From NCBI RefSeq assembly GCF_017354985.1, contig NZ_CP071501.1, forward strand, positions 1,755,501 to 1,819,500: DNA of 64,000 bases. The letters run 5' to 3'. Made by a program: the position numbers and the translations under genes. This stretch comes from Shewanella cyperi (GTDB lineage: Bacteria; Pseudomonadota; Gammaproteobacteria; Enterobacterales; Shewanellaceae). Every line of letters begins with the position of its first letter. Position 1 is the first letter of the stretch. Below are positions 1-64,000 of the stretch, one piece after another. Below the pieces are notes generated by a model, which had not been told where the DNA came from, searched no databases, and saw nothing but the letters and a program-made list of their open reading frames with translations.

Positions 1-593
1 CCCGCAATGACTATGAAGTGCAGATTGGCACCTTCAAAAATGCGCTTAACCCCAAGACCGAGACCTTCCGTGAGTTTCCTGAGTATGTGAAGCAAAACCT
101 GGATCCGGCCCGTCACAAGAAGGTGGCCATGTTCTGCACCGGTGGAATTCGCTGTGAAAAGTCCACCGCATTCCTTAAGGAACAGGGCTTTGACGAGGTG
201 TATCACCTGGAGGGCGGCATTCTCAAGTACCTGGAGGAAGTCCCCCAGGAGCAGAGCCTGTGGCAGGGCGAATGCTTTGTGTTTGATAACCGGGTGGCGG
301 TCAATCACCAGCTGGAAAAAGGTCAGTACGATCAGTGCAACGCCTGCCGTATGCCCATCACCGCCGAAGACAAGTTGTTGCCCTCCTATGTGCAGGGGAT
401 AAGTTGCCTGCACTGCATCGACAGTCACAGCGACAAGCAGCGTCGCCGCTTTGAGGAGCGCGAGCGTCAGGTGCAGTTGGCCAGGGAGCGCCGCGAGGCC
501 CACATTGGCAGCGATGTGAACGACATCATTCGTGCCCGCCGGGAAGCCAAGGAACTGGAGCGCAAGGCCCAGGCCGAGAAAAACGCTTCTTAA
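1..593 (+). CDS. trhO: tRNA uridine(34) hydroxylase TrhO (rhodanese family), 3' part
   Basis: Only the C-terminal 196 residues are present; the gene starts before the window and the reading frame begins at base 3. The visible part holds the end of a rhodanese domain with the active-site loop [10 protein letters not shown], then a Cys-rich segment (CNAC and CLHC pairs) and a basic, Arg/Glu-rich tail. TrhO (formerly YceA) makes 5-hydroxyuridine at the wobble position of some tRNAs using oxygen. The paired cysteines and the CTGGIRC loop are typical of this family rather than of thiosulfate sulfurtransferases. A strong terminator follows directly, so it is the last gene of its transcript. Confidence 0.85.
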
Positions 594-608
594 GGCGACA
601 GCAGTAAC

Positions 609-636
609 AAGGCCGTTCAATGAACGGCCTTTTTTG
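609..636 (+). terminator. Rho-independent terminator after trhO
   Basis: A perfect stem AAGGCCGTTCA / TGAACGGCCTT is followed by a T run. It lies 16 bases after the trhO stop and before the convergent end of ppx. The A run on its other side could let it serve both strands. Confidence 0.85.
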
Positions 637-662
637 TGTCTCCCGGTTTGATACGGATAGCG

Positions 663-2171
663 TTACGGCCTGTCCATACCCTCCAGTTCCAGCTTGAGTC
701 CCAGTGGCGCGAGCCGCTTCTGTTCCCGCTGCAGATCCTTGAGCAGCAGATTGAACTTGGTGCCTTTCTGAGGGCGCACCAGCAGTTGCTCGCCGTCGAT
801 GGCCGAGCATTTGAGCGTCAGCGGCGGGGCGATGCGGCCCAGATGGGTCAGTACCCCAAGACGCAGCAGCGCCAGCAGCCTGACCATGGCCAACCTGTGC
901 CCCTGCTCCAGGGCGCCTATGGCTTCCAGATCCGGTTTCTTGCGATGATTGGCTATCAGCAGGGCCAGATCCCGCTGCAAATCCTGGCTGAAGCCCGGCA
1001 GATCGCTGTGGGCTATGATGTAGGCACCGTGTTTGTGGTGACCGCGGGAATTGATGTGAATGCCAATCTCATGGAGGCTGGCCGCATAGGACAGCAGTCT
1101 GGCATGGGGTCTGAGCTGCCAGTCATCTGCCACCTGCTCAAACTGGGCCATGACGGTATCGCGAACCTTGGCCGCATGCTGCTGATCCACGTGGTACAGC
1201 TGGGCAATGCTTTCCACCGTGCGCTGGCGTATATCCTGATATTGGCCAATGCCCGCCAGTTCGTAGAGCACCCCCTCGCGCAGCGCCCCCTGGGTAAAGT
1301 CCAACCGCCCTATACCGAGGCGGCGGAAGAAGCTGATTAAAATCGCCAGACCCGCTGGTACCAGAGGCACACGGCGGGCTTCCACATTGGCAAGTTGCAC
1401 CTGGCTTATTTCACCCCATTGCACCAGTCTGAGCTTGAGCTCCTTGAGCCGGGACAGGGTGACCGTCTCATCGCCGTAGAGTTCGGCCAGGGCCTCGCAA
1501 ATGGCTTTCACCGAGCCCGAGCTGCCGAGCACCATCTCCCAGTTGCCGCTGAAGTATTCCTTGGACAGGGAGGCAAATTGTTTGTCGGCGGCACTTTGGG
1601 CCGCGCGGAAGGCCGCCAGGGTCAGCTGGCCATCGGCAAAGAAACGTTCGTTATAGCTGACACAACCGCAGCGCAAACTGGAGAGCTGCATGGGCTGGTT
1701 TTTCTCGCCTATCACCACCTCGGTGGAGCCACCGCCTATGTCTATCACCAGATTGCGTTTGCCCAGCACCTGGGACTGGGCTATGCCGCTGTAAATCAAC
1801 CGCGCCTCTTCATGGCCGGGGATGATCTCTATGGGATAGGGGATGATTTTCAGGGCCGCGCTGACAAAGGCGTCGCGGTTTCTGGCGACCCTCAGGGTAT
1901 GGGTCGCCACCAGACGCACCTGGGTTTCACACAGGTTGGAAAAGCGCTGACTGAAATCCCGCAGGCAGTTGAGGCCCCGCTCCATGGCGTCGTTGGACAG
2001 GATGCCGTCGGGGGACAGGCCCTGGGCCAGTTGCACCTGTTGTTTTTCCTTGTGCAGGATCTGCAGGCTACCGTCCTGTTCCCGGGCAATGACCAGGTGA
2101 AAACTGTTGGAGCCCATGTCTACGGCCACAAAGTGGCGGGGTTGTGCGTGTGGCAAGCGCTTATCCTTCAC
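663..2171 (-). CDS. ppx: Exopolyphosphatase (Ppx/GppA family)
   Basis: A protein of 502 residues with the actin-like ATPase fold of Ppx/GppA phosphatases. Phosphate-binding motif VDMGSNSFH is near residues 17-25 and the second motif VIDIGGGSTE near 145. The C-terminal half has the HD-like helical domain (LHEIGIHINSRGHHKHGAYI) found in the long enterobacterial forms. The family removes terminal phosphates from polyphosphate, and some members hydrolyse pppGpp to ppGpp. The gene begins 4 bp after ppk on the same strand, the classical ppk-ppx operon, which favours Ppx over GppA. Paralogues of the two activities are hard to separate by sequence alone. Confidence 0.9.
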   Translation of the reverse strand: MKDKRLPHAQPRHFVAVDMGSNSFHLVIAREQDGSLQILHKEKQQVQLAQGLSPDGILSNDAMERGLNCLRDFSQRFSNLCETQVRLVATHTLRVARNRDAFVSAALKIIPYPIEIIPGHEEARLIYSGIAQSQVLGKRNLVIDIGGGSTEVVIGEKNQPMQLSSLRCGCVSYNERFFADGQLTLAAFRAAQSAADKQFASLSKEYFSGNWEMVLGSSGSVKAICEALAELYGDETVTLSRLKELKLRLVQWGEISQVQLANVEARRVPLVPAGLAILISFFRRLGIGRLDFTQGALREGVLYELAGIGQYQDIRQRTVESIAQLYHVDQQHAAKVRDTVMAQFEQVADDWQLRPHARLLSYAASLHEIGIHINSRGHHKHGAYIIAHSDLPGFSQDLQRDLALLIANHRKKPDLEAIGALEQGHRLAMVRLLALLRLGVLTHLGRIAPPLTLKCSAIDGEQLLVRPQKGTKFNLLLKDLQREQKRLAPLGLKLELEGMDRP

Positions 2172-2175
2172 AAGC

Positions 2176-4338
2176 TTATTCTGTCAAAAAAGGCACGCCA
2201 TTATCGGCGCTTTCCCGGGCCTGCGCCAGAGCCAGCGCCTCGGCCTCGGCATCTTCCGCCAGCAGGCGTGCCTGCTGCTGGCGCTCGAATTGGGTCAGAT
2301 AGTGATGTATCGCCAATTGGGAGCGGACCTTGCGGCGGTTGCCCCTTGGCCGGTAGGGATTGCTCTGCTCCTTGTTGATGATTCTGGCCTTGGTATTGTC
2401 TGAAAATTGCAGCGACAGCAGGTCCATCACCATTTGCTTGAGCCTGTCATCATAGACCGGGGTGCTGACCTCGATACGGCTGTCGATATTGCGGCTCATC
2501 CAATCGGCGGAGCACAGATAAAGCTTGTTCTCGCCGCCGGCGTGGAACAGCATCACCCGCGAATGCTCCAGGAAGCGGTCCACTATGCTGTAGACCTCAA
2601 TGTTGTCGCTGATCCCCGGGATCTGCGGCACCAGGGAACACATGCCGCGGATAAGCAGCTTGATTTTTACCCCCGCCATGGAGGCGTCATAGAGGCGGGA
2701 GATCAGCTGCTCGTCCACCAGATTATTGAGCTTGAGGGTAATGGCGGCCTTGATGCCGCTGCGGGCATTGAGGGTTTCCTGCTCTATCAGGCCACAGAGT
2801 TTCTGCCGGGCATCATAGGGGGAAACTATCAGGTGCTGAAAGTTATCCCGCCTATAGGGATGTTCAATCAGATCAAATACCTGCTCCACTTCACGGGCAA
2901 TTTCCTGGTTGGCGGTAAACAGTGACAGGTCGGTATAGACCCTGGCGGTGCCTTCGTTGAAGTTACCCGAGCCTATGTGGCAGTAGAGCCTGGTTGCACC
3001 GTGCTCCTCCCGGCCTATCAGGCACAGCTTGGAGTGGACCTTCAGGCTTTCGATGCCGTGGTGAACCCGCACGCCGGCTTCCGCCAGGATCCGGGTCCAT
3101 TCAATATTGTGTTCTTCATCGAAGCGGGCTCTGAGCTCGATAACCGCCGTTACCTGCTTGCCGTTTTTCACCGCGTCTATCAGGGAATTCATCACCCGGG
3201 ACTTTTTCGCCACCCGGTAGAGGCTGATTTTGATAAAGCGCACCGCGGGATCGTAGGCGGCCTGGCGTACCAACTCGGTAAAGTGGGAAAACTTGTGGTA
3301 CGGGTAGTTGAGCATGATATCGCCGCGGGCTATGGCCTCGAAGCTGTTGGCACTGTGACTGAAACCGGCGCTGTCGAGGGCCGCCAGCTTGTCGTTGACC
3401 AAATACTTGCGCCCGGGGTTGGGGAAGTTAATGAAATCCTTGAAGCTGTGGTAGCGGCCGCCGGGAACCAGGCATTCGGTGGAGCTGATCCCCAGCTGAT
3501 CCTTGAGCATGGTCAGCATGTGCTCGGGCATGTCGCGGTCATACACCAGGCGCACGGGTTCGGCGGTCAGGCGTTTTTTCAGGCCGCGGGTCATTTTTTC
3601 CAGCTGGCCCTGATCCAGTTCGTAGGTGATATCGAAATCCGCGTCCCGGGTCAGCTTCATCGAATAGGCTTCGATGGACTCGTAGCTGAAGAAGGGCCCG
3701 AACAGCTCATCAACGCAGTGGCGGATAATATTGTCCAGCAGGATCAGGTGCTTTTTGACCTTGGAGCGTTCGGCGGGCAACTCGATAAAACGCGGCACGT
3801 TTTTGGTGGGCACTTCCACCAGGGCGTACTGACGTCGCTCCTTGCTGTGCAGGCATACCGCAAGATAAGTGGCGTTGTCATTGATGTGTTTGAGCAGATC
3901 CCTGTGGTTGCTGACAATAAGGGGGGCAATATGGCGCTTGAGATGATCGCGAAAATGCACCTTGAGCCACTGGCTGTGGAACTCGCTCAGTTGGTGTTCA
4001 TTGATCAGCAATACATTGCGGCGCACCAGCTCCCGCAGCAACTCGGCATAGATGGCATCGAAGCGCTCCTGCAGCGACAGTACCCGGGTCTGGATCTTGG
4101 CCATCAGGTGACGACTGTTGTTGTGGCCATCCTGCAGGGTAGACAGCAGGATACCGCGACGCACTGCCGCGACCCTCACCCGGAAAAATTCGTCCATGTT
4201 GCTGGAGAAGATCCCCAGAAAACGCACCCGCTCCACCAGGGGCACCTCAGGATCGCAGGCTTCCTGCAACACCCGTTCGTTAAAAGACAGCCAGGACAAT
4301 TCCTTGTCGATATACATCTTGTCGGTATTGGGGGACAC
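2176..4338 (-). CDS. ppk: Polyphosphate kinase 1
   Basis: A protein of 720 residues, normal length for PPK1, which reversibly makes polyphosphate from ATP. The N-terminal start (YIDKELSWLSFNERVL) is the conserved family opening. Both phospholipase-D-like halves are seen: the first catalytic histidine lies in VHSKLCLIGR followed by the HIGSGNFNE stretch, the second in the FLEHSRV segment before YLCSADWMSRN. An AAGGAG ribosome site precedes the GTG/ATG region. It is the first gene of a two-gene operon with ppx, so synthesis and breakdown of polyphosphate are coexpressed. A possible promoter lies about 40 bp upstream. Confidence 0.96.
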   Translation of the reverse strand: MSPNTDKMYIDKELSWLSFNERVLQEACDPEVPLVERVRFLGIFSSNMDEFFRVRVAAVRRGILLSTLQDGHNNSRHLMAKIQTRVLSLQERFDAIYAELLRELVRRNVLLINEHQLSEFHSQWLKVHFRDHLKRHIAPLIVSNHRDLLKHINDNATYLAVCLHSKERRQYALVEVPTKNVPRFIELPAERSKVKKHLILLDNIIRHCVDELFGPFFSYESIEAYSMKLTRDADFDITYELDQGQLEKMTRGLKKRLTAEPVRLVYDRDMPEHMLTMLKDQLGISSTECLVPGGRYHSFKDFINFPNPGRKYLVNDKLAALDSAGFSHSANSFEAIARGDIMLNYPYHKFSHFTELVRQAAYDPAVRFIKISLYRVAKKSRVMNSLIDAVKNGKQVTAVIELRARFDEEHNIEWTRILAEAGVRVHHGIESLKVHSKLCLIGREEHGATRLYCHIGSGNFNEGTARVYTDLSLFTANQEIAREVEQVFDLIEHPYRRDNFQHLIVSPYDARQKLCGLIEQETLNARSGIKAAITLKLNNLVDEQLISRLYDASMAGVKIKLLIRGMCSLVPQIPGISDNIEVYSIVDRFLEHSRVMLFHAGGENKLYLCSADWMSRNIDSRIEVSTPVYDDRLKQMVMDLLSLQFSDNTKARIINKEQSNPYRPRGNRRKVRSQLAIHHYLTQFERQQQARLLAEDAEAEALALAQARESADNGVPFLTE

Positions 4339-4378
4339 TCGGAATACTCCTTATTTTCGAGAGCGCTGGCTTGGCACT

Positions 4379-4406
4379 ACAATAGCATTTGGCATAATTT
4401 CCACAA
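4379..4406 (-). promoter_or_regulatory. Candidate sigma-70 promoter for ppk-ppx
   Basis: Read on the minus strand: TTGTGG, a 16-bp spacer, then TATTGT, ending 40 bp before the ppk start. The match to consensus is moderate. I did not see a clear Pho box beside it. Confidence 0.4.
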
Positions 4407-4594
4407 TCTCTGCCGCTGTTGAAGCTGTTGTTTTTTAATGGGCAATAGAGCCGCTGGCGGCCAAAATACGACACTTTTGTTGCACTTGCGTGACAGGGCT
4501 TGGGCAGCATATTTCGCACGCTGCCTGCGGATGTGGCTCCGGGGGCAACAATGTGCTAATGTCAGCGGCTTTTTTATTGGCGGGTGAGGGAAAG

Positions 4595-5968
4595 ATGTAC
4601 ATAGGCTTTGATTACGGCAGTGCCAACTGCGCCGTGGGGCTGTTCAACGGTGACAGCGTGTCCCTGTTGCCTCTGGATGGCGATGACAGCTATCTGAGCT
4701 CAACCCTCTACAGTTATGACAGTGCCCTTATCGCCGAAGCTGTGCTGGCCCGTCTGCCGGAGGACCTGGCGTCTGGGTATCGCCATGCCCGGGCTGCCGA
4801 ACTCAGCCGCGCCGCCAAGGCGCGCCGTGACTGGGATCTCGCTCCCAATGAGCAAACTGTGTTCGTCGGTAGGGCGGCCATAGAACACTATCTGGAATTT
4901 CCCGGTGAAGGATTTTATGTCCGTTCGCCAAAATCCTTTCTTGGCGCAGTGGGTTTAAGACCCGAGCAGCAGGCCCTGTTTGAGGACATAGTCACCCTGA
5001 TGATGCAGGAAATCAAAGCCCGGGCCGAACGGGTTTTGGGCTCGGCCATCCGCGGTGCGGTGATTGGCCGGCCGGTGAACTTTCAGGGCATAGGCGGTGA
5101 AGACAGCAACCGCCAGGCGGAGTCGATTCTGCGTCTGGCTGCCGCCCGTGCCGGCCTGGAAGAGGTGAGTTTTCTCTATGAACCCCTGGCCGCCGGTTTT
5201 GACTTTGAGGCCAGGCTGGAGGCCGATGCCACCGTGCTGGTGGTGGATGTGGGCGGCGGCACCACCGACTGTTCTCTGGTACGTATGGGTCCGAGCCACA
5301 AGTTGGCAAAGGATCGCAGCCAGGATTGCCTGGGCCACAGCGGCCAGCGCATCGGCGGCAACGACCTTGATATTGCGTTGGCTATGCAGGCCTTTATGCC
5401 GAGTTTCGGTCTGGGTTCAAGCCTGGTGACGGGTAAGCCCATGCCGAGCCAGCCCTTCTGGCAGGCGGTGGCGGTCAATGATGTCAGTGCCCAGCGGGAC
5501 TTCGCCGCGCTGGCTACGGGTAATCTGATTAAAGAATTGAAAAAAGACGCCAGTCAGCCCGAGTTGCTGACCCGGTTTGAACGGCTGCGCAGTCGCCAAC
5601 AAAACTTCCATCTGGTGCGGCTTGCCGAAGCCGTCAAGGTGGCCCTGGGTGAGGCTGACAGCACCCGCACCGGACTGCCGAACGGCGAGGAAGAACTGGA
5701 GATAGGGCGCTTGGACTTTAACAATGCCATAGGTCCCCAGCTTGAGAAGATCGCTGCCCTGATGCACAGTGCAGTTCAAAACAGTGCAGAACAAAATGCC
5801 GGCGCAGCGCCGGACATAGTCTACGTGACCGGCGGCAGCAGTCGCTGTCAGGCGGTGGCCGAGCGCATTGGCCAGGTCTATCCCGGTGTGCCCGTGGTCA
5901 GTGGCGACCATTTCGGATCGGTGACGGCGGGATTGGCCCGCGCCGCCGCTGCACTGAACAGAAAGTGA
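4595..5968 (+). CDS. yegD: Hsp70-family chaperone-like protein YegD
   Basis: A protein of 457 residues of the YegD branch of the actin/Hsp70 ATPase superfamily. It opens with the phosphate-1 motif IGFDYGSANCAVG, has the phosphate-2 motif VLVVDVGGGTTDCSLV near the middle, and the C-terminal adenosine motif VYVTGGSSR. It lacks the DnaK substrate-binding half, as all YegD proteins do; the client is unknown. I set the start at the ATG at 4595 because the ribosome site GAGGGAAAG sits just before it. An upstream in-frame start (4490) would add 35 residues unlike the family. Confidence 0.88.
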   Translation: MYIGFDYGSANCAVGLFNGDSVSLLPLDGDDSYLSSTLYSYDSALIAEAVLARLPEDLASGYRHARAAELSRAAKARRDWDLAPNEQTVFVGRAAIEHYLEFPGEGFYVRSPKSFLGAVGLRPEQQALFEDIVTLMMQEIKARAERVLGSAIRGAVIGRPVNFQGIGGEDSNRQAESILRLAAARAGLEEVSFLYEPLAAGFDFEARLEADATVLVVDVGGGTTDCSLVRMGPSHKLAKDRSQDCLGHSGQRIGGNDLDIALAMQAFMPSFGLGSSLVTGKPMPSQPFWQAVAVNDVSAQRDFAALATGNLIKELKKDASQPELLTRFERLRSRQQNFHLVRLAEAVKVALGEADSTRTGLPNGEEELEIGRLDFNNAIGPQLEKIAALMHSAVQNSAEQNAGAAPDIVYVTGGSSRCQAVAERIGQVYPGVPVVSGDHFGSVTAGLARAAAALNRK

Positions 5969-5987
5969 GTAAATTTAAGGAGCGGAT

Positions 5988-6476
5988 ATGAGAAAAGGAT
6001 TATGGATTGCCAGCCTGCTGCCCAGTGTCTTGTTGCCCAGTATCTTATTGCTTAGCGGCTGCGGCGATGATGTCGGCAAGGTGAGCCTGGGACTGTTTAC
6101 CACCAAGGATTTGGTGATTGAGGCGCGCCAGGACCCGAAGATCCCTGGCGTCACCTGCCATATCAGTCGGGTGGAAGCGGATTTGTCCCTGGCCGATCCC
6201 TCGGACATGAGCATAGCCTGCCGTCAGACCGGCCCCATACATGCCGCCGAAATTGCCGCCATCGACAAGGGCAAGGATGGCGAGCTGGTGTTCAGTGCCT
6301 CCCTGAGTATCTTGTTTAAGTCCCTCAAGGTGAGGCGGATTTTTGATGCCGAGTCCCAGACCCTGCTGTACCTGTCCTATTCCACCAAGGAAACCTCCGG
6401 CAGCCACAAGCATGCTTTGTCGAGCGTACCTCTATACGGCACAGACGCCTGGCGGGCAACCGGCAAGCCAGACTAG
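5988..6476 (+). CDS. creA: CreA family protein, predicted lipoprotein
   Basis: A small protein of 162 residues resembling E. coli CreA along its length (the CxISR, SIACRQTGPI, SLVFKSLKV-like and YLSYSTK segments). CreA function is unknown. Unlike E. coli CreA, the signal sequence ends in LLLSGC, a good lipobox with Cys25, so this version is probably lipid-anchored in the periplasm. It starts 19 bp after yegD with an AAGGAG site and is likely cotranscribed with it. A strong terminator follows. Confidence 0.82.
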   Translation: MRKGLWIASLLPSVLLPSILLLSGCGDDVGKVSLGLFTTKDLVIEARQDPKIPGVTCHISRVEADLSLADPSDMSIACRQTGPIHAAEIAAIDKGKDGELVFSASLSILFKSLKVRRIFDAESQTLLYLSYSTKETSGSHKHALSSVPLYGTDAWRATGKPD

Positions 6477-6498
6477 TGGGAAAGCCATTTGCTGTTAA

Positions 6499-6530
6499 TA
6501 AAAAACCTCGCCTTGGCGAGGTTTTTTAAC
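6499..6530. terminator. Bidirectional terminator between creA and metC
   Basis: The stem AACCTCGCC / GGCGAGGTT, with an A run on the left and a T run on the right, can end both the rightward yegD-creA transcript and the leftward metC transcript. Confidence 0.88.
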
Positions 6531-6548
6531 GCTTTCAGGGCAATGAAC

Positions 6549-7742
6549 TTAGCGGCCCATGACGGCATTATAGCGCTCGAAGGCTGCGGTCAGATCGGCA
6601 ATTAAATCTTCGGGATCTTCCAGGCCTATGTGCAGGCGGATCAAAGGTTTGCTGCTGTCCCAACGGGTGGCGCTGCGGATCCTGTCTATGCCCGTGATGG
6701 CGAGAATGAGGCTTTCATAGCCGCCCCAGGAGAAGCCCATCTTAAAGTGCTCCATGCCTTCCACAAAGGCTTCCAGCGCTGCGTTGCTGCCATCCTTGAG
6801 CACGAAGGAAAACAGGCCGTTGCCGCCACTGAAATCGCGCTCGAAAAATTCATGGCCGGGACAGCTGGGATAGGCCGGGTGGCGCAGGTGGTCGAGCTCG
6901 GGACGGGTCAGCAACCAGTCGGCAATAGTGCGGGCGTTTTTATCCTGCTGTGCCAATCGGATCCCTAAGGTTCTCAGTCCTCTGGCCGCCAGGTAGACGT
7001 CATCGGGGGAGGTGGTCTGGCCCAGCAGGTAGCTGTGCTCGCGCAATTGATCCCAGTGACCGGCGTTGGCCGTGGCAGTGCCCATCATCACGTCCGAATG
7101 ACCCACTATGTACTTGGTGGCGGCCTGGATGGAAATATCCACCCCCATCTCGAACGGCCGGCAATTGATGGGCGATGCCCATGTATTGTCCAGCATCACG
7201 GTCAGGCCGTGCTCCTGGGCAATGCGCGCCAGGGTGGGCACATCCTGCACTTCCATGGTGATGGAACCCGGGGATTCCAGGAACAGCACCTTGGTATTGG
7301 GGCGGATAAGCTCGGCTATGCCTGCACCTATCAGGGGATCGTAATAGCTGGTTTCTATGCCGTAGCCCTTGAGCACCTTGTCGCACAGATCCCGGGTGGG
7401 TTCATAAACGCTGTCCACCATCAGCAGATGATCCCCGGCCTTAAGGAAAGAGAGCAGGGCGGCACTGATGGCGGCGGCGCCACTGGGATACAGGGCCGTG
7501 CCCACGCCGCCTTCCAACTCGGCAATGGCGGCCTGGAAGCTGAAGTGTGTGGGGGTGCCGCGACGGCCATAAAACATTTCGCCATTATGTTTGTGCCTGG
7601 CCGCGTGGCGCATCTGCTCCATGGAATCGAAGACTATGGTAGATGCGCGGAACACGGGGGGGTTAATCACCCCCATGCTGTATTTTTTGTCGCGGCCGAG
7701 ACTGACGATTTTGGTGGCGGTTTTCATGGGCTTGTCTGACAT
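6549..7742 (-). CDS. metC: Cystathionine beta-lyase
   Basis: A PLP enzyme of 397 residues in the Cys/Met metabolism family. The phosphate-binding segment LYPSGAAAISAAL and the Schiff-base lysine in QAATKYIVGHSDVMMG are both present. The sequence follows the E. coli MetC type (MetC/MalY reaction: cystathionine to homocysteine, pyruvate and ammonia, in methionine synthesis). It stands alone between creA and the sortase two-component genes, with a convergent terminator at its end. I saw no MetJ box upstream. Cystathionine gamma-synthase is a less likely alternative. Confidence 0.9.
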   Translation of the reverse strand: MSDKPMKTATKIVSLGRDKKYSMGVINPPVFRASTIVFDSMEQMRHAARHKHNGEMFYGRRGTPTHFSFQAAIAELEGGVGTALYPSGAAAISAALLSFLKAGDHLLMVDSVYEPTRDLCDKVLKGYGIETSYYDPLIGAGIAELIRPNTKVLFLESPGSITMEVQDVPTLARIAQEHGLTVMLDNTWASPINCRPFEMGVDISIQAATKYIVGHSDVMMGTATANAGHWDQLREHSYLLGQTTSPDDVYLAARGLRTLGIRLAQQDKNARTIADWLLTRPELDHLRHPAYPSCPGHEFFERDFSGGNGLFSFVLKDGSNAALEAFVEGMEHFKMGFSWGGYESLILAITGIDRIRSATRWDSSKPLIRLHIGLEDPEDLIADLTAAFERYNAVMGR

Positions 7743-7835
7743 CTGTGACTGTTCCTGTCGCTGTTTAGGGCTTCATCTTATCATTCGGCAGCAGGGAATA
7801 AAGACCGCAGGCACCAAGCTGAATCATGTTCAGCA

Positions 7836-9995
7836 TCAGGCCGGGCTGAGCGGCAATGCCAGGGTCAGCTCGACGCCGCTGTCATCTTCAAGATTGTGGG
7901 CCTGAATCTCACCCTGATGGAAGTCGCTGATAAGGCGCGCGATATACAGCCCCAGGCCCAGGTGGGGTTTACCCTTGACGCCTTCCGGGCGTACCGACAC
8001 CATGGAGTCGAAGATTTGCTCACCCATGTCCTTGGGAAGCAAGGGGCCCTGGTTGCTGACCTTGAGTTTCGCCTGCTTGCCATGGGCGCTGAGGCTGATG
8101 CGAATTTCCGTGTCCGGGTGACAGAATTCCAGGGCATTGCTCACCAACTTGTCCAGCAACTGGGCCAGATACTCGGGTACGCCCTTGATGATCAGTGGCT
8201 CGCCAGGGAGTTCCAGGGCAAAGCGCTGCTCAGGGTAGGTCAGCTGGTATCCCTGGACGCAGCCACCGATCACCTGATTGAGCACGAAATCCTGCTTCTC
8301 GGCCTGCTTCAGGCTTTCTTCCATGCGGGTGGCCTCGCTCATGTTGGCGAGGATAAGGCTTAAGCGGCTGACGCCTTCCTGGGCGCGGTCGAGGTACTTT
8401 TGCTTGTCATCCCCCAGGCCCATCAAGGCCAGATGTTCCAGGGAGCTGCGCACCACCGCCACAGGGGTGCGCAGTTCATGGCCTAGGCGGGAGGACATGT
8501 TTTCCAGGTAGTGGTTATATTGGCCGAGACGACTGACTATGCTGGCAAAGCTGCGGGACAGATCGCCAATTTCATCGCGGACCTTGGAGGGCTGCAGTCC
8601 CTGGCGTACCCGGCCCTGGCTGTCGATGGCCTGCTCCGCCTGATCCCGCAGGCGCCGGATCCGGCTGGATATGCTGGAGGCAAAGAAAAACAGTGCCAGT
8701 GTACCCATGCTCATGACGGTGAGGATCACGTTGAACAGCTTTTCCAATGCCCGGTTTCTCAGGGTGCGAATGCCGTGGGTGGTTTCTTCGGCCACAACGG
8801 CGCCCATCACCTGATTGTCAATCCAGATGGGGCTGGCGGCGGCCAGTACCACGGCCTTGTTGTCGGGAGTCAGGCGCCAGGTGCTGCCCGGGCTGCCGGT
8901 CAACGCCGTTTGAATGTGGCTGCCGGCCAGCTCTGTGCTGTCCTTGAGTCCATCGACGAAGTCCTTGGGGGGCCGGGTAAGAATGCGGTAATAAAGTGGA
9001 TAGAGATAGCGGCGCACCCAGGCATCAAAGCTGCCATCTGGCACCTCGTTTTCCACCGCCCGGGTCCAGACATTGTTGTCCGAGTGAATGTCGCCGGAGC
9101 GGGCCAGTACCCGGCCGTGACGGTCCACCACCCAGATACGAGCACTGTTATGGCCCATGCCTTTGATAATGTTTTCTATTTCCGGAGATGGCACCAATAC
9201 CGTGCCCAGCTCGCCGGCATCGTCGGTGGCCGAGGTGCCGACACTGGCCACCGGTTGGCGGGTTCGCTTGTCGTTGACATCGTTGATGGCGAAACTCAGC
9301 TTGCTGCCGAGCATCTCCAGCGGGATCCTGAGCTCGATATTGTAGCCCTGCTCGGTGCGCTGCCACTGGCCCTGAATTCGGAGCTCAGGCTCAACCGGGG
9401 TGCGTTTGCTTGTATCGTCCGGCAGGGCAAAGGCGCTTATCCAGCCATCGCGGATATTGGCCACCAGATAGCGGCGAAATACCCCGGCAGGATCCAGGGT
9501 GGCTATGGCGAGAGAGTCGTTTCTGTCTATGGCCAGGCTGTTGCGGCCGCGCATCACGGGAAAGGGGTCGGTCACCTCGAAAAAGGCGTACAGGTAGTCA
9601 CCGTATTTACCCACCATGTGGTTGAAGCTGAGATGACTGTCGCTGTCCTGGCCGCTCAGGCGCTGGTCCTTGCCATAGTTGAGCATATGGTGGCGGTATT
9701 CGTCCCAGTCGCCCAGCTTACCGTCGAGTTGGATTGGCGAGGACAGGGGATAGGCGTACAGATCCCGGCCCTTTTCCAGTTGGCTGCGGTAGCTGGCCTG
9801 GCTGTCAAACAGCTTGGGCCTTTCATGGAGGGCGGTGGCCAGGGCCTGGGTTGTGCCTTCAAGGGTGCGCTCCTGACCGTGGCGCAGGTATTTTTCCATT
9901 TCCCACACGTATTCATAGCCAAGCCAGGGCAGGCACAGCAGGAAAGTGGACAGGAGTATGACCTTGGTGCGCAGGCCAAAGGGCAGGGCCGTCAT
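7836..9995 (-). CDS. pdsS: Sortase-system sensor histidine kinase PdsS
   Basis: A membrane kinase of 719 residues. One transmembrane helix lies near residues 12-30 and another near 425-445. Between them is a large periplasmic region that opens with a carbohydrate-binding-module-9/DOMON-like segment (IQLDGKLGDWDEY near 85, then LYAFFEVTD). A HAMP-like linker, a DHp domain with phosphoacceptor His506 in GHELRTP, and an ATPase domain with the G boxes (GVKGKPHLGLGLYIA) follow. It matches the family named proteobacterial dedicated sortase system histidine kinase. It overlaps pdsR by 4 bp (ATGA), so both are translated from one mRNA. The signal sensed is unknown. Confidence 0.88.
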   Translation of the reverse strand: MTALPFGLRTKVILLSTFLLCLPWLGYEYVWEMEKYLRHGQERTLEGTTQALATALHERPKLFDSQASYRSQLEKGRDLYAYPLSSPIQLDGKLGDWDEYRHHMLNYGKDQRLSGQDSDSHLSFNHMVGKYGDYLYAFFEVTDPFPVMRGRNSLAIDRNDSLAIATLDPAGVFRRYLVANIRDGWISAFALPDDTSKRTPVEPELRIQGQWQRTEQGYNIELRIPLEMLGSKLSFAINDVNDKRTRQPVASVGTSATDDAGELGTVLVPSPEIENIIKGMGHNSARIWVVDRHGRVLARSGDIHSDNNVWTRAVENEVPDGSFDAWVRRYLYPLYYRILTRPPKDFVDGLKDSTELAGSHIQTALTGSPGSTWRLTPDNKAVVLAAASPIWIDNQVMGAVVAEETTHGIRTLRNRALEKLFNVILTVMSMGTLALFFFASSISSRIRRLRDQAEQAIDSQGRVRQGLQPSKVRDEIGDLSRSFASIVSRLGQYNHYLENMSSRLGHELRTPVAVVRSSLEHLALMGLGDDKQKYLDRAQEGVSRLSLILANMSEATRMEESLKQAEKQDFVLNQVIGGCVQGYQLTYPEQRFALELPGEPLIIKGVPEYLAQLLDKLVSNALEFCHPDTEIRISLSAHGKQAKLKVSNQGPLLPKDMGEQIFDSMVSVRPEGVKGKPHLGLGLYIARLISDFHQGEIQAHNLEDDSGVELTLALPLSPA

Positions 9996-10687
9996 GGTTT
10001 CTGGCTGTCCCAGCGATAGCCCATGCCATAGACTGTATCTATGCAGTCGAAGGCCGGGTCAACCGCGAGAAACTTCTTGCGGATCCGCTTCACATGGCTG
10101 GTGATTGTGCTGTCATCGACAAAGATCTTGGCTTCCTGCATCAGTTCATTGCGGCTTTTGACGTGCCCCGGATGCTTGGCCAGGGCATGTACCATCCAGA
10201 ATTCGGTGACCGTCAGCTCTATGGCCTGTTGCTGCCAATAGGCCTGAATGCGGTTGGCGTCTATGGTCAAAGGACCCCGCTCCAGCAATTGGGTGACAGT
10301 GCCATTGTTTTGCAGCGATTCGCAGCGGCGAAACAGGGCGGCGAGACGAGCCAACAGGTGCGGGAAGCTCACTTCCTTGCTCAGGTAGTCATCGGCCCCC
10401 AGGCGCAAACCGCAGACTGTATCAAAGTCGCTGTCGCGGGCGGTGAGAAACAAGATGGGCACAGTGGCCGACATGGCCCGCAGCGCCTGGCACAGGGCAA
10501 AACCGCCGTCGATTTCATCCTCCAGGCCTATGTCTATGATGGCCAGATCCGGCAAGCGAACCTGAAACGCCTTGAGCGCCGCCGGGCGGTTGGCGTAGGT
10601 CTGTACCTGATATCCCTGGGCCTGCAACACATCCTTGTAGTTTTCGCGGATGGCGGCCTCGTCTTCCACTATGGCAATTCTTTTCAT
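9992..10687 (-). CDS. pdsR: Sortase-system response regulator PdsR (OmpR/PhoB family)
   Basis: A protein of 231 residues with a receiver domain (acidic pair near E8/D9, phosphoacceptor Asp52 in LAIIDIGLED, Lys in DDYLSKEVS) and a C-terminal winged helix of the OmpR/PhoB type (LTVTEFWMVHALAKHPG, SRNELMQEA, ITSHVKRIRKKF, DTVYGMGYRW). It is the first gene of the leftward pdsR-pdsS operon and is divergent from pdsO. The control region between them holds spaced TGCCA elements and a dyad that fit the tandem-site binding of this regulator family, so it probably controls both directions. Confidence 0.88.
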   Translation of the reverse strand: MKRIAIVEDEAAIRENYKDVLQAQGYQVQTYANRPAALKAFQVRLPDLAIIDIGLEDEIDGGFALCQALRAMSATVPILFLTARDSDFDTVCGLRLGADDYLSKEVSFPHLLARLAALFRRCESLQNNGTVTQLLERGPLTIDANRIQAYWQQQAIELTVTEFWMVHALAKHPGHVKSRNELMQEAKIFVDDSTITSHVKRIRKKFLAVDPAFDCIDTVYGMGYRWDSQKP

Positions 10688-10706
10688 TGGTTCTTTCTAT
10701 TGCTGT

Positions 10707-10722
10707 CGCAACTCAAGTTGCG
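10707..10722. promoter_or_regulatory. Palindrome in the pdsR leader
   Basis: The perfect inverted repeat CGCAACT-CA-AGTTGCG lies 20 bp upstream of the pdsR start, between its candidate -10 (TATAGT at 10751-10746 on the minus strand) and the start codon. It could be an operator or a short mRNA hairpin. Confidence 0.5.
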
Positions 10723-10753
10723 GTGGTGTCCTTTCTGCTGGGCTGACTATACC

Positions 10754-10791
10754 GCAATTGGCCGTCAAGAAAAGGGCCGGAGGCCAATTGC
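10754..10791. promoter_or_regulatory. 10-bp inverted repeat in the pdsR-pdsO control region
   Basis: GCAATTGGCC at 10754-10763 and its exact reverse complement GGCCAATTGC at 10782-10791 are separated by 18 bp. The left arm lies next to the candidate pdsR -10, and the right arm covers the -35 to -45 zone. A dimer could bind here and control pdsR. The binding protein is an inference. Confidence 0.5.
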
Positions 10792-10864
10792 CATTTTGTT
10801 GCCACAATTGATAGCCGAAGTGCCATTTTTGCTCCGCTAAGTTGCCATTCCGCTTGGGTTTAAT
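10788..10864 (+). promoter_or_regulatory. Helically phased TGCCA elements upstream of pdsO
   Basis: Four copies of (T/G)TGCCA start at 10788, 10799, 10820 and 10842. The steps are 11, 21 and 22 bp, that is, one, two and two helical turns. The last copy ends 11 bp before a TTTAAT hexamer (10859-10864) that could be the pdsO -10. In Pho boxes, PhoB-type regulators bind repeats 11 bp apart, and the last one replaces the -35. This is therefore the best candidate for PdsR binding. Confidence 0.55.
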
Positions 10865-10925
10865 TGAGTCATCGACAGGAGGGCAGGTCGTCCTCCCGCC
10901 AACACCACTCAAAAGGAATGACATC

Positions 10926-11693
10926 ATGAAACACACAATCATCGCCGGCATTGTTTCCCTGACCCTGTTTGGTCACTCTGCCCTGGCCGCTGAGACCTCG
11001 ACCGAAGCCACCACGCCCCGCGAACACAAGGAAGAATTGATAGGTCTGGGTTCGGGGATCCTGCTGGGGGCCGCAGTCGGTGGTCCCGTGGGTGCCATCA
11101 TAGGTGCATTCACCGGCGGCATCATTGGCAAATCGGTGGCCGATGAGGATCAACTCAAGGCCCAGGAGGCGCGCCTGGCACGGCAGGAGGAAGATTTGAC
11201 CAGCCTGCGCAGAACCAAGGAAAGCCTGGAAAACCTCTCCGGTGAATACGCCAGGGTGCAACGTCAGCTCAATGAATTGAAGCAGAGCCGCGAGTCCCGG
11301 CTGCAGGAGCTGTCTTTGGGCCTTAATGTGCAATTCAAAACCGGATCTTCCGCTATCGAACCCCATTTCAAGGCTCAGCTTGATGATGTGGCCTTTGCCA
11401 TGACCCAGGATCCCGAACTCAGGCTCGACCTCAAGGCCTTTGCCGACCGCCGCGGTGATGCGGATTACAACCAGGCCCTGTCGGAGCAGCGCCTGGCTGA
11501 GGTCAGATCTTACCTGGTGAGCAAGGGCGTGGCCGAAGACAGGCTGCAGGGTAAGGCTTTGGGTGCCAGTGCGCCGCTGGCACAGGCGTCCGGTCTGGAA
11601 GAGGACTTCTTTGACCGCAGGGTGAGTCTGCGCCTCAGCAGCCAGGAATTGCAAAGCCAAACCGAGGAAGCCCTGGCCAGCAACGGCCAGTGA
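10926..11693 (+). CDS. pdsO: Sortase-associated OmpA-like protein PdsO
   Basis: A protein of 255 residues. It has a signal peptide (about residues 1-21, ending in SALA), a glycine-zipper stretch near 40-65 (GSGILLGAAVGGPVGAIIG), a coiled coil near 75-125 and an OmpA-like peptidoglycan-binding domain to the C terminus (VQFKTGSSAIEPHF, LKAFADRRGDADYNQALSEQR). This is the layout of the OmpA-like protein that accompanies marine sortase loci. The start at 10926 follows an AAAGGAATG site and begins a good signal peptide; an upstream in-frame start has neither. It leads the rightward pdsO-substrate-sortase operon and presumably ties the system to the cell wall. Confidence 0.88.
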   Translation: MKHTIIAGIVSLTLFGHSALAAETSTEATTPREHKEELIGLGSGILLGAAVGGPVGAIIGAFTGGIIGKSVADEDQLKAQEARLARQEEDLTSLRRTKESLENLSGEYARVQRQLNELKQSRESRLQELSLGLNVQFKTGSSAIEPHFKAQLDDVAFAMTQDPELRLDLKAFADRRGDADYNQALSEQRLAEVRSYLVSKGVAEDRLQGKALGASAPLAQASGLEEDFFDRRVSLRLSSQELQSQTEEALASNGQ

Positions 11694-11723
11694 TCCGGAC
11701 CAGGACAGGGAAGAAAGCAATTG

Positions 11724-13766
11724 ATGATTTCAATGCGATATCAGGGCCTGAGCAGATGGGTGGCGGCTGTCGCCCTCATCTGCAGCGCAGGCGCGGGCGC
11801 CACGGGTAACGGCGCGGATTGGCAACAAGAGGCGGGTAAGGCCTGGGTTCACACAGAGGCGGCCGAACCCGGGATGGGATTGCTGCAATACCGGGACAGC
11901 CAGGGGCAGAAAAGGCAGCTAATTGCGGTTAACACCCGGGTGCAGATGCACGTCAGTGGCTGGCTGAACCGGGTGGTGCTGGAGCAGGAGTTTCTCAATC
12001 TCACCGGCGAGACCATTCAGGGGCAGTATCAGTTTCCCCTGCCCCAGGGCGCGGCGGTGGATGGTATGGAGCTGGATCTGGGGCCGCGCAAGATAGTCGG
12101 TGAGATCCAGGAAAAACAGGCCGCGAGGGCCAGATTTGAACAGGCCAAACAGCAGGGCCAGCGCGCGGCACTGCTGGAACACAGAAGTGCCAATCTGTTT
12201 CACACCGAAGTGGCCAACCTGATGCCCGGTGCCTTGCTGAAGGTGCGGGTTAATTACCTGCAGACCCTCAACTGGGAGCAGCAGGGATTTGAATTGCGCT
12301 TTCCCATGACCCTGACGCCAAGGTACTTAAGCCCCCTGTTGCCAATGGCCCAGGGCCAGGTGCCCATGTCGGCTTCGGCCATGCCAAGGCAAGCCAGGGT
12401 CAGTTTGGAACTGCTGCTGGAGGGCTTTGATATTCGCACTGTGACCAGCCCCTATCATCAAATTCAGGTGGAGCGGGAAGCAGAGGAACGTACCCGGGTG
12501 CGCCTGGAAGACTGGGCGGCCAACCGTGATTTTGTGCTGCGCTGGCAGCCAGGTCTGGAACAGGCGCCCAAGGCCTCGGTGCAGGTGCAGCAGGGCCTGA
12601 GCTATGGCGGGGAAGAGCAGGGCTACTTCCATGGTTTACTTTCCTTGCTGCCGCCGGCCACCGAGTTGGCGCTGGCTGTGCCTAGGGAGTTGGTGCTGGT
12701 GATAGATACCTCGGGCTCAATGACAGGGGAATCCCTGAGCCAGGCCAAGGCAGCCTTGGCCGAGGCACTGAATCAATTGACACCCGCTGACAGCTTTAAC
12801 CTGATTGCCTTTAACTCGGATGTGACCATGTTGTGGCCACAATCACGCCCCTGGAGTGCCCAGAATCTCAAAACGGCGATGAAGTTTGTCCGCTCCCTGG
12901 AAGCAGAGGGCGGCACGGAAATGGCGGCGGCTCTGAATGCGGCCTTGCCATCCAATGCCAGCGGGGAACGCGTGCGCCAGGTGATCTTCATCACCGACGG
13001 TGCCGTTGGTCAGGAACAGGCCTTGTTTACCCAGATTGAGGAGCAATTGGGGGACAGCCGGCTGTTTACTGTCGGAATAGGGGCGGCGCCAAACGGCTTT
13101 TTTATGGAGCGGGCGGCTCAGGCGGGCAAGGGCAGTTTCACTTACATAGGCAAGGCGGCCGAGGTCAGCGAACGCATGCAGGCACTGCTTGAACGCATTG
13201 CCAAGCCCAGACTCAGCCATATCCGGGTGCAGTTTGAAGACGGCACCATTCCCGAGCACTGGCCCGCTGCCATTCCGGATCTCTATGCCGAAACGCCTTT
13301 GCAGCTGAGTTTCCGCCTTCCCGCCGCCAGCCATGGCGACCTCATGGTCAGCGGCCGAATTGGGGCAAAGCCCTGGCAGGTGCAACTGCCTTTGATACCG
13401 GTCGCGAGCCAAAGAGGGCTGGATCTGGCCTTTGGTCAGGCACAGATCTCCGCCCTGGAACGGGCCCGCAGTGCCGCCAATGGCGAGCGCACCCGGCAAC
13501 AGATCACGGCTCTGGGGCTCAAATATCACCTGATGAGCCCCTACACCAGTCTGGTGGCCGTCGACCAGGAAGCCGTGAACCAGGGACAACCGGGCCCTCT
13601 GGTGCAGTTGGCGACACCCTTACCCGCCCATTGGCAGGGAGGCATGCCGCAGACCGCCCTTGGCAGTGCACTTTGGTTGTTGCTTGGCAGCGTGTGTCTG
13701 TTGCTGGCGCTGGTTTTTGAATGTCTTGGCCGGCTGGGACGTTTGCGATTGGCGTCGGCACCATGA
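11724..13766 (+). CDS. Marine proteobacterial sortase target protein (VIT and VWA domains)
   Basis: A protein of about 680 residues: signal peptide, a VIT domain (about 45-185), a von Willebrand A domain with an intact metal site (Asp328 in DTSGSM, then GGTEM and ITDGAVG), a beta-rich region, and a C-terminal sorting signal. The signal is MPQTA (residues 641-645), a hydrophobic helix, and an Arg-bearing tail. Inter-alpha-trypsin-inhibitor-like VIT/VWA proteins are the known partners of this sortase type. The ATG at 11724 is chosen; a TTG one codon earlier is possible. The stop overlaps the sortase start in an ATGA, so substrate and enzyme are translationally coupled. Confidence 0.9.
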   Translation: MISMRYQGLSRWVAAVALICSAGAGATGNGADWQQEAGKAWVHTEAAEPGMGLLQYRDSQGQKRQLIAVNTRVQMHVSGWLNRVVLEQEFLNLTGETIQGQYQFPLPQGAAVDGMELDLGPRKIVGEIQEKQAARARFEQAKQQGQRAALLEHRSANLFHTEVANLMPGALLKVRVNYLQTLNWEQQGFELRFPMTLTPRYLSPLLPMAQGQVPMSASAMPRQARVSLELLLEGFDIRTVTSPYHQIQVEREAEERTRVRLEDWAANRDFVLRWQPGLEQAPKASVQVQQGLSYGGEEQGYFHGLLSLLPPATELALAVPRELVLVIDTSGSMTGESLSQAKAALAEALNQLTPADSFNLIAFNSDVTMLWPQSRPWSAQNLKTAMKFVRSLEAEGGTEMAAALNAALPSNASGERVRQVIFITDGAVGQEQALFTQIEEQLGDSRLFTVGIGAAPNGFFMERAAQAGKGSFTYIGKAAEVSERMQALLERIAKPRLSHIRVQFEDGTIPEHWPAAIPDLYAETPLQLSFRLPAASHGDLMVSGRIGAKPWQVQLPLIPVASQRGLDLAFGQAQISALERARSAANGERTRQQITALGLKYHLMSPYTSLVAVDQEAVNQGQPGPLVQLATPLPAHWQGGMPQTALGSALWLLLGSVCLLLALVFECLGRLGRLRLASAP

Positions 13767-14407
13767 AGGCCCGACGTTTACTGTCCCTGGCAGCACTGCT
13801 GCTGGGACTTATCCTGATTATCAAGGGAGGCTATATGCAGGCCAAAGCAGAGTTTGCCCAATTTTTAATTGCCAGGGCCTTTGAGCAGAGCCTGGTGGAC
13901 GGTCAGCCACACAAACCCTGGGATTGGGCCGATACCTACCCGGTGGCCAGACTGGAGCTGCTCAAGGGGGGCTTACCTCAGCAACCCCTGTATGTGCTGG
14001 CGGGAGCCAGCGGACGCAACCTGGCCTTTGGACCGGCCTGGCTTGAAGGCACGGCCAGACCCGGGGCGCCGGGACACAGCGTGATAGCCGGCCACAGGGA
14101 CAGCCACTTTGCCCAATTACGTGGAATGGCCGTGGGCGACAAGTTGCTGCTGACGCCCTTTTCCGGCCGGCAACAGTTGTTTGAGGTCAGTGCGCTCAGA
14201 ATAGTGAGTGAGCATGATGGCCAGGCACTGGCCGAAGTGGAGGATGGGCTGACTCTGGTGACCTGTTATCCCTTTGATGCCTTGGGGGCCCGTTCGGAAA
14301 AACGTTTGCTGGTGTTCGCAAAACCCATGGCCAAACCCAGGGCGAACGCGGCGGCTCAGCCTGCCATCGGCATGACCCGATTACGGCCGAGTCGTTTGGC
14401 GTCGTAG
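13763..14407 (+). CDS. Sortase, marine proteobacterial type
   Basis: A protein of 214 residues with an N-terminal membrane anchor (about 6-26) and a sortase domain. Catalytic residues are visible: His111 in IAGHRDSHF, Cys168 in TLVTCYPF, and Arg177 or Arg181 after it. Sortases cut a sorting motif after Thr and join the protein to an amine. In Gram-negative bacteria the nucleophile is not well known. The start is the ATG in the ATGA overlap with the substrate gene; the in-frame start at 13721 lies inside that gene and has no ribosome site. Its last 52 bp overlap the convergent diguanylate cyclase gene. Confidence 0.9.
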   Translation: MKARRLLSLAALLLGLILIIKGGYMQAKAEFAQFLIARAFEQSLVDGQPHKPWDWADTYPVARLELLKGGLPQQPLYVLAGASGRNLAFGPAWLEGTARPGAPGHSVIAGHRDSHFAQLRGMAVGDKLLLTPFSGRQQLFEVSALRIVSEHDGQALAEVEDGLTLVTCYPFDALGARSEKRLLVFAKPMAKPRANAAAQPAIGMTRLRPSRLAS

Positions 14408-15411
14408 AGCTGAATATCTGCTGCGTCTATGAGTTCCATCAGGCTCATACCTTCACGCCAGCTGCTGACACCGAAGGAGGCGGTCACATTGTTGATGGTA
14501 TTGCCGGATTTGCGATCCTTGAGGCTGAGCTTTTCCAGGCCCCGGCGCAGCACCTCCGCCAACTGGCGGGCGATGGCCTGATCCCGGGCCGGGATCAGTA
14601 TGGCAAATTCTTCACCGCCGCAGCGATACACCTTGGCGCCATCGCGGCAACCTTCCATCAGGCGTTTGGCCACGGCCTTAAGTACCTGATCGCCCAATTG
14701 ATGGCCGTAGGTATCATTGAATATTTTAAAATGGTCTATATCGCACAGCACCAGGCAAGTACCTTCCGGAGCCTGCTCCAGGGTGGCACGCAAATCGGCA
14801 TCAAAGGCACGGCGATTGAGGCAGCCGGTGAGCGCATCAAACAAGATATCCTTCTCGCTGGCGGCCAGACGCACCTTCAGGGCTTCGATTTCCTGCTGGG
14901 CCTTGTTGAGTTGGCGGGTGAAGTAGCTGGTGCTGGTTCGTATGGCATCGGATTCCTTGGCCATGCTGCGCACCAGTTCCAACATCTTGTCGAGGGTGAA
15001 CTCCTCCCGCTCCAGCTGTTCCAACTTGCTGAAATTGCTGTCGATCCGGCTTTGGAATTGGTTGGCGTCCGTGTGGGTGTCTTTCAGGGACTGGGACAAT
15101 TCGGTGACCATGGCATCGAGATTCCGGCGCATGGCACAAAGATCCACCGCCATGCTGTCACCCAGGTGCTCCCGGTACAGGAGCTCACTGTTGCTGGGAG
15201 GGCAGGTGCGGTGCTCGGCCAATACCTTGTCCATGGCGGCATTGAGTGCCGGTTGTTGCTCACCGACATAGGTATACCAGAGCGCGTAATTGGTGGGGGT
15301 GGTGGGGATCCTGTGTTTGAGCATCAGCGGCACAGCCTGCTTGAGGCGAGTCGCCGCCGTGTGCAGCAATGCCTGCTGATCTGCTTCCATCAGCTTGTGG
15401 CTGTCGGTCAT
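14356..15411 (-). CDS. Diguanylate cyclase (GGDEF domain)
   Basis: A protein of 351 residues. The N-terminal helical region (about 1-180; ALWYTYVGEQQPALN) is shared with soluble cyclases such as Pseudomonas DgcP, and is followed by a coiled coil. A complete GGDEF domain (DALTGCLNRRAFD, CDIDHFKIFNDTYGHQLGD, YRCGGEEFAIL) ends the protein. The GGEEF signature predicts c-di-GMP synthesis. The usual inhibitory RxxD motif before it reads RDGA, so product inhibition may be absent. No membrane segments. Its 3' end overlaps the sortase gene by 52 bp in the opposite direction. Confidence 0.88.
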   Translation of the reverse strand: MTDSHKLMEADQQALLHTAATRLKQAVPLMLKHRIPTTPTNYALWYTYVGEQQPALNAAMDKVLAEHRTCPPSNSELLYREHLGDSMAVDLCAMRRNLDAMVTELSQSLKDTHTDANQFQSRIDSNFSKLEQLEREEFTLDKMLELVRSMAKESDAIRTSTSYFTRQLNKAQQEIEALKVRLAASEKDILFDALTGCLNRRAFDADLRATLEQAPEGTCLVLCDIDHFKIFNDTYGHQLGDQVLKAVAKRLMEGCRDGAKVYRCGGEEFAILIPARDQAIARQLAEVLRRGLEKLSLKDRKSGNTINNVTASFGVSSWREGMSLMELIDAADIQLYDAKRLGRNRVMPMAG

Positions 15412-15516
15412 TGTTGTGATTATCCCAAACCTGAATTACTGCCGCTAAGTGTCGCCGCAGTTGGCCGGACTAGTCAATCCAAACCAGCCACTCTTTCGTG
15501 CGAATTTGTATACGGC

Positions 15517-16380
15517 TTAGAACCTGTAACTGACGGAAAACATGGGACCAATAAAACTGTAACTTATATTGTAGTCGGCCACCTTGACTTGGTTGTCACC
15601 GGTTTGATGCACGTCCACATCAACCTTGTAATAGTTGTAGGCGACACTCATCTGCCAGTTGTCACCCAGATCGGCAGTGATCCCGGCACGCACATCCACC
15701 AGCGAGCCCTTGATATCATCCACTTTGATCTGGAAGTACTGGGCGTGGCCACTGAGTTTCCAGCCCGGCAGGAATTCGTAGCTGCCAAACAGGCCAATGT
15801 CGGGTAATGGCGCGGTTACGCTTTCATCCACAACCCGGGGGATGGCCTGGGTGCCACAGACGTTGTTATTGAGTTGGCTGCTGGTGCAGGCGCTGATGGT
15901 GCCTTCGAACATGGAGTCGATAAACATGGCGTGCAGGCCGAGAGACACGCCCAGGCTGTAATTGTTGCCCTGCAGAAACTCATAGCCGTAACCTATACGG
16001 GCGATATCTATGTTCAGCGTGGTGGCCAGTTTACCACCGGCCTTGACCTCATAAATGGTGTCATCGATTTGCACCTGAAAGGGGCGACTGACGGCCAGGG
16101 TCTCGGCGTCGCGGTGCAGCTGTTTCCAGTCGAGGTAGAAGCTGTGGCGATCGTTGAACCTGTATTCGAATGCAGCGGTTGGCAGAAACTGACTTTCCGC
16201 CAGTTCCAGATCAGATTCGAAGTCCAGTCGATAGTTCTGGCCGATCGTAGGATCGGTCACGTCTATGCTGGAGTCCGATTGAGAGTAAAAGCCGCCAACC
16301 TGTATGGTCATGTCCTTGGCGTTACACGCTTGGCTCACCCCTGCCAGCGTTACGGTGCATAATGCGAGAGCTTTAAACAT
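15517..16380 (-). CDS. Predicted outer-membrane beta-barrel protein
   Basis: A protein of 287 residues not assigned to a named family. It has a signal peptide (ending near residue 21), then alternating hydrophobic/polar beta strands throughout and a C-terminal strand ending in Phe (FSVSYRF), the recognition signal for the Bam machinery. Two cysteines sit in a central insertion (ACTSSQLNNNVCG) that could form an extracellular-loop disulfide. It resembles other uncharacterised Shewanella barrel proteins; substrate unknown. It is a single gene, and the region before it is AT-rich. Confidence 0.65.
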   Translation of the reverse strand: MFKALALCTVTLAGVSQACNAKDMTIQVGGFYSQSDSSIDVTDPTIGQNYRLDFESDLELAESQFLPTAAFEYRFNDRHSFYLDWKQLHRDAETLAVSRPFQVQIDDTIYEVKAGGKLATTLNIDIARIGYGYEFLQGNNYSLGVSLGLHAMFIDSMFEGTISACTSSQLNNNVCGTQAIPRVVDESVTAPLPDIGLFGSYEFLPGWKLSGHAQYFQIKVDDIKGSLVDVRAGITADLGDNWQMSVAYNYYKVDVDVHQTGDNQVKVADYNISYSFIGPMFSVSYRF

Positions 16381-16572
16381 TCAGCTGCTCCTGATACAGA
16401 TTGTGTTACTCGGGGTGTTGCATCCGGTTTCAGGCCGGGCGGCGGGTGTTTTTATGGTATGGAATGCCGCGACAACGAAGGGCAGTGTAAACCAATGACT
16501 GACTGATGTGAAACATTTGTATCAAGATATTTGTATATATTTTGATCTGGTGCAGAATTTGTTCCGCAGATG

Positions 16573-16603
16573 TCAAAAAAGCGCCGAAAACGGCGCTTTT
16601 GAC
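16573..16603. terminator. Terminator after the RimK-like gene
   Basis: The stem AAAAGCGCCG / CGGCGCTTTT with a 4-base loop can act in both directions. It follows the RimK-like gene (leftward). The rest of the 16381-16628 gap is AT-rich upstream DNA of the barrel gene, with no clear ORF. Confidence 0.8.
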
Positions 16604-16628
16604 GCTAAGAAACGGGGCTTTTTTGTGA

Positions 16629-17543
16629 TCAATCCCGATTGAACATCCCCAGGCGGATGCGGATAAAATGGAGGATCTGGGCGGCAATATCGACGTTCAG
16701 ACAAGATTCCAGGCCCTCAAAGCCAGGAGATGAATTTGCCTCGCAGATCTTGTAGTGACCGTTGTCGAACAGCAGATCAATACCGGCCACGTCCAAATCC
16801 AGAATGTTGGCGGTTTGGGTTGCCAGCCATTCAATTTCCGGTGTGACCTCGAAGGGACGTGCCGAACCACCGGCGCTGACGTTGGCCTTGAAACTGTCTT
16901 CCTGACCACGGCGTTCATAACATCCCGCCACCCGGCCGCCAATGGTAAATACCCGCAGATCCCGGCCATGGCTGTTGGAAATGAACTCCTGCAATATGAT
17001 GTTGGCATTCTTGTTGGTGGCCTCGATCAATTGCATCAGATCGTCAAACTCCCGGGCCTTGTGGGACAGGAACACCCCACTGCCCTGGGAACCGGACAGG
17101 GTTTTAATCACCACGGGAAAGCCGAGGTGCCGTTCCACCAGATCTATGTCCACCGGAAACTTCACCAGCATGGTCTTGGGGGTCGGCAAATTTTTCTCGG
17201 CCAGCAATTGCTGGGAAAACAGCTTGTCCTTGACCGTTTCTATGGCCCTGGAAGGATTGAGGCAATAGACCCCCAGACGTTCCAGATGGCGTATGATGGC
17301 CAGGGCAAAATAGGTGGTACCTGAACCCATGCGGGGAATAATAAAATCGGGCAGCTCCACTGGCTGCCCGTTCAACAAGATACTCTTGTTATCTTCGCGG
17401 GTGACTGTCAGGTCAAACTCGTCGGGCCCATAGACCTGAAGATCTATGTTGTCGGCCTTGGCGGCCTCAAGCAAACGATTGATTTCATACAATTCAGGTT
17501 TTAACTGAGTCGCGGTTTCTTTATAGAGGATCCAGCCGCGCAT
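16629..17543 (-). CDS. RimK-family ATP-grasp ligase
   Basis: A protein of 304 residues in the RimK/glutathione-synthase-like ATP-grasp family. Visible motifs are VVIKTLSGSQGSGVFL (phosphate loop), IILQEFI, the central DLRVFTIGGRVAGCYER, and the metal-binding end DLLFDNGHYKICEANSSPG. RimK adds glutamates to ribosomal protein S6, and relatives make other amide bonds. The N-terminal domain (first 110 residues) differs from E. coli RimK, so the acceptor is uncertain. It lies 20 bp downstream of maoP on the same strand and may be cotranscribed. Confidence 0.8.
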   Translation of the reverse strand: MRGWILYKETATQLKPELYEINRLLEAAKADNIDLQVYGPDEFDLTVTREDNKSILLNGQPVELPDFIIPRMGSGTTYFALAIIRHLERLGVYCLNPSRAIETVKDKLFSQQLLAEKNLPTPKTMLVKFPVDIDLVERHLGFPVVIKTLSGSQGSGVFLSHKAREFDDLMQLIEATNKNANIILQEFISNSHGRDLRVFTIGGRVAGCYERRGQEDSFKANVSAGGSARPFEVTPEIEWLATQTANILDLDVAGIDLLFDNGHYKICEANSSPGFEGLESCLNVDIAAQILHFIRIRLGMFNRD

Positions 17544-17563
17544 TTAGTCTTTAACCTTGATTT

Positions 17564-18013
17564 TCATGGAGTGTCCTTAAGCTCCTCCTCATCGGCCGGA
17601 GCGTCTTCATCATCGTCATCGATGTCGTCGAATGTCAGATCCGGCTCAGGGGCGGTAGCGGGCGCGTGCACTGTGCCAACCACGGCATAAAAGGGTTTTC
17701 CCTGCGCCAGTTTGCAATACTTTACCCATAAGTGCTCAAACAAGCTACTGGGGGCCAGCCGTCCGCTCGCGACTTCGACAAATTGCGCTTCGTCGGCGGT
17801 GGCAGGTAATTGCTTTCCTTCGGCAAGATCTTTCAGTACCTGACCATATTGTTCCAGTAAATCCGCTTCTTTACTGGTAAAATCACCGCAGCGTCTGAAG
17901 CCCTTGGGAAAATTGATATCATCGTAAAAGCGCCTTTTTGCCTGAAAGCCGGTAACTGCGACAGTGCTTGTCTGCGGTTTGCCATTTTCGTTTGAAAAAG
18001 CCTGTTGAGACAT
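17564..18013 (-). CDS. maoP: MaoP-like protein (DUF413)
   Basis: A protein of 149 residues with the YifE/MaoP signature near its start (RRFYDDINFPKGFRRCGDFTSKEADLLEQYG, split between several short matches) and LWVKYCK further on. The C-terminal 35 residues are a highly acidic tail (DDIDDDDEDAPADEEE), as in E. coli MaoP. MaoP works with the maoS site to organise the Ori macrodomain in enterobacteria. It is divergent from hdfR, just as in E. coli, which strongly supports the identification. Confidence 0.82.
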   Translation of the reverse strand: MSQQAFSNENGKPQTSTVAVTGFQAKRRFYDDINFPKGFRRCGDFTSKEADLLEQYGQVLKDLAEGKQLPATADEAQFVEVASGRLAPSSLFEHLWVKYCKLAQGKPFYAVVGTVHAPATAPEPDLTFDDIDDDDEDAPADEEELKDTP

Positions 18014-18146
18014 GGTGATTTCCTTGCTTGATTGACTCTTGATACAACAAAAACATTACTCTGGGTACGATTTGCAACTGGAGTATTGGCTAGTATTATT
18101 GAATTAGAAATCAAAAAAATTTGTCGTTTTTGGTCAAAGATATTTT

Positions 18147-19019
18147 ATGGACACGGATCTGCTGAAAACCTTTTTGGAAGTCTCGCGCACCCGCCATTTC
18201 GGCAAGGCGGCGGAGAATCTGTACCTGACACGCAGTGCGGTCAGTTTCAGGGTCAAACAACTGGAGACCCTGCTTGGCGTTGAGCTGTTTGAACGTCAGC
18301 GTAACAATATTCAGCCGACACCGGCGGGCGAGCGCATGCTGGGGCATGCCGAAGCCGTGCTGACCGCTTGGGAGAGAGCCAAGCAGGATGTGTCCCTGAG
18401 TCTGTTGCAATCGACCCAGCTCACCATTGGCGCCGGTCCCAATATCTGGGATGCCTATCTACAGGGACACCTGCAAAGTCTGCATCAGGGGCTTCCGGGG
18501 GTGGCGCTGCGCACCGAAGTGTTGCCTCAAAATGTGATGACCAGGCAATTGATGGAACGCACCCTGGATATCGCTATTTCCTTCGACCCGCCCAAACTTG
18601 ATGATTTCGAGCAGGTGCGAGTGGGTGTCGTGCAGCTGCAGCTGGTGTCAAGCGACGGTCCGCTGACCCTCGACGAGTGCAGTCAGCACAGGTACATCAA
18701 GGTGGATTGGGGCACGGCGTTCAATATTCTCCATGCCCAGGAATACGGCATGTTGCCATTGCCGGTACTGCACACCAGTTCATCGCGGATCGCACTGGAC
18801 TTTGTACTGAATAATGGCGGCAGCGCCTTTTTACCTGACCATATGGTTCGCCCCTTGCTTGCCAGGGGGCGTTTACATCTGGTGACCGGTGCGGCTGCCA
18901 TTCCCCGCAATGTGCATGTCGTCTATTGGGCCCAGAATGACAGACTGCCCCAAATTGAACAGGCGATAGGTTTTTTGCGTCGGGAAGATGAAGATGATGC
19001 CGAAGAGCTGCTGGCCTAG
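18147..19019 (+). CDS. hdfR: LysR-family regulator HdfR
   Basis: A protein of 290 residues with a LysR-type N-terminal helix-turn-helix (residues 1-60; TRHFGKAAENLYLTRSAVS) and a substrate-binding-like domain. The first 60 residues are very close to E. coli HdfR, named as a repressor of the flagellar master operon flhDC. Shewanella has no flhDC of that kind, so the target here is probably different. It is divergent from maoP, as in E. coli. The ribosome site is weak. The stop codon overlaps the end of dgkA by 4 bp. Confidence 0.85.
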   Translation: MDTDLLKTFLEVSRTRHFGKAAENLYLTRSAVSFRVKQLETLLGVELFERQRNNIQPTPAGERMLGHAEAVLTAWERAKQDVSLSLLQSTQLTIGAGPNIWDAYLQGHLQSLHQGLPGVALRTEVLPQNVMTRQLMERTLDIAISFDPPKLDDFEQVRVGVVQLQLVSSDGPLTLDECSQHRYIKVDWGTAFNILHAQEYGMLPLPVLHTSSSRIALDFVLNNGGSAFLPDHMVRPLLARGRLHLVTGAAAIPRNVHVVYWAQNDRLPQIEQAIGFLRREDEDDAEELLA

Positions 19020-19387
19020 GCCAGCAGTGGCAACAGAATTGCGCCCCAGGTGAGGCCACACAGGCACAAACTGATAAATACCGCGGCCGAGGCAATGTCC
19101 TTGGCCTGCCCACTCAGGGGGTGGATCTCCTCCCCAACCCTGTCCACCACGGCTTCGATTGCTGAGTTGAGCAACTCAACTATCAGCACGATAAACACTG
19201 TCAGCACCAGCAGCAGTTTTTCCACCATGGAGACCGGCGCCCATGCCGCCACTGGCAACAAGAGCACAGCCAACATCACTTCTTGCCTGAAGGCGGCTTC
19301 GTGGGTCCAGGCCGATTTCAAGCCCTTGAATGAGAATCCTGTCGCGCGTATTACGCGCTTGATGCCATGGTTGTTGGCGGGTTTCAT
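19016..19387 (-). CDS. dgkA: Diacylglycerol kinase DgkA
   Basis: A membrane protein of 123 residues, normal for DgkA. It has an amphipathic N terminus, three transmembrane helices and the catalytic signature VELLNSAIEAVVDR. It phosphorylates diacylglycerol made by osmoregulated-glucan and LPS-modification reactions, returning it to phospholipid synthesis in the inner membrane. I use the ATG at 19387, preceded by AAGGTAG; a longer form from 19477 would add 30 residues not found in the family. Its end overlaps hdfR convergently. Confidence 0.93.
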   Translation of the reverse strand: MKPANNHGIKRVIRATGFSFKGLKSAWTHEAAFRQEVMLAVLLLPVAAWAPVSMVEKLLLVLTVFIVLIVELLNSAIEAVVDRVGEEIHPLSGQAKDIASAAVFISLCLCGLTWGAILLPLLA

Positions 19388-19606
19388 AGTTCTACCTTGC
19401 TTTGGAAAATGACCGGCTCTTGATTGTTGCAACCCCGGGCCAGTAAAAGGCCTGCGGTGCAGTTGACGGTAAGCCATGCCACAAAAGGCGGCAGTATAAC
19501 AGCCGAAGATGTCTTGGTTAAGCTGTCGGCCCTATATTCGCGCCTATACTTGGCGTTACCCGCAGTTCGTCCACAGGCCGTGGACTGACACTTCAAGGAG
19601 GAAGTT

Positions 19607-20482
19607 ATGGGGCATCACCTGTCTGGAATGGTTATCTGCCTGCTGGCATTGTGTATGCCGGGCCCGTCATTTTCGGCGGCAGTCGACAAGCTTGCAGCCT
19701 TGACGCCGAGCCGGTTGGCGCCGTTGGAACTGATAGGGCGCACCGAATTACCGCCGAATGTGATGCTTGAAGATTACCTGATCAGCGAAAAATATGATGG
19801 TGTTCGCGGGCGCTGGGATGGCAAAGCCATGTGGAGCAAACAGGGCAAGCCAATTGCGCTGCCGGTCTGGTTCGTCAACGATTTTCCGGCGCAGCCTCTG
19901 GAAGGGGAGCTGTGGCTTGGTCGGGGGCAATTTGAAGCCGTGGCCGGACTTATCCGGGGCAGACTGGATAATCCATTGTGGCAGCAACTGCGATTTATGG
20001 TATTCGACACCCCGATGCAAAATCGTCCCTTTGCCGAGCGCTATTTGTGGTTATTGGCACTGGGGGATAAGGGCGTGCGGCGGATAGTCCCGCAGCTGAG
20101 CATTGGCAGTGTGGCCGAGTTGCAGCGTTTGTTTGATGAGCGGGTGGCCGCTGGGGCCGAAGGGCTGGTGCTGCATCACAAACAAGCCCTGTATCAGGAA
20201 GGGCGCAACACAGCTCTTATCAAGCTTAAGCCGCTGCTGGATGCCGAAGCGACTGTGATAGGGTACCGGGCGGGGAAGGGCGAATTCAGCGGTATGCTGG
20301 GTTCGCTCAAATTGAGAACTCCTGAAGGACTGGAGTTTTATCTCAGCGCCGGCCTGACCCTGGAGCACAGGCGTCATCCTCCGCAGTTGGGGACTGTGAT
20401 AAGCTTTCAATACCGGGGACTGAGCGCCAAAGGCGTACCCAGGGGCGCCAGGTTTTGGCGTGTACGACCACCTCAATCATGA
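19607..20482 (+). CDS. ligE: Periplasmic ATP-dependent DNA ligase (Lig E type)
   Basis: A protein of 291 residues with a signal peptide (residues 1-24, ending in SFSAA). It then has a minimal DNA-ligase core: motif I SEKYDGVRGRW with the AMP-accepting Lys62, motif III-like LRFMVFDTP, motif IV EGLVLH, motif V ALIKLKP, and an OB domain ending FWRVRPP. It lacks extra domains, which is the Lig E pattern known from Haemophilus, Neisseria and Vibrio. The secreted location suggests a role on extracellular or incoming DNA. It has an AAGGAGG ribosome site and is followed closely by a phosphatase gene. Confidence 0.87.
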   Translation: MGHHLSGMVICLLALCMPGPSFSAAVDKLAALTPSRLAPLELIGRTELPPNVMLEDYLISEKYDGVRGRWDGKAMWSKQGKPIALPVWFVNDFPAQPLEGELWLGRGQFEAVAGLIRGRLDNPLWQQLRFMVFDTPMQNRPFAERYLWLLALGDKGVRRIVPQLSIGSVAELQRLFDERVAAGAEGLVLHHKQALYQEGRNTALIKLKPLLDAEATVIGYRAGKGEFSGMLGSLKLRTPEGLEFYLSAGLTLEHRRHPPQLGTVISFQYRGLSAKGVPRGARFWRVRPPQS

Positions 20483-20495
20483 CCGAGGCTATATT

Positions 20496-20963
20496 TTGAC
20501 CACCATAATTCGTTCCGTATTGTTTGTCTGCATGGGGAACATTTGTCGCTCTCCCACCGCCGAGGCGGTTTTTCGGCAGCGCAGCCTGAGGGCTGGTCTT
20601 GAGCTTGAGATAGATTCTGCCGGCACCATAGGTTATCACCAGGGCGAACGCCCCGATCCCCGCGCCGAAGCCGCCGGTAATCTGCGGGGCTATGACTTTG
20701 CCCAGATGCGTGCCCGCCAGGTGGTGGGAGACGACTTTGAGCGTTTTGATCTGATCCTGGCAGCCGACAAGCAAAACCTGTCCGATTTGCACCTGCGCTG
20801 CCCGGGGGAGCACAAGCATAAACTCAAGTTGGTGATGGCCTATGCCAATAATGGTGTCAGCGAGGTGCCGGATCCCTACTATGGTGGCGAAAGTGGCTTT
20901 GAACAGGTACTGGATTTATTGGAGCAGGCCGCCGACGGTTTGATTGCCGAGCTGCAGCGCTGA
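20496..20963 (+). CDS. Low-molecular-weight protein-tyrosine phosphatase family
   Basis: A protein of about 155 residues with the LMW-PTP loop FVCMGNICRSPTAE (Cys12 and Arg18) and the general-acid motif DPYYGG. Substrates of bacterial members include tyrosine kinases of polysaccharide export, but no such genes lie nearby. I use the TTG at 20496: GAGG ends 8 bp before it, and the protein then begins as other members do. A GTG at 20460 inside ligE would add 12 residues. The start lies 13 bp after the ligE stop, so the two are probably cotranscribed. Confidence 0.83.
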   Translation: MTTIIRSVLFVCMGNICRSPTAEAVFRQRSLRAGLELEIDSAGTIGYHQGERPDPRAEAAGNLRGYDFAQMRARQVVGDDFERFDLILAADKQNLSDLHLRCPGEHKHKLKLVMAYANNGVSEVPDPYYGGESGFEQVLDLLEQAADGLIAELQR

Positions 20964-20969
20964 AGACGA

Positions 20970-20992
20970 AAACGGCGCCCGAGGCGCCGTAG
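20970..20992. terminator. Weak terminator hairpin between the phosphatase gene and ylqF
   Basis: The stem ACGGCGCC / GGCGCCGT with a 3-base loop lies between convergent genes. The T run is poor, so this is a hairpin with uncertain terminator strength. Confidence 0.5.
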
Positions 20993-20994
20993 TC

Positions 20995-21939
20995 TTAGTT
21001 CTGGATGCGTTTTCCCGAGCGTTTCAGTTTTTCCGCTTCCTTGCGCTCTTTTTCCCTGGCGGCTTTTTCGGCCAGGATCCGCTCTACTTCAGCCTGCTCG
21101 GCCTTGGCCATTTCCGGCGTTTCCAGGGACAGCAGACCGATTTTACCGCTGCGGAATTCATGCAACAGCAACTCAGAAGCCTTGTGCAAATCTATGTGCC
21201 CACCGGGGCGCAGGGCGCCACGCTTGCGGCCTATGGCCTCCAGCAGTCCCATGTCATCGGCGGGCATTTCATCGAGCTTATACCTGGCCATCACGGCTTC
21301 GGGATAGGCCTGGCGCAGGTAGCCTGCGGCAAACAGGGCCACATCCTCGTATTCCATGGCGGTGTCCTTGATGGCACCTGTCACCGCCAGACGGTAACTA
21401 CTGGCTTCGTTGTCCACCTTGGGCCAGAGGATCCCCGGGGTGTCTGACAGCACTATGCCGTTTTTGAGGTTGATCCTCTGCTGTGCCTTGGTTACCGCTG
21501 GTTCGTTGCCGGTTTTGGCTATGACACGACCGGCCAGGGTGTTGATTATGGTGGACTTGCCCACGTTGGGAATGCCCATAATCATGGTGCGTATGTCTTT
21601 TTCAACCTTGTCGCGCGATGGCACCAGCTTGCGGCATAAATCAGGAATGCTGGTTTTGAGCATACCCGGTTGCAAGGTGGTGATGGCCATGGCCTTAACC
21701 CCTTGCTCCTGCTCCAGGAATTCAATCCAACGGGCGGTGACTTCGGGATCGGCCAAATCGCATTTATTCAGCAACTTGATACAGGGTTTATCCCCCCTGA
21801 GCTGAGTCACCGTGGGGTTTTCACTGCTGTAGGGGATGCGGGCATCCAGCACTTCAATGACCAGATCCACCTGGGGCATGGCCTCGGCAATTTCCTTGCG
21901 CGCCTTGTGCATGTGTCCCGGATACCATTGAATTGCCAT
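20995..21939 (-). CDS. ylqF: Ribosome-biogenesis GTPase YlqF/RbgA
   Basis: A protein of 314 residues, a circularly permuted GTPase: the G4 motif LNKCDLAD comes first, then G1 GIPNVGKST and G3 DTPG. The N-terminal WYPGHMHKA is the family signature. YlqF/RbgA members help late assembly of the large ribosomal subunit. The C-terminal basic tail (about 40 residues) is rich in Lys/Glu. It is a single gene between two hairpins. Confidence 0.9.
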   Translation of the reverse strand: MAIQWYPGHMHKARKEIAEAMPQVDLVIEVLDARIPYSSENPTVTQLRGDKPCIKLLNKCDLADPEVTARWIEFLEQEQGVKAMAITTLQPGMLKTSIPDLCRKLVPSRDKVEKDIRTMIMGIPNVGKSTIINTLAGRVIAKTGNEPAVTKAQQRINLKNGIVLSDTPGILWPKVDNEASSYRLAVTGAIKDTAMEYEDVALFAAGYLRQAYPEAVMARYKLDEMPADDMGLLEAIGRKRGALRPGGHIDLHKASELLLHEFRSGKIGLLSLETPEMAKAEQAEVERILAEKAAREKERKEAEKLKRSGKRIQN

Positions 21940-22000
21940 AGTCTGCTTGTTCCTGCCATTGAATAAGGGCGGCTATTCTACCCGTATTGCTCCCCGGGTA

Positions 22001-22029
22001 CAAAAAAAGCGTCCTGTTGGACGCTTTCG
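22001..22029 (-). terminator. Terminator after the 2OG-Fe(II) oxygenase gene
   Basis: On the minus strand: GAAAGCGTCC, loop, GGACGCTTT with a T run. It ends the leftward oxygenase transcript before ylqF. Confidence 0.83.
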
Positions 22030-22041
22030 ATTGATGCCGTT

Positions 22042-22881
22042 TTAAATTACGCCCAGTTCCCGCAGGCGTTCCATCAGGTAACTGTCGGCGGTGTAACGCT
22101 CGGACAGCACCACTTCAGGATTGGGATGCAGGAACAATGGCAGGGAAATCCGCGACTTGGTTTTGTCGGCTCCCTCGGGATTGATCACCCTGTGGGAGGT
22201 GGACGGGAAGTAGCCCCCCGAGGCTTCCTGCAACATATCCCCTATGTTGATAATGAGATTGCCAAAGTCGCTGGGCACATCTATCCAGCTGCCGTCTTTG
22301 GCCTGCACCTGCAATCCCGGCTCGTTGGCGGCCGGCAATACGGTCAGCAGGTTAATATCCTCGTGGGCGGCGGCGCGGATGGCACCGAGCTCTTCATCAC
22401 CTGTCATCGGTGGATAGTGCAGTACCCGCAGCAACGTCTTCTGACTGTCCTTTATCATGTCAGGCAGCGGCATGGAGAAGTGCGCCTTGACGTCTTCCGG
22501 GCTGTGGGCTTCCACCCAAGACAGCAGCTCTGCCGCCAGGGCATTGGCTTCGCGGTAATAGGTCAGGATATTTTCCTTGAGACTATCGGGAATGCGACCC
22601 CAGGGATAGACATGATAATATTCCTTGATGTCCTTGACCGTGTGACCCTTGGCGGTTTCCGATACTTCGCTTGGGAAAAAGCCATCCTGGGTTTCGGGCT
22701 TGAACAGGAATTCCAGCTTGTTGTCACTCTGAAAAAAGGCGTGCCATTCTTTGTAGATGGCTTCCACCAGTTCCTGGCGGATAGGGTGGTTTGACAGTAC
22801 GCCAAATCCGGTATCCCGCAGTGACTGAACAAATTGTTGTGCGCTGTCCGGCGCGCGGTAATCAATAGTTTCCAATTTCAT
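22042..22881 (-). CDS. 2-oxoglutarate/Fe(II)-dependent oxygenase, isopenicillin-N-synthase-like
   Basis: A protein of 279 residues with the double-stranded beta-helix of this superfamily. The iron ligands can be read: His and Asp in HEDINLLTVL, and the distal His in STSHRV, followed by the co-substrate arginine in KSRISLPLF. The N-terminal DTGFGVLSNH segment is typical of isopenicillin-N-synthase relatives. Bacterial versions of this size are widespread and mostly uncharacterised; penicillin synthesis is not implied. It is divergent from the msrB-msrA gene and ends in its own terminator. Confidence 0.82.
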   Translation of the reverse strand: MKLETIDYRAPDSAQQFVQSLRDTGFGVLSNHPIRQELVEAIYKEWHAFFQSDNKLEFLFKPETQDGFFPSEVSETAKGHTVKDIKEYYHVYPWGRIPDSLKENILTYYREANALAAELLSWVEAHSPEDVKAHFSMPLPDMIKDSQKTLLRVLHYPPMTGDEELGAIRAAAHEDINLLTVLPAANEPGLQVQAKDGSWIDVPSDFGNLIINIGDMLQEASGGYFPSTSHRVINPEGADKTKSRISLPLFLHPNPEVVLSERYTADSYLMERLRELGVI

Positions 22882-22982
22882 TTTATGTTTCTTTTGTTAT
22901 TGTGGTTAACCCCGGCGCCAGTGTAGCCGCGCAGCCCTTCAAGCGCAAATACCGCCGGGAGCCCAGGGACAAGGAGAGAAGA

Positions 22983-23888
22983 ATGCGACAGTTGAATGAA
23001 TTCGAGCGTTTTGTGATTGAGCAAAAGGGCACTGAACGTCCCTTCAGTGGCGAGTATTATCAGCACAGCGCCAAGGGCGTGTATTGCTGCCGCAAATGTG
23101 ATGCCCCCCTGTACCTGTCTGAGCATAAATTCAATGCCCACTGTGGCTGGCCCGCCTTTGATGATGAAATTCCCGGTGCGGTTAACCGCCATCCGGACGC
23201 CGACGGCCGCAGGGTGGAAATCGTCTGCAGTCACTGCGGTGGTCACCTGGGCCACGTATTTGAGGGTGAATTGCTGACACCCAAAAATGTACGCCACTGT
23301 GTCAACTCAGTGTCTTTGCATTTCAAACCCTTGGAAGAAGAGCCTGCAGGCGAGCCCATGGCAAAGGCGACCCTGGGGGGCGGCTGTTTTTGGTGCCTTG
23401 AGGCTGTGTTCAAGGAGCTTAAAGGCGTGCATTCCGTGGTCTCAGGCTACGCCGGTGGTACCGAAGCCGATGCCGAATACAAGCGGGTGTGCAGCGGCCA
23501 TACCGGCCATGCCGAGGTGGTGCAGCTGAGCTTCAACCCCGATGAAATCAGCTTTGAAACCCTGCTTGAGGTGTTTTTCCAGATCCATGATCCCACCTCT
23601 CTTAATCGTCAGGGCAATGATGTGGGCCCCCAATATCGCTCGGTGATCTTCATCCACGATGAGCAGCAGGCGCAAAGCGCCAATGCCATGATTACCAGAT
23701 TGAATGAGGCCAAATTATGGGACAGGCCCATAGTGACCCAGGTAAGCGCCTTTGACGGTTTTTACCCGGCAGAGGACTACCACAGGGATTACTTCGCCCA
23801 CCATGGGGAGCAACCCTATTGCGCTATTGTGGTGCGCCCCAAGGTGGACAAGTTCAGGGCGCAGTTTGCCGCGCTGCGCAGGCGCTGA
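22983..23888 (+). CDS. msrBA: Fused methionine sulfoxide reductase, MsrB-MsrA order
   Basis: A protein of 301 residues joining both stereospecific methionine sulfoxide reductases. Residues 1-125 are MsrB (ERPFSGEYY, two zinc CxxC pairs CRKC and CSHC, active Cys in RHCVNSVSLHF). Residues 135-301 are MsrA (GGCFWCLEAVF with its nucleophile, then YHRDYF). No signal peptide is seen, so it is cytoplasmic. The start at 22983 has AAGGAGAG before it; a longer form from 22902 is unlike the family. The order MsrB then MsrA is the reverse of the Neisseria PilB arrangement. Confidence 0.92.
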   Translation: MRQLNEFERFVIEQKGTERPFSGEYYQHSAKGVYCCRKCDAPLYLSEHKFNAHCGWPAFDDEIPGAVNRHPDADGRRVEIVCSHCGGHLGHVFEGELLTPKNVRHCVNSVSLHFKPLEEEPAGEPMAKATLGGGCFWCLEAVFKELKGVHSVVSGYAGGTEADAEYKRVCSGHTGHAEVVQLSFNPDEISFETLLEVFFQIHDPTSLNRQGNDVGPQYRSVIFIHDEQQAQSANAMITRLNEAKLWDRPIVTQVSAFDGFYPAEDYHRDYFAHHGEQPYCAIVVRPKVDKFRAQFAALRRR

Positions 23889-23920
23889 CAGCTATTGCCC
23901 CAACGAAGCTGTGTAAAAAA

Positions 23921-23946
23921 ACAAGGCGGCCAATGGCCGCCTTTGT
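23921..23946. terminator. Convergent terminator between msrBA and the SulP gene
   Basis: The stem AAGGCGGCCA / TGGCCGCCTT is flanked by an A run on the left and TTTGTTGTT on the right, so it can end both transcripts. Confidence 0.82.
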
Positions 23947-23948
23947 TG

Positions 23949-25505
23949 TTAATCCAGTTTATCGTCCGCCACCTTGTAGTGGGGATCTTCCATTAAATTC
24001 ACTTCCACCAGATCGCCGGCCTTGGCCAGCAGGGCACGACAATCCTGGCTAAGGTGCCGCAGGTGCAACTTTTTCCCCTGACTGGCGTAACGCTCCGCCA
24101 GGGTATCAATGGCATCCAGTGCCGAGTGATCGGCGACCCGGGAATTGCCAAAGTCGACAATCACATCGTCGGGATCGGCCTTGGCATCAAACAGTTCCAG
24201 AAAGTGGGATACTGAGCCGAAAAACAGCGGGCCATTGAGTTCATACACCTTCCAGCCGTTGGCATCGTTGCGGGTTTGCACATTGATGTGCTTGGCGTGC
24301 TCCCAGGCAAACACCAGCGCCGACACTATCACGCCGACGAAGACCGCAAAGGCCAGATCGGTAAATACGGTCACAGTGGTGACCAGCACTATGACAAAGG
24401 CATCGTGTTTGGGCACCTTGCGCATGACTTTAAAGCTGGCCCACTCGAATGTGCCCAGTACCACCATGAACATGACGCCCACCAAAGCGGCCAACGGGAT
24501 GATCTCAATAAAGTCGGCACCAAAGAGGATAAAGATCAGCAGTGCCACCGCCGCCGTTATCCCCGACAGACGACCACGGCCGCCGGAATTGATGTTAATC
24601 ATCGACTGACCAATCATGGCGCAACCACCCATGGCGCCAAACAGACCGCTGGTGACGTTACCCACACCCTGGCCTATACATTCCTTATTGCCGCGTCCAC
24701 GGGTGCCTGTCATCTCATCAATCACTGTCAGGGTCAGCAGGGATTCAATCAGCCCCACGGCCGCCAACACGAAAGAGTAGGGCAGAATAATTGACAGGGT
24801 TTCCAGGCTGAAGGGCACCTCGGGCAGGGCAAAAATCGGCAGGTTGCCGGCTATGGTGGCGTGCTCGTCACCACTCATGCCGCGCAGAAAGTCCAGAACG
24901 GTACGGGTATCCAGATCCAGCCCCACCACCAGAGCCGTCACCGTCAGTATGGCCGCCAGTGACGCCGGAAAGGCAGTGGTGAATTTGGGCAGAAAGTGAA
25001 TGATGGCCATGGTCAGGGCCACCAGGGCCAACATCAGGTAAAGGGTGTTGCCTGTGAGCCATTGCAGCTGGCCCTCGGCATCGGGTGCCTTGAACTGACC
25101 AAGTTGCGCCAGGAAGATCACTATGGCAAGGCCATTGACGAAGCCCATCATCACGGGATAGGGCACAATGCGAATGAATTTACCCAGCTTGAAGATACCG
25201 GCGCCGATCTGTAACAGGCCAGCCAGCAGTACGGCGGCAAACAGGTACTGGACGCCATGGCTCGACACCAGGGCTACCATCACCACGGCCATGGCACCTG
25301 TGGCGCCGGAGATCATGCCGGGACGCCCCCCTATCAGGGCGGTAACCAAACCCATGATAAAAGCCGCATGGAGGCCAATCATGGGGGCAACACCGGCGAC
25401 AAAGGCAAACGCAACGGCCTCGGGGACCAGTGCCAGTGCAACTGTCAGCCCCGAGAGCACATCGGCCCTGTGGCTGGCGGATTTATGGCGGATAATATCA
25501 AACAT
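23949..25505 (-). CDS. SulP-family anion transporter with STAS domain
   Basis: A protein of 518 residues with about eleven hydrophobic membrane segments and a C-terminal cytoplasmic STAS domain (from about residue 415; [21 protein letters not shown]). The opening [20 protein letters not shown] is the SulP signature. Family members carry sulfate, bicarbonate or dicarboxylates; the substrate here cannot be fixed. It is a single gene, not next to sulfate assimilation genes. In several marine bacteria such proteins are sodium-dependent bicarbonate importers, so that is a reasonable alternative to sulfate. Confidence 0.85.
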
Positions 25506-25633
25506 GCTGTTCCCGTGTTAATTAAGGGTGACGGTGATCACAAAATTCCAAGCGGCGCAGTCTAGCAAAAATGCGCTTCCGGATGAAGTCCGGTGGCCTG
25601 GAAACGAAAAGGGATGACATAAAAAGGGATAAA

Positions 25634-25666
25634 ACAAAAAGGCCATGCATCGCATGGCCTTTTGTG
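25634..25666 (-). terminator. Terminator after rne
   Basis: The stem AAAAGGCCATGC / GCATGGCCTTTT, 15 bp beyond the rne stop, reads as a good terminator on the minus strand (T run from the AAACAAAAA on the plus strand). Confidence 0.82.
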
Positions 25667-25681
25667 CATTACCGCTTAGCC

Positions 25682-28600
25682 TCAGGGGCGAGCCATGTCC
25701 GAGCCGGCACTGTTGGCCTTGCTCACCATGGATTCGGTCGCCTTGGCGTCGGAGGCATCATACTCGCGGCCCTTGGGGGTCGCCACATGCTCACGGTTCT
25801 CCACCACAGGCTTGGTCATATCTGAACTGACCATGGAGCCGAAGCGGCTGCTGACGGCGCGGGCAGGTTTAACTTCGTTGCTCACCGGCGCAGCCTTGAC
25901 CTCGGGAACCTTGTGGGCCTTCACCGGCTTGATGGCTTCCGGTTTGGCCATTGGGGCGCTGGCGGCAGTGGCCTTGGCTGCATCGGCTGCAGTTTTGGCG
26001 ACTTCAGCCTTCTCTGTGATGACGGCTACCGGAGCAAGCTGTTCCTGAACCGCGTCTTGCTTAGCCACTTCTTCACTTACAACAGGAGCTTCAGTGACAA
26101 CAGCGGTTTCGGCTACAGGGGCAGCCACTACTGGCGCTTCAACAGCCGCGGGCGCTGCGGATTCAGCTTTGGCAGCCGGCGCTTCTGTCGCCACAACCTG
26201 AGTTTCAGCGGCAATCCCTGCAACAACGGGGGCAGCAGAGGCGGCACTTTCAGTCACGTTTGCTTCGGCGACGGGCGCCTCAACAACAGATGCTTCAACG
26301 CCAGATGCTTCAACAAAAGTGGCTTCGACCTGGGTTGCCACTTCAGCGACAGCTTCATCGCTTTCAGGCAATTCACCGTTGGCTTCTTGCTCATCACGGC
26401 GACGGCGCTGACCGGCGGCACGCAGGTGACGGGGACTGCGACGGCTGCGACGTTGGCCATCGCGACCTTCACGCTTTGGCTTATCTTCGTCGGAAACCTC
26501 TGCATCGACATCGATCGCATCGGTGTCAACATCATCGCCTTGGGGCGCAGCGAACTCGTTTGATACCGCGACCTGGGTGACTGCGTCTTCGAGAACTTCA
26601 GCGGCTTCGACCACTTCAGTTGCTTCTGTTGCAGTTGCCTTGGTTTCGGCTGCCTCATCCATCTGCTCTTCGCTCTTTGGCTTGCGAGGCTGACGACGTG
26701 GCTTGGCAGGCTTGTCTTCCTGCGGCGCATCCACTTTGACTTCGGTTTGACCCATTTCGGCGGTTTGACCCACTTCGGCAGCCACCTGGACTTGTTCATT
26801 CAGTTCCTGGGACTCGTTGATGCGGACCTTACGACGCATGTTGCGACGCTGGCGACGCTCACGCACCACTTCCTGCTTGGGTTCATCGTCAAACTGGGCA
26901 ACTTCTACCTGTTCAACCGGCTTTTCACGCTCAACGCGTTCACGCTTGGGAGCGCGCTCACGTTTTGGCTGTTCTTCACGCTCACGCAGTGGTTTGTCTT
27001 CGCGGCTGCTTTGGGCTTCCTGCTTGGTACGGCCGCCACGGCGACCGTCACGGCTGCCTTCACCGCGATTGCCTTCGCCGCGACCACCGCGCTTGTCACC
27101 CTCTTCACCGGGACGACGACGAGTACGGCTGCGGTTGGCGCCTTGGCGGGTTTCGGTCTTGGTCGGTTTCTCTTTCACTTCTTCCTGCTTTTCGGCAGGG
27201 GTGAAGATGGCACCAATGGCTGAGAACAGACGGCTGAAGAATCCTGGCTTCGCAGCCACATCAGCAGCGGGCTTGGCAACGGCAGCAGGCTTGCTGACCT
27301 GGGTTTCCATAGGTACGGGAGTTCCAAACCCTTTCAGCACCGGCTCAGGGGCGGCAGTGCGCTCCAGTTTGCGTGGCTCGTAGAGCTTGGTTTCAGGCTT
27401 TTCGGTACGCTTGTAGCTGGCTTCTTCAATCTCGTCATCCTTGCGGTGGCGGATAACTTTGAAGTCAGGCGTCATCATGTGCGGATCCGGGATCACGTAC
27501 ACTTCGACTTCATGGCGCTGTTCTGTGATGCGAATAGCCTTACGCTTTTCGTTCAGCAGGAAGGCGGCCACGTCCACTGGCACTATGGCCTCGATCTGCG
27601 AGGTGTTTTCCTTGATGGCTTCTTCTTCCATCAGACGCAGGATAGACAGGGCCAAAGATTCGGTGCCGCGGATAGTGCCCTGGCCATGACAGCGTGGGCA
27701 GATATGGGCTGCAGATTCTTCCAGAGACGGACGCAGGCGCTGACGGGACATTTCCATCAGACCAAAACGGGAGATACGACCCAGTTGCACCCGGGCGCGA
27801 TCCTGATGCACTGCATCACGCAGGCGGTTTTCCACTTCGCGTTGATGACGAACCGGGGTCATGTCGATGAAGTCGATAACCACCAGACCACCCAGGTCGC
27901 GCAGACGCAACTGACGGGCGATTTCATCGGCCGCTTCCAGGTTGGTGTTCAGGGCCGTTTCTTCGATATCACCGCCTTTTGTGGCACGGGCGGAGTTGAT
28001 ATCGATAGAGGTCAGGGCCTCTGTGGGGTCAATCACAATCGAACCGCCGGAAGGCAGACGTACTTCGCGCTGGAAGGCCGACTCAATCTGGGATTCAATT
28101 TGGTAATGGGTGAACAGTGGCACTTCGGCCTTGTAAAGCTTAACCCGCTCAACAAAATCCGGACGCACCAGAGCAATATGTTGCTTGGCTTCTTCGAATA
28201 CCCTTGGGTGGTCGATGAGAATTTCGCCCACGTCGCGGCGCAGATAGTCACGAATGGCGCGCACTATCACGTTGCTTTCCTGATGGATCAGCATGGGCGC
28301 AGGATGGGTCTCGGAGGCTTCCCTGATGGCGTCCCAGTGGCGCAGCAGCACCTTGAGATCCCATTGCAGCTCGGAGGATTCCTTGCCAACACCTGCGGTA
28401 CGGACGATGAGGCCCATGCCGGCAGGCACTTCCAGATCCGACATGGCTTCTTTCAGTTCGGTGCGCTCATCACCCTCGATACGGCGGGAGATACCACCGG
28501 CACGGGGGTTGTTGGGCATCAGCACCAGGTAAGAACCGGCCAGGCTGATAAAGGTGGTCAGGGCGGCGCCCTTGTTGCCACGCTCTTCTTTGTCAATCTG

Positions 28601-28906
28601 GACTATGACTTCCTGACCTTCGCTGATCACTTCCTTGATATTGGGGCGACCCTGGAAGGAGTATCCCTTGGGAAAGTATTCACGGGCAATTTCTTTCAGG
28701 GGCAGGAAACCGTGGCGCTCGGCACCATAGTCTACGAAGGCTGCTTCGAGAGAGGGTTCTACGCGGGTGATTTTACCCTTGTAAATGTTGGCTTTTTTCT
28801 GCTCATGACCAGGACTTTCGATATCCAGATCATAAAGTTGTTGCCCATCTACCAGGGCTACACGCAACTCTTCTGATTGAGTTGCATTGATTAACATACG
28901 TTTCAT
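25682..28906 (-). CDS. rne: Ribonuclease E
   Basis: A protein of 1074 residues. The N-terminal half (about 1-515) is the catalytic part: S1 domain ([19 protein letters not shown]), the DNase-I-like metal site ([14 protein letters not shown] and VVIDFIDM), and the Zn-link CPRCHGQG. The C-terminal half is unstructured: a KR/RG-rich RNA-binding region, then long Val/Glu/Ala-rich repeats, ending in a conserved-looking short motif (SAGSDMARP). In E. coli this half scaffolds the RNA degradosome. The start at 28906 gives the canonical MKRMLIN; an upstream in-frame start adds 22 unlikely residues. It is divergent from rluC, as in E. coli. Confidence 0.96.
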
Positions 28907-29505
28907 GGTGACGTCATTCTTCTTTAAATGGGTCACCGGATAAGGCAATTGACTGCATTCAGGGCCTGACATATTCGGGACGGGGCCTGTCGGCCGGTCA
29001 AGTCAGGCTTTTTGGGTGCGCATTGCTGTTAGACGCAATCTCTGCGTGTCGCTACCGATTTATGGCTTATTTTTCAATGATTACAAAAACAAGGAATTCG
29101 TTGTAAAACATCAACCAACCCCATAAATTCAAATAATTTCTTTCCGTGAATGCCCAAAGTCGAGTGTCGTTGTCCGGTGACAAGTTACATTAGTCTTCGA
29201 ATCCGGGACGGTTTTCAACAGAAACCATATTGTAATGGCGACTTAATGAGTTTAACCGTATAAAACCTGAGTTTTGATATTTTGTACTAAAAATACGGTT
29301 TGCAATTCAATGAATTGCGACCCAATGGTCGTTTATTTTACTCCGGTAAAACCGCGGTGTGCGCAGGGGAGTTGTGAACATTTTATCCACTGTAAAACCA
29401 CCAGCGCCGAGGAAGAATAGCAACAATCAAAAATTTCGGCAATGGAAAGCCACAATTCTTGCCACATGTTGTACAATGCCCGGCGTTTATTGCAGATGGT
29501 TCACC
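28907..29505. other. 600-bp rne-rluC divergent control region
   Basis: No convincing gene is seen. It is AT-rich compared with its flanks. In enterobacteria the long rne leader lies here and carries the structure through which RNase E controls its own mRNA; a similar role is inferred. A perfect inverted repeat GCAATTC-AAT-GAATTGC is at 29302-29318, near an AT-rich stretch that could hold the rne promoter. A TACAAT hexamer at 29472-29477 could be the rluC -10, but its -35 is poor. Confidence 0.6.
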
Positions 29506-30468
29506 ATGAGTACAGAAACTTCCCCCACCCAGGTTCAGTTCGTCACCATAGACGAAGACAACGCCGGCCAGCGTATCGACAACTTTTTATTGAGCAAGCT
29601 TAAGGGCGTGCCCAAGAGCATGATCTACCGCATCGTTCGTAAGGGCGAGGTCAGGGTCAACAAGGGCCGTATTAAACCCGAATATAAGTTGGCAATCGGT
29701 GACGAGGTGCGTGTGCCACCCGTGCGCGTGGCCGAAAAGGACTACCGCACCGCGCCGTCCGCCAATCTGTCTCGGGTGTCCCAGTTGGAAGACAGGATAC
29801 TGTTTGAAGACAAGCACCTGATAGTGCTGAACAAACCCGCTGGCATCGCGGTACATGGCGGCAGTGGCGTGGACTATGGTGTTATTGAAGCATTACGTAG
29901 CCTGCGGCCGCAGCAAAAGTTTCTGGAATTGGTGCACAGACTCGACAAGGATACCAGCGGTGTGTTGCTGGTTGCCAAAAAGCGCAGTGCGCTCAAGCAT
30001 TTGCATGACCAGCTCAGGCATAAGCAGATGCAGAAGGATTACCTGGCGCTGGTGCGCGGCCAGTGGCAAAGCCATGACAGGGTCGTCAAGGCTCCGCTGC
30101 TGAAACTGACGCTGAAGTCAGGTGAACGCATTGTGCGGGTGTCCAGTGATGGCAAGCCCAGCGAAACCCGTTTCCAGGTCGTCAACTATTTTCAGGGTGC
30201 CACTCTGGTGCAGGCCAGTCCCGTCACCGGCCGTACCCATCAAATCCGCGTGCACTGTCAGTTTCAGGGCCACCCTATTGCCTGTGATGACAAATACAGT
30301 GAGCAGAAGTTTGATGACAGTATGCGTGCCCTGGGACTGAATCGCCTGTTCCTCCACGCTGCCAGACTCAGATTCACCCATCCTGACACCGAGACCGAGA
30401 TGGTAATGGAAGCGCCGCTGGATGACGAGTTGCAGACCTTGCTGACCAAGCTGGAGCCGATGAAGTGA
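29506..30468 (+). CDS. rluC: 23S rRNA pseudouridine synthase RluC
   Basis: A protein of 320 residues with an N-terminal S4 RNA-binding domain (about 20-80; RIDNFLLSKLKGVPKSMIYRIVRKGEVRVN) and an RluA-type catalytic domain with the catalytic Asp in HRLDKDTSGVLLVAK. RluC modifies uridines 955, 2504 and 2580 of 23S rRNA. I use the ATG at 29506; the frame is open further upstream, but no family member extends there. The divergent position opposite rne matches E. coli and supports RluC rather than RluD or RluA. It overlaps the next gene in GTGA. Confidence 0.93.
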   Translation: MSTETSPTQVQFVTIDEDNAGQRIDNFLLSKLKGVPKSMIYRIVRKGEVRVNKGRIKPEYKLAIGDEVRVPPVRVAEKDYRTAPSANLSRVSQLEDRILFEDKHLIVLNKPAGIAVHGGSGVDYGVIEALRSLRPQQKFLELVHRLDKDTSGVLLVAKKRSALKHLHDQLRHKQMQKDYLALVRGQWQSHDRVVKAPLLKLTLKSGERIVRVSSDGKPSETRFQVVNYFQGATLVQASPVTGRTHQIRVHCQFQGHPIACDDKYSEQKFDDSMRALGLNRLFLHAARLRFTHPDTETEMVMEAPLDDELQTLLTKLEPMK

Positions 30469-31112
30469 GTCGTCGGTTCGACCTGGTCATTTTCGACTGG
30501 GATGGCACCTTGATGGATTCCATCGACAAGATTGTCATCTGCATGCAGGCATTGGCACAGGAGCTGGCGTTGGCGGTTCCCTCAGATCAGGCCGTACGCG
30601 ATATCATAGGTTTGTCGATGCCGCTGGCGATGGCGCAGCTGTTTCCGCAATTCAGCGACGCTGAGCGAACACATATGATGGGCCGCTATCGTGAGCATTA
30701 TCTGGTGCTCAATGGCACGCCAAGCCCCTTGTTTGAAGGCGTAGAAACCCTTTTGGCCAGTCTCAGAGAGCAGGGCTACCGTCTGGCCATAGCTACGGGA
30801 AAGGCGAGGGCGGGACTTGAGCGCATTTTGGCTGAAACCGGTCTTGGACATTACTTCGATACCAGCCGCTGTGCCGATGAGACCCACAGCAAGCCCCATC
30901 CGCAAATGCTCAGCGAAATTATTGCTGAGCTGGGTGTGTGTGCCGAAAAAGCCCTGATGATAGGTGACTCGTTGCACGACCTTAATATGGCCAATAATGC
31001 GGGCATTGCCGCCATAGGTGTCAACTACGGCGCCCACAGCGCCGAGCAATTGACCCGGGCAGAGCCCCTGGCGATTATCTCTTCGCCCATTGAGCTGTTA
31101 ACCCACCTTTAG
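30465..31112 (+). CDS. HAD-family phosphatase, phosphoglycolate-phosphatase-like
   Basis: A protein of 215 residues in the haloacid dehalogenase superfamily. The nucleophile and acid are Asp11 and Asp13 in IFDWDGTLMDS, motif II is AIATGKAR, and the last motif is LMIGDSLHDL. The cap is helical (subfamily IA), as in Gph and YigB-type phosphatases. The exact substrate is unknown. It starts at a GTG overlapping the rluC stop, so it is translationally coupled to rluC. A GGCCTTGA-AA-TCAAGGCC hairpin follows at 31129-31146 and may act as its terminator. Confidence 0.85.
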   Translation: MSRRFDLVIFDWDGTLMDSIDKIVICMQALAQELALAVPSDQAVRDIIGLSMPLAMAQLFPQFSDAERTHMMGRYREHYLVLNGTPSPLFEGVETLLASLREQGYRLAIATGKARAGLERILAETGLGHYFDTSRCADETHSKPHPQMLSEIIAELGVCAEKALMIGDSLHDLNMANNAGIAAIGVNYGAHSAEQLTRAEPLAIISSPIELLTHL

Positions 31113-31140
31113 CCACGGCTTTTATACGGGCCTTGAAATC

Positions 31141-31191
31141 AAGGCCTGATTTTAGGCAAGGCCTGATTTTAGGCAAGTCCAGGTTTTAGGC
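31141..31191. repeat. 17-bp tandem repeat, three copies, at the end of maf
   Basis: Two exact copies of AAGGCCTGATTTTAGGC (31141-31157 and 31158-31174) and a third with three differences (31175-31191). The third copy contains the maf stop codon. The first copy is part of the hairpin that follows the HAD gene. Confidence 0.9.
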
Positions 31192-31773
31192 CAGTGGGTC
31201 CATACCCGCGTTCATCAGCAATTCACACAGGCTGATAAGTGGCAGACCCACCAGGGTATTGGGATCGCGGCCGCTCAAGGACTCGAACAGGCAAATTCCC
31301 AGACCTTCCGACTTAAAGCTGCCGGCACACCACAGCGGTTGCTCCAGCTCGACGTAGCGCTCAATCTGCTCATCAGTCAGTTGCCTGAAACGCACTTCAA
31401 AGGGTTCAACCACGCTCTGGCAGGACATGTTCCGGCTATCCACCAGTGCCAGTCCGGTATAAAAGGTGACTGTCTTGCCCCTTTGTCGTTTGAGCTGGGT
31501 TATGGCGTTTTCCACCGTCAGGGGTTTGCCGAGAATATGGTCATCACACACTGCCAGTTGATCCGAGCCTATGATCAACGCCGGAAAGTTGCAGCGTTTG
31601 GCCACTGCCAGTGCCTTTTCCCTTGCCAATCTCTCTACCAGTGCCAGCGGCGCCTCGCCCTCTTGGGGACTTTCATCCACGCCCGGGTCCATGGTATCGA
31701 AATCCAACGTCAGTTTATTGAGCAACTGCTGTCGAAAGGGGGAGGTGGAAGCTAAAATCAATTTCGGAGTCAT
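31186..31773 (-). CDS. yceF: Maf-family nucleotide pyrophosphatase (YceF type)
   Basis: A protein of 195 residues with the Maf motif [11 protein letters not shown] at the start, the acidic IIGSDQLAV segment and the [23 protein letters not shown] end. The YceF subgroup hydrolyses 7-methyl-GTP and related non-canonical nucleotides. Its place, divergent from yceD-rpmF-plsX, is the same as in E. coli, which supports the YceF assignment. I use the ATG at 31773, where family members begin; a longer form from 31842 is possible. Confidence 0.88.
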
Positions 31774-31989
31774 TACGGATGAACAGCACAAAGAAAGGAT
31801 GGCGTCATTGTCTGCCATTTGCTTGCCCGATGACAAGTCCATGGCAGCCTTGGCGAACGCGCTTATTTTGACCGCTTTTGGCTTGTGCTGTCCCCTTGGC
31901 TTGGGTAATATTTTGCGTCCGTCAATTTCTGTGCCGGAGAGAGGACTGCAACAGCCGCCAAAGTCGGTAGTAGATGCAGAAATTTTTCT

Positions 31990-32016
31990 TTGACTCCGGC
32001 GTGTTGAAACTATAAT
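31990..32016 (+). promoter_or_regulatory. Sigma-70 promoter for the yceD-rpmF-plsX-fab operon
   Basis: TTGACT, 15-bp spacer, then a perfect TATAAT at 32011-32016. A start about 7 bp after the -10 would leave only about 5 bases before the yceD ATG at 32028, so the transcript would be almost leaderless. Confidence 0.6.
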
Positions 32017-32027
32017 ATGCGCGCCCT

Positions 32028-32552
32028 ATGCAAACAGTAAAGATACCGGTTTCAATTGATCCCATTCGCGCAGCCTCGAGCCGCCTTGATTTTCAGGGTG
32101 TGGTCCCTGGCAAGCAGCTGAAGCGATTGAATGAGTTATGTGCCGGCGACTGTTCCGATGTGACAGTGTCGTTGGAATGTGGCGTGGATTTACAGGGGAT
32201 AGTCTACCTGAAAGGGAAGGCTGTGACGGAGCTCACTCTGATATGTCAACGTTGCATGACACTTTTTACCACTGAGGTTACGGTCGACTTTTGCTTCAGT
32301 CCTTGCCGGACAGAAGCGGAAATCGATGAGCTCCCGGATGCGTATGACCCTATTGAGTGCAATGAAATTGGCGAGATACGTCTGCATCAATTGATCGAAG
32401 ATGAATTGATATTGGCTGTACCTTTAATCCCGGCGCATGAAGACAATGATTGCAGCCTGGGTTCGCAAGATATGGTGGTAGGCGAGATTGACCCCGCTCA
32501 AGAGGAGCGTCCAAATCCGTTTGCAGTGTTAGAAAAACTGAAGAGCAAGTAA
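32028..32552 (+). CDS. yceD: YceD (DUF177) protein, 23S rRNA accumulation
   Basis: A protein of 174 residues. It opens with the family signature ([12 protein letters not shown]) and has the two cysteine pairs, CQRC and a later Cys, in the middle. DUF177 proteins are linked to 23S rRNA levels and are nearly always encoded just before rpmF, as here. It begins the ribosome-to-fatty-acid operon. No Shine-Dalgarno sequence is seen upstream of the ATG, and the promoter -10 ends only 11 bp before it. Confidence 0.9.
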
Positions 32553-32568
32553 TCCAGGAGACAGACCC

Positions 32569-32739
32569 ATGGCTGTACAACAGAATAAAAAATCCCGTTC
32601 CAAGCGTGGCATGCGCCGTTCACATGACGCTCTGAGCACTGCTCAGCTGTCTGTAGACGCGACCAGCGGCGAACTGCATCTGCGTCACAACGTGACTGCC
32701 GATGGCTTCTACCGTGGTAAAAAGGTTATCAACAAGTAA
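32569..32739 (+). CDS. rpmF: Ribosomal protein L32
   Basis: A basic protein of 56 residues: it starts [20 protein letters not shown], the signature of bL32, and ends GKKVINK. CAGGAG lies 7 bp before the start. It is a structural protein of the large subunit. This gene lies between yceD (16 bp away) and plsX (15 bp away), the usual coupling of ribosome and lipid synthesis. Confidence 0.97.
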
Positions 32740-32754
32740 TTTGTTGATAGGCTT

Positions 32755-33783
32755 ATGACGAATCTGACGCTTGCGTTGGATGCGATGGGGGGCGACCACG
32801 GCCCCCACGTCACGGTGCCTGCAGCCCTGCAGGCACTTAGACTAAATCCCGACCTTAAGATGATCCTGGTCGGCGATGAAAGCAAAATTCTCCCCATACT
32901 GCGTTCAGCAGACCCCGAGTTATCCCGGCGAGTTTCCCTAATCCATACCACTGAAGTGGTGCGCATGGATGATAAGCCCGTGCATGCCTTGCGCAAGGCC
33001 AAAAACAGCTCCATGCGTCTGGCCATAGAGCAGGTTCGTGATGGCCATGCCCACGCCTGTGTCAGTGCAGGGAATACCGGCGCCCTGATGGCCTCGGCCA
33101 AGGTGCTGCTGAAAACCTTACCCGGCGTCGACAGACCCGCTCTGGTCAGTTGCCTGCCGGCGGTGACGGGAAAACCCGTCTATCTGCTCGATCTTGGCGC
33201 CAATGTCTCCTGCGATTATGAGACCCTGTTTCAGTTTGCGGTGATGGGCTCTGTGCTGTGCGAGGCGGTGGAAAAGAAATCCCGTCCCAAGGTGGCACTG
33301 CTGAATGTGGGCATTGAGGAATGCAAGGGCAATGGCGATGTGCAGCAGGCGGCACAACTGTTGTTGCATACCCCGCAACTCAATTACACCGGCTTTATTG
33401 AGGGCGACGAAATCTATACCGGCTGCGTCGACGTCATAGTCTGTGACGGCTTTGTCGGCAACATCACCCTCAAGACCTCGGAAGGCATAGCCCGGCTGTT
33501 GGTGCACCAATTAAAACAGGGCCTGACCCAGGGTTGGCTGATAAGATTATTGGCGAGAGTGATTTCCCCCAGGATCCAGTCTGTTCTCAAACAGATGAAC
33601 CCCGACCACTATAACGGTGCAAGTCTGATAGGATTGCGCGGAATAGTTGTAAAAAGCCATGGTAATGCCGATCAAGCTGCATATTTGCAAGCTATCAATC
33701 TGGCGGTTACCGAGGCTCAACGTCGGCTCCCCGAGATGATTAAAGATCGCCTCGAGTCGATTCTGTTAGACATCAACGGCTGA
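32755..33783 (+). CDS. plsX: Phosphate acyltransferase PlsX
   Basis: A protein of 342 residues, normal length. It starts [12 protein letters not shown], the PlsX signature, and keeps the [10 protein letters not shown] and [13 protein letters not shown] segments. It makes acyl-phosphate from acyl-ACP, the first step towards phosphatidic acid. It is peripheral to the inner membrane and lies third in the yceD-fab operon. Confidence 0.96.
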
Positions 33784-33798
33784 TTTCTCCTAAACACT

Positions 33799-34758
33799 AT
33801 GCATACAAAAATTCTTGGAACCGGCAGTTATTTGCCGGCGCAGGTGCGTAGCAATCTGGATCTGGAAAAAATGGTGGAAACCAGTGACCAGTGGATTGTT
33901 GAACGCACAGGTATTTCAGAGCGCCGCATTGCCGCTGTGGATGAAACTGTTGCCACCATGGGCTATCAGGCTGCCCTGGGCGCCATTGAAATGGCAGGCA
34001 TTGACCCATCAGAGCTGGATATGATCATTTGCGGCACAACCAGTGCCAGCAATGCCTTCCCCGCTGCCGCCTGTGAAATTCAGGCCATGCTCGGGGTTCA
34101 TACCATTCCGGCATTCGACCTGGCCGCAGCCTGCTCAGGCTTCGTTTATGCCTTGTCGGTAGCCGATCAGTTCATCAAAACCGGTGCCGCGAAAAAGGTA
34201 TTGGTCATAGGTGCCGATGTGCTGTCGCGTCTTTGTGAGCCAGAGGACAGGACCACCATTATCCTGTTCGGCGATGGCGCCGGTGCCGCCGTGGTGGGTG
34301 CCAGCGAAGAGCAGGGCATAATCAACACCCATATTTATGCCGATGGCCGTCAGGGCGATTTGCTCAAATGTGCCTTCCCACCCCGCAAGGGCGAAGCCTC
34401 AGAAGCTGTGGGTTACATGACCATGAAGGGCAATGATGTCTTCAAGGTGGCTGTGACTCAGTTATCCCATGTGGTGGAAGAAACCCTGCGCCTCAACAAC
34501 ATCCAAAAGTCAGACATAGATTGGCTGGTGCCCCACCAGGCCAACTTCAGGATCATCAACGCCACCGCCAAAAAACTCGACATGAGTTTGGATAAAGTGG
34601 TGCTGACCCTGGCCAAGCACGGCAACACCTCGGCCGCCTCAGTGCCGATTGCCCTGGATGAAGCCGTACGTGACGGTCGCATCAAGCGCGGGCAATTGTT
34701 GTTGCTGGAGGCCTTTGGCGCCGGCTTTGCCTGGGGCAGTGCCCTGGTTCGATTTTAA
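33799..34758 (+). CDS. fabH: Beta-ketoacyl-ACP synthase III FabH
   Basis: A protein of 319 residues. The Cys-His-Asn triad is seen: Cys112 in DLAAACSGF, His in VPHQANFRI, and Asn in KHGNTSAAS. It joins acetyl-CoA to malonyl-ACP to start fatty acid synthesis. It lies 15 bp after plsX. Shewanella often has a second FabH-like enzyme elsewhere; this one has the operon position of the primary enzyme. Confidence 0.96.
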
Positions 34759-34813
34759 TCAGTGGCCGGCAAGTTGCCGGCCTCTTTAAACCCTTCCCAA
34801 TAGGTTACCGAAT

Positions 34814-35740
34814 ATGGATAAATTCGCATTTGTTTTCCCGGGCCAAGGTTCACAGGCCGTGGGTATGCTGGCCGAATTGGCCGCCGAACACTCAGTTATC
34901 GCTGATACTTTTGCCGAGGCCAGCGCAGTCTTGGGTTACGATCTCTGGGCCCTGGTACAAAACGGTCCCGTGGAGCAACTGAATCAAACCGACAAGACCC
35001 AACCTGCCTTGCTGGCGGCCAGCGTCGCCATATGGCGCGCCTATGTGGCCAGTGGCAAGCCATTGCCAAGCGTGCTGGCCGGTCACAGCCTGGGTGAATA
35101 TTCCGCTCTGGTGTGTGCCGGAGTGGTGAATTTTGCTGATGCCATTAAACTGGTGGAGCTGCGCGGTCAGCTGATGCAGGCCGCCGTGCCTGAAGGTACC
35201 GGTGCCATGTACGCCATTATCGGTCTGGATAACGATGCCATTGCCAAGGCCTGTGAAGTGTCAGCCGAGGGAGAAGTAGTCAGCCCGGTCAACTTCAACA
35301 GCCCGGGGCAGGTGGTGATCGCCGGTCAGAAAGACGCAGTTGAGCGCGCTGCCGCGGCCTGTAAGGCTGCCGGTGCCAAGATGGCCGTTGCGCTGCCCGT
35401 GAGCGTGCCTTCCCACTGTGCCCTGATGAAGCCTGCGGCTGACAAATTGGCCGAGGCACTGGCCGGTATTGAGTTTGGTATGCCGACCATTCCCGTGATC
35501 AACAACGTGGATGTGGCCAAGGTGGACAATGCCGATGGCATCCGCGATGCCCTGGTGCGTCAGCTCTATTGCCCCGTGCGCTGGACCGAAACCGTGGAAC
35601 TGATGGCGGCCGAAGGTGTAACCCAGCTTATCGAATGTGGTCCTGGCAAGGTATTGACCGGACTTACAAAAAGAATTAATAAATCTCTTTCCGCCCAAGC
35701 GGTAAACGACGTGGCTTCGCTGGCTGCGTTGACTCAATAA
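34814..35740 (+). CDS. fabD: Malonyl-CoA:ACP transacylase FabD
   Basis: A protein of 308 residues with the FPGQGSQ start and the active-site Ser92 in GHSLGEYSA, followed by the usual QVVIAG and PVSVPSHCALM stretches. It loads malonyl groups on ACP for chain elongation. It lies between fabH and fabG in the operon. Confidence 0.97.
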   Translation: MDKFAFVFPGQGSQAVGMLAELAAEHSVIADTFAEASAVLGYDLWALVQNGPVEQLNQTDKTQPALLAASVAIWRAYVASGKPLPSVLAGHSLGEYSALVCAGVVNFADAIKLVELRGQLMQAAVPEGTGAMYAIIGLDNDAIAKACEVSAEGEVVSPVNFNSPGQVVIAGQKDAVERAAAACKAAGAKMAVALPVSVPSHCALMKPAADKLAEALAGIEFGMPTIPVINNVDVAKVDNADGIRDALVRQLYCPVRWTETVELMAAEGVTQLIECGPGKVLTGLTKRINKSLSAQAVNDVASLAALTQ

Positions 35741-35750
35741 GGAGTTTTTC

Positions 35751-36497
35751 ATGAGTGTAACCCTGGATCTGACAGGTAAAGTCGCCCTGGTCACCGGTGC
35801 CAGCCGTGGTATCGGCAAGGCTATCGCCCTCACACTGCGTGACGCAGGCGCCACCGTCGTCGGTACCGCCACCAGTGCATCCGGTGCGGCAGCCATCGGC
35901 GAGTACCTGGGTGAAAAAGGTTTTGGCATGGTGTTGAACGTCACCAGCAGTGAATCTGTGGACACTTTATTTGCCCAGATCAAAGAAAAGGCCGGTGATG
36001 TTGATATTCTGGTCAACAATGCCGGTATTACCCGTGACAATCTGCTGATGCGCATGAAGGATGACGAGTGGCAGGATATCCTGGACACCAACCTGACATC
36101 CCTGTTCCGCCTGTCCAAGCCTGTGATGCGCAGCATGATGAAAAAGCGTTTTGGCCGTATCATCAACATTGGCTCGGTGGTTGGCACCATGGGCAATGCC
36201 GGACAGGTAAACTATTCAGCAGCCAAGGCCGGTTTGATTGGATTTACAAAATCTCTCGCAAGAGAGGTTGCATCTCGTCAAATTACGGTTAATGCTATTG
36301 CTCCTGGATTTATCCAGACCGACATGACGGACGAGCTGACTGAAGAGCAACAACAAGCCATCATGTCCCAGGTTCCGATGGAAAGATTGGGCCAGGCTCA
36401 AGAAATTGCCAACGCTGTGCTCTTTTTGGCCTCGGACGCTGCTGCCTACATCACAGGGGAAACTCTGCATGTCAACGGCGGCATGTACATGGTTTAA
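35751..36497 (+). CDS. fabG: 3-oxoacyl-ACP reductase FabG
   Basis: A short-chain dehydrogenase of 248 residues: cofactor motif TGASRGIGKA, NNAGITRDN, and the catalytic YSAAKAG with Ser upstream (GSVVGTMG). It reduces 3-ketoacyl-ACP with NADPH. An AAGGAG site lies before the start, 10 bp after fabD. Two hairpins and a likely promoter for acpP follow in the next 160 bp. Confidence 0.96.
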   Translation: MSVTLDLTGKVALVTGASRGIGKAIALTLRDAGATVVGTATSASGAAAIGEYLGEKGFGMVLNVTSSESVDTLFAQIKEKAGDVDILVNNAGITRDNLLMRMKDDEWQDILDTNLTSLFRLSKPVMRSMMKKRFGRIINIGSVVGTMGNAGQVNYSAAKAGLIGFTKSLAREVASRQITVNAIAPGFIQTDMTDELTEEQQQAIMSQVPMERLGQAQEIANAVLFLASDAAAYITGETLHVNGGMYMV

Positions 36498-36555
36498 GGG
36501 CGAATGGCAGGGATACTGTCGCAATTGAGTGGCGATAAGGGTCTCATTTTTGCGA

Positions 36556-36580
36556 GTTTTCGTGGTTAGACCACGCAAAC
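36556..36580 (+). promoter_or_regulatory. Hairpin between fabG and acpP
   Basis: GTTTTCGTGGT-TAG-ACCACGCAAAC forms an 11-bp stem with one mismatch. No T run follows, so it is more likely a processing site or stabiliser of the fabG mRNA end than a terminator. Confidence 0.55.
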
Positions 36581-36585
36581 TTGGC

Positions 36586-36639
36586 TTGCAATGTCGACCA
36601 AATCGAATAAACTACTCGCAATCTTACGCAAGTGCGTAA
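36586..36639 (+). promoter_or_regulatory. acpP promoter and palindromic leader
   Basis: TTGCAA (36586-36591), 16 bp, TAAACT (36608-36613) forms a moderate promoter. The perfect dyad TTACGCA-AG-TGCGTAA (36624-36639) lies just after the expected start of transcription and 21 bp before the acpP ATG, between the promoter and the AGGAAAG ribosome site. It could be an operator or a 5' mRNA hairpin. Confidence 0.5.
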
Positions 36640-36660
36640 TTTGAATAGGAAAGAAAACTA

Positions 36661-36894
36661 ATGAGCAACATCGAAGAACGTGTAAAGAAAATCATTGTAG
36701 AGCAACTGGGCGTTAAAGAAGAAGACGTTAAGCCAGCGGCATCTTTCGTTGACGATCTGGGTGCAGATTCTCTGGACACTGTTGAGTTGGTTATGGCTCT
36801 GGAAGAAGAGTTCGACACCGAGATCCCTGATGAAGAAGCTGAGAAGATCACTACAGTTCAAGCTGCGATCGACTACGTTTCCAAGAATCAGTAA
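36661..36894 (+). CDS. acpP: Acyl carrier protein
   Basis: An acidic protein of 77 residues with the phosphopantetheine site Ser37 in [13 protein letters not shown]. The sequence is the canonical bacterial AcpP. It carries the growing fatty acyl chain. The larger gaps before and after, with a promoter and a terminator-like hairpin, suggest that it has its own high-level transcript within the fab cluster. Its codon use is visibly of the highly expressed type. Confidence 0.97.
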
Positions 36895-36906
36895 TACTGA
36901 ATTCCA

Positions 36907-36942
36907 GAAAACAGGCGGCAATTATTGCCGCCTGTTTTTGTT
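36907..36942 (+). terminator. Terminator after acpP
   Basis: The stem ACAGGCGGCAAT / ATTGCCGCCTGT is followed by TTTTTG. It lies 13 bp after acpP and would end the abundant acpP mRNA, with read-through into fabF. Confidence 0.85.
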
Positions 36943-37101
36943 TCTGAACCGCCTTGGCTGGTACAACCAGCAGCTGGCGCGGGATCACTTCTTTTCTTTG
37001 ATCTTAATGACAGATCCCGGCCACTCAGGCACACAGAATGGCGCGCACAATCCCAAGCCGCTATTCTCAACCCAAGAATTTGACAACAGAAGGTGACGCC
37101 T

Positions 37102-38340
37102 GTGACTAAACGTCGCGTAGTGATTACCGGTCTTGGACTGGTAACCCCGGTTGGCAATGATGTGGACTCTACCTGGAAAGCCTTGCTTGATGGCAAGAGT
37201 GGTATAGCGCCCATTACCAAGTTTGATGCCAGCGAATTTTCCACCCGCTTCAGCGGTTCGGTAAAAGACTTTGATGTCGAGCAGTACCTGTCGAAAAAAG
37301 ACGCCCGCAAGATGGATCTCTTCATCCAGTACGGTATGGCAGCAGGTATTCAGGCGGTACGTGACTCCGGCCTCGATATGAGCCAGGAAGATCCCGGTCG
37401 TGTGGGTACCGCCATCGGTGCCGGCATGGGTGGTATGTGGTTGATTGAACAAAACCACACTGCGCTGATGAACGGTGGTCCCCGTAAAATTTCTCCCTTC
37501 TTTGTGCCCAGCACCATTATCAATATGATTGCCGGTCACCTGTCCATCATGTATGGCATGACAGGCCCCAACTTCGCCGTGACCACGGCCTGTACCACAG
37601 GGGTGCACAACATAGGTTTCGCCGCCCGCACCATTGCCTACGGTGATGCGGACGTGATGATTGCCGGTGGTGCCGAAGACGTGACCTGTCCTCTGGGTGT
37701 GGGTGGTTTTGCCGCCGCCAAGGCGCTGTCGACCCGTAACGATGATCCCCAGGCCGCGAGTCGCCCATGGGATAAAGACAGGGACGGTTTTGTTATCGGT
37801 GACGGTGCCGGCGTACTGGTAATGGAAGAGTACGAACACGCCAAGGCCCGTGGCGCCAAGATCTATGCCGAGCTGGTTGGCTTTGGCATGAGTGGCGACG
37901 CTTACCACATGACCTCGCCACCGGAGAACGGTGCCGGTGCTGCGGCCGCCATGGCCAATGCCATCAAAGACAGCGGTTTGGCCCTGGAGCAGATTGGTTA
38001 TATCAATGCCCACGGAACCTCTACGCCTGCCGGTGACAAGGCTGAAGCCGCTGCGGTTAAGTCCGTATTTGGCGATCAGGCCTACAAGGTGCTGGTCAGC
38101 TCCACCAAGTCGATGACAGGTCACCTGCTGGGCGCTGCCGGTGCGGTGGAAGCCATCTTCACTATTTTGGCCCTGAAAGATCAGGCCGTGCCGCCAACCA
38201 TCAACCTGGATAATCCGGACGAAGGTTGCGATCTGGACTTCGTGCCACACGAGGCGCGTCAGCACAAGCTGGACTATGCCCTGTGCAACTCTTTCGGTTT
38301 CGGTGGAACCAACGGTTCCTTGCTGTTAAAACGCGTCTGA
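37102..38340 (+). CDS. fabF: Beta-ketoacyl-ACP synthase II FabF
   Basis: A protein of 412 residues with the KAS active site: Cys in [12 protein letters not shown], His in [11 protein letters not shown] and His in [10 protein letters not shown]. It extends acyl-ACP chains and adjusts unsaturated fatty acid length with temperature. I chose the GTG at 37102, preceded by AAGGTG at the right distance and giving [14 protein letters not shown] three codons upstream (37093) is an alternative. Confidence 0.95.
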
Positions 38341-38358
38341 AGCCAAGAGTGAGTTCAG

Positions 38359-38392
38359 TGAAAAAGCGAGCCCCTGGGCTCGCTTTTTTTGT
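38359..38392 (+). terminator. Terminator after fabF
   Basis: The stem AAAAGCGAGCCC / GGGCTCGCTTTT followed by a T run ends the yceD-fab operon. Confidence 0.88.
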
Positions 38393-38460
38393 AATGTCTC
38401 ACAGCAGGCAAAATGGCTCAAAGGGCTCTCTTTCTTTTGCAACAATCGCAGGTGACGGCT

Positions 38461-38514
38461 ATGCAAGCCGAGCAATGCAACCAAGCTATGCAACCAAGCT
38501 ATGCAAGCCCTGCT
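38461..38514. repeat. 13/14-bp tandem repeat, four copies
   Basis: Four consecutive units beginning ATGCAA: two exact copies of ATGCAACCAAGCT (38475-38487, 38488-38500), flanked by 14-bp variants (38461-38474 and 38501-38514). They lie in the 230-bp gap before the thioesterase gene. Confidence 0.85.
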
Positions 38515-38625
38515 ATGGGGCGATAGCGCCTGAGCAGGCGGGTGGCAAATTTGGGCAAGACCATTCTCGGCGGCCCCAATTTGGCGTAAACTCAAAAGAA
38601 TTATCACTCCTTTCAAGGCACTACC

Positions 38626-39105
38626 ATGGCCGGTATAGACAGACAGATCACCCTGCGTTTCCTGGCGGAGCCCGCCGATGTGAATTTCGGCGGTAAAGTA
38701 CACGGCGGCGCCGTAATGAAATGGATTGACCTTGCGGCCTATGCCTGTGGCGCCGGCTGGAGCGGCAAGTACTGCATTACTGCCTATGCCGGTGGGATCC
38801 GCTTCGTTAAGCCCATTCACGTCGGCAACATAGTGGAGGTCAGTGCCAAGGTCATCTATACCGGCAGTACCTCTATGCACATTGGCCTGGATGTGCGCGC
38901 CGGCGATCCCAAGGAATCGGCCCGCCATCTGACGACTCACTGCATAGTTATCATGGTGGCGGTTGACGATGAAGGCAAACCCACCCCTGTGCCCGAGTGG
39001 ATCCCCCAAAGTGAGGAAGACAAGGCGCTGCGGGAATCGGCCATTCGCCTGATGGAAATGCGCAAGAAAATCGGTGCCGAGATGGCCGCCCACGTCACTC
39101 CCTGA
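38626..39105 (+). CDS. Acyl-CoA thioesterase, hot-dog fold (YciA-like)
   Basis: A protein of 159 residues with the acyl-CoA hydrolase hot-dog pattern: DVNFGGKVHGGAVMKWIDLAAY (catalytic Asp region), then GIRFVKPIHVGNIVEVSAKV and the THCIVIMVAVD strand. Such enzymes hydrolyse a range of acyl-CoA esters; specificity cannot be read. The position just after the fab operon may be fortuitous, since a terminator separates them. It ends 4 bp before the FGGY kinase start and is probably cotranscribed with it. Confidence 0.85.
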   Translation: MAGIDRQITLRFLAEPADVNFGGKVHGGAVMKWIDLAAYACGAGWSGKYCITAYAGGIRFVKPIHVGNIVEVSAKVIYTGSTSMHIGLDVRAGDPKESARHLTTHCIVIMVAVDDEGKPTPVPEWIPQSEEDKALRESAIRLMEMRKKIGAEMAAHVTP

Positions 39106-39109
39106 GTCT

Positions 39110-40639
39110 ATGGATAATCAGTACTTCCTGGCTCTGGACTACGGTACCCAAAGCACCCGGGCCTTGGTATTTGATCCCAAAGGCAATCTGATTGCCAAGG
39201 CGCAACTGGCCAATGCCAATTGCCGTGAAGAGCAGCAGGGCACGGCCGCCGCCAGCCAGAGTGGCGACTATTGTGTCGCTCAGCTAACGGCCGTGGTGCA
39301 AAAGCTGCTGGCCGAATCCAGCGTTCGTCCGGGACAAATAGCCGCCCTCAGCCTCACCTGCCAGCGAGCCTGCCTGGTGCTGATGGACGAGTCCGGCCAT
39401 GCCCGGTCCGATGTGTTTATGTGGTCCGACAGACGCCTGGCAGCAGAGCCGTTAATGCCTTTGCCCTGGTACCAGCGGCTGGGCTTTGGATTGCTGGGGC
39501 TTGGAAAACGCATTCACTATCTGCGCCGCTGCGCCAAAACCAACTGGCTTGACCGGCACAAGGTGGCGGAAGCGCCCAAAATTGGTTTGCTCAGTGGGCT
39601 GTTGTTGAGTCGACTGACGGACAAATTGGGCGATGGCGTGGCCTACCAGGTGGGCTATTTGCCCTTTGATTATCGACGGCGCCGATTTGCCAACGCCGGC
39701 AACTGGCGCTGGCGCGCCCTTAACTGTCGTCCGCAGCAAATGCTGCCGCTGGCCGAGGCCACCGCGGTTCACGGCGGGCTCAGCGCCGGCTTTGCCTCCC
39801 TAACGGGCTTGCCGACCGGTTTGCCTGTGGTATTGGCGGGGGCCGACAAGGCCTGTGAGGCCTATGCCGCCGGCGCCGGTGATCCCGGCCTTGCCTGCGT
39901 CAGTCTCGGCAGTGCCGCGACCGTGACCCTGGGGCTGGAGCGCTATACTGAGGCCTATCGTTACGCGCCGGCATTTCCGTCACTGGATTCAAAGCAGTTC
40001 CTGTCCGAGGTGCAACTGGAGCGCGGATTTTGGCTGCTGAGCTGGCTTATTCGCGAGTTTGGTGCTGAAGACTGTCAAGATGCCAAGGCGCTGGGACTGA
40101 GCCCGGAGGAGTATATTTTACGGCGGATTGACGCTGTTACGCCGGGGGCCGATGGTTTGCTGCTGAGCCCCACCTGGGCCCAGGGCGTAATTTTTCCAGG
40201 GCCCGAGGCCAGGGGCGCCATAGTTGGCTGGCGTCCCGAACACGGCCGTTTTCACCTCTACCGAGCGGCCATCGAGGGAGTATTATTGACCCTGGCTCGC
40301 GGTCTTAAGCGACTGCGAAAGGTCAGCGGCACTGTGCCGTCCCTTATCCGGGTGACCGGTGGTGGCAGTCAAAGCGACGTGGTGCTGCAGATGGCTGCCG
40401 ACATATTCAACCTGCCGGTGGAGCGGCTTTCGGTGAGCGAAGCCTCAGGTCTCGGTGCGGCCATGTGCGCCGCCGTCGCCATGGGGCAGTATGAATCGCT
40501 CGCCGAGGCGCGCCTCGGTATGGCAAAATCGGCGCAACGTTTTGAGCCGGATCCCCGGCGGGTCGCGTGCTACCGGGTTGTGGCCTGGCAACACGCCAGG
40601 CTGTATCCAAGGCTGAAACCCTTGTTTCAGACCATGTAA
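39110..40639 (+). CDS. FGGY-family carbohydrate kinase, substrate unknown
   Basis: A protein of 509 residues with the two actin-like FGGY domains: ALDYGTQSTRALVFD at the N terminus, LTCQRACLVLMD, a GADKACEAYAAGA stretch, and VTGGGSQSDVVLQMAADIFNLPV at the C terminus. FGGY kinases phosphorylate sugars or polyols such as xylulose, glycerol or gluconate. The sequence does not clearly follow any of these subgroups, and no sugar genes are nearby except a beta-hydroxyacid dehydrogenase 47 bp downstream. The start at 39110 follows the family opening MDNQYFLALDYG. Confidence 0.82.
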   Translation: MDNQYFLALDYGTQSTRALVFDPKGNLIAKAQLANANCREEQQGTAAASQSGDYCVAQLTAVVQKLLAESSVRPGQIAALSLTCQRACLVLMDESGHARSDVFMWSDRRLAAEPLMPLPWYQRLGFGLLGLGKRIHYLRRCAKTNWLDRHKVAEAPKIGLLSGLLLSRLTDKLGDGVAYQVGYLPFDYRRRRFANAGNWRWRALNCRPQQMLPLAEATAVHGGLSAGFASLTGLPTGLPVVLAGADKACEAYAAGAGDPGLACVSLGSAATVTLGLERYTEAYRYAPAFPSLDSKQFLSEVQLERGFWLLSWLIREFGAEDCQDAKALGLSPEEYILRRIDAVTPGADGLLLSPTWAQGVIFPGPEARGAIVGWRPEHGRFHLYRAAIEGVLLTLARGLKRLRKVSGTVPSLIRVTGGGSQSDVVLQMAADIFNLPVERLSVSEASGLGAAMCAAVAMGQYESLAEARLGMAKSAQRFEPDPRRVACYRVVAWQHARLYPRLKPLFQTM

Positions 40640-40686
40640 CTATTTTAAAAATAACTGATTATCTGTATCCGCAGTAAGGAACATCA

Positions 40687-41562
40687 ATGGCAAAAGTCGC
40701 ATTTCTGGGCCTGGGCGTTATGGGCTATCCCATGGCAGGACATCTGGTCAAGGCCGGTCACGAGGTGACCGTTTACAACCGTACCGAGAGCAAGGCCAAG
40801 GCCTGGGTGGAAGAATACCAGGGCCAATATGCGACCAGCCCCAGGCTGGCTGCCGCCGATAAGGACATAGTGTTCGTCTGTGTCGGCAATGATAACGATC
40901 TGCGCGAGGTGGTGACGGGCGAAGAGGGTGCTATCCATGCCATGGCGCCCGGCGCCGTGCTGGTTGATCACACCACGGCCTCCGCCGATGTGGCCCGGGA
41001 ACTGGCGGCCCGTTTTGCCGAGGCTGGATTGGCCTTTATCGATGCGCCCGTGTCCGGCGGCCAGGCCGGTGCCGTCAACGGTGTGTTGACTGTTATGGCC
41101 GGTGGCGATCCTGCTGTGTTTGACAAGGTCAAGCCGGTGATCATGAGCTATGCCCGTTGCGCTGAACTGCTGGGGGACTCAGGTGCCGGTCAGCTGACCA
41201 AGATGGTCAATCAAATCTGTATCGCCGGTGTGGTGCAGGGCCTGGCCGAAGCATTGCACTTTGCCCGCAGCGCCGGCCTCGATGGCGAGCGGGTGGTGGA
41301 AGTCATCAGCAAGGGCGCAGCCCAGAGCTGGCAGATGGAAAACCGCTATCAAAGCATGTGGGCCGGCAAGTATGACTTTGGTTTTGCCATAGATTGGATG
41401 CGCAAAGACCTGGGGATCACCCTCGACGAGGCCCGCCGCAACGGTGCCAGTCTGCCGCTGACAGCCTTGGTGGATCAGTTTTACGCCGAAGTGCAGGCCA
41501 TGGGCGGCAATCGTTGGGATACTTCCAGCCTGATGGCGAGATTGGAAAAGAACCGCAAATAA
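40687..41562 (+). CDS. Beta-hydroxyacid dehydrogenase (3-hydroxyisobutyrate/tartronate-semialdehyde type)
   Basis: A protein of 291 residues. The Rossmann motif [20 protein letters not shown] opens it. The substrate motif [14 protein letters not shown] and the catalytic lysine in GQLTKMVNQ are typical of the family, which oxidises 3-hydroxyisobutyrate or reduces tartronate or succinate semialdehyde. The cofactor may be NADPH: the second strand ends in YNRTES rather than an acidic residue. It has an AAGGA site and is followed by a terminator. Valine-degradation genes are not near, so a reductase role is quite possible. Confidence 0.85.
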
Positions 41563-41587
41563 GCAATCACAAGAAGTAAGAAGACAA

Positions 41588-41622
41588 AAAACAACAGGCC
41601 CGCATTTGCGGGCCTGTTTTCT
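41588..41622. terminator. Convergent terminator before cdd
   Basis: The stem AACAGGCCCGC / GCGGGCCTGTT with A and T runs on its sides lies between the dehydrogenase and cdd. Confidence 0.85.
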
Positions 41623-41639
41623 TTTCTCGTTGCGGCTAA

Positions 41640-42533
41640 TCAGCGCACAGGATCCACCACCAGGTGTTCCAGTTGCACCGCGGCCACAGTATGCAGCGCA
41701 TCCATGGTGGCGCCCACCAGGGAAATTTTACCGGCGGAAGACTCCAGCAATATGGCGCGGCTGATACTGGAAAATTCGCGGTTGTGGCGTACCAGATTCG
41801 ACAGCGCCATTTGCATCGGCAGCATGGACGGGTTGAAGGCGGCGTTCTCCGCGTAGCGGCCACAGAAGGTGGCGCCGTCATCGGTTTCCAGCACCACGGC
41901 AGCATGGCACCGACTGTAGGGGGCATAGCTGAGGCTGGCGTGATCGAGTGCCTCAATCAGCAGCGGATCGTCACTCTCCAGTTCCAGCTCTGTCTGTTGC
42001 TTGCTGAGCAGGGGCGAAGTGACATTGAGGTCTGCGGGTCCAAAGGCATAGGGCAGGTAATGGGACAGGGGCGCCGTGGCTTGTCCCGGCAGGTGAATAT
42101 GCACCTTCTGGCCATGTACCAGTTCATTGATGAACTGGCGGCAGTGGCCACAGGGACTGGCGTTGACCACTATGTCCTTGATTTCTACCTCGCCGCTGAG
42201 CCAGGCATGGCTGATGGCGCTCTGCTCCGCATGCACCGAATGAAACAGGGCTTCGCCCTCAAGTTCCAGGTTGGCGCCCATGTAGAAGTCACCGCTCTTG
42301 CCTATGGCGATGGCACCGACATAAAAGTCACTGACGGGAGGTTTGGCGAGGCTTGCGGCCAAAGGCAGCAGTGCCAGGCCCAGGCCGTGATTGTCGAGGC
42401 CGGAGACACGGCACAATTCTTTGACCTGCACCGCATCCAGGTGGCCGCTGAAGCCCTGGTTAAGCAGTGGCATGATGGTGCCGGCGAGGGCTTCCGGTAA
42501 TTGGGTTATGCTGCGCACGAATCTGTCTTGCAT
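41640..42533 (-). CDS. cdd: Cytidine deaminase
   Basis: A protein of 297 residues, the long two-domain dimer form typical of E. coli (294 residues). The catalytic zinc motifs are HAEQSAI with Glu and [10 protein letters not shown]; the C-terminal domain is the usual inactive copy. It converts cytidine and deoxycytidine to uridines in pyrimidine salvage. It is a single gene, 87 bp after sbcB on the same strand. Confidence 0.95.
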
Positions 42534-42620
42534 TTCCCTGATTCCTTGGTTGTGTGGCTATTGGGTTGTCAGTCTAGTTATTTTATTACAACAGGACTGG
42601 GATCTGACGCGCATTTGTGG

Positions 42621-44033
42621 CTAGAGAGACTGCAGGTAACGGCACAAAGCGCCCAAAAGTTTTTGTTTGTTTTCATCATTCTGGGTTTCTTCCAGCAAAT
42701 TTTCCAGCCTGATCACATAGTCAGGATCGCTGAGCCGCTGCTGACAGAACTCCCGCCATTTGATGCTTTCCTGATGGGACAGGGTATGCGGGTAGTTGCG
42801 GGCCCGGTAACGCCACAGCATCTGCGGCAAACGGCCATCGTCGAACTCCAGCGACAGCGCCGCCAGATTCTGGGGCTGAGTATTGCGGATAATCTCCATC
42901 TTGGCCCTGTCGGCGGGGGAGAAAAAGCCGCCGCTGTAGAGCATCAGATCCGGATCGCTGCCGTTTGCCACAGGCTCGTCATCGAACAGGGCAGTAAGCT
43001 TTTCGCGGATTTCCGGATGCTGTTTCAGCAGCTTGAATTGCTCGCGGGCGAATTCCTTGTCAATGCCGAGTCTTTCGGCATTGGTATCATCCAGGGTCTT
43101 GGCCGGGGCGATAAAGGGACACTTGTTGAGATGGATTTGTTTCACCGGCACCGGCAGTTCGTCTTCCGCCAATTCAGTGCGGGGTGTATACATACGCTCC
43201 CGCAGTTGCGCCACTTCCAGCTCAATCAAGGGGCTGATATCCATGGCCAGATTGACGCACACCACGGCGTTCTTGTTGCGCATATTGTGGGCCACGGGTG
43301 CTATCAGGGTGGCACAGCCCTGGGCGGCACTGATCTTGGAGCTCACATGCACCAGGGGCGTCATGGCCAGTACATCGACCTGCTCGCCAACCGCCTGCTT
43401 GCGGCGCAAACGGAAATAGTAATCGTACAGCTTGGGCTGCTTTTCCTTGATAAGGCGGGCCAGCGCTATGGTGGCGTAGACGTCCGACATGGCATCGTGG
43501 GCCTTGTCGTGGCCCAGGCCATTGGCGGCGGTCAATAATTCCAGCTTGAAGCTGGGGCTGCCATCCTCGCGGGTGGGCCAATTGATGCCGTCGGGGCGCA
43601 GGGCGTAACAGGCGCGGACCAGGTCGATGAGATCCCAGCGGGAATTACCCTGTTGCCACTCGCGGGCATAGGGGTCAATAAAGTTGCGGTAAAAGCCGTA
43701 ACGGGTGACTTCGTCATCGAAACGCAGCGAGTTATAACCGGCCACACAGGTATTGGGCACGCTGAACAGAGACTGGATCCGCCCCATGAATTCGGTTTCC
43801 GGCACGCCCCTTTGGTTGGCGAGCTGTGGCGTGATGCCGGTGATGAGTATTGCCTCGGGTGAGGGCAGATAATCCGGCGCCAACTGGCAGTAGAAGGTTT
43901 CCGGCTCGCCAATGATGTTGAGATCCAGATCGGTCCGCACCCCGGCAAACTGTGCCGGTCTGTCTTTAGCCGGATTGGCACCAAAGGTTTCGTAATCGTG
44001 CCAAAAGATGGTGGGCTGGATGTAATCTGTCAT
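42621..44033 (-). CDS. sbcB: Exodeoxyribonuclease I
   Basis: A protein of 470 residues. It starts in the family way with TIFWHDYETFGANP, including the first acidic residues of the DEDDh nuclease site, and has YNSLRFDDEVTRYGFYR and HDAMSDVYATIALARL further on. The C-terminal half has the SH3-like and helical domains of ExoI. It degrades single-stranded DNA from the 3' end in recombination and mismatch repair. I use the ATG at 44033; an in-frame ATG at 44054 is possible, and neither has a strong ribosome site. Confidence 0.93.
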   Translation of the reverse strand: MTDYIQPTIFWHDYETFGANPAKDRPAQFAGVRTDLDLNIIGEPETFYCQLAPDYLPSPEAILITGITPQLANQRGVPETEFMGRIQSLFSVPNTCVAGYNSLRFDDEVTRYGFYRNFIDPYAREWQQGNSRWDLIDLVRACYALRPDGINWPTREDGSPSFKLELLTAANGLGHDKAHDAMSDVYATIALARLIKEKQPKLYDYYFRLRRKQAVGEQVDVLAMTPLVHVSSKISAAQGCATLIAPVAHNMRNKNAVVCVNLAMDISPLIELEVAQLRERMYTPRTELAEDELPVPVKQIHLNKCPFIAPAKTLDDTNAERLGIDKEFAREQFKLLKQHPEIREKLTALFDDEPVANGSDPDLMLYSGGFFSPADRAKMEIIRNTQPQNLAALSLEFDDGRLPQMLWRYRARNYPHTLSHQESIKWREFCQQRLSDPDYVIRLENLLEETQNDENKQKLLGALCRYLQSL

Positions 44034-44286
44034 TGGAATTTCGCGTCTGTCCATGAAGGTAGGGAGCTATCTTAACACTTGTGCCGGCAGATTCACCCTT
44101 GGCAGTCTATGGTGCTGGTTTATTGGCCAAATATGCAGCGGATAGTAACCGGAGTGAAAATCTACCAATGGTTCTTGGCTTTTTGACCTGGGCGATGTTT
44201 GCTAAGTCAGCTGTGCATATCGGAAATTGCGGGTGCTTAGCGCTTGTCTTGACGGTACAATCGCGCCATCGACAAGGGAAGTGTGT

Positions 44287-45087
44287 ATGTTCAATCAATT
44301 TTTTGGTATGCCCATGGTGCAGGATCTCAAGCATCCGGGGCAATTTCAGTTACGTCTTGGCGACAATATCAGCGATTTGGTGCTTATTCAGGCCCTTCGC
44401 GCGCCCTTGCTTGAGGTGGTGGTGGCGGCCTGCGAACCGACTCAGTTACTGCTGACGGTGCGCTGTCAGCCACTGTTTGAGTTGCAGTGTGCCAAAGAGC
44501 AAGCCACTGCATCGGTGGAAAGCCTATTAGCGCGGGGCAGGGGCCAGGGCTTCAGACTGTACTGCCGTTTGGGAGTGGCGCCGGCGCGGCTGCTTGAGTC
44601 CCTGCGCAGGGGATTGCGACTGGATTTTATCCCCGACAGTCCGGGCCACTTTGCTTTGCTGGATAACGAACATTTCGAACTCTTGGCCCTTGAAGAAGAT
44701 CTGCGGCTGTTGAACGAGCCCCAGGCGCTGTCACACGCGCGGGCGATTCTGGCGCGGGAATTTGATTACGGCTTGGGGGTGGCCATGTTGGCGGTACACA
44801 TCAGTGAGCTGGAGCAGGCTTCTCGTGAACTGTTGGCGTTTCTGGAGAGCACGGCCAAGCACACGGTTCTTCAGGATGAAGCGCGGCGCATGGTGCCTTT
44901 GCTCAATCAAAAGCGCCAGTGGCTGCTCAGGCGACACAGTCAGCTCCAGGAGCGAACCCATTACGGTCACAGTGCCAATCAAATGGATGAACTGGAAAGT
45001 TTGAAGCAACAGTTGGAGTGTTACCAGTTGCTGGCCACCCCCGAAGTGACAGCCATGGTGCAGGCTCTGGTAAAAGAAGACTCCTGA
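44287..45087 (+). CDS. Unrecognised protein, conserved-looking, helical C terminus
   Basis: A protein of 266 residues that I do not recognise. It has no signal peptide, membrane segment or cysteine-rich motif. The first 150 residues look mixed alpha/beta with Leu-rich strands (LLEVVVAACEPTQLLLTVRC). The last 115 residues look helical, with a coiled-coil-like end containing EQASRELLAF and DELESLKQQLECYQLL. The ribosome site is weak (AAGGGAAG before GTGTGT-ATG). The gap before it (44034-44286) contains a TACAAT that could be its -10, but nothing else. It is followed by rlmA on the same strand 52 bp away. Confidence 0.6.
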   Translation: MFNQFFGMPMVQDLKHPGQFQLRLGDNISDLVLIQALRAPLLEVVVAACEPTQLLLTVRCQPLFELQCAKEQATASVESLLARGRGQGFRLYCRLGVAPARLLESLRRGLRLDFIPDSPGHFALLDNEHFELLALEEDLRLLNEPQALSHARAILAREFDYGLGVAMLAVHISELEQASRELLAFLESTAKHTVLQDEARRMVPLLNQKRQWLLRRHSQLQERTHYGHSANQMDELESLKQQLECYQLLATPEVTAMVQALVKEDS

Positions 45088-45139
45088 TGGTCGCCAATGT
45101 TTGTAAAATCAATACCTATTTAAAGACGAGGATGCCTTA

Positions 45140-45979
45140 ATGACATCTCAACATCGCAGTTGGGGCGGGGTATATCAATGCCCTTTATGCCAGCTGCCAT
45201 TGGCACAGCAAGCTAACCAGTACAGCTGCGCCAAAGGGCACAGTTTCGATTGTGCCAAAGAGGGCTATGTCAACCTGCTGCCTGTAGCCAAGAAAAGGTC
45301 CAAAGATCCCGGTGACAGCAGGGAGATGATCCAGGGGCGGCGGGCATTTCTCGACGCTGGTTACTATGAAAAGCTCAGTGACAGGATCAACGAGCTGGCA
45401 TTGACCCATGCCCCGGGGGCGGGACAGGCGCTGGATTTGGGCTGTGGCGAAGGTTATTACAGTCACCGGCTGTTTCGGGCGATGAATGCCGCTGCGCCCA
45501 TGACGCTCGATGGTCTGGATATTTCTCGGGCGGCGGTGCGCTACGGCGCCAAACGTTATCCTGATTTGGCCTTTTGCGTAGCCAGTGCCTACGACATGCC
45601 ATTTCGCGATGCCAGTTTTGACTTGCTGCTCAGAGTCTATGCCCCCTCAAGGGATGCGGAGTTATTGCGGGTGATGCGTCCGGGGGCATGTCTGATTACG
45701 GTGCAGCCCGGACCCATGCACCACTTTGCCATCAAGCAACTGATTTACGCCGAGCCGAGACTGCATTCCGAGGATGATTCGGTCGCCGAAGGCTTCGAGC
45801 TTATTCATGCTGAGCGGCTGCAGTGGCAGCTGATGTTGGACCGGAGCGACATGACGGAGGCATTTCTTGCCATGACGCCTTACGCCTGGAAGCTCAGTCA
45901 GGAACAAAAGGCGGAGCTGTGCCGCACCGGACTTGGCTGTGAACTGGATTTCAGTATCAGGGTGCTGCGCAAGCGCTAA
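45140..45979 (+). CDS. rlmA: 23S rRNA (guanine-745-N1)-methyltransferase RlmA
   Basis: A protein of 279 residues. An N-terminal zinc finger (CPLC at 14-17, then CAKGHSFDCAKEGYVNLLP) is the RlmA signature. It is followed by a class I AdoMet methyltransferase fold with ALDLGCGEGYYS. The enzyme methylates G745 in helix 35 of 23S rRNA. The related RlmAII modifies G748 in Gram-positives, so this is RlmAI by lineage. The next 300 bp lead to the cold-shock gene. Confidence 0.93.
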   Translation: MTSQHRSWGGVYQCPLCQLPLAQQANQYSCAKGHSFDCAKEGYVNLLPVAKKRSKDPGDSREMIQGRRAFLDAGYYEKLSDRINELALTHAPGAGQALDLGCGEGYYSHRLFRAMNAAAPMTLDGLDISRAAVRYGAKRYPDLAFCVASAYDMPFRDASFDLLLRVYAPSRDAELLRVMRPGACLITVQPGPMHHFAIKQLIYAEPRLHSEDDSVAEGFELIHAERLQWQLMLDRSDMTEAFLAMTPYAWKLSQEQKAELCRTGLGCELDFSIRVLRKR

Positions 45980-46110
45980 CTCAATATAAACAAGGGCTTC
46001 AGGGACGAATTGCCGATTTTGAGTTTTTACACAAAAGCGCGTTTGGAAAAATGTGAGCCAACTCCACGAAATTTAAGTAAAAAAATACTGGGCGCCGATA
46101 CCGATGCTTG

Positions 46111-46138
46111 TTGACTTATGTGATAAAAGGTTTATAGT
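46111..46138 (+). promoter_or_regulatory. Promoter of the cold-shock gene and long 5' leader
   Basis: TTGACT (46111-46116), 16 bp, TATAGT (46133-46138) is a good sigma-70 promoter. It predicts a leader of about 135 bases before the ATG at 46279, similar in scale to the E. coli cspA leader that folds differently in the cold. The rest of the 45980-46278 gap is AT-rich, with no ORF. Confidence 0.65.
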
Positions 46139-46278
46139 CATTAAAGCTTGAAGGTTGGGCTTATATTTATGTGTTCAATACGACCAGTTCGTCCTGTAAA
46201 CATCATAAGTAATACCGGCATTTTCCAGCTCCACCGCCGTTAAGGCTTTATATTGAAATATTTACAGGAAACATTTAT

Positions 46279-46488
46279 ATGTCTCAAGTTACTGGTGTAG
46301 TAAAGTGGTTCAACTCTGACAAAGGTTTCGGTTTCATCGAGCAAGAGTCTGGTCCAGACGTATTCGTTCACTTCCGTGCTATCAACTCTGATGGCTTCAA
46401 GACCCTGGACGAAGGTCAGAAAGTATCTTTCACTGTGACCCAAGGTCAGAAAGGTCCTCAAGCTGAAAACGTAACCGTTATCGGCTAA
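46279..46488 (+). CDS. cspA: CspA-family cold-shock protein
   Basis: A protein of 69 residues with the RNA-binding motifs [12 protein letters not shown] and DVFVHFRAI. The sequence is the canonical single-domain CspA, an RNA chaperone. The long leader and strong promoter resemble the cold-induced members, but induction cannot be read from sequence. A second, slightly different copy lies at 56311-56523. A strong terminator follows. Confidence 0.92.
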
Positions 46489-46527
46489 TGTTCCCGCGGT
46501 GACTCAGGTCATCACGAGAAACAAAAT

Positions 46528-46560
46528 CAGCTGTGGCAAATGCCGCAGCTTTTTTTTGTC
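46528..46560 (+). terminator. Terminator after the cold-shock gene
   Basis: The stem AGCTGTGGCA / TGCCGCAGCT is followed by eight T. Confidence 0.87.
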
Positions 46561-46663
46561 TGTTTGTCAGCAAAACAGAGCATTTGGCAATTAAATTGCG
46601 ACAGCTTTTCAATAACCAGCACACGGCATACAGACAGCAGCACCCAGGTACAGAACACAGGCA

Positions 46664-46692
46664 AATAAAAAGACCCACCAGGGTGGGTCTTC
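46664..46692 (-). terminator. Terminator after the ABC transporter genes
   Basis: On the minus strand: GAAGACCCACC, loop, GGTGGGTCTTTTTATT, 17 bp after the ATP-binding gene stop. Confidence 0.82.
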
Positions 46693-46709
46693 AGCTGATT
46701 GGCTAGCTC

Positions 46710-47609
46710 CTATGAAAACAGGGTGTCTTCCAGGGAGCGGCCATTTTGTAAAAGCTTGTACTTGGCACCCTGAGCCTTACAGAGTTCCAGCAGTTGCTGC
46801 TCCAGCACGTAAGGCTCACCGCCTTGATACTCAATCAGAAAGTCCTTGCCGTTCTTGGCCCTGACGCGGATCACCGACGGCAGCGATTCCAACCCCTGTT
46901 GCAACATGTCTGTTTCGCAGCTCTGCATACTCAGACTGAGGAAACTGGCGCCGCCTTGTTGTTCCAGTGACAACGACTGGGTCAGACGTCCCTGTTCCAG
47001 ATACAGCACAGTGCCACAGAGCTTCTCCAGCTCATCGAGGTTGTGGGAGCTGATAATGAAATTAGTGTTTGCCGATTGGGCGCGCACCAACTCCCTGATG
47101 GCCCTGGCATTGGCGGGATCCAAACCGGCGGTGGGCTCATCCAGCAGCACCAATTCTGGCGATCCCATCAGTGCCTGGGCTATCGCGACCCGCTTACCCA
47201 TACCATGGCTCAATGTTGTGGGCTTGCTCTGGGCCACTGTTTGTAAGTCCACCAGGGTCAACACCCGCATGGCTTCATCTTGGGCCTGACGATGGCCAAG
47301 ACCCTGCAAGCGCCCGAAAAAACTCAACTGCTGCAACACAGTGAAATTGGGATCCAGCAAGCCATCCTGGGGCAGGCAGGAAACCCGGCCAAGCAGGGCC
47401 GGATCGCCGGCAGCGTGGCCCAGTATGGTGATTTCCCCCTTGCTGGGTTTGATAAAACCGCACAGCAGACTGAACAGGGTGGTTTTTCCGGCGCCATTGG
47501 GGCCAACAAGGGCGATGGGCGCGCCGGCCTCAAGTGTGAGGTCTACACAGTCGAGGGCCGCTTTGCTGCCGTAATATTTACTTAAGGATTGGGTTGTCAG
47601 CAGGCTCAC
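46710..47609 (-). CDS. ABC transporter ATP-binding protein
   Basis: A protein of 299 residues. Walker A is GPNGAGKTT, Walker B is LVLLDEPTAGLD, and the H-loop is ISSHNLDEL. The signature loop reads TLSHGMGKRVAIA instead of LSGGQ, as in many ABC-2 type exporters. The last 80 residues form a small extra domain. It overlaps the permease gene upstream by 4 bp (ATGA). The pair is a small exporter of unknown substrate; no neighbour gives a clue. Confidence 0.88.
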   Translation of the reverse strand: MSLLTTQSLSKYYGSKAALDCVDLTLEAGAPIALVGPNGAGKTTLFSLLCGFIKPSKGEITILGHAAGDPALLGRVSCLPQDGLLDPNFTVLQQLSFFGRLQGLGHRQAQDEAMRVLTLVDLQTVAQSKPTTLSHGMGKRVAIAQALMGSPELVLLDEPTAGLDPANARAIRELVRAQSANTNFIISSHNLDELEKLCGTVLYLEQGRLTQSLSLEQQGGASFLSLSMQSCETDMLQQGLESLPSVIRVRAKNGKDFLIEYQGGEPYVLEQQLLELCKAQGAKYKLLQNGRSLEDTLFS

Positions 47610-48448
47610 AGGGCTCTCCTTTGCATGTAGAGGTGACCCAGGAGCAGCAACAAGGCGGCCTGTGCCAACGGAAGCGGCGCCGATGTCAGGGCTGCGCCGG
47701 CACTGCTGTTAATCATCCCGGACAATTGCGAGCCGGGCATCAGCCAGGACAGGAATCCTAGCCCGGGGAAGTAATAGGCTCCGAGGGAGGTGATTATCCA
47801 CAGCAGGGTCCAAAATACCACGGCCAGCACAGACGCTTGTCTGGCGCTATTGGCATGCAGGGATAACAATGCCATGGCTGTGGTATAGGGCAGCACTATG
47901 ATCAGCAGGTTCAAATAGATAAGTACCGTGGTGGAGAGGGCTTCACCCAGTAGCGAGGCATCCCGCATCAGGGTCATGATCAGTGTGGCCAGCAGAGCCG
48001 CCAACATATAAACCGACTGCAGCAGAAGTTGTCCCAATACCCGCCCAAGAAACAGGCCGGTACGACTCACCCTGAGCACCATGAACCTGAGGGTTTTGCG
48101 GCTGAGATCCGATGAAAAAACATCGGCAGCCACTACCAGGGTAAAGAGCGGAAACAGATACAGGGCCAGCACCCAGAAAACGGCCAGCTCGGCCACGGGC
48201 CAGGCAAAGAGTTTATCCAGGGTCTGGGTGCCAAACACGCTGCTCAGCAAGTCCCTAAATCCCTGTTGTCTGATAAAAGAAGAGGCCTGTCTGACCGGAT
48301 ACATGAGGATCAGACCCCACACCAGCAAAAATGCTGCCATGGACATCAAACCGCGGATATTTAAAAAGCCTTTTTTAAGTTCCTGCGTCGCCACCATAAA
48401 AATATGGCTGGCAATTGGCGGAACCTTTGGGGCCAGGGAATGGGACAT
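47606..48448 (-). CDS. ABC transporter permease, ABC-2 type
   Basis: A protein of 280 residues with about six hydrophobic helices (the first near 33-55; others around 90, 135, 170, 205 and 255). It has the pattern of NosY/ABC-2 permeases with a cytoplasmic stretch after the second helix (VFSSDLSRKTLRFMVLRVSRT). Substrate unknown. It is the first gene of a two-gene operon with the ATP-binding protein and lies 35 bp after yceH. Confidence 0.83.
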   Translation of the reverse strand: MSHSLAPKVPPIASHIFMVATQELKKGFLNIRGLMSMAAFLLVWGLILMYPVRQASSFIRQQGFRDLLSSVFGTQTLDKLFAWPVAELAVFWVLALYLFPLFTLVVAADVFSSDLSRKTLRFMVLRVSRTGLFLGRVLGQLLLQSVYMLAALLATLIMTLMRDASLLGEALSTTVLIYLNLLIIVLPYTTAMALLSLHANSARQASVLAVVFWTLLWIITSLGAYYFPGLGFLSWLMPGSQLSGMINSSAGAALTSAPLPLAQAALLLLLGHLYMQRRAL

Positions 48449-48483
48449 GTGTGCTTCCTTGTATGGGCCTGGATCCCGCGGAT

Positions 48484-49131
48484 TCAGGCTTGTTGTGCCA
48501 GCAATTGCTGCAATTGGGCTTCCAGTTTCGCGACACGCTCTTCCAGAGCACTTATCCTGTCGCCGGCCGGTTCCGCTTCGGCTGGTGCGCCAGCGGCTGC
48601 CGAAAATGCGGCCTGTGCCAGCTCAGTTTGTTCATCGGCAAACAGGTGCATAAAGCGGCTTTCGCGGCGGCCGGGTTCCCGCGGCATTTGTACCACCAGG
48701 GGCTGCTGACGTTTGGCAAGACGTTCAAGTGCCGCTTCGGCTTCGGCAATGTCAGTAAAATCATAGAGGCGGTTGCTGCGACTGCGCAGCTCGCCGGCGG
48801 TTTGTGGGCCACGCAATAGTAACAGACAGATAATGGCCAGCTCGGCCTTGTCCAATTGCAGTTCACCGAATTCGGTGTTGCAGAACCTGTGCTTGTATTT
48901 CACTACCCGGCTGCCAAAGCCGGATTGTTCGCTGATAAGACGCTTTTTGCTGAGATCATCCAAAGTGGCCTGGACCTGGGTTTCACTGAGTTCCATCACG
49001 GGATCGCGACTGGTTTTTTGGTTACAGGCCAGGGTAAGGGCGTTGAGTGACAGGGGGTACTGATCCGGGGTGGTGACTTCCTTTTCCAGTAAGCAGCCTA
49101 TGACCCTGGCTTCCAGTTGATTGAATTGCAT
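48484..49131 (-). CDS. yceH: YceH family protein (UPF0502, DUF480)
   Basis: A protein of 215 residues made of winged-helix-like repeats ([34 protein letters not shown] is the signature region) and a C-terminal coiled coil (about 185-210; [19 protein letters not shown]). Function is unknown. The winged helices suggest nucleic-acid or protein binding. In E. coli yceH lies in another context; here it is followed by an ABC transporter operon. Confidence 0.88.
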
Positions 49132-49229
49132 CGAAAACTCCTGTTGACAGCATGACCTTGTTATATCAAAGCCATGCCGCCATGCCTAGGAGAAACAAAG
49201 ATTGTTACCTTTCTTTATTAAGCGAGGCA

Positions 49230-50063
49230 TTATTCGGCAATGCGCAAACCATCGTTGTCTATGCTGAGCTGACCGGCCTTGAACAGGCCTCCAATGCTTT
49301 TCTTGAAAGCTTTTTTACTCATGCCCAGTTCGGCATAGATCACATCGGCATCGGTTTTATCCGTTAACGGCAGGAAGCCGCCGGCTTTGCGCAGCTTGTC
49401 CATGATGAGTTTGGCATGGGAGTCCAACTCTTCACGGTTGCCGCGCTGCAACTGCAGATCCAGTTTGCCATCGTGGCGCACCTGCTTGACATAACCTTGC
49501 ACTTGTTGGCCGAAACGCAGTTTCTTGAACACTTCGTTGTTGTAAAGCACACCCCAGTGAGCCTGGTTGACTATGGCCTTGTAACCGAGATCCGAGGTGC
49601 CGGCGATGATAAGGTCAACCTTTTGACCTGGTTTGTAAAAAGCCGGGGTCTTGTCGAGGAACTTGTCCAGTTTGGCCGAGGCCACAATGCGATCGTCCGC
49701 ATGGTTGATGTGTATATAGACCAGCACTGAGCGGCCTTCTTCCGGCGGGCGTTTTTGTTCGGCGAAGGGCAGCAGCAAATCCTTGTCCAACCCCCAATCG
49801 AGGAAGGCTCCGACCCGACTGATGGAAACCACTTTCAGCAGGGCAAATTCGCCGACCTGAGCCTTGGGGCGGGCTGTGGTGGCTATCAGTTGATCTTCAG
49901 AGTCCAGATACAGGAAAACATCGAGCCAGTCACCGACCTGACAGTCTTTGGGCGTGACCTTGTTGGGTAACAACACCTGACCGTATTGCTCGGCATTGAG
50001 ATAGACACCGAAATTCACCTGTTTTACCACCTGCAGCCTGCAGGTCTTTCCAATCTGGATCAT
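49230..50063 (-). CDS. cvfB: S1-domain RNA-binding protein, CvfB family
   Basis: A protein of 277 residues. It contains S1-like repeats (about 1-65; 66-135; 140-205, with the ISRVGAFLDWGL and YKAIVNQAHWGVLY segments) and a C-terminal winged helix (about 215-277; YAELGMSKKAFKKSIGGLFKAGQL). That is the CvfB/YitL layout. Staphylococcal CvfB binds RNA and affects virulence gene expression; the role in Shewanella is unknown. AAAGAGAG lies before the ATG at 50063. Confidence 0.86.
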   Translation of the reverse strand: MIQIGKTCRLQVVKQVNFGVYLNAEQYGQVLLPNKVTPKDCQVGDWLDVFLYLDSEDQLIATTARPKAQVGEFALLKVVSISRVGAFLDWGLDKDLLLPFAEQKRPPEEGRSVLVYIHINHADDRIVASAKLDKFLDKTPAFYKPGQKVDLIIAGTSDLGYKAIVNQAHWGVLYNNEVFKKLRFGQQVQGYVKQVRHDGKLDLQLQRGNREELDSHAKLIMDKLRKAGGFLPLTDKTDADVIYAELGMSKKAFKKSIGGLFKAGQLSIDNDGLRIAE

Positions 50064-50738
50064 TGCACTCTCTTTATTGGCTGATTCGCATTTTACCGCG
50101 CGGATTATAGAGGAATTTCGGCGCCGCTGCCCAGTTTGTTTGCTCCCGCGCGGCCCGAGGCAAACAATCGCCAAACCGCGGTGGAAAAGCGACTGGGCAC
50201 CCCTGGATTTTTGTATCAAATCTTTGTTTGAAAGTGCAGCTTAACTTGTTGTCTGTAAATGAAAAAAAATGCCGCTGCTGCAACACTGGTCAGACGGGTC
50301 TGTCAGACTGCAACAACAAAGTCACATTCGTGCTTGCATTCTGGAACTTAGCAGGGTTTAATTGCGCCGTTTCCGGGGATTCGCCCCCGGAGAACTCATC
50401 TGATTTATGGGGTTTTCTACGGTTTTATGGTTCACGAGTCATTAACCGTGTAATTGACTGAACGCCATTACACGGGGTTAAGAGGGTTTTAGCTAATGCA
50501 CAACCATGTATTTACGACACATTGCCTTACCTTGGCATCAGCACTGGTTGCCTCACCGGTATGCTTTGACTCGGACGTAAAACACCTCACCCTGATCCGC
50601 ATTAATTCTGGCCGCGAAGAGGCCAATAGTCCCAACTGACCCGTCGCTATTTTTTCGCGGCATTTGGCTACCCGGCATTCTCTGGCAGAGTGACCGGGCG
50701 GGGGGCATTTGAACTTTTACAGCAGAAAAGCGTGACAT
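50064..50738. other. 675-bp leader region of the polyamine cluster
   Basis: No long gene is present on the plus strand. Hairpins are visible: CAGAC-GG-GTCTG near 50291; TCCGGGG / CCCCGGA at 50372-50391; TAACC-GTGTAAT with ATTACAC-GGGGTTA at 50443-50480 (a 12-bp stem with a 2-base bulge); and a CCCGG...CCGGG stem enclosing CTCT-GGC-AGAG near 50671-50697. A 47-residue reading frame lies between. The first 150 bp belong to the cvfB upstream side. Confidence 0.6.
50496..50639 (+). CDS. Candidate 47-residue upstream ORF in the speE leader
   Basis: ATG at 50496 to TGA at 50639. AGAGGG lies 9 bp before the start. The product has a hydrophobic stretch (LTLASALVASPV) and is otherwise not recognised. 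It comes directly after the hairpin at 50443-50480 and before the hairpin in front of speE. It could be a leader peptide, a small protein or chance. Conservation is not known. Confidence 0.35.
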   Translation: MHNHVFTTHCLTLASALVASPVCFDSDVKHLTLIRINSGREEANSPN

Positions 50739-51614
50739 ATGCAAAAGCAACACCTGTATTATGAGACCTTGCATTCCGGCTACGGTCAGTATTTCGAGGT
50801 TGATAAGGTACTGTTCGAGCAGAAAACCGAACAGTGGCACCTGACCATTTTTGAAAACAGTCGCTTTGGACGGGTGATGGCGCTCAATGGCGCCATCCAG
50901 ACCACGGAAAAGGATGAATTTGTCTATCATGAAATGCTGACCCATGTGCCTTTGCTGGCCCACGGCAACGCCAAAAGCGTGTTGATCATTGGCGGCGGCG
51001 ACGGCGGTATGTTGCGTGAGGTGGTTAAACACAGGCAACTTGAGCGCATTACCATGGTCGAAATCGATGCCTCTGTGGTGGACATGTGCAAGAGCTATTT
51101 CCCAGAGCACTCCCAGGGGGCCTATGACGACCCCAGGGTAGAGTTGGTGATAGACAATGCCATGACCTTTGTGGCCGATACAGACAAGAAGTTCGATGTG
51201 ATCATATCCGATTGCACCGATCCGGTGGGGCCGGGAGAAGTCCTCTTCAGCTCCGCCTTTTATCAAGGTTGCAAGCGCTGCCTGAACGATAACGGTATTT
51301 TTGTGGCGCAAAACGGGGTTCCCTTTATGCAGCCCGACGAAATTGCCGATACCGTGCGGCGCATGAGCCCCTATTTGCAGGAGTGTTGGTTCTATATGGC
51401 CGCCGTGCCCACCTATGTGGGAGGCAGCATGGCGTTTGCCTGGGCCACCGACAATCTTGCAGCACGCAGAGTTGATTCTGCGACCCTTGAAGCGCGTTTT
51501 AATGCGGCTGGGATCAGCACTCGTTACTACACGCCGGCTGTACATCAGGCAAGCTTCGCCTTGCCAGCGTTTGTTGAACAGGCGATCCAGTCAGCCATGA
51601 CTGTGACCGCTTAA
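50739..51614 (+). CDS. speE: Spermidine synthase (polyamine aminopropyltransferase)
   Basis: A protein of 291 residues. The AdoMet-binding motif [13 protein letters not shown], the substrate Asp in DCTDPVGPG and the gatekeeper region QNGVPFMQ are typical of SpeE. It transfers an aminopropyl group from decarboxylated AdoMet to putrescine. It is first in the speE-speA-speD-speB cluster and is close in sequence to the E. coli/human type. The ribosome site (AAAGCGTGA) is weak, and the long leader may control translation. Confidence 0.94.
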
Positions 51615-51644
51615 TATCATTTTTAAATAGACAGGCAAATATAA

Positions 51645-53555
<1,911 letters not shown>

Positions 53556-53575
53556 CAAGGCAAGGTGAACACAGT

Positions 53576-53610
53576 GCCGGAACACCAGGCGCCCCAGGCG
53601 CCGTTCCGGC
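53576..53610 (+). promoter_or_regulatory. 14-bp hairpin between speA and speD
   Basis: GCCGGAAC at 53576-53583 pairs with GTTCCGGC at 53603-53610. Inside, GGCGCC at 53588-53593 pairs with GGCGCC at 53597-53602 around a CCA loop, with a 4-base bulge on the left arm. It ends 16 bases before the speD start, and no T run follows. Confidence 0.75.
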
Positions 53611-53626
53611 CCTCTGGTAGAGAAAA

Positions 53627-54556
53627 ATGTTTTTTGAAGGCTCAGAAAAAAAAATAGAAGTTATAGTCACACCCGGTTGTGGCTCTTTGCGCGAACTCGG
53701 TAAGGCGTTTTGGACCGAAATGGTTGCCAGCGCCAACGCTGAAATCCTGTCCTCCATCAGCAATGAAAAGTGTGATGCGTACCTGCTGAGTGAATCCAGT
53801 CTGTTTGTGTGGCATGACAGGTTCCTGATGCTGACCTGTGGTACCACCACCCTGGCCAATGCCGCACTGCGTTTTATTGAACAGATTGGCAGCGATAACA
53901 TCGCCTTTGCCAGTTATCAGCGCAAAAACGAATACCTGTCCCATCTGCAATCGAGCGCTTTTGCCGATGATTTGGAACGTATTCGCACGCTGTTACCGGG
54001 CAACGCCTATCGTATAGGGCATCTGGACTCCCACCACCATTACATCTACACCAGCAGCAAACCTTTTCAGGCGGCCGCAGACGATGCCACGTCTGAGTTG
54101 TTGATGTATCACATTCGGGGGGAAGCCGCAGATTATCTGCGGGCGGAAAACCAGAGCGCGGCCGAAATCCGCCGTTTGCTGACGCTGGAAGCCATGCTGC
54201 CGGGCTTTGAATTCGATGACTTCCTGTTTGAGCCTTTTGGCTATTCAATCAATGGCGTATGTGGCGAACGCTACATGACCATACACATCACCCCCCAGGA
54301 AAACAGCTCTTACGTGAGCTTCGAAACCAATCTGCCGCTCGAAGGTGAACACAGTCAGCTGTTTGCCCGCCTTTTGGCGATACTCAATCCGGGCAGCTGG
54401 GATGTGATAGGTTTTAATTCCGGGTGTAACACCCAAGGTTTTCCCGAGCATCTGTGTCTGGGGAGCTGTGCTTTGCAAACCGAGCAAGGGTATAATATCG
54501 ATTTCAGTCATTATCAGCAGCTGTGTCACGAAGTGCTGATCCCTGAACCCATGTAA
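53627..54556 (+). CDS. speD: S-adenosylmethionine decarboxylase, eukaryote-like class
   Basis: A pyruvoyl proenzyme of 309 residues. It has the eukaryotic cleavage motif LLSESSLFV (Glu56-Ser57, matching human Glu67-Ser68), the active Cys71 in TCGTT, and the FGYSINGV...YMTIHITP block holding the equivalents of human Ser229 and His243, plus SYVSFETNL. It is not like E. coli SpeD. It yields decarboxylated AdoMet for SpeE. The ribosome site is weak (GTAGAGAAAA), just after a strong hairpin. Class-2 enzymes in bacteria are known but uncommon and probably reflect ancient transfer. Confidence 0.93.
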
Positions 54557-54587
54557 ATTCCGGCCCTGTGGCCATTTTGGAGACTGT

Positions 54588-55517
54588 ATGACCACTATTG
54601 CAGAGAAACCCGATTATTCGCTGTATTCCAATGCGTTCGGGTATTTGCGTCAACCTTTGGATTTCAAGCCTTGCGACAGTGATGCCGATGTGGTCGTCAT
54701 AGGTCTGCCGTTCGACATGGCCACCACAGGCCGCAGTGGCGGCCGCATGGGCCCCGATGCCATTCGCCGTGCCTCGGTCAACCTGGCATGGGAAGACACC
54801 CGTTGGCCATGGGACTTTTCTCTGGGTCAAACCATCAAGATGGTGGATGCCGGCGATCTGGTATTCAACTGTGGTGATGCGGCCGACTTTACCGAGCGCG
54901 TCGAAGCCTTTGCCACCAAGGTACTGGACAGCGGCAAGGCGCTGATGAGCTTCGGTGGCGATCACTTTGTGACCCTGCCGCTGCTGCGCGCTCACCACAA
55001 GAAATTTGGCACCATGGCGCTGCTGCACTTTGATGCCCACACCGACACTTACAGCCAGGGCAGCAAGTTTGACCACGGCACCATGTTCTTCCATGCGCCC
55101 AAAGAAGGCCTGGTGGATCCCGAGCGCTCCGTGCAGGTGGGGATCCGCACCGATTACACCAAGGAAGGCCATGGCTACCAGGTGATCGATGCCGCGACCG
55201 CCAATGACCTGACCGCCGAGCAAATCGTTGAGCAGATCAAGGCCCGCGTCGGTGATATGCCATTGTATGTGACCTTCGATATCGACTGTCTGGATCCTGC
55301 CTTTGCGCCCGGCACCGGTACACCCGTGTGTGGCGGCCTGACCAGCGACAAGGCGATGAAGATCATCCGCGGCCTGCGCGGTATGAACATAGTGGGTATG
55401 GATGTGGTGGAAGTGGCACCATCTTACGACCACGCCGATATCACGGCACTGGCCGGCGCTACCCTGGGCTATGAAATGCTGCACGTTTGGGCCGTGGCTA
55501 AGGGCTTGGTCAAGTAA
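54588..55517 (+). CDS. speB: Agmatinase
   Basis: A ureohydrolase of 309 residues with the di-manganese motifs [14 protein letters not shown] and [17 protein letters not shown]. It hydrolyses agmatine to putrescine and urea. The family includes arginase, but the SpeA neighbour fixes the likely substrate as agmatine. It has a GGAG ribosome site 32 bp after speD and is the last gene of the cluster, ending at a terminator. Confidence 0.93.
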
Positions 55518-55539
55518 CGGCGGCTGTTGTTTAAGCCAA

Positions 55540-55572
55540 TAAAAAGCCAACCATCAAGGTTGGCTTTTTTGT
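55540..55572 (+). terminator. Terminator after the polyamine cluster
   Basis: The stem AAAAGCCAACC / GGTTGGCTTTT with a T run, 23 bp after speB. Confidence 0.87.
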
Positions 55573-55639
55573 TGGCTTTTATAAGGTTACAATTCGGTAC
55601 TCGCCCGTTTGGGGCCGGCCGCCAGTCGAGGAAGCAAAC

Positions 55640-56278
55640 ATGACAGATCTTAGCGATATTCGCCGCGAATATACCAAGGGCGGTTTACGCCGGGCGGAGT
55701 TGCCTGCCGAGCCCATGGCCCTGTTTGAAAAATGGATGGAGCAGGCCAAAGAGGCCGAGCTGTCCGATCCCACCGCCATGTGTGTGGCCACAGTGGACGA
55801 AAACGGCCAACCTTATCAGCGCATAGTGTTACTCAAAAGATTCGATGAGCGCGGTTTTGTCTTCTTTACCAACCTCGGCAGTCGCAAGGCCCAACAATTG
55901 GCACAAAACGCCCATGTCAGTTTGCTGTTTCCCTGGCATCCGCTTGAGCGTCAGGTGGCTGTTACCGGCATCGCCGAGCAGTTATCCAATGCCGAAGTGC
56001 TGAAGTACTTTGTCACCCGCCCCAAGGAAAGTCAGATCGCGGCGTGGGTGTCCAATCAGTCCAGCAAGCTGAGTGCCCGTCAGGTGCTGGAAGCCAAGTT
56101 CATGGAAATGAAACAAAAGTTTGCCAAGGGCGAGGTGCCTTTGCCCTCGTTCTGGGGCGGCTATCTGGTGAAACCCGACAGCATTGAATTCTGGCAGGGC
56201 GGCGAGCACAGGCTCCACGACAGATTCCTTTACAGCCGTCAGGGGCAGGGCTGGGAAATCAGCCGTCTGGCGCCCTGA
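55640..56278 (+). CDS. pdxH: Pyridoxamine 5'-phosphate oxidase
   Basis: A protein of 212 residues, typical length (E. coli 218). FMN and substrate segments are seen: [28 protein letters not shown], and the C-terminal [12 protein letters not shown] with the WE(I)SRLAP end. It oxidises pyridoxine/pyridoxamine phosphate to PLP with FMN. It is a single gene after the spe terminator; its product is the cofactor of SpeA, MetC and other enzymes encoded here. Confidence 0.94.
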
Positions 56279-56310
56279 CATCCGCCTTGCAATGGCTCAT
56301 ATTCGCTGAG

Positions 56311-56523
56311 TTATATGACTGTCACGTTTTCGGCCTGGGGGCCTTTTTGTCCCGCAACCAGGCTGAAACTGACTTTCTGACCTTCTTTCAGTGTTTTGCG
56401 TCCATTACCATTAATGGCACGGAAATGCACAAACACGTCCGTGGCGTTTTCCATGCTGAGAAATCCAAAACCCTTTTCGTCGTTGAACCACTTAACTGTG
56501 CCAATAACCTGTTGATTTGACAT
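56311..56523 (-). CDS. CspA-family cold-shock protein, second copy
   Basis: A protein of 70 residues with [15 protein letters not shown] and [10 protein letters not shown]. Paralogue of the 46279-46488 product but with differences ([21 protein letters not shown]). The start at 56523 has AGAGGTTGTT before it and gives the canonical MSNQQ start. A longer in-frame start at 56580 is not supported. The leader is short here, and I see no long cold-type 5' region. Its 3' end converges on pdxH. Confidence 0.9.
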
Positions 56524-56690
56524 AACAACCTCTAAGTTTGAGAAAATCGGTAGCAGTTTAGCCAGCTTATGTTGCAGCATCTTGACAGTCAGAGCGGCAA
56601 TCCCAGCGGGCCAATAAGAAATACGGGCACAAATTTCCGGATCTGCTAAATTAAGTGTTTGGTTCCAAAAGTATTAATGAAGGATATGCT

Positions 56691-57281
56691 ATGAAAGCTA
56701 CACTCACGGCTCTGCTATTGGCTACGGGGACGTCTCTGGTGACCATGGCATCGGCACATGCTGGGCCCTGGCACAGTGTGCAGGATAAGTCGGTAATAAG
56801 TTTTGTATCTATAAAGAAAGGCGATGTGGCCGAGGTGCACGATTTCGGCGAATTTAAGGCGCAATTGGACGGCAAGGGGCACTTTGAGCTCGAAATAGCC
56901 CTGAGCTCGGTGCGTACCGGCGTTGAGCAGCGGGACGAGCGCATGAAAAGCATGCTGTTTGAGGTGGCGCAATTCCCAACCGTTTCGCTCAAGGCCAAGG
57001 TGGAAATGAGTGAGCTTGAGGACCTGGCAGTGGGGGCCGTGAAAATGCTGGCACTGGATGCTGAGTTGAGTATGCATGGCATGCAGGCCAATAAGAAAAT
57101 CACCCTGGCACTGGCCAAATTGTCCGATTCCAGAATAATCGCCAGCAGTAGTGCACCCGTGATAGTCAATGGTGACGAATTTGGGTTCGCGGGCGGTATT
57201 GAAAAGCTGCGCCAGGTGGCCGGGCTTTCCGCTATTAGTCTCGCAGTTCCGGTTAACTTCGTGCTGACACTGGAAAAATAA
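56691..57281 (+). CDS. YceI family lipid-binding-like protein, secreted
   Basis: A protein of 196 residues with a clear signal peptide (about 1-24, ending in ASAHA), then a lipocalin-like YceI barrel with the VSIKKGDVAEVHDFGEF and FPTVSLKAKV segments. YceI proteins bind polyisoprenoids in the periplasm. The function here is unknown. GAAGGATATG lies before the start at 56691. Confidence 0.86.
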   Translation: MKATLTALLLATGTSLVTMASAHAGPWHSVQDKSVISFVSIKKGDVAEVHDFGEFKAQLDGKGHFELEIALSSVRTGVEQRDERMKSMLFEVAQFPTVSLKAKVEMSELEDLAVGAVKMLALDAELSMHGMQANKKITLALAKLSDSRIIASSSAPVIVNGDEFGFAGGIEKLRQVAGLSAISLAVPVNFVLTLEK

Positions 57282-57369
57282 CCCGGGATTAGTGCAAACT
57301 GTTCCATACTCATTTACAGGTTGCCCATGACGGCAACCTGGTACCAAGGGCTGAGCAACGGGTTCCGAC

Positions 57370-57723
57370 ATGGTTACTGATAAAGATGGATATGTGCACC
57401 TCATTCAATATCTCACCGAGAATTTGGGGCTGTTTGAGACCCCTGAAGGCACGGGATTGGCCGACGAGACCGTGATGGAGCTGTTTGAGGAGCAATTGTC
57501 TGCTCAAATTATCATGGTCTGCGGACAGAACCCGGCATTGAATTTCGCCCAGCGCAATATGATTATTCGGGAGATCGATGCCATTGTGTACGATCTCGAA
57601 GAAATCCTCGCCAATGTCGGCGGTAAAAAGGCGACGCCGGAGCAGACGCTTTTTATTACCGAGTTTTCGGGCCTGATTAAAAATCTGTTTGATCAGGAAA
57701 TCTCCAAGCTGTTACACGCCTGA
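57370..57723 (+). CDS. DUF3802-like protein
   Basis: A protein of 117 residues, acidic and helical, without signal peptide or membrane segments. It resembles, from memory, the DUF3802 proteins found in Shewanella and Vibrio; the match was not tested by search. No function is known. It lies between yceI-like and a small membrane protein, with no strong promoter or terminator visible. Confidence 0.6.
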   Translation: MVTDKDGYVHLIQYLTENLGLFETPEGTGLADETVMELFEEQLSAQIIMVCGQNPALNFAQRNMIIREIDAIVYDLEEILANVGGKKATPEQTLFITEFSGLIKNLFDQEISKLLHA

Positions 57724-57821
57724 AATAACAAACGCTTACACTTAGCTTAAGCCTGCCGCTTGCCCCCGTGATATTGATTCACTAGCGTCAAAGATAGGGG
57801 AATTCAACGGAGGGGACAGCT

Positions 57822-58154
57822 TTGTCTGCTGCTATTGCTCATTGCCGCATGCTGTGTAAACAACTGTGGCTGTCTTCGTCCAATGTCAGACCATGGCTGA
57901 TTTATGGTTTGTTGCTGCTGTTTTGGTATTTGCTGACATTATTTCAGCACCACAGCTTCGAGATGGGCTGGGGCCTGGTCGCCCTGGTGATAAGCTTACC
58001 CTTTGTTCCCTTTGTGATGGTTTATTTGCTGCTGGAACTGCGCCGACATTGGTTGTTGCTTCGACGGGCAACGGGACGGAGCCGACACAGATATTTGCTG
58101 TACGGCGTGATTGAACTCATACTTATTGTGCTGTTTTTGATGCAGTTTGTATAA
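57822..58154 (+). CDS. Unrecognised small membrane protein
   Basis: A protein of 110 residues starting at a TTG that follows a strong GGAGGGG ribosome site by 6 bp. Three hydrophobic helices (about 26-44, 50-75 and 90-108), with a basic cytoplasmic loop (RRATGRSRHR) between the last two. I do not recognise the family. It ends 27 bp before the next small gene, and the two are probably cotranscribed. Confidence 0.6.
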   Translation: MSAAIAHCRMLCKQLWLSSSNVRPWLIYGLLLLFWYLLTLFQHHSFEMGWGLVALVISLPFVPFVMVYLLLELRRHWLLLRRATGRSRHRYLLYGVIELILIVLFLMQFV

Positions 58155-58181
58155 GGCACTCACCGAGGGAGAGGTCGGGCC

Positions 58182-58553
58182 ATGTTCAGTATTCTTGAGG
58201 AAAATGCCAGTGAAGTGCTCACCGTTATTGTCAGTGACAGGGTCACGGGTGAGGATTTTGAGCAGGTGCTGTTGCCGGCAATAGACGCGAAACTGAAAGA
58301 TCATGCCAGTATCGAGTTGCTGTTTGATATCGAAGATAGTTGCCAGGGCTTTAGCCTGACCTCGGTTTGGATGGACGCTTTATTGGCCCTGTTCCATGCC
58401 GGCGATGTGAGCCGGGTCGCTATCCTGGTGGATAGCCCGGGGCTTAAACTGTTGGCGCAGGCCCAGGCTTTGTTCATGCCCTGGCCCGTGGCCATCTATC
58501 CGCGCCACCGCAAGGGGGATGCCAGGAAATGGCTGGGTCTCACTGCCGCCTGA
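58182..58553 (+). CDS. SpoIIAA/STAS-like protein
   Basis: A protein of 123 residues with a pattern typical of the SpoIIAA-like (DUF3478) family: alternating strands and helices with the central LLFDIEDSCQGFS and AILVDSPG. The serine phosphorylated in true anti-sigma antagonists is not clearly present. No partner kinase is nearby. It lies convergent to the large sensor gene, whose end is 9 bp away. Confidence 0.65.
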   Translation: MFSILEENASEVLTVIVSDRVTGEDFEQVLLPAIDAKLKDHASIELLFDIEDSCQGFSLTSVWMDALLALFHAGDVSRVAILVDSPGLKLLAQAQALFMPWPVAIYPRHRKGDARKWLGLTAA

Positions 58554-58562
58554 GAGGGGATA

Positions 58563-61079
58563 CTACTCAGGTTGCGATTGTGGCAGCTTGCACCGCAGTT
58601 GCAGGCCTTGCTGGGTATCCGCAATTATGGTCCCGCCAACCACAGCAGTAAACCAGGCAGTCAGTGACTGCAGCGGATTGTCTTCATTTTCCCGGTCAGA
58701 CAAGATTGAATTGTCCTTGAGTCCCACGAGCCTGGGGCAGGACAGTTGCAACTGCTGCTGATTGCACTCCAGCGTCCATTGGCTGGCTGATCTGTTTTTG
58801 GCGAACTCCGCCATTAGCTCAAACAGACAAAAACACAATAAGGTCAGATGCCAGGGATTGATATGTAACTTAAGATCATCGTTATAGCGGCATGTCAGTT
58901 GAATGCCCAATTGTTGCCAACGATTTGATTGTGATTGTTGCAACAAGGACAGCACCTCATCCAGCAGCACAGGTTTGGTGTCCTGTTGTACTCCCACTAT
59001 CCGGTATATCAGCCGCAACTGGTCTCCCTGTGCCGTGACCCCTTGCTTGAGCAGGGCTGGATCATTAAAACTGTGCGACATGAGAGTGTCTTGTCTTTGC
59101 ATCAGCTGACGGACAAGCGCCGTTAGCCAATGCTTGAGCATAGTGTCTTCCCAGCGGGCCAGTCGGTTTTGGCCGGCCTCGACTTGGTTTTGCCGCTGCA
59201 GTTGGTCTTTTTTCTGCTCCATGGCCTGAATTTCGCTGGACAGTGCTTTGATCTGCAACTCGCAGCCTTGCAATTTGGAGTGCAGCAGCTGCTGTTCCTG
59301 TTGCAGTTTGAGTTCCGCCCGCCGTCTGTGCTGGATGTCAAAAGCTATGGTACCGACAGCCTGTATGGCGCCTTCTTCGTCGGCAATGGCAAACTTGGTC
59401 ATCTGAAAACGTTTTTCTCCGTGGAGGGTGGGCAAGGGCTCTTCCACTTGAATGGCTCCGCCCTGATTCAATACCCGCAGATCGTTATCCCGGTAAATAT
59501 TGGCCAAATCCCGGGCAAACAGTTGCTGATCCGTGCTGCCAAGCAGTCGCGGCCGCTCAATACCCAGGGTTTCGCAATACTTGTCATTTACCAACAGGTA
59601 GCGTCCCTGGGTATCTTTGATATAGATAAGATTGGGCGTCGACTTCAGCAGTGCATTCAATTGATCCCGATAGCGCAGCAGCTCTTGCTGCGCTTCCTTT
59701 TGCACTTCGATTTGCTGCTCAAGTGCCAGGTTGCTGGCATCGAGGCTGGCCATGGTGATCTCCAATTGTCGGGTACGGCTGACAAAGGCCGATGCCAGGG
59801 TGCCTATTTCATCCTGAAAGCTTCTTGAGACAAGCTCCAGTGTGGCGGGCTGATTGTTTTTCAGGGCCTGAACCATGGCCACGAGTGGCCGGATCAGCAA
59901 TTTGTGCTGGGCCCCGAAAAGTACCATCAGGGCCACAAGCTGAACCAGGATCAGCCACAGACCGGCCTGGCCAATCAGCAGCAAGGCTTCTTCACGCAGG
60001 GATGACTGGGGAGTGACTGTGACGACTTTCCAAAAGGTATCAGGCATTAAAAATACGGAATACTGGGCGGGTTCGTCGAGCATGGGGTCCCTTGCCATCG
60101 ACAAGGTGCCCAGCAAAGTTGCACTGCGCGGCCATTGGCGGCCGCTGGCATTGAGCAGCGCCCGGAACAAGGCCTGCTGTTTTTTGGGGACCCCTTGCGG
60201 CAAATCGTCAAACCGAGCCGGACCGGCACCCGCTATTTCCTGCTCGATAAAGCGACTATCTGTATCCGCTATCAGCGACTTCAGCGGATTGAATTCCGCG
60301 GCCAGGCTATCCAATTCCTGTGGTTCTTGGGCGCTCAATTCCGGTCCCTTGGGAGCGGCTATCAAGCGGTTGACGGAGTCGAATACCATCAGATAGCCAC
60401 CGAGTCCCTCTGTTTCCTGCAATAACCATTGCTCCAGTCCCCGAAGGCTGACGTCAACGGTGGCCGTACCCAGGAAAGCGTGTTGCTGCCACATGGGCAC
60501 AGCTGCTGTGACCATGGCTTCCTTGCTGAATCTGTCTATGTAGGCCGGCGACCAGAGTACCTTACCTGCCGGGAAAAGCCTGAGGGGAGCAAACCAAATT
60601 TCCTGGTGATAATCCGCCTGTTGCTCACTGTTATAACCAGAGTTGGGCTGAAGTATGCCGAGCGCATCTCTTGCCCAAAACAGCTGGGGGCTGCCGGCCT
60701 CGTTGTTGTTTGTGCTATCGGGCCAGATCCCCCCCCCGGCAATCAAGCCTTGGTCGCCCGGAAAATTGAGCATGTGGGGCACGGTATTGGCCAGCAGGGC
60801 GTGGTTGGCGCTATTGATGCCGGCCATTTCGGCTGTGGCAATGGTGAGGGTATTAATCTGGGTGGTCAGCTGGGTTAACTTGGCCACCATTAATTGGCCA
60901 TAGCTGAGATTCAGGTTTAACTCTTGTCTGCGCCTGTCATCCTTTTGAACCTGCAACACTATGCCTATGGTGGCGACCAACATCAGGGTTGCCACCAGGC
61001 TTTGCAAGAGCCCAAGCCGAAAGGGCAGACTGTGCCGCCAGCGGGGAAGGGGGGATGTGATCAGGCCGTTTTTGGGCAT
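58563..61079 (-). CDS. Large membrane sensor with PAS and degenerate kinase-like end
   Basis: A protein of 838 residues. TM helix about 20-42; a large periplasmic region (43-380) resembling a double-Cache domain (IWFAPLRLFPAGKVLWSPAYIDRFSKEAMVTAAVPM); TM about 385-410; a HAMP-like linker; a PAS domain (about 490-605; NLIYIKDTQGRYLLVNDKYCETLG); a long coiled coil; and a C-terminal part of about 200 residues that looks like a worn histidine-kinase unit. No H-box HELRTP or GxGL box is seen. It may therefore be a signalling pseudokinase. No regulator gene is adjacent, and the MCP lies downstream. Confidence 0.75.
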   Translation of the reverse strand: MPKNGLITSPLPRWRHSLPFRLGLLQSLVATLMLVATIGIVLQVQKDDRRRQELNLNLSYGQLMVAKLTQLTTQINTLTIATAEMAGINSANHALLANTVPHMLNFPGDQGLIAGGGIWPDSTNNNEAGSPQLFWARDALGILQPNSGYNSEQQADYHQEIWFAPLRLFPAGKVLWSPAYIDRFSKEAMVTAAVPMWQQHAFLGTATVDVSLRGLEQWLLQETEGLGGYLMVFDSVNRLIAAPKGPELSAQEPQELDSLAAEFNPLKSLIADTDSRFIEQEIAGAGPARFDDLPQGVPKKQQALFRALLNASGRQWPRSATLLGTLSMARDPMLDEPAQYSVFLMPDTFWKVVTVTPQSSLREEALLLIGQAGLWLILVQLVALMVLFGAQHKLLIRPLVAMVQALKNNQPATLELVSRSFQDEIGTLASAFVSRTRQLEITMASLDASNLALEQQIEVQKEAQQELLRYRDQLNALLKSTPNLIYIKDTQGRYLLVNDKYCETLGIERPRLLGSTDQQLFARDLANIYRDNDLRVLNQGGAIQVEEPLPTLHGEKRFQMTKFAIADEEGAIQAVGTIAFDIQHRRRAELKLQQEQQLLHSKLQGCELQIKALSSEIQAMEQKKDQLQRQNQVEAGQNRLARWEDTMLKHWLTALVRQLMQRQDTLMSHSFNDPALLKQGVTAQGDQLRLIYRIVGVQQDTKPVLLDEVLSLLQQSQSNRWQQLGIQLTCRYNDDLKLHINPWHLTLLCFCLFELMAEFAKNRSASQWTLECNQQQLQLSCPRLVGLKDNSILSDRENEDNPLQSLTAWFTAVVGGTIIADTQQGLQLRCKLPQSQPE

Positions 61080-61181
61080 AGCAATGGGCTTTAGCGCTTA
61101 TTCATTATAAATCAATCTGTTTCAGTTTATCTGGTTTACGGACACTTGCCACAATTTGTCATGATTTACGAAAGTCACAGG

Positions 61182-61215
61182 AGCAAAAAAAAGGGCGCAA
61201 ACTGCGCCCTTTAGT
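61182..61215 (-). terminator. Terminator after the chemoreceptor gene
   Basis: On the minus strand: AAAGGGCGCAG, loop, CTGCGCCCTTT-like stem with a T run, 9 bp after the MCP stop. Confidence 0.78.
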
Positions 61216-61223
61216 CTTACGGG

Positions 61224-62732
61224 TTAAAGCTTTAACCCGACCAACAGCTGGTCCAACTGCTCGGCGGTGGCATGCAATTCGTCGCAGCCTGATACCGACT
61301 GGTTTGCCGATTGCTCCACATCGTGGGATTGATTGCGTATTTCCATCAGATTGGTGGCAATCTCATTGGCGACCGCAGATTGCTCCTCGGCGGAGGTGGC
61401 GATAAGCACGCTCATCTCGAACACCTTGGCACTGTGTTCGGAGATGCTCTTGAGATCTTCACCGGTTTTAATCACATGCTTTTTGCCTTCTTCGGCCTGC
61501 TCAACCGTGCGCGACATGACCTGGGTCAGGTTGCGGGAACCGGATTGCAGCGCCTCGATCATGGACTTAATTTCCACCGTTGCTGCCTGGGTACGACCGG
61601 CCAGAGTACGCACTTCGTCGGCGACCACGGCAAAGCCGCGGCCTTGCTCACCGGCGCGGGCGGCCTCGATGGCGGCGTTCAGTGCCAACAGGTTGGTCTG
61701 CTCTGAAATGGCGTTGATTGTGGTCACCACTTCATCAATCTTGCTGGCGTTTTCGTTAAGTACAGTCACCGCGGCTGAGGCATTGGCAATTTCATTGGAC
61801 AGCTGGCCAATGGATTGCACCGTGGTGGCTATGTCGCGGGAGCCGGCATTGACCTGCTGATTGGCTTCCTGAGTTTCGGTGGAGGACTGCTCGGCATTGT
61901 GTGCCACTTCACGCACCGCGGCCGTCATTTCTTCCATGGCGGTGGCCAGGGAGTCCAGATGTTGCCTTTGGTGTGCGGCCAGAGATTGCCCCTGTTTGGC
62001 ATTGGTTCGGAAACCCTCGACCACGTTTCTTATTTGGTCTGTTGCCTGGGCAATGCTTTTCACCAACTTGTGCTGCCGCTCGACCAGGGTGTCTATGCTG
62101 ATGGCAAGAATACTGAACTCGTCCTTGACCTGGAAAAAGTTAAGCCTGCCGGTCAGATCGCCATCCGCAGCGCGTTTAAGGGCCATGACAGTGGTATAAA
62201 GGGCGCCACCAACAAAGGTGGAAATGTAATAGCTGAACATGATGATCACAAACAGCACAACGGCAATGGCACCAAACACAAAGGCCGCATCATCATTGGC
62301 GCTGACGGCCATTTTTTTCCGATCCAGTGTCACTATGGTCAATGTGTCGGCACCATTGAGGGCACTGATGGCTCTCAAGGTTTGGCCCTTGTCATCCACA
62401 CCACCACCGCTGCGGGCCAAATTGGCCGCACGGCCATCGGCCTGATCCGCGCTCAGGGTCTGAGTGTTGCCATCCAATCCGGTCAGAAAGTCTTGCTTTT
62501 TGTCTTCCGGCAGATTGGCCAGTGCCGCTTCGGCCACCTGATTGATTCGATCGGCCATCATCCTGGCCTGCTGAATTTGAACCTGCTCCATGGTCCCGCT
62601 GAATTTACTGTCCAATGCCAGCGCCAACCCCACCAGCAGCACTATGGGGACAACGGCGAGAATGGCAAACTTGGTTTTTAACGTCATATGGATAAGGTAT
62701 TTATCTATCCAACGGAATTTTACTTCTTTCAT
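61224..62732 (-). CDS. Methyl-accepting chemotaxis protein
   Basis: A receptor of 502 residues: TM1 (about 17-40), a short periplasmic region (about 41-145), TM2 (about 150-175), HAMP (about 176-230; [13 protein letters not shown]) and a methyl-accepting signalling domain with the invariant tip [35 protein letters not shown]. No NWETF-type tail is seen. The ATG at 62732 has AGGGG before it, and the sigma-28 promoter lies just upstream, so the ATG at 62801 cannot be the start. Confidence 0.93.

Positions 62733-64000
<1,268 letters not shown>

What the first reader, a model, noticed from the sequence alone, without database searches (positions are those of the whole stretch)
53627..54556. Human-like AdoMet decarboxylase inside a bacterial polyamine operon
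The LSESS cleavage site, TCGTT cysteine and GYSxNG...TIHITP catalytic block are those of eukaryotic SpeD, not the E. coli type, while the neighbours speE, speA and speB are bacterial. A whole arginine-to-spermidine route is in one cluster with a mixed ancestry.
Basis: partly seen in the sequence, partly recalled or inferred. Interest (0 to 1): 0.6.

Follow-up and report, generated by a model that had tools for sequence, protein, structure and literature searches.

The report
Eukaryotic-type SAM decarboxylase in Shewanella
This bacterial gene makes spermidine's aminopropyl donor with an enzyme of the animal and plant type instead of the usual bacterial type; that such bacterial copies exist was already published, but most Shewanella keep this enzyme after losing spermidine synthase, which makes its second job testable.

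Summary
Window 53627-54556 (+) encodes a 309-aa class 2 (eukaryotic-type) S-adenosylmethionine decarboxylase. Pfam PF01536 scores 203 bits, the model superposes on human AMD1 (TM 0.87, about 30% identity), and every processing and catalytic residue is present. It is third in a predicted operon speE-speA-AMD-speB in a Shewanella genome that has no class 1 SpeD. Bacterial class 2 enzymes, acquired from a eukaryotic source, are already published (Li et al. 2019, cited in PMC10407285), so the headline is not new. The eukaryotic donor could not be tested here, because only one eukaryotic sequence could be used. The useful extra is wider context. Of 130 Shewanella genomes, 126 keep this enzyme but only 29 keep a canonical spermidine synthase; nearly all the rest carry a membrane-fused spermidine-synthase-like protein, which in this genome sits in a PspA/DUF350 cluster. 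The window genome has both partners. Its putrescine pocket matches the human one at E15/D174/T176/E178. The D174-T176-E178 motif is kept in 39 of 41 speE-bearing genomes and only 24 of 118 without speE, while catalytic residues never vary. That trend rests on few independent events and is a lead, not a proof.

The parts
53627..54556 (+). class 2 S-adenosylmethionine decarboxylase proenzyme, 309 aa
   Evidence: PF01536 203 bits; human AMD1 2e-35; AlphaFold pLDDT 92.8, TM 0.87 to 1msv/1jl0
53792..53797 (+). codons of E56-S57, predicted self-cleavage site that yields the pyruvoyl group (human E67-S68)
   Evidence: invariant in all class 2 rows aligned
53837..53839 (+). codon of C71 (human catalytic C82)
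   Evidence: invariant
54245..54247 (+). codon of S207 (human S229, processing)
   Evidence: invariant
54284..54286 (+). codon of H220 (human H243, processing)
   Evidence: invariant
53657..53659 (+). codon of E11 (human E15, putrescine ligand)
   Evidence: alignment to human; E15, D174 and T176 listed as putrescine hydrogen-bond residues in PMC3686867
54083..54097 (+). codons of D153-T155-E157 (human D174, T176, E178), putrescine pocket
50739..51614 (+). speE, spermidine synthase
   Evidence: NF002010 395 bits and TIGR00417 350 bits, both above cut-off
51645..53555 (+). speA, biosynthetic arginine decarboxylase
   Evidence: TIGR01273 868 bits
54588..55517 (+). speB, agmatinase
   Evidence: TIGR01230 295 bits, NF002564 469 bits
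55541..55569 (+). intrinsic-terminator-like hairpin (12 pairs) after speB, predicted end of the operon, before pdxH
   Evidence: consensus match only

Best explanation
The gene encodes a working class 2 AdoMet decarboxylase. Inferred from homology: the proenzyme cuts itself between E56 and S57, S57 becomes a pyruvoyl group, and the alpha/beta enzyme decarboxylates S-adenosylmethionine. SpeA and SpeB make putrescine from arginine, and SpeE joins it with the aminopropyl group to give spermidine. Putrescine probably binds the human-like E/D/T/E pocket and stimulates the decarboxylase, matching donor to acceptor. The same donor probably also feeds an unlinked membrane-fused aminopropyltransferase-like protein in a PspA/DUF350 cluster, the role that keeps the enzyme in Shewanella species that lack speE. 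Shown here: family, predicted fold, residues, gene order, absence of class 1 SpeD, genus-wide distribution. Inferred: activity, co-transcription, putrescine activation, second partner.
For: Family and residues. Fold: pLDDT 92.8; best PDB matches are the human proenzymes at TM 0.87, then T. brucei and potato; class 1b T. maritima matches under half the chain. Only AdoMetDC found in the genome. Class 1 and class 2 exclude each other in the order: 74 and 90 of 395 genomes, no shared genome above cut-off, Fisher p 7e-10, not corrected for relatedness. No nspC or OKR_DC_1 hit above cut-off. speA-AMD stay adjacent across the genus. Second partner. Pocket.
Against: Not all pocket positions match human: K80 is L69, F111 is S96 and S113 is Q98, so activation could be weak or absent. 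TIGR00535 scores 142 bits, below its 233-bit cut-off. No activity data. The link to the membrane-fused protein rests on co-occurrence and on the literature, not on adjacency.
Confidence: 0.88

Rival explanations
1. The enzyme serves only spermidine synthesis in this organism; the membrane-fused protein uses another donor or is unrelated.
For: The window operon is complete, and the putrescine pocket is intact as in other speE genomes.
Against: 98 Shewanella genomes keep the enzyme without canonical speE, and 96 of those carry the membrane-fused protein. PMC11237479 links this operon type to polyamines or aminopropylation, citing Li 2019.
Confidence: 0.25
2. Class 2 arose in bacteria and eukaryotes obtained it from there, so the window gene is native rather than imported.
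For: It is nearly universal in the genus and present in several other families of the order. The shortest forms show weak similarity of their C-terminal half to class 1.
Against: It is narrow in bacteria: only the window's own genome among 369 sampled across the class, and 9 of 399 across the phylum. Published phylogeny favours a eukaryotic source. The half-chain profile match is weak.
Confidence: 0.1
3. It has changed substrate, like the class 1 homologues that became arginine or ornithine decarboxylases.
For: Such shifts are widespread among SpeD homologues (PMC10407285).
Against: A speA of the usual arginine decarboxylase family sits in the same operon, no other AdoMetDC exists in a genome with speE, and positions F7, L65, E67 and F223, which bind AdoMet in human (PMC3686867), are conserved.
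Confidence: 0.03

Closest known systems
Bacterial class 2 AdoMetDC (Li et al. 2019, Biochem J, BCJ20190561; not held here, known through PMC10407285 and PMC11237479 and from my own memory of its abstract)
   Same: class 2 enzyme in a bacterium; ascribed to horizontal transfer from a eukaryote; from memory, reported functional, with some in genomes that hold membrane-fused spermidine-synthase-like proteins and DUF350
   Different: I could not read whether Shewanella was included; the window genome also has a complete speE-speA-speB operon
Human AMD1 (PDB 1msv, 1jl0)
   Same: fold, LSESS processing site, C82, S229, H243, putrescine pocket E15/D174/T176/E178/E256
   Different: about 30% identity, shorter (309 versus 334 aa), K80/F111/S113 replaced by L/S/Q
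Class 1b SpeD (T. maritima 1vr7)
   Same: Foldseek aligns about 120 residues of the model to it; class 2 is described as two fused class 1b units (PMC10407285)
   Different: under half the length, no profile match to this protein

Membership tests
class 2 AdoMet decarboxylase (PF01536) | Pfam gathering score | tested here: met
   203 bits against 22.2
class 2 AdoMet decarboxylase (PF01536) | E-S processing site and C82/S229/H243 equivalents | tested here: met
   E56-S57, C71, S207, H220
class 2 AdoMet decarboxylase (PF01536) | two-domain fused fold | tested here: met
   predicted model, TM 0.87 to human proenzyme over the full chain
class 2 AdoMet decarboxylase (PF01536) | self-processing and AdoMet decarboxylation | not testable with these tools
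   needs protein
TIGR00535 (NCBI equivalog) | curated cut-off 233 bits | tested here: not met
   142 bits; homology is clear but this model does not name it
class 1 SpeD (PF02675) | profile match | tested here: not met
   no match in protein or genome
putrescine-activated AdoMetDC | acidic putrescine pocket | tested here: inconclusive
   E15/D174/T176/E178/E256 kept, K80/F111/S113 changed
eukaryote-derived bacterial class 2 clade | nested inside eukaryotes in a tree | not tested
   only human could be added; published claim cited

The most novel reading that the evidence does not exclude
In Shewanella and relatives the class 2 enzyme's putrescine pocket is under selection only while spermidine synthase is its partner. 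Where speE is absent, the enzyme is kept to supply the membrane-fused aminopropyltransferase, and putrescine control is free to decay. The genus would then be a natural experiment separating polyamine-dependent from polyamine-independent use of decarboxylated AdoMet.
Probability: 0.35. Interest if true: 0.55.

Novelty: new member of a known kind. Interest (0 to 1): 0.33.

Why it matters
The bacterial class 2 enzyme is published, so the gene alone is ordinary. The genus-wide pattern matters more: 98 Shewanella genomes keep AdoMet decarboxylase without canonical spermidine synthase, while others, including this one, keep both. That gives matched strains for asking what the membrane-fused aminopropyltransferase makes and whether putrescine control follows the partner enzyme.

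Tried and rejected
Class 1 origin: no PF02675 match. Phage, plasmid or virus carriage: no match. Rooting in eukaryotes: not possible, since only human could be recovered from the PDB search output; T. brucei and potato alignments were not printed. Direct reading of Li et al. 2019: not held. Profile match of class 2 halves to class 1b: weak, hhalign probability 12-16% for the broad set and 62% for the C-half of the short forms, not relied on. Simple speE-pocket causation: weakened, because only 4 independent pairs exist on supported branches (about 2.5 agree, none oppose) and one speE-less Shewanella clade keeps most of the motif. Loss of the pocket through loss of putrescine supply: not supported, since in speE-less Shewanella the pocket is lost mainly where speB is intact at this locus (52 of 58).

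Full report
Observation. The ORF at 53627-54556 (+) is real and begins MFFEGSEKK, as most of its relatives do. Pfam PF01536 scores 203 bits. The best solved relatives are human AMD1 (2e-35), T. brucei and potato AdoMetDC. Neighbouring speE, speA and speB reach their bacterial equivalog cut-offs. The genes are 30, 71 and 31 bases apart, and a 12-pair terminator-like hairpin follows speB at 55541, before pdxH. I read this as one operon, speE-speA-AMD-speB.

Identity. An AlphaFold model from 30 bacterial relatives reaches pLDDT 92.8 and pTM 0.91. Its closest PDB entries are the human proenzymes at TM 0.87; class 1b SpeD aligns over only about 120 residues. The residues E67, S68, C82, S229 and H243 of human AMD1 are invariant in all 125 Shewanella sequences and in the relatives from other families (the human row is the S68A crystal construct, and S68 is the native residue). 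Class 1 SpeD is absent from the genome, and NspC and OKR_DC_1 have no match above cut-off. The enzyme is therefore the only recognisable source of decarboxylated AdoMet here.

Distribution. PF01536 occurs in 126 of 130 Shewanella genomes, 74 of 395 in the order, 9 of 399 in the phylum and only the window's own genome among 369 drawn across the class. Endozoicomonas carries a similar operon. In the order, class 1 is above its cut-off in 90 genomes, none of which has class 2. The two sub-threshold overlaps, G583 and G641, are the class 2 gene itself, hit in its C-terminal half.

What is known. PMC10407285 states that some bacteria encode class 2 AdoMetDC acquired from a eukaryotic source, citing Li et al. 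2019. That paper is not held. From memory, its abstract reports bacterial class 2 enzymes as functional and describes genomes with membrane-fused spermidine-synthase-like proteins and DUF350. PMC11237479 describes operons of a membrane-fused spermidine-synthase-like gene with PspA, DUF350 and DUF4178, and suggests polyamine sensing or aminopropylation of other substrates. The headline finding is thus not new.

What the search adds. Canonical speE passes its cut-off in only 29 of 130 Shewanella genomes. Of the 101 others, 97 have a spermidine-synthase-like match at about E 1e-28 or better, in open frames of roughly 570-620 aa where listed. Of the 126 genomes with the class 2 gene, 98 lack canonical speE and 96 of those have such a match. 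The window genome has both. Its fused gene (L111:8246-9982, NF002956 608 bits) sits in a cluster with DUF350, DUF2170, PspA and a weak DUF4178 match, with an ion-channel gene beyond. speB is missing or broken at this locus in many speE-less species, yet speA-AMD remain together. So this enzyme's value to most Shewanella is unlikely to be spermidine made by SpeE.

Putrescine pocket. PMC3686867 lists human E15, D174 and T176 as hydrogen-bonding putrescine. The window has all three plus E178 and E256, but K80, F111 and S113 are replaced. The D174-T176-E178 motif is intact in 39 of 41 genomes with speE and 24 of 118 without. Among 94 columns conserved in speE-bearing genomes, D174 and T176 are the two least retained elsewhere. 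A random set of three columns is as low as E15/D174/T176 with p 0.002, while catalytic columns are the most retained. By parsimony E15 is lost 10 times and T176 8 times on speE-less branches, and neither on speE branches, but speE-less branch length is four times larger and D174 itself is less clear (5 to 1). One of the two exceptions, G1165, is a 1060-contig assembly with 5% contamination.

Limits. speE status changes only six times on the tree, so the pocket association cannot reach significance by independent pairs. The column test shares one tree and so does not correct for a single clade-level event. One speE-less Shewanella clade keeps the motif in most members. speE presence was scored from a profile cut-off. 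Some outgroup speE states come from adjacency only, and some short-form (f11) genomes were assigned without being searched. I treat the association as a lead.

Verdict. The enzyme is a genuine class 2 AdoMetDC in a complete spermidine operon, of a kind already described in bacteria. Interest comes mainly from the genus-wide uncoupling of AdoMetDC from spermidine synthase.

Noticed in passing
L111:5155-10881 (window genome C1 about 881154-886880): Unlinked cluster: ion channel, DUF4178-like, PspA, DUF2170, membrane-fused spermidine-synthase-like protein (NF002956), DUF350; resembles an operon type described in PMC11237479.
   Followed up: partly
L064:6161-6976 and other f11 genomes: Short (about 270 aa) class 2 homologues lacking the putrescine motif and, in the eight genomes tested, canonical speE; in L064 it lies after a CRP-like regulator and an ion-channel-like ORF (by eye). 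Two f11 members give weak class 1 (PF02675) matches in their C-terminal half.
   Followed up: partly
L035, L044, L011, L051, L136, L139, L161, L167, L211: speB fragments beside intact speA-AMD in speE-less Shewanella: the operon appears to be decaying around the decarboxylase.
   Followed up: partly
L010, L041, L053 and similar: A second layout in other families: class 2 gene followed by a different speE (about 38% identity), with divergent speB and speA, also in one genome outside the class (G1040), suggesting a second spread of a cluster.
   Followed up: no
G1149 and G1185: Two Shewanella genomes keep the class 2 enzyme with neither canonical speE nor a clear membrane-fused spermidine-synthase-like gene.
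   Followed up: no
window 49230-50219 (-): CvfB-like S1-domain protein divergent from the operon.
   Followed up: no
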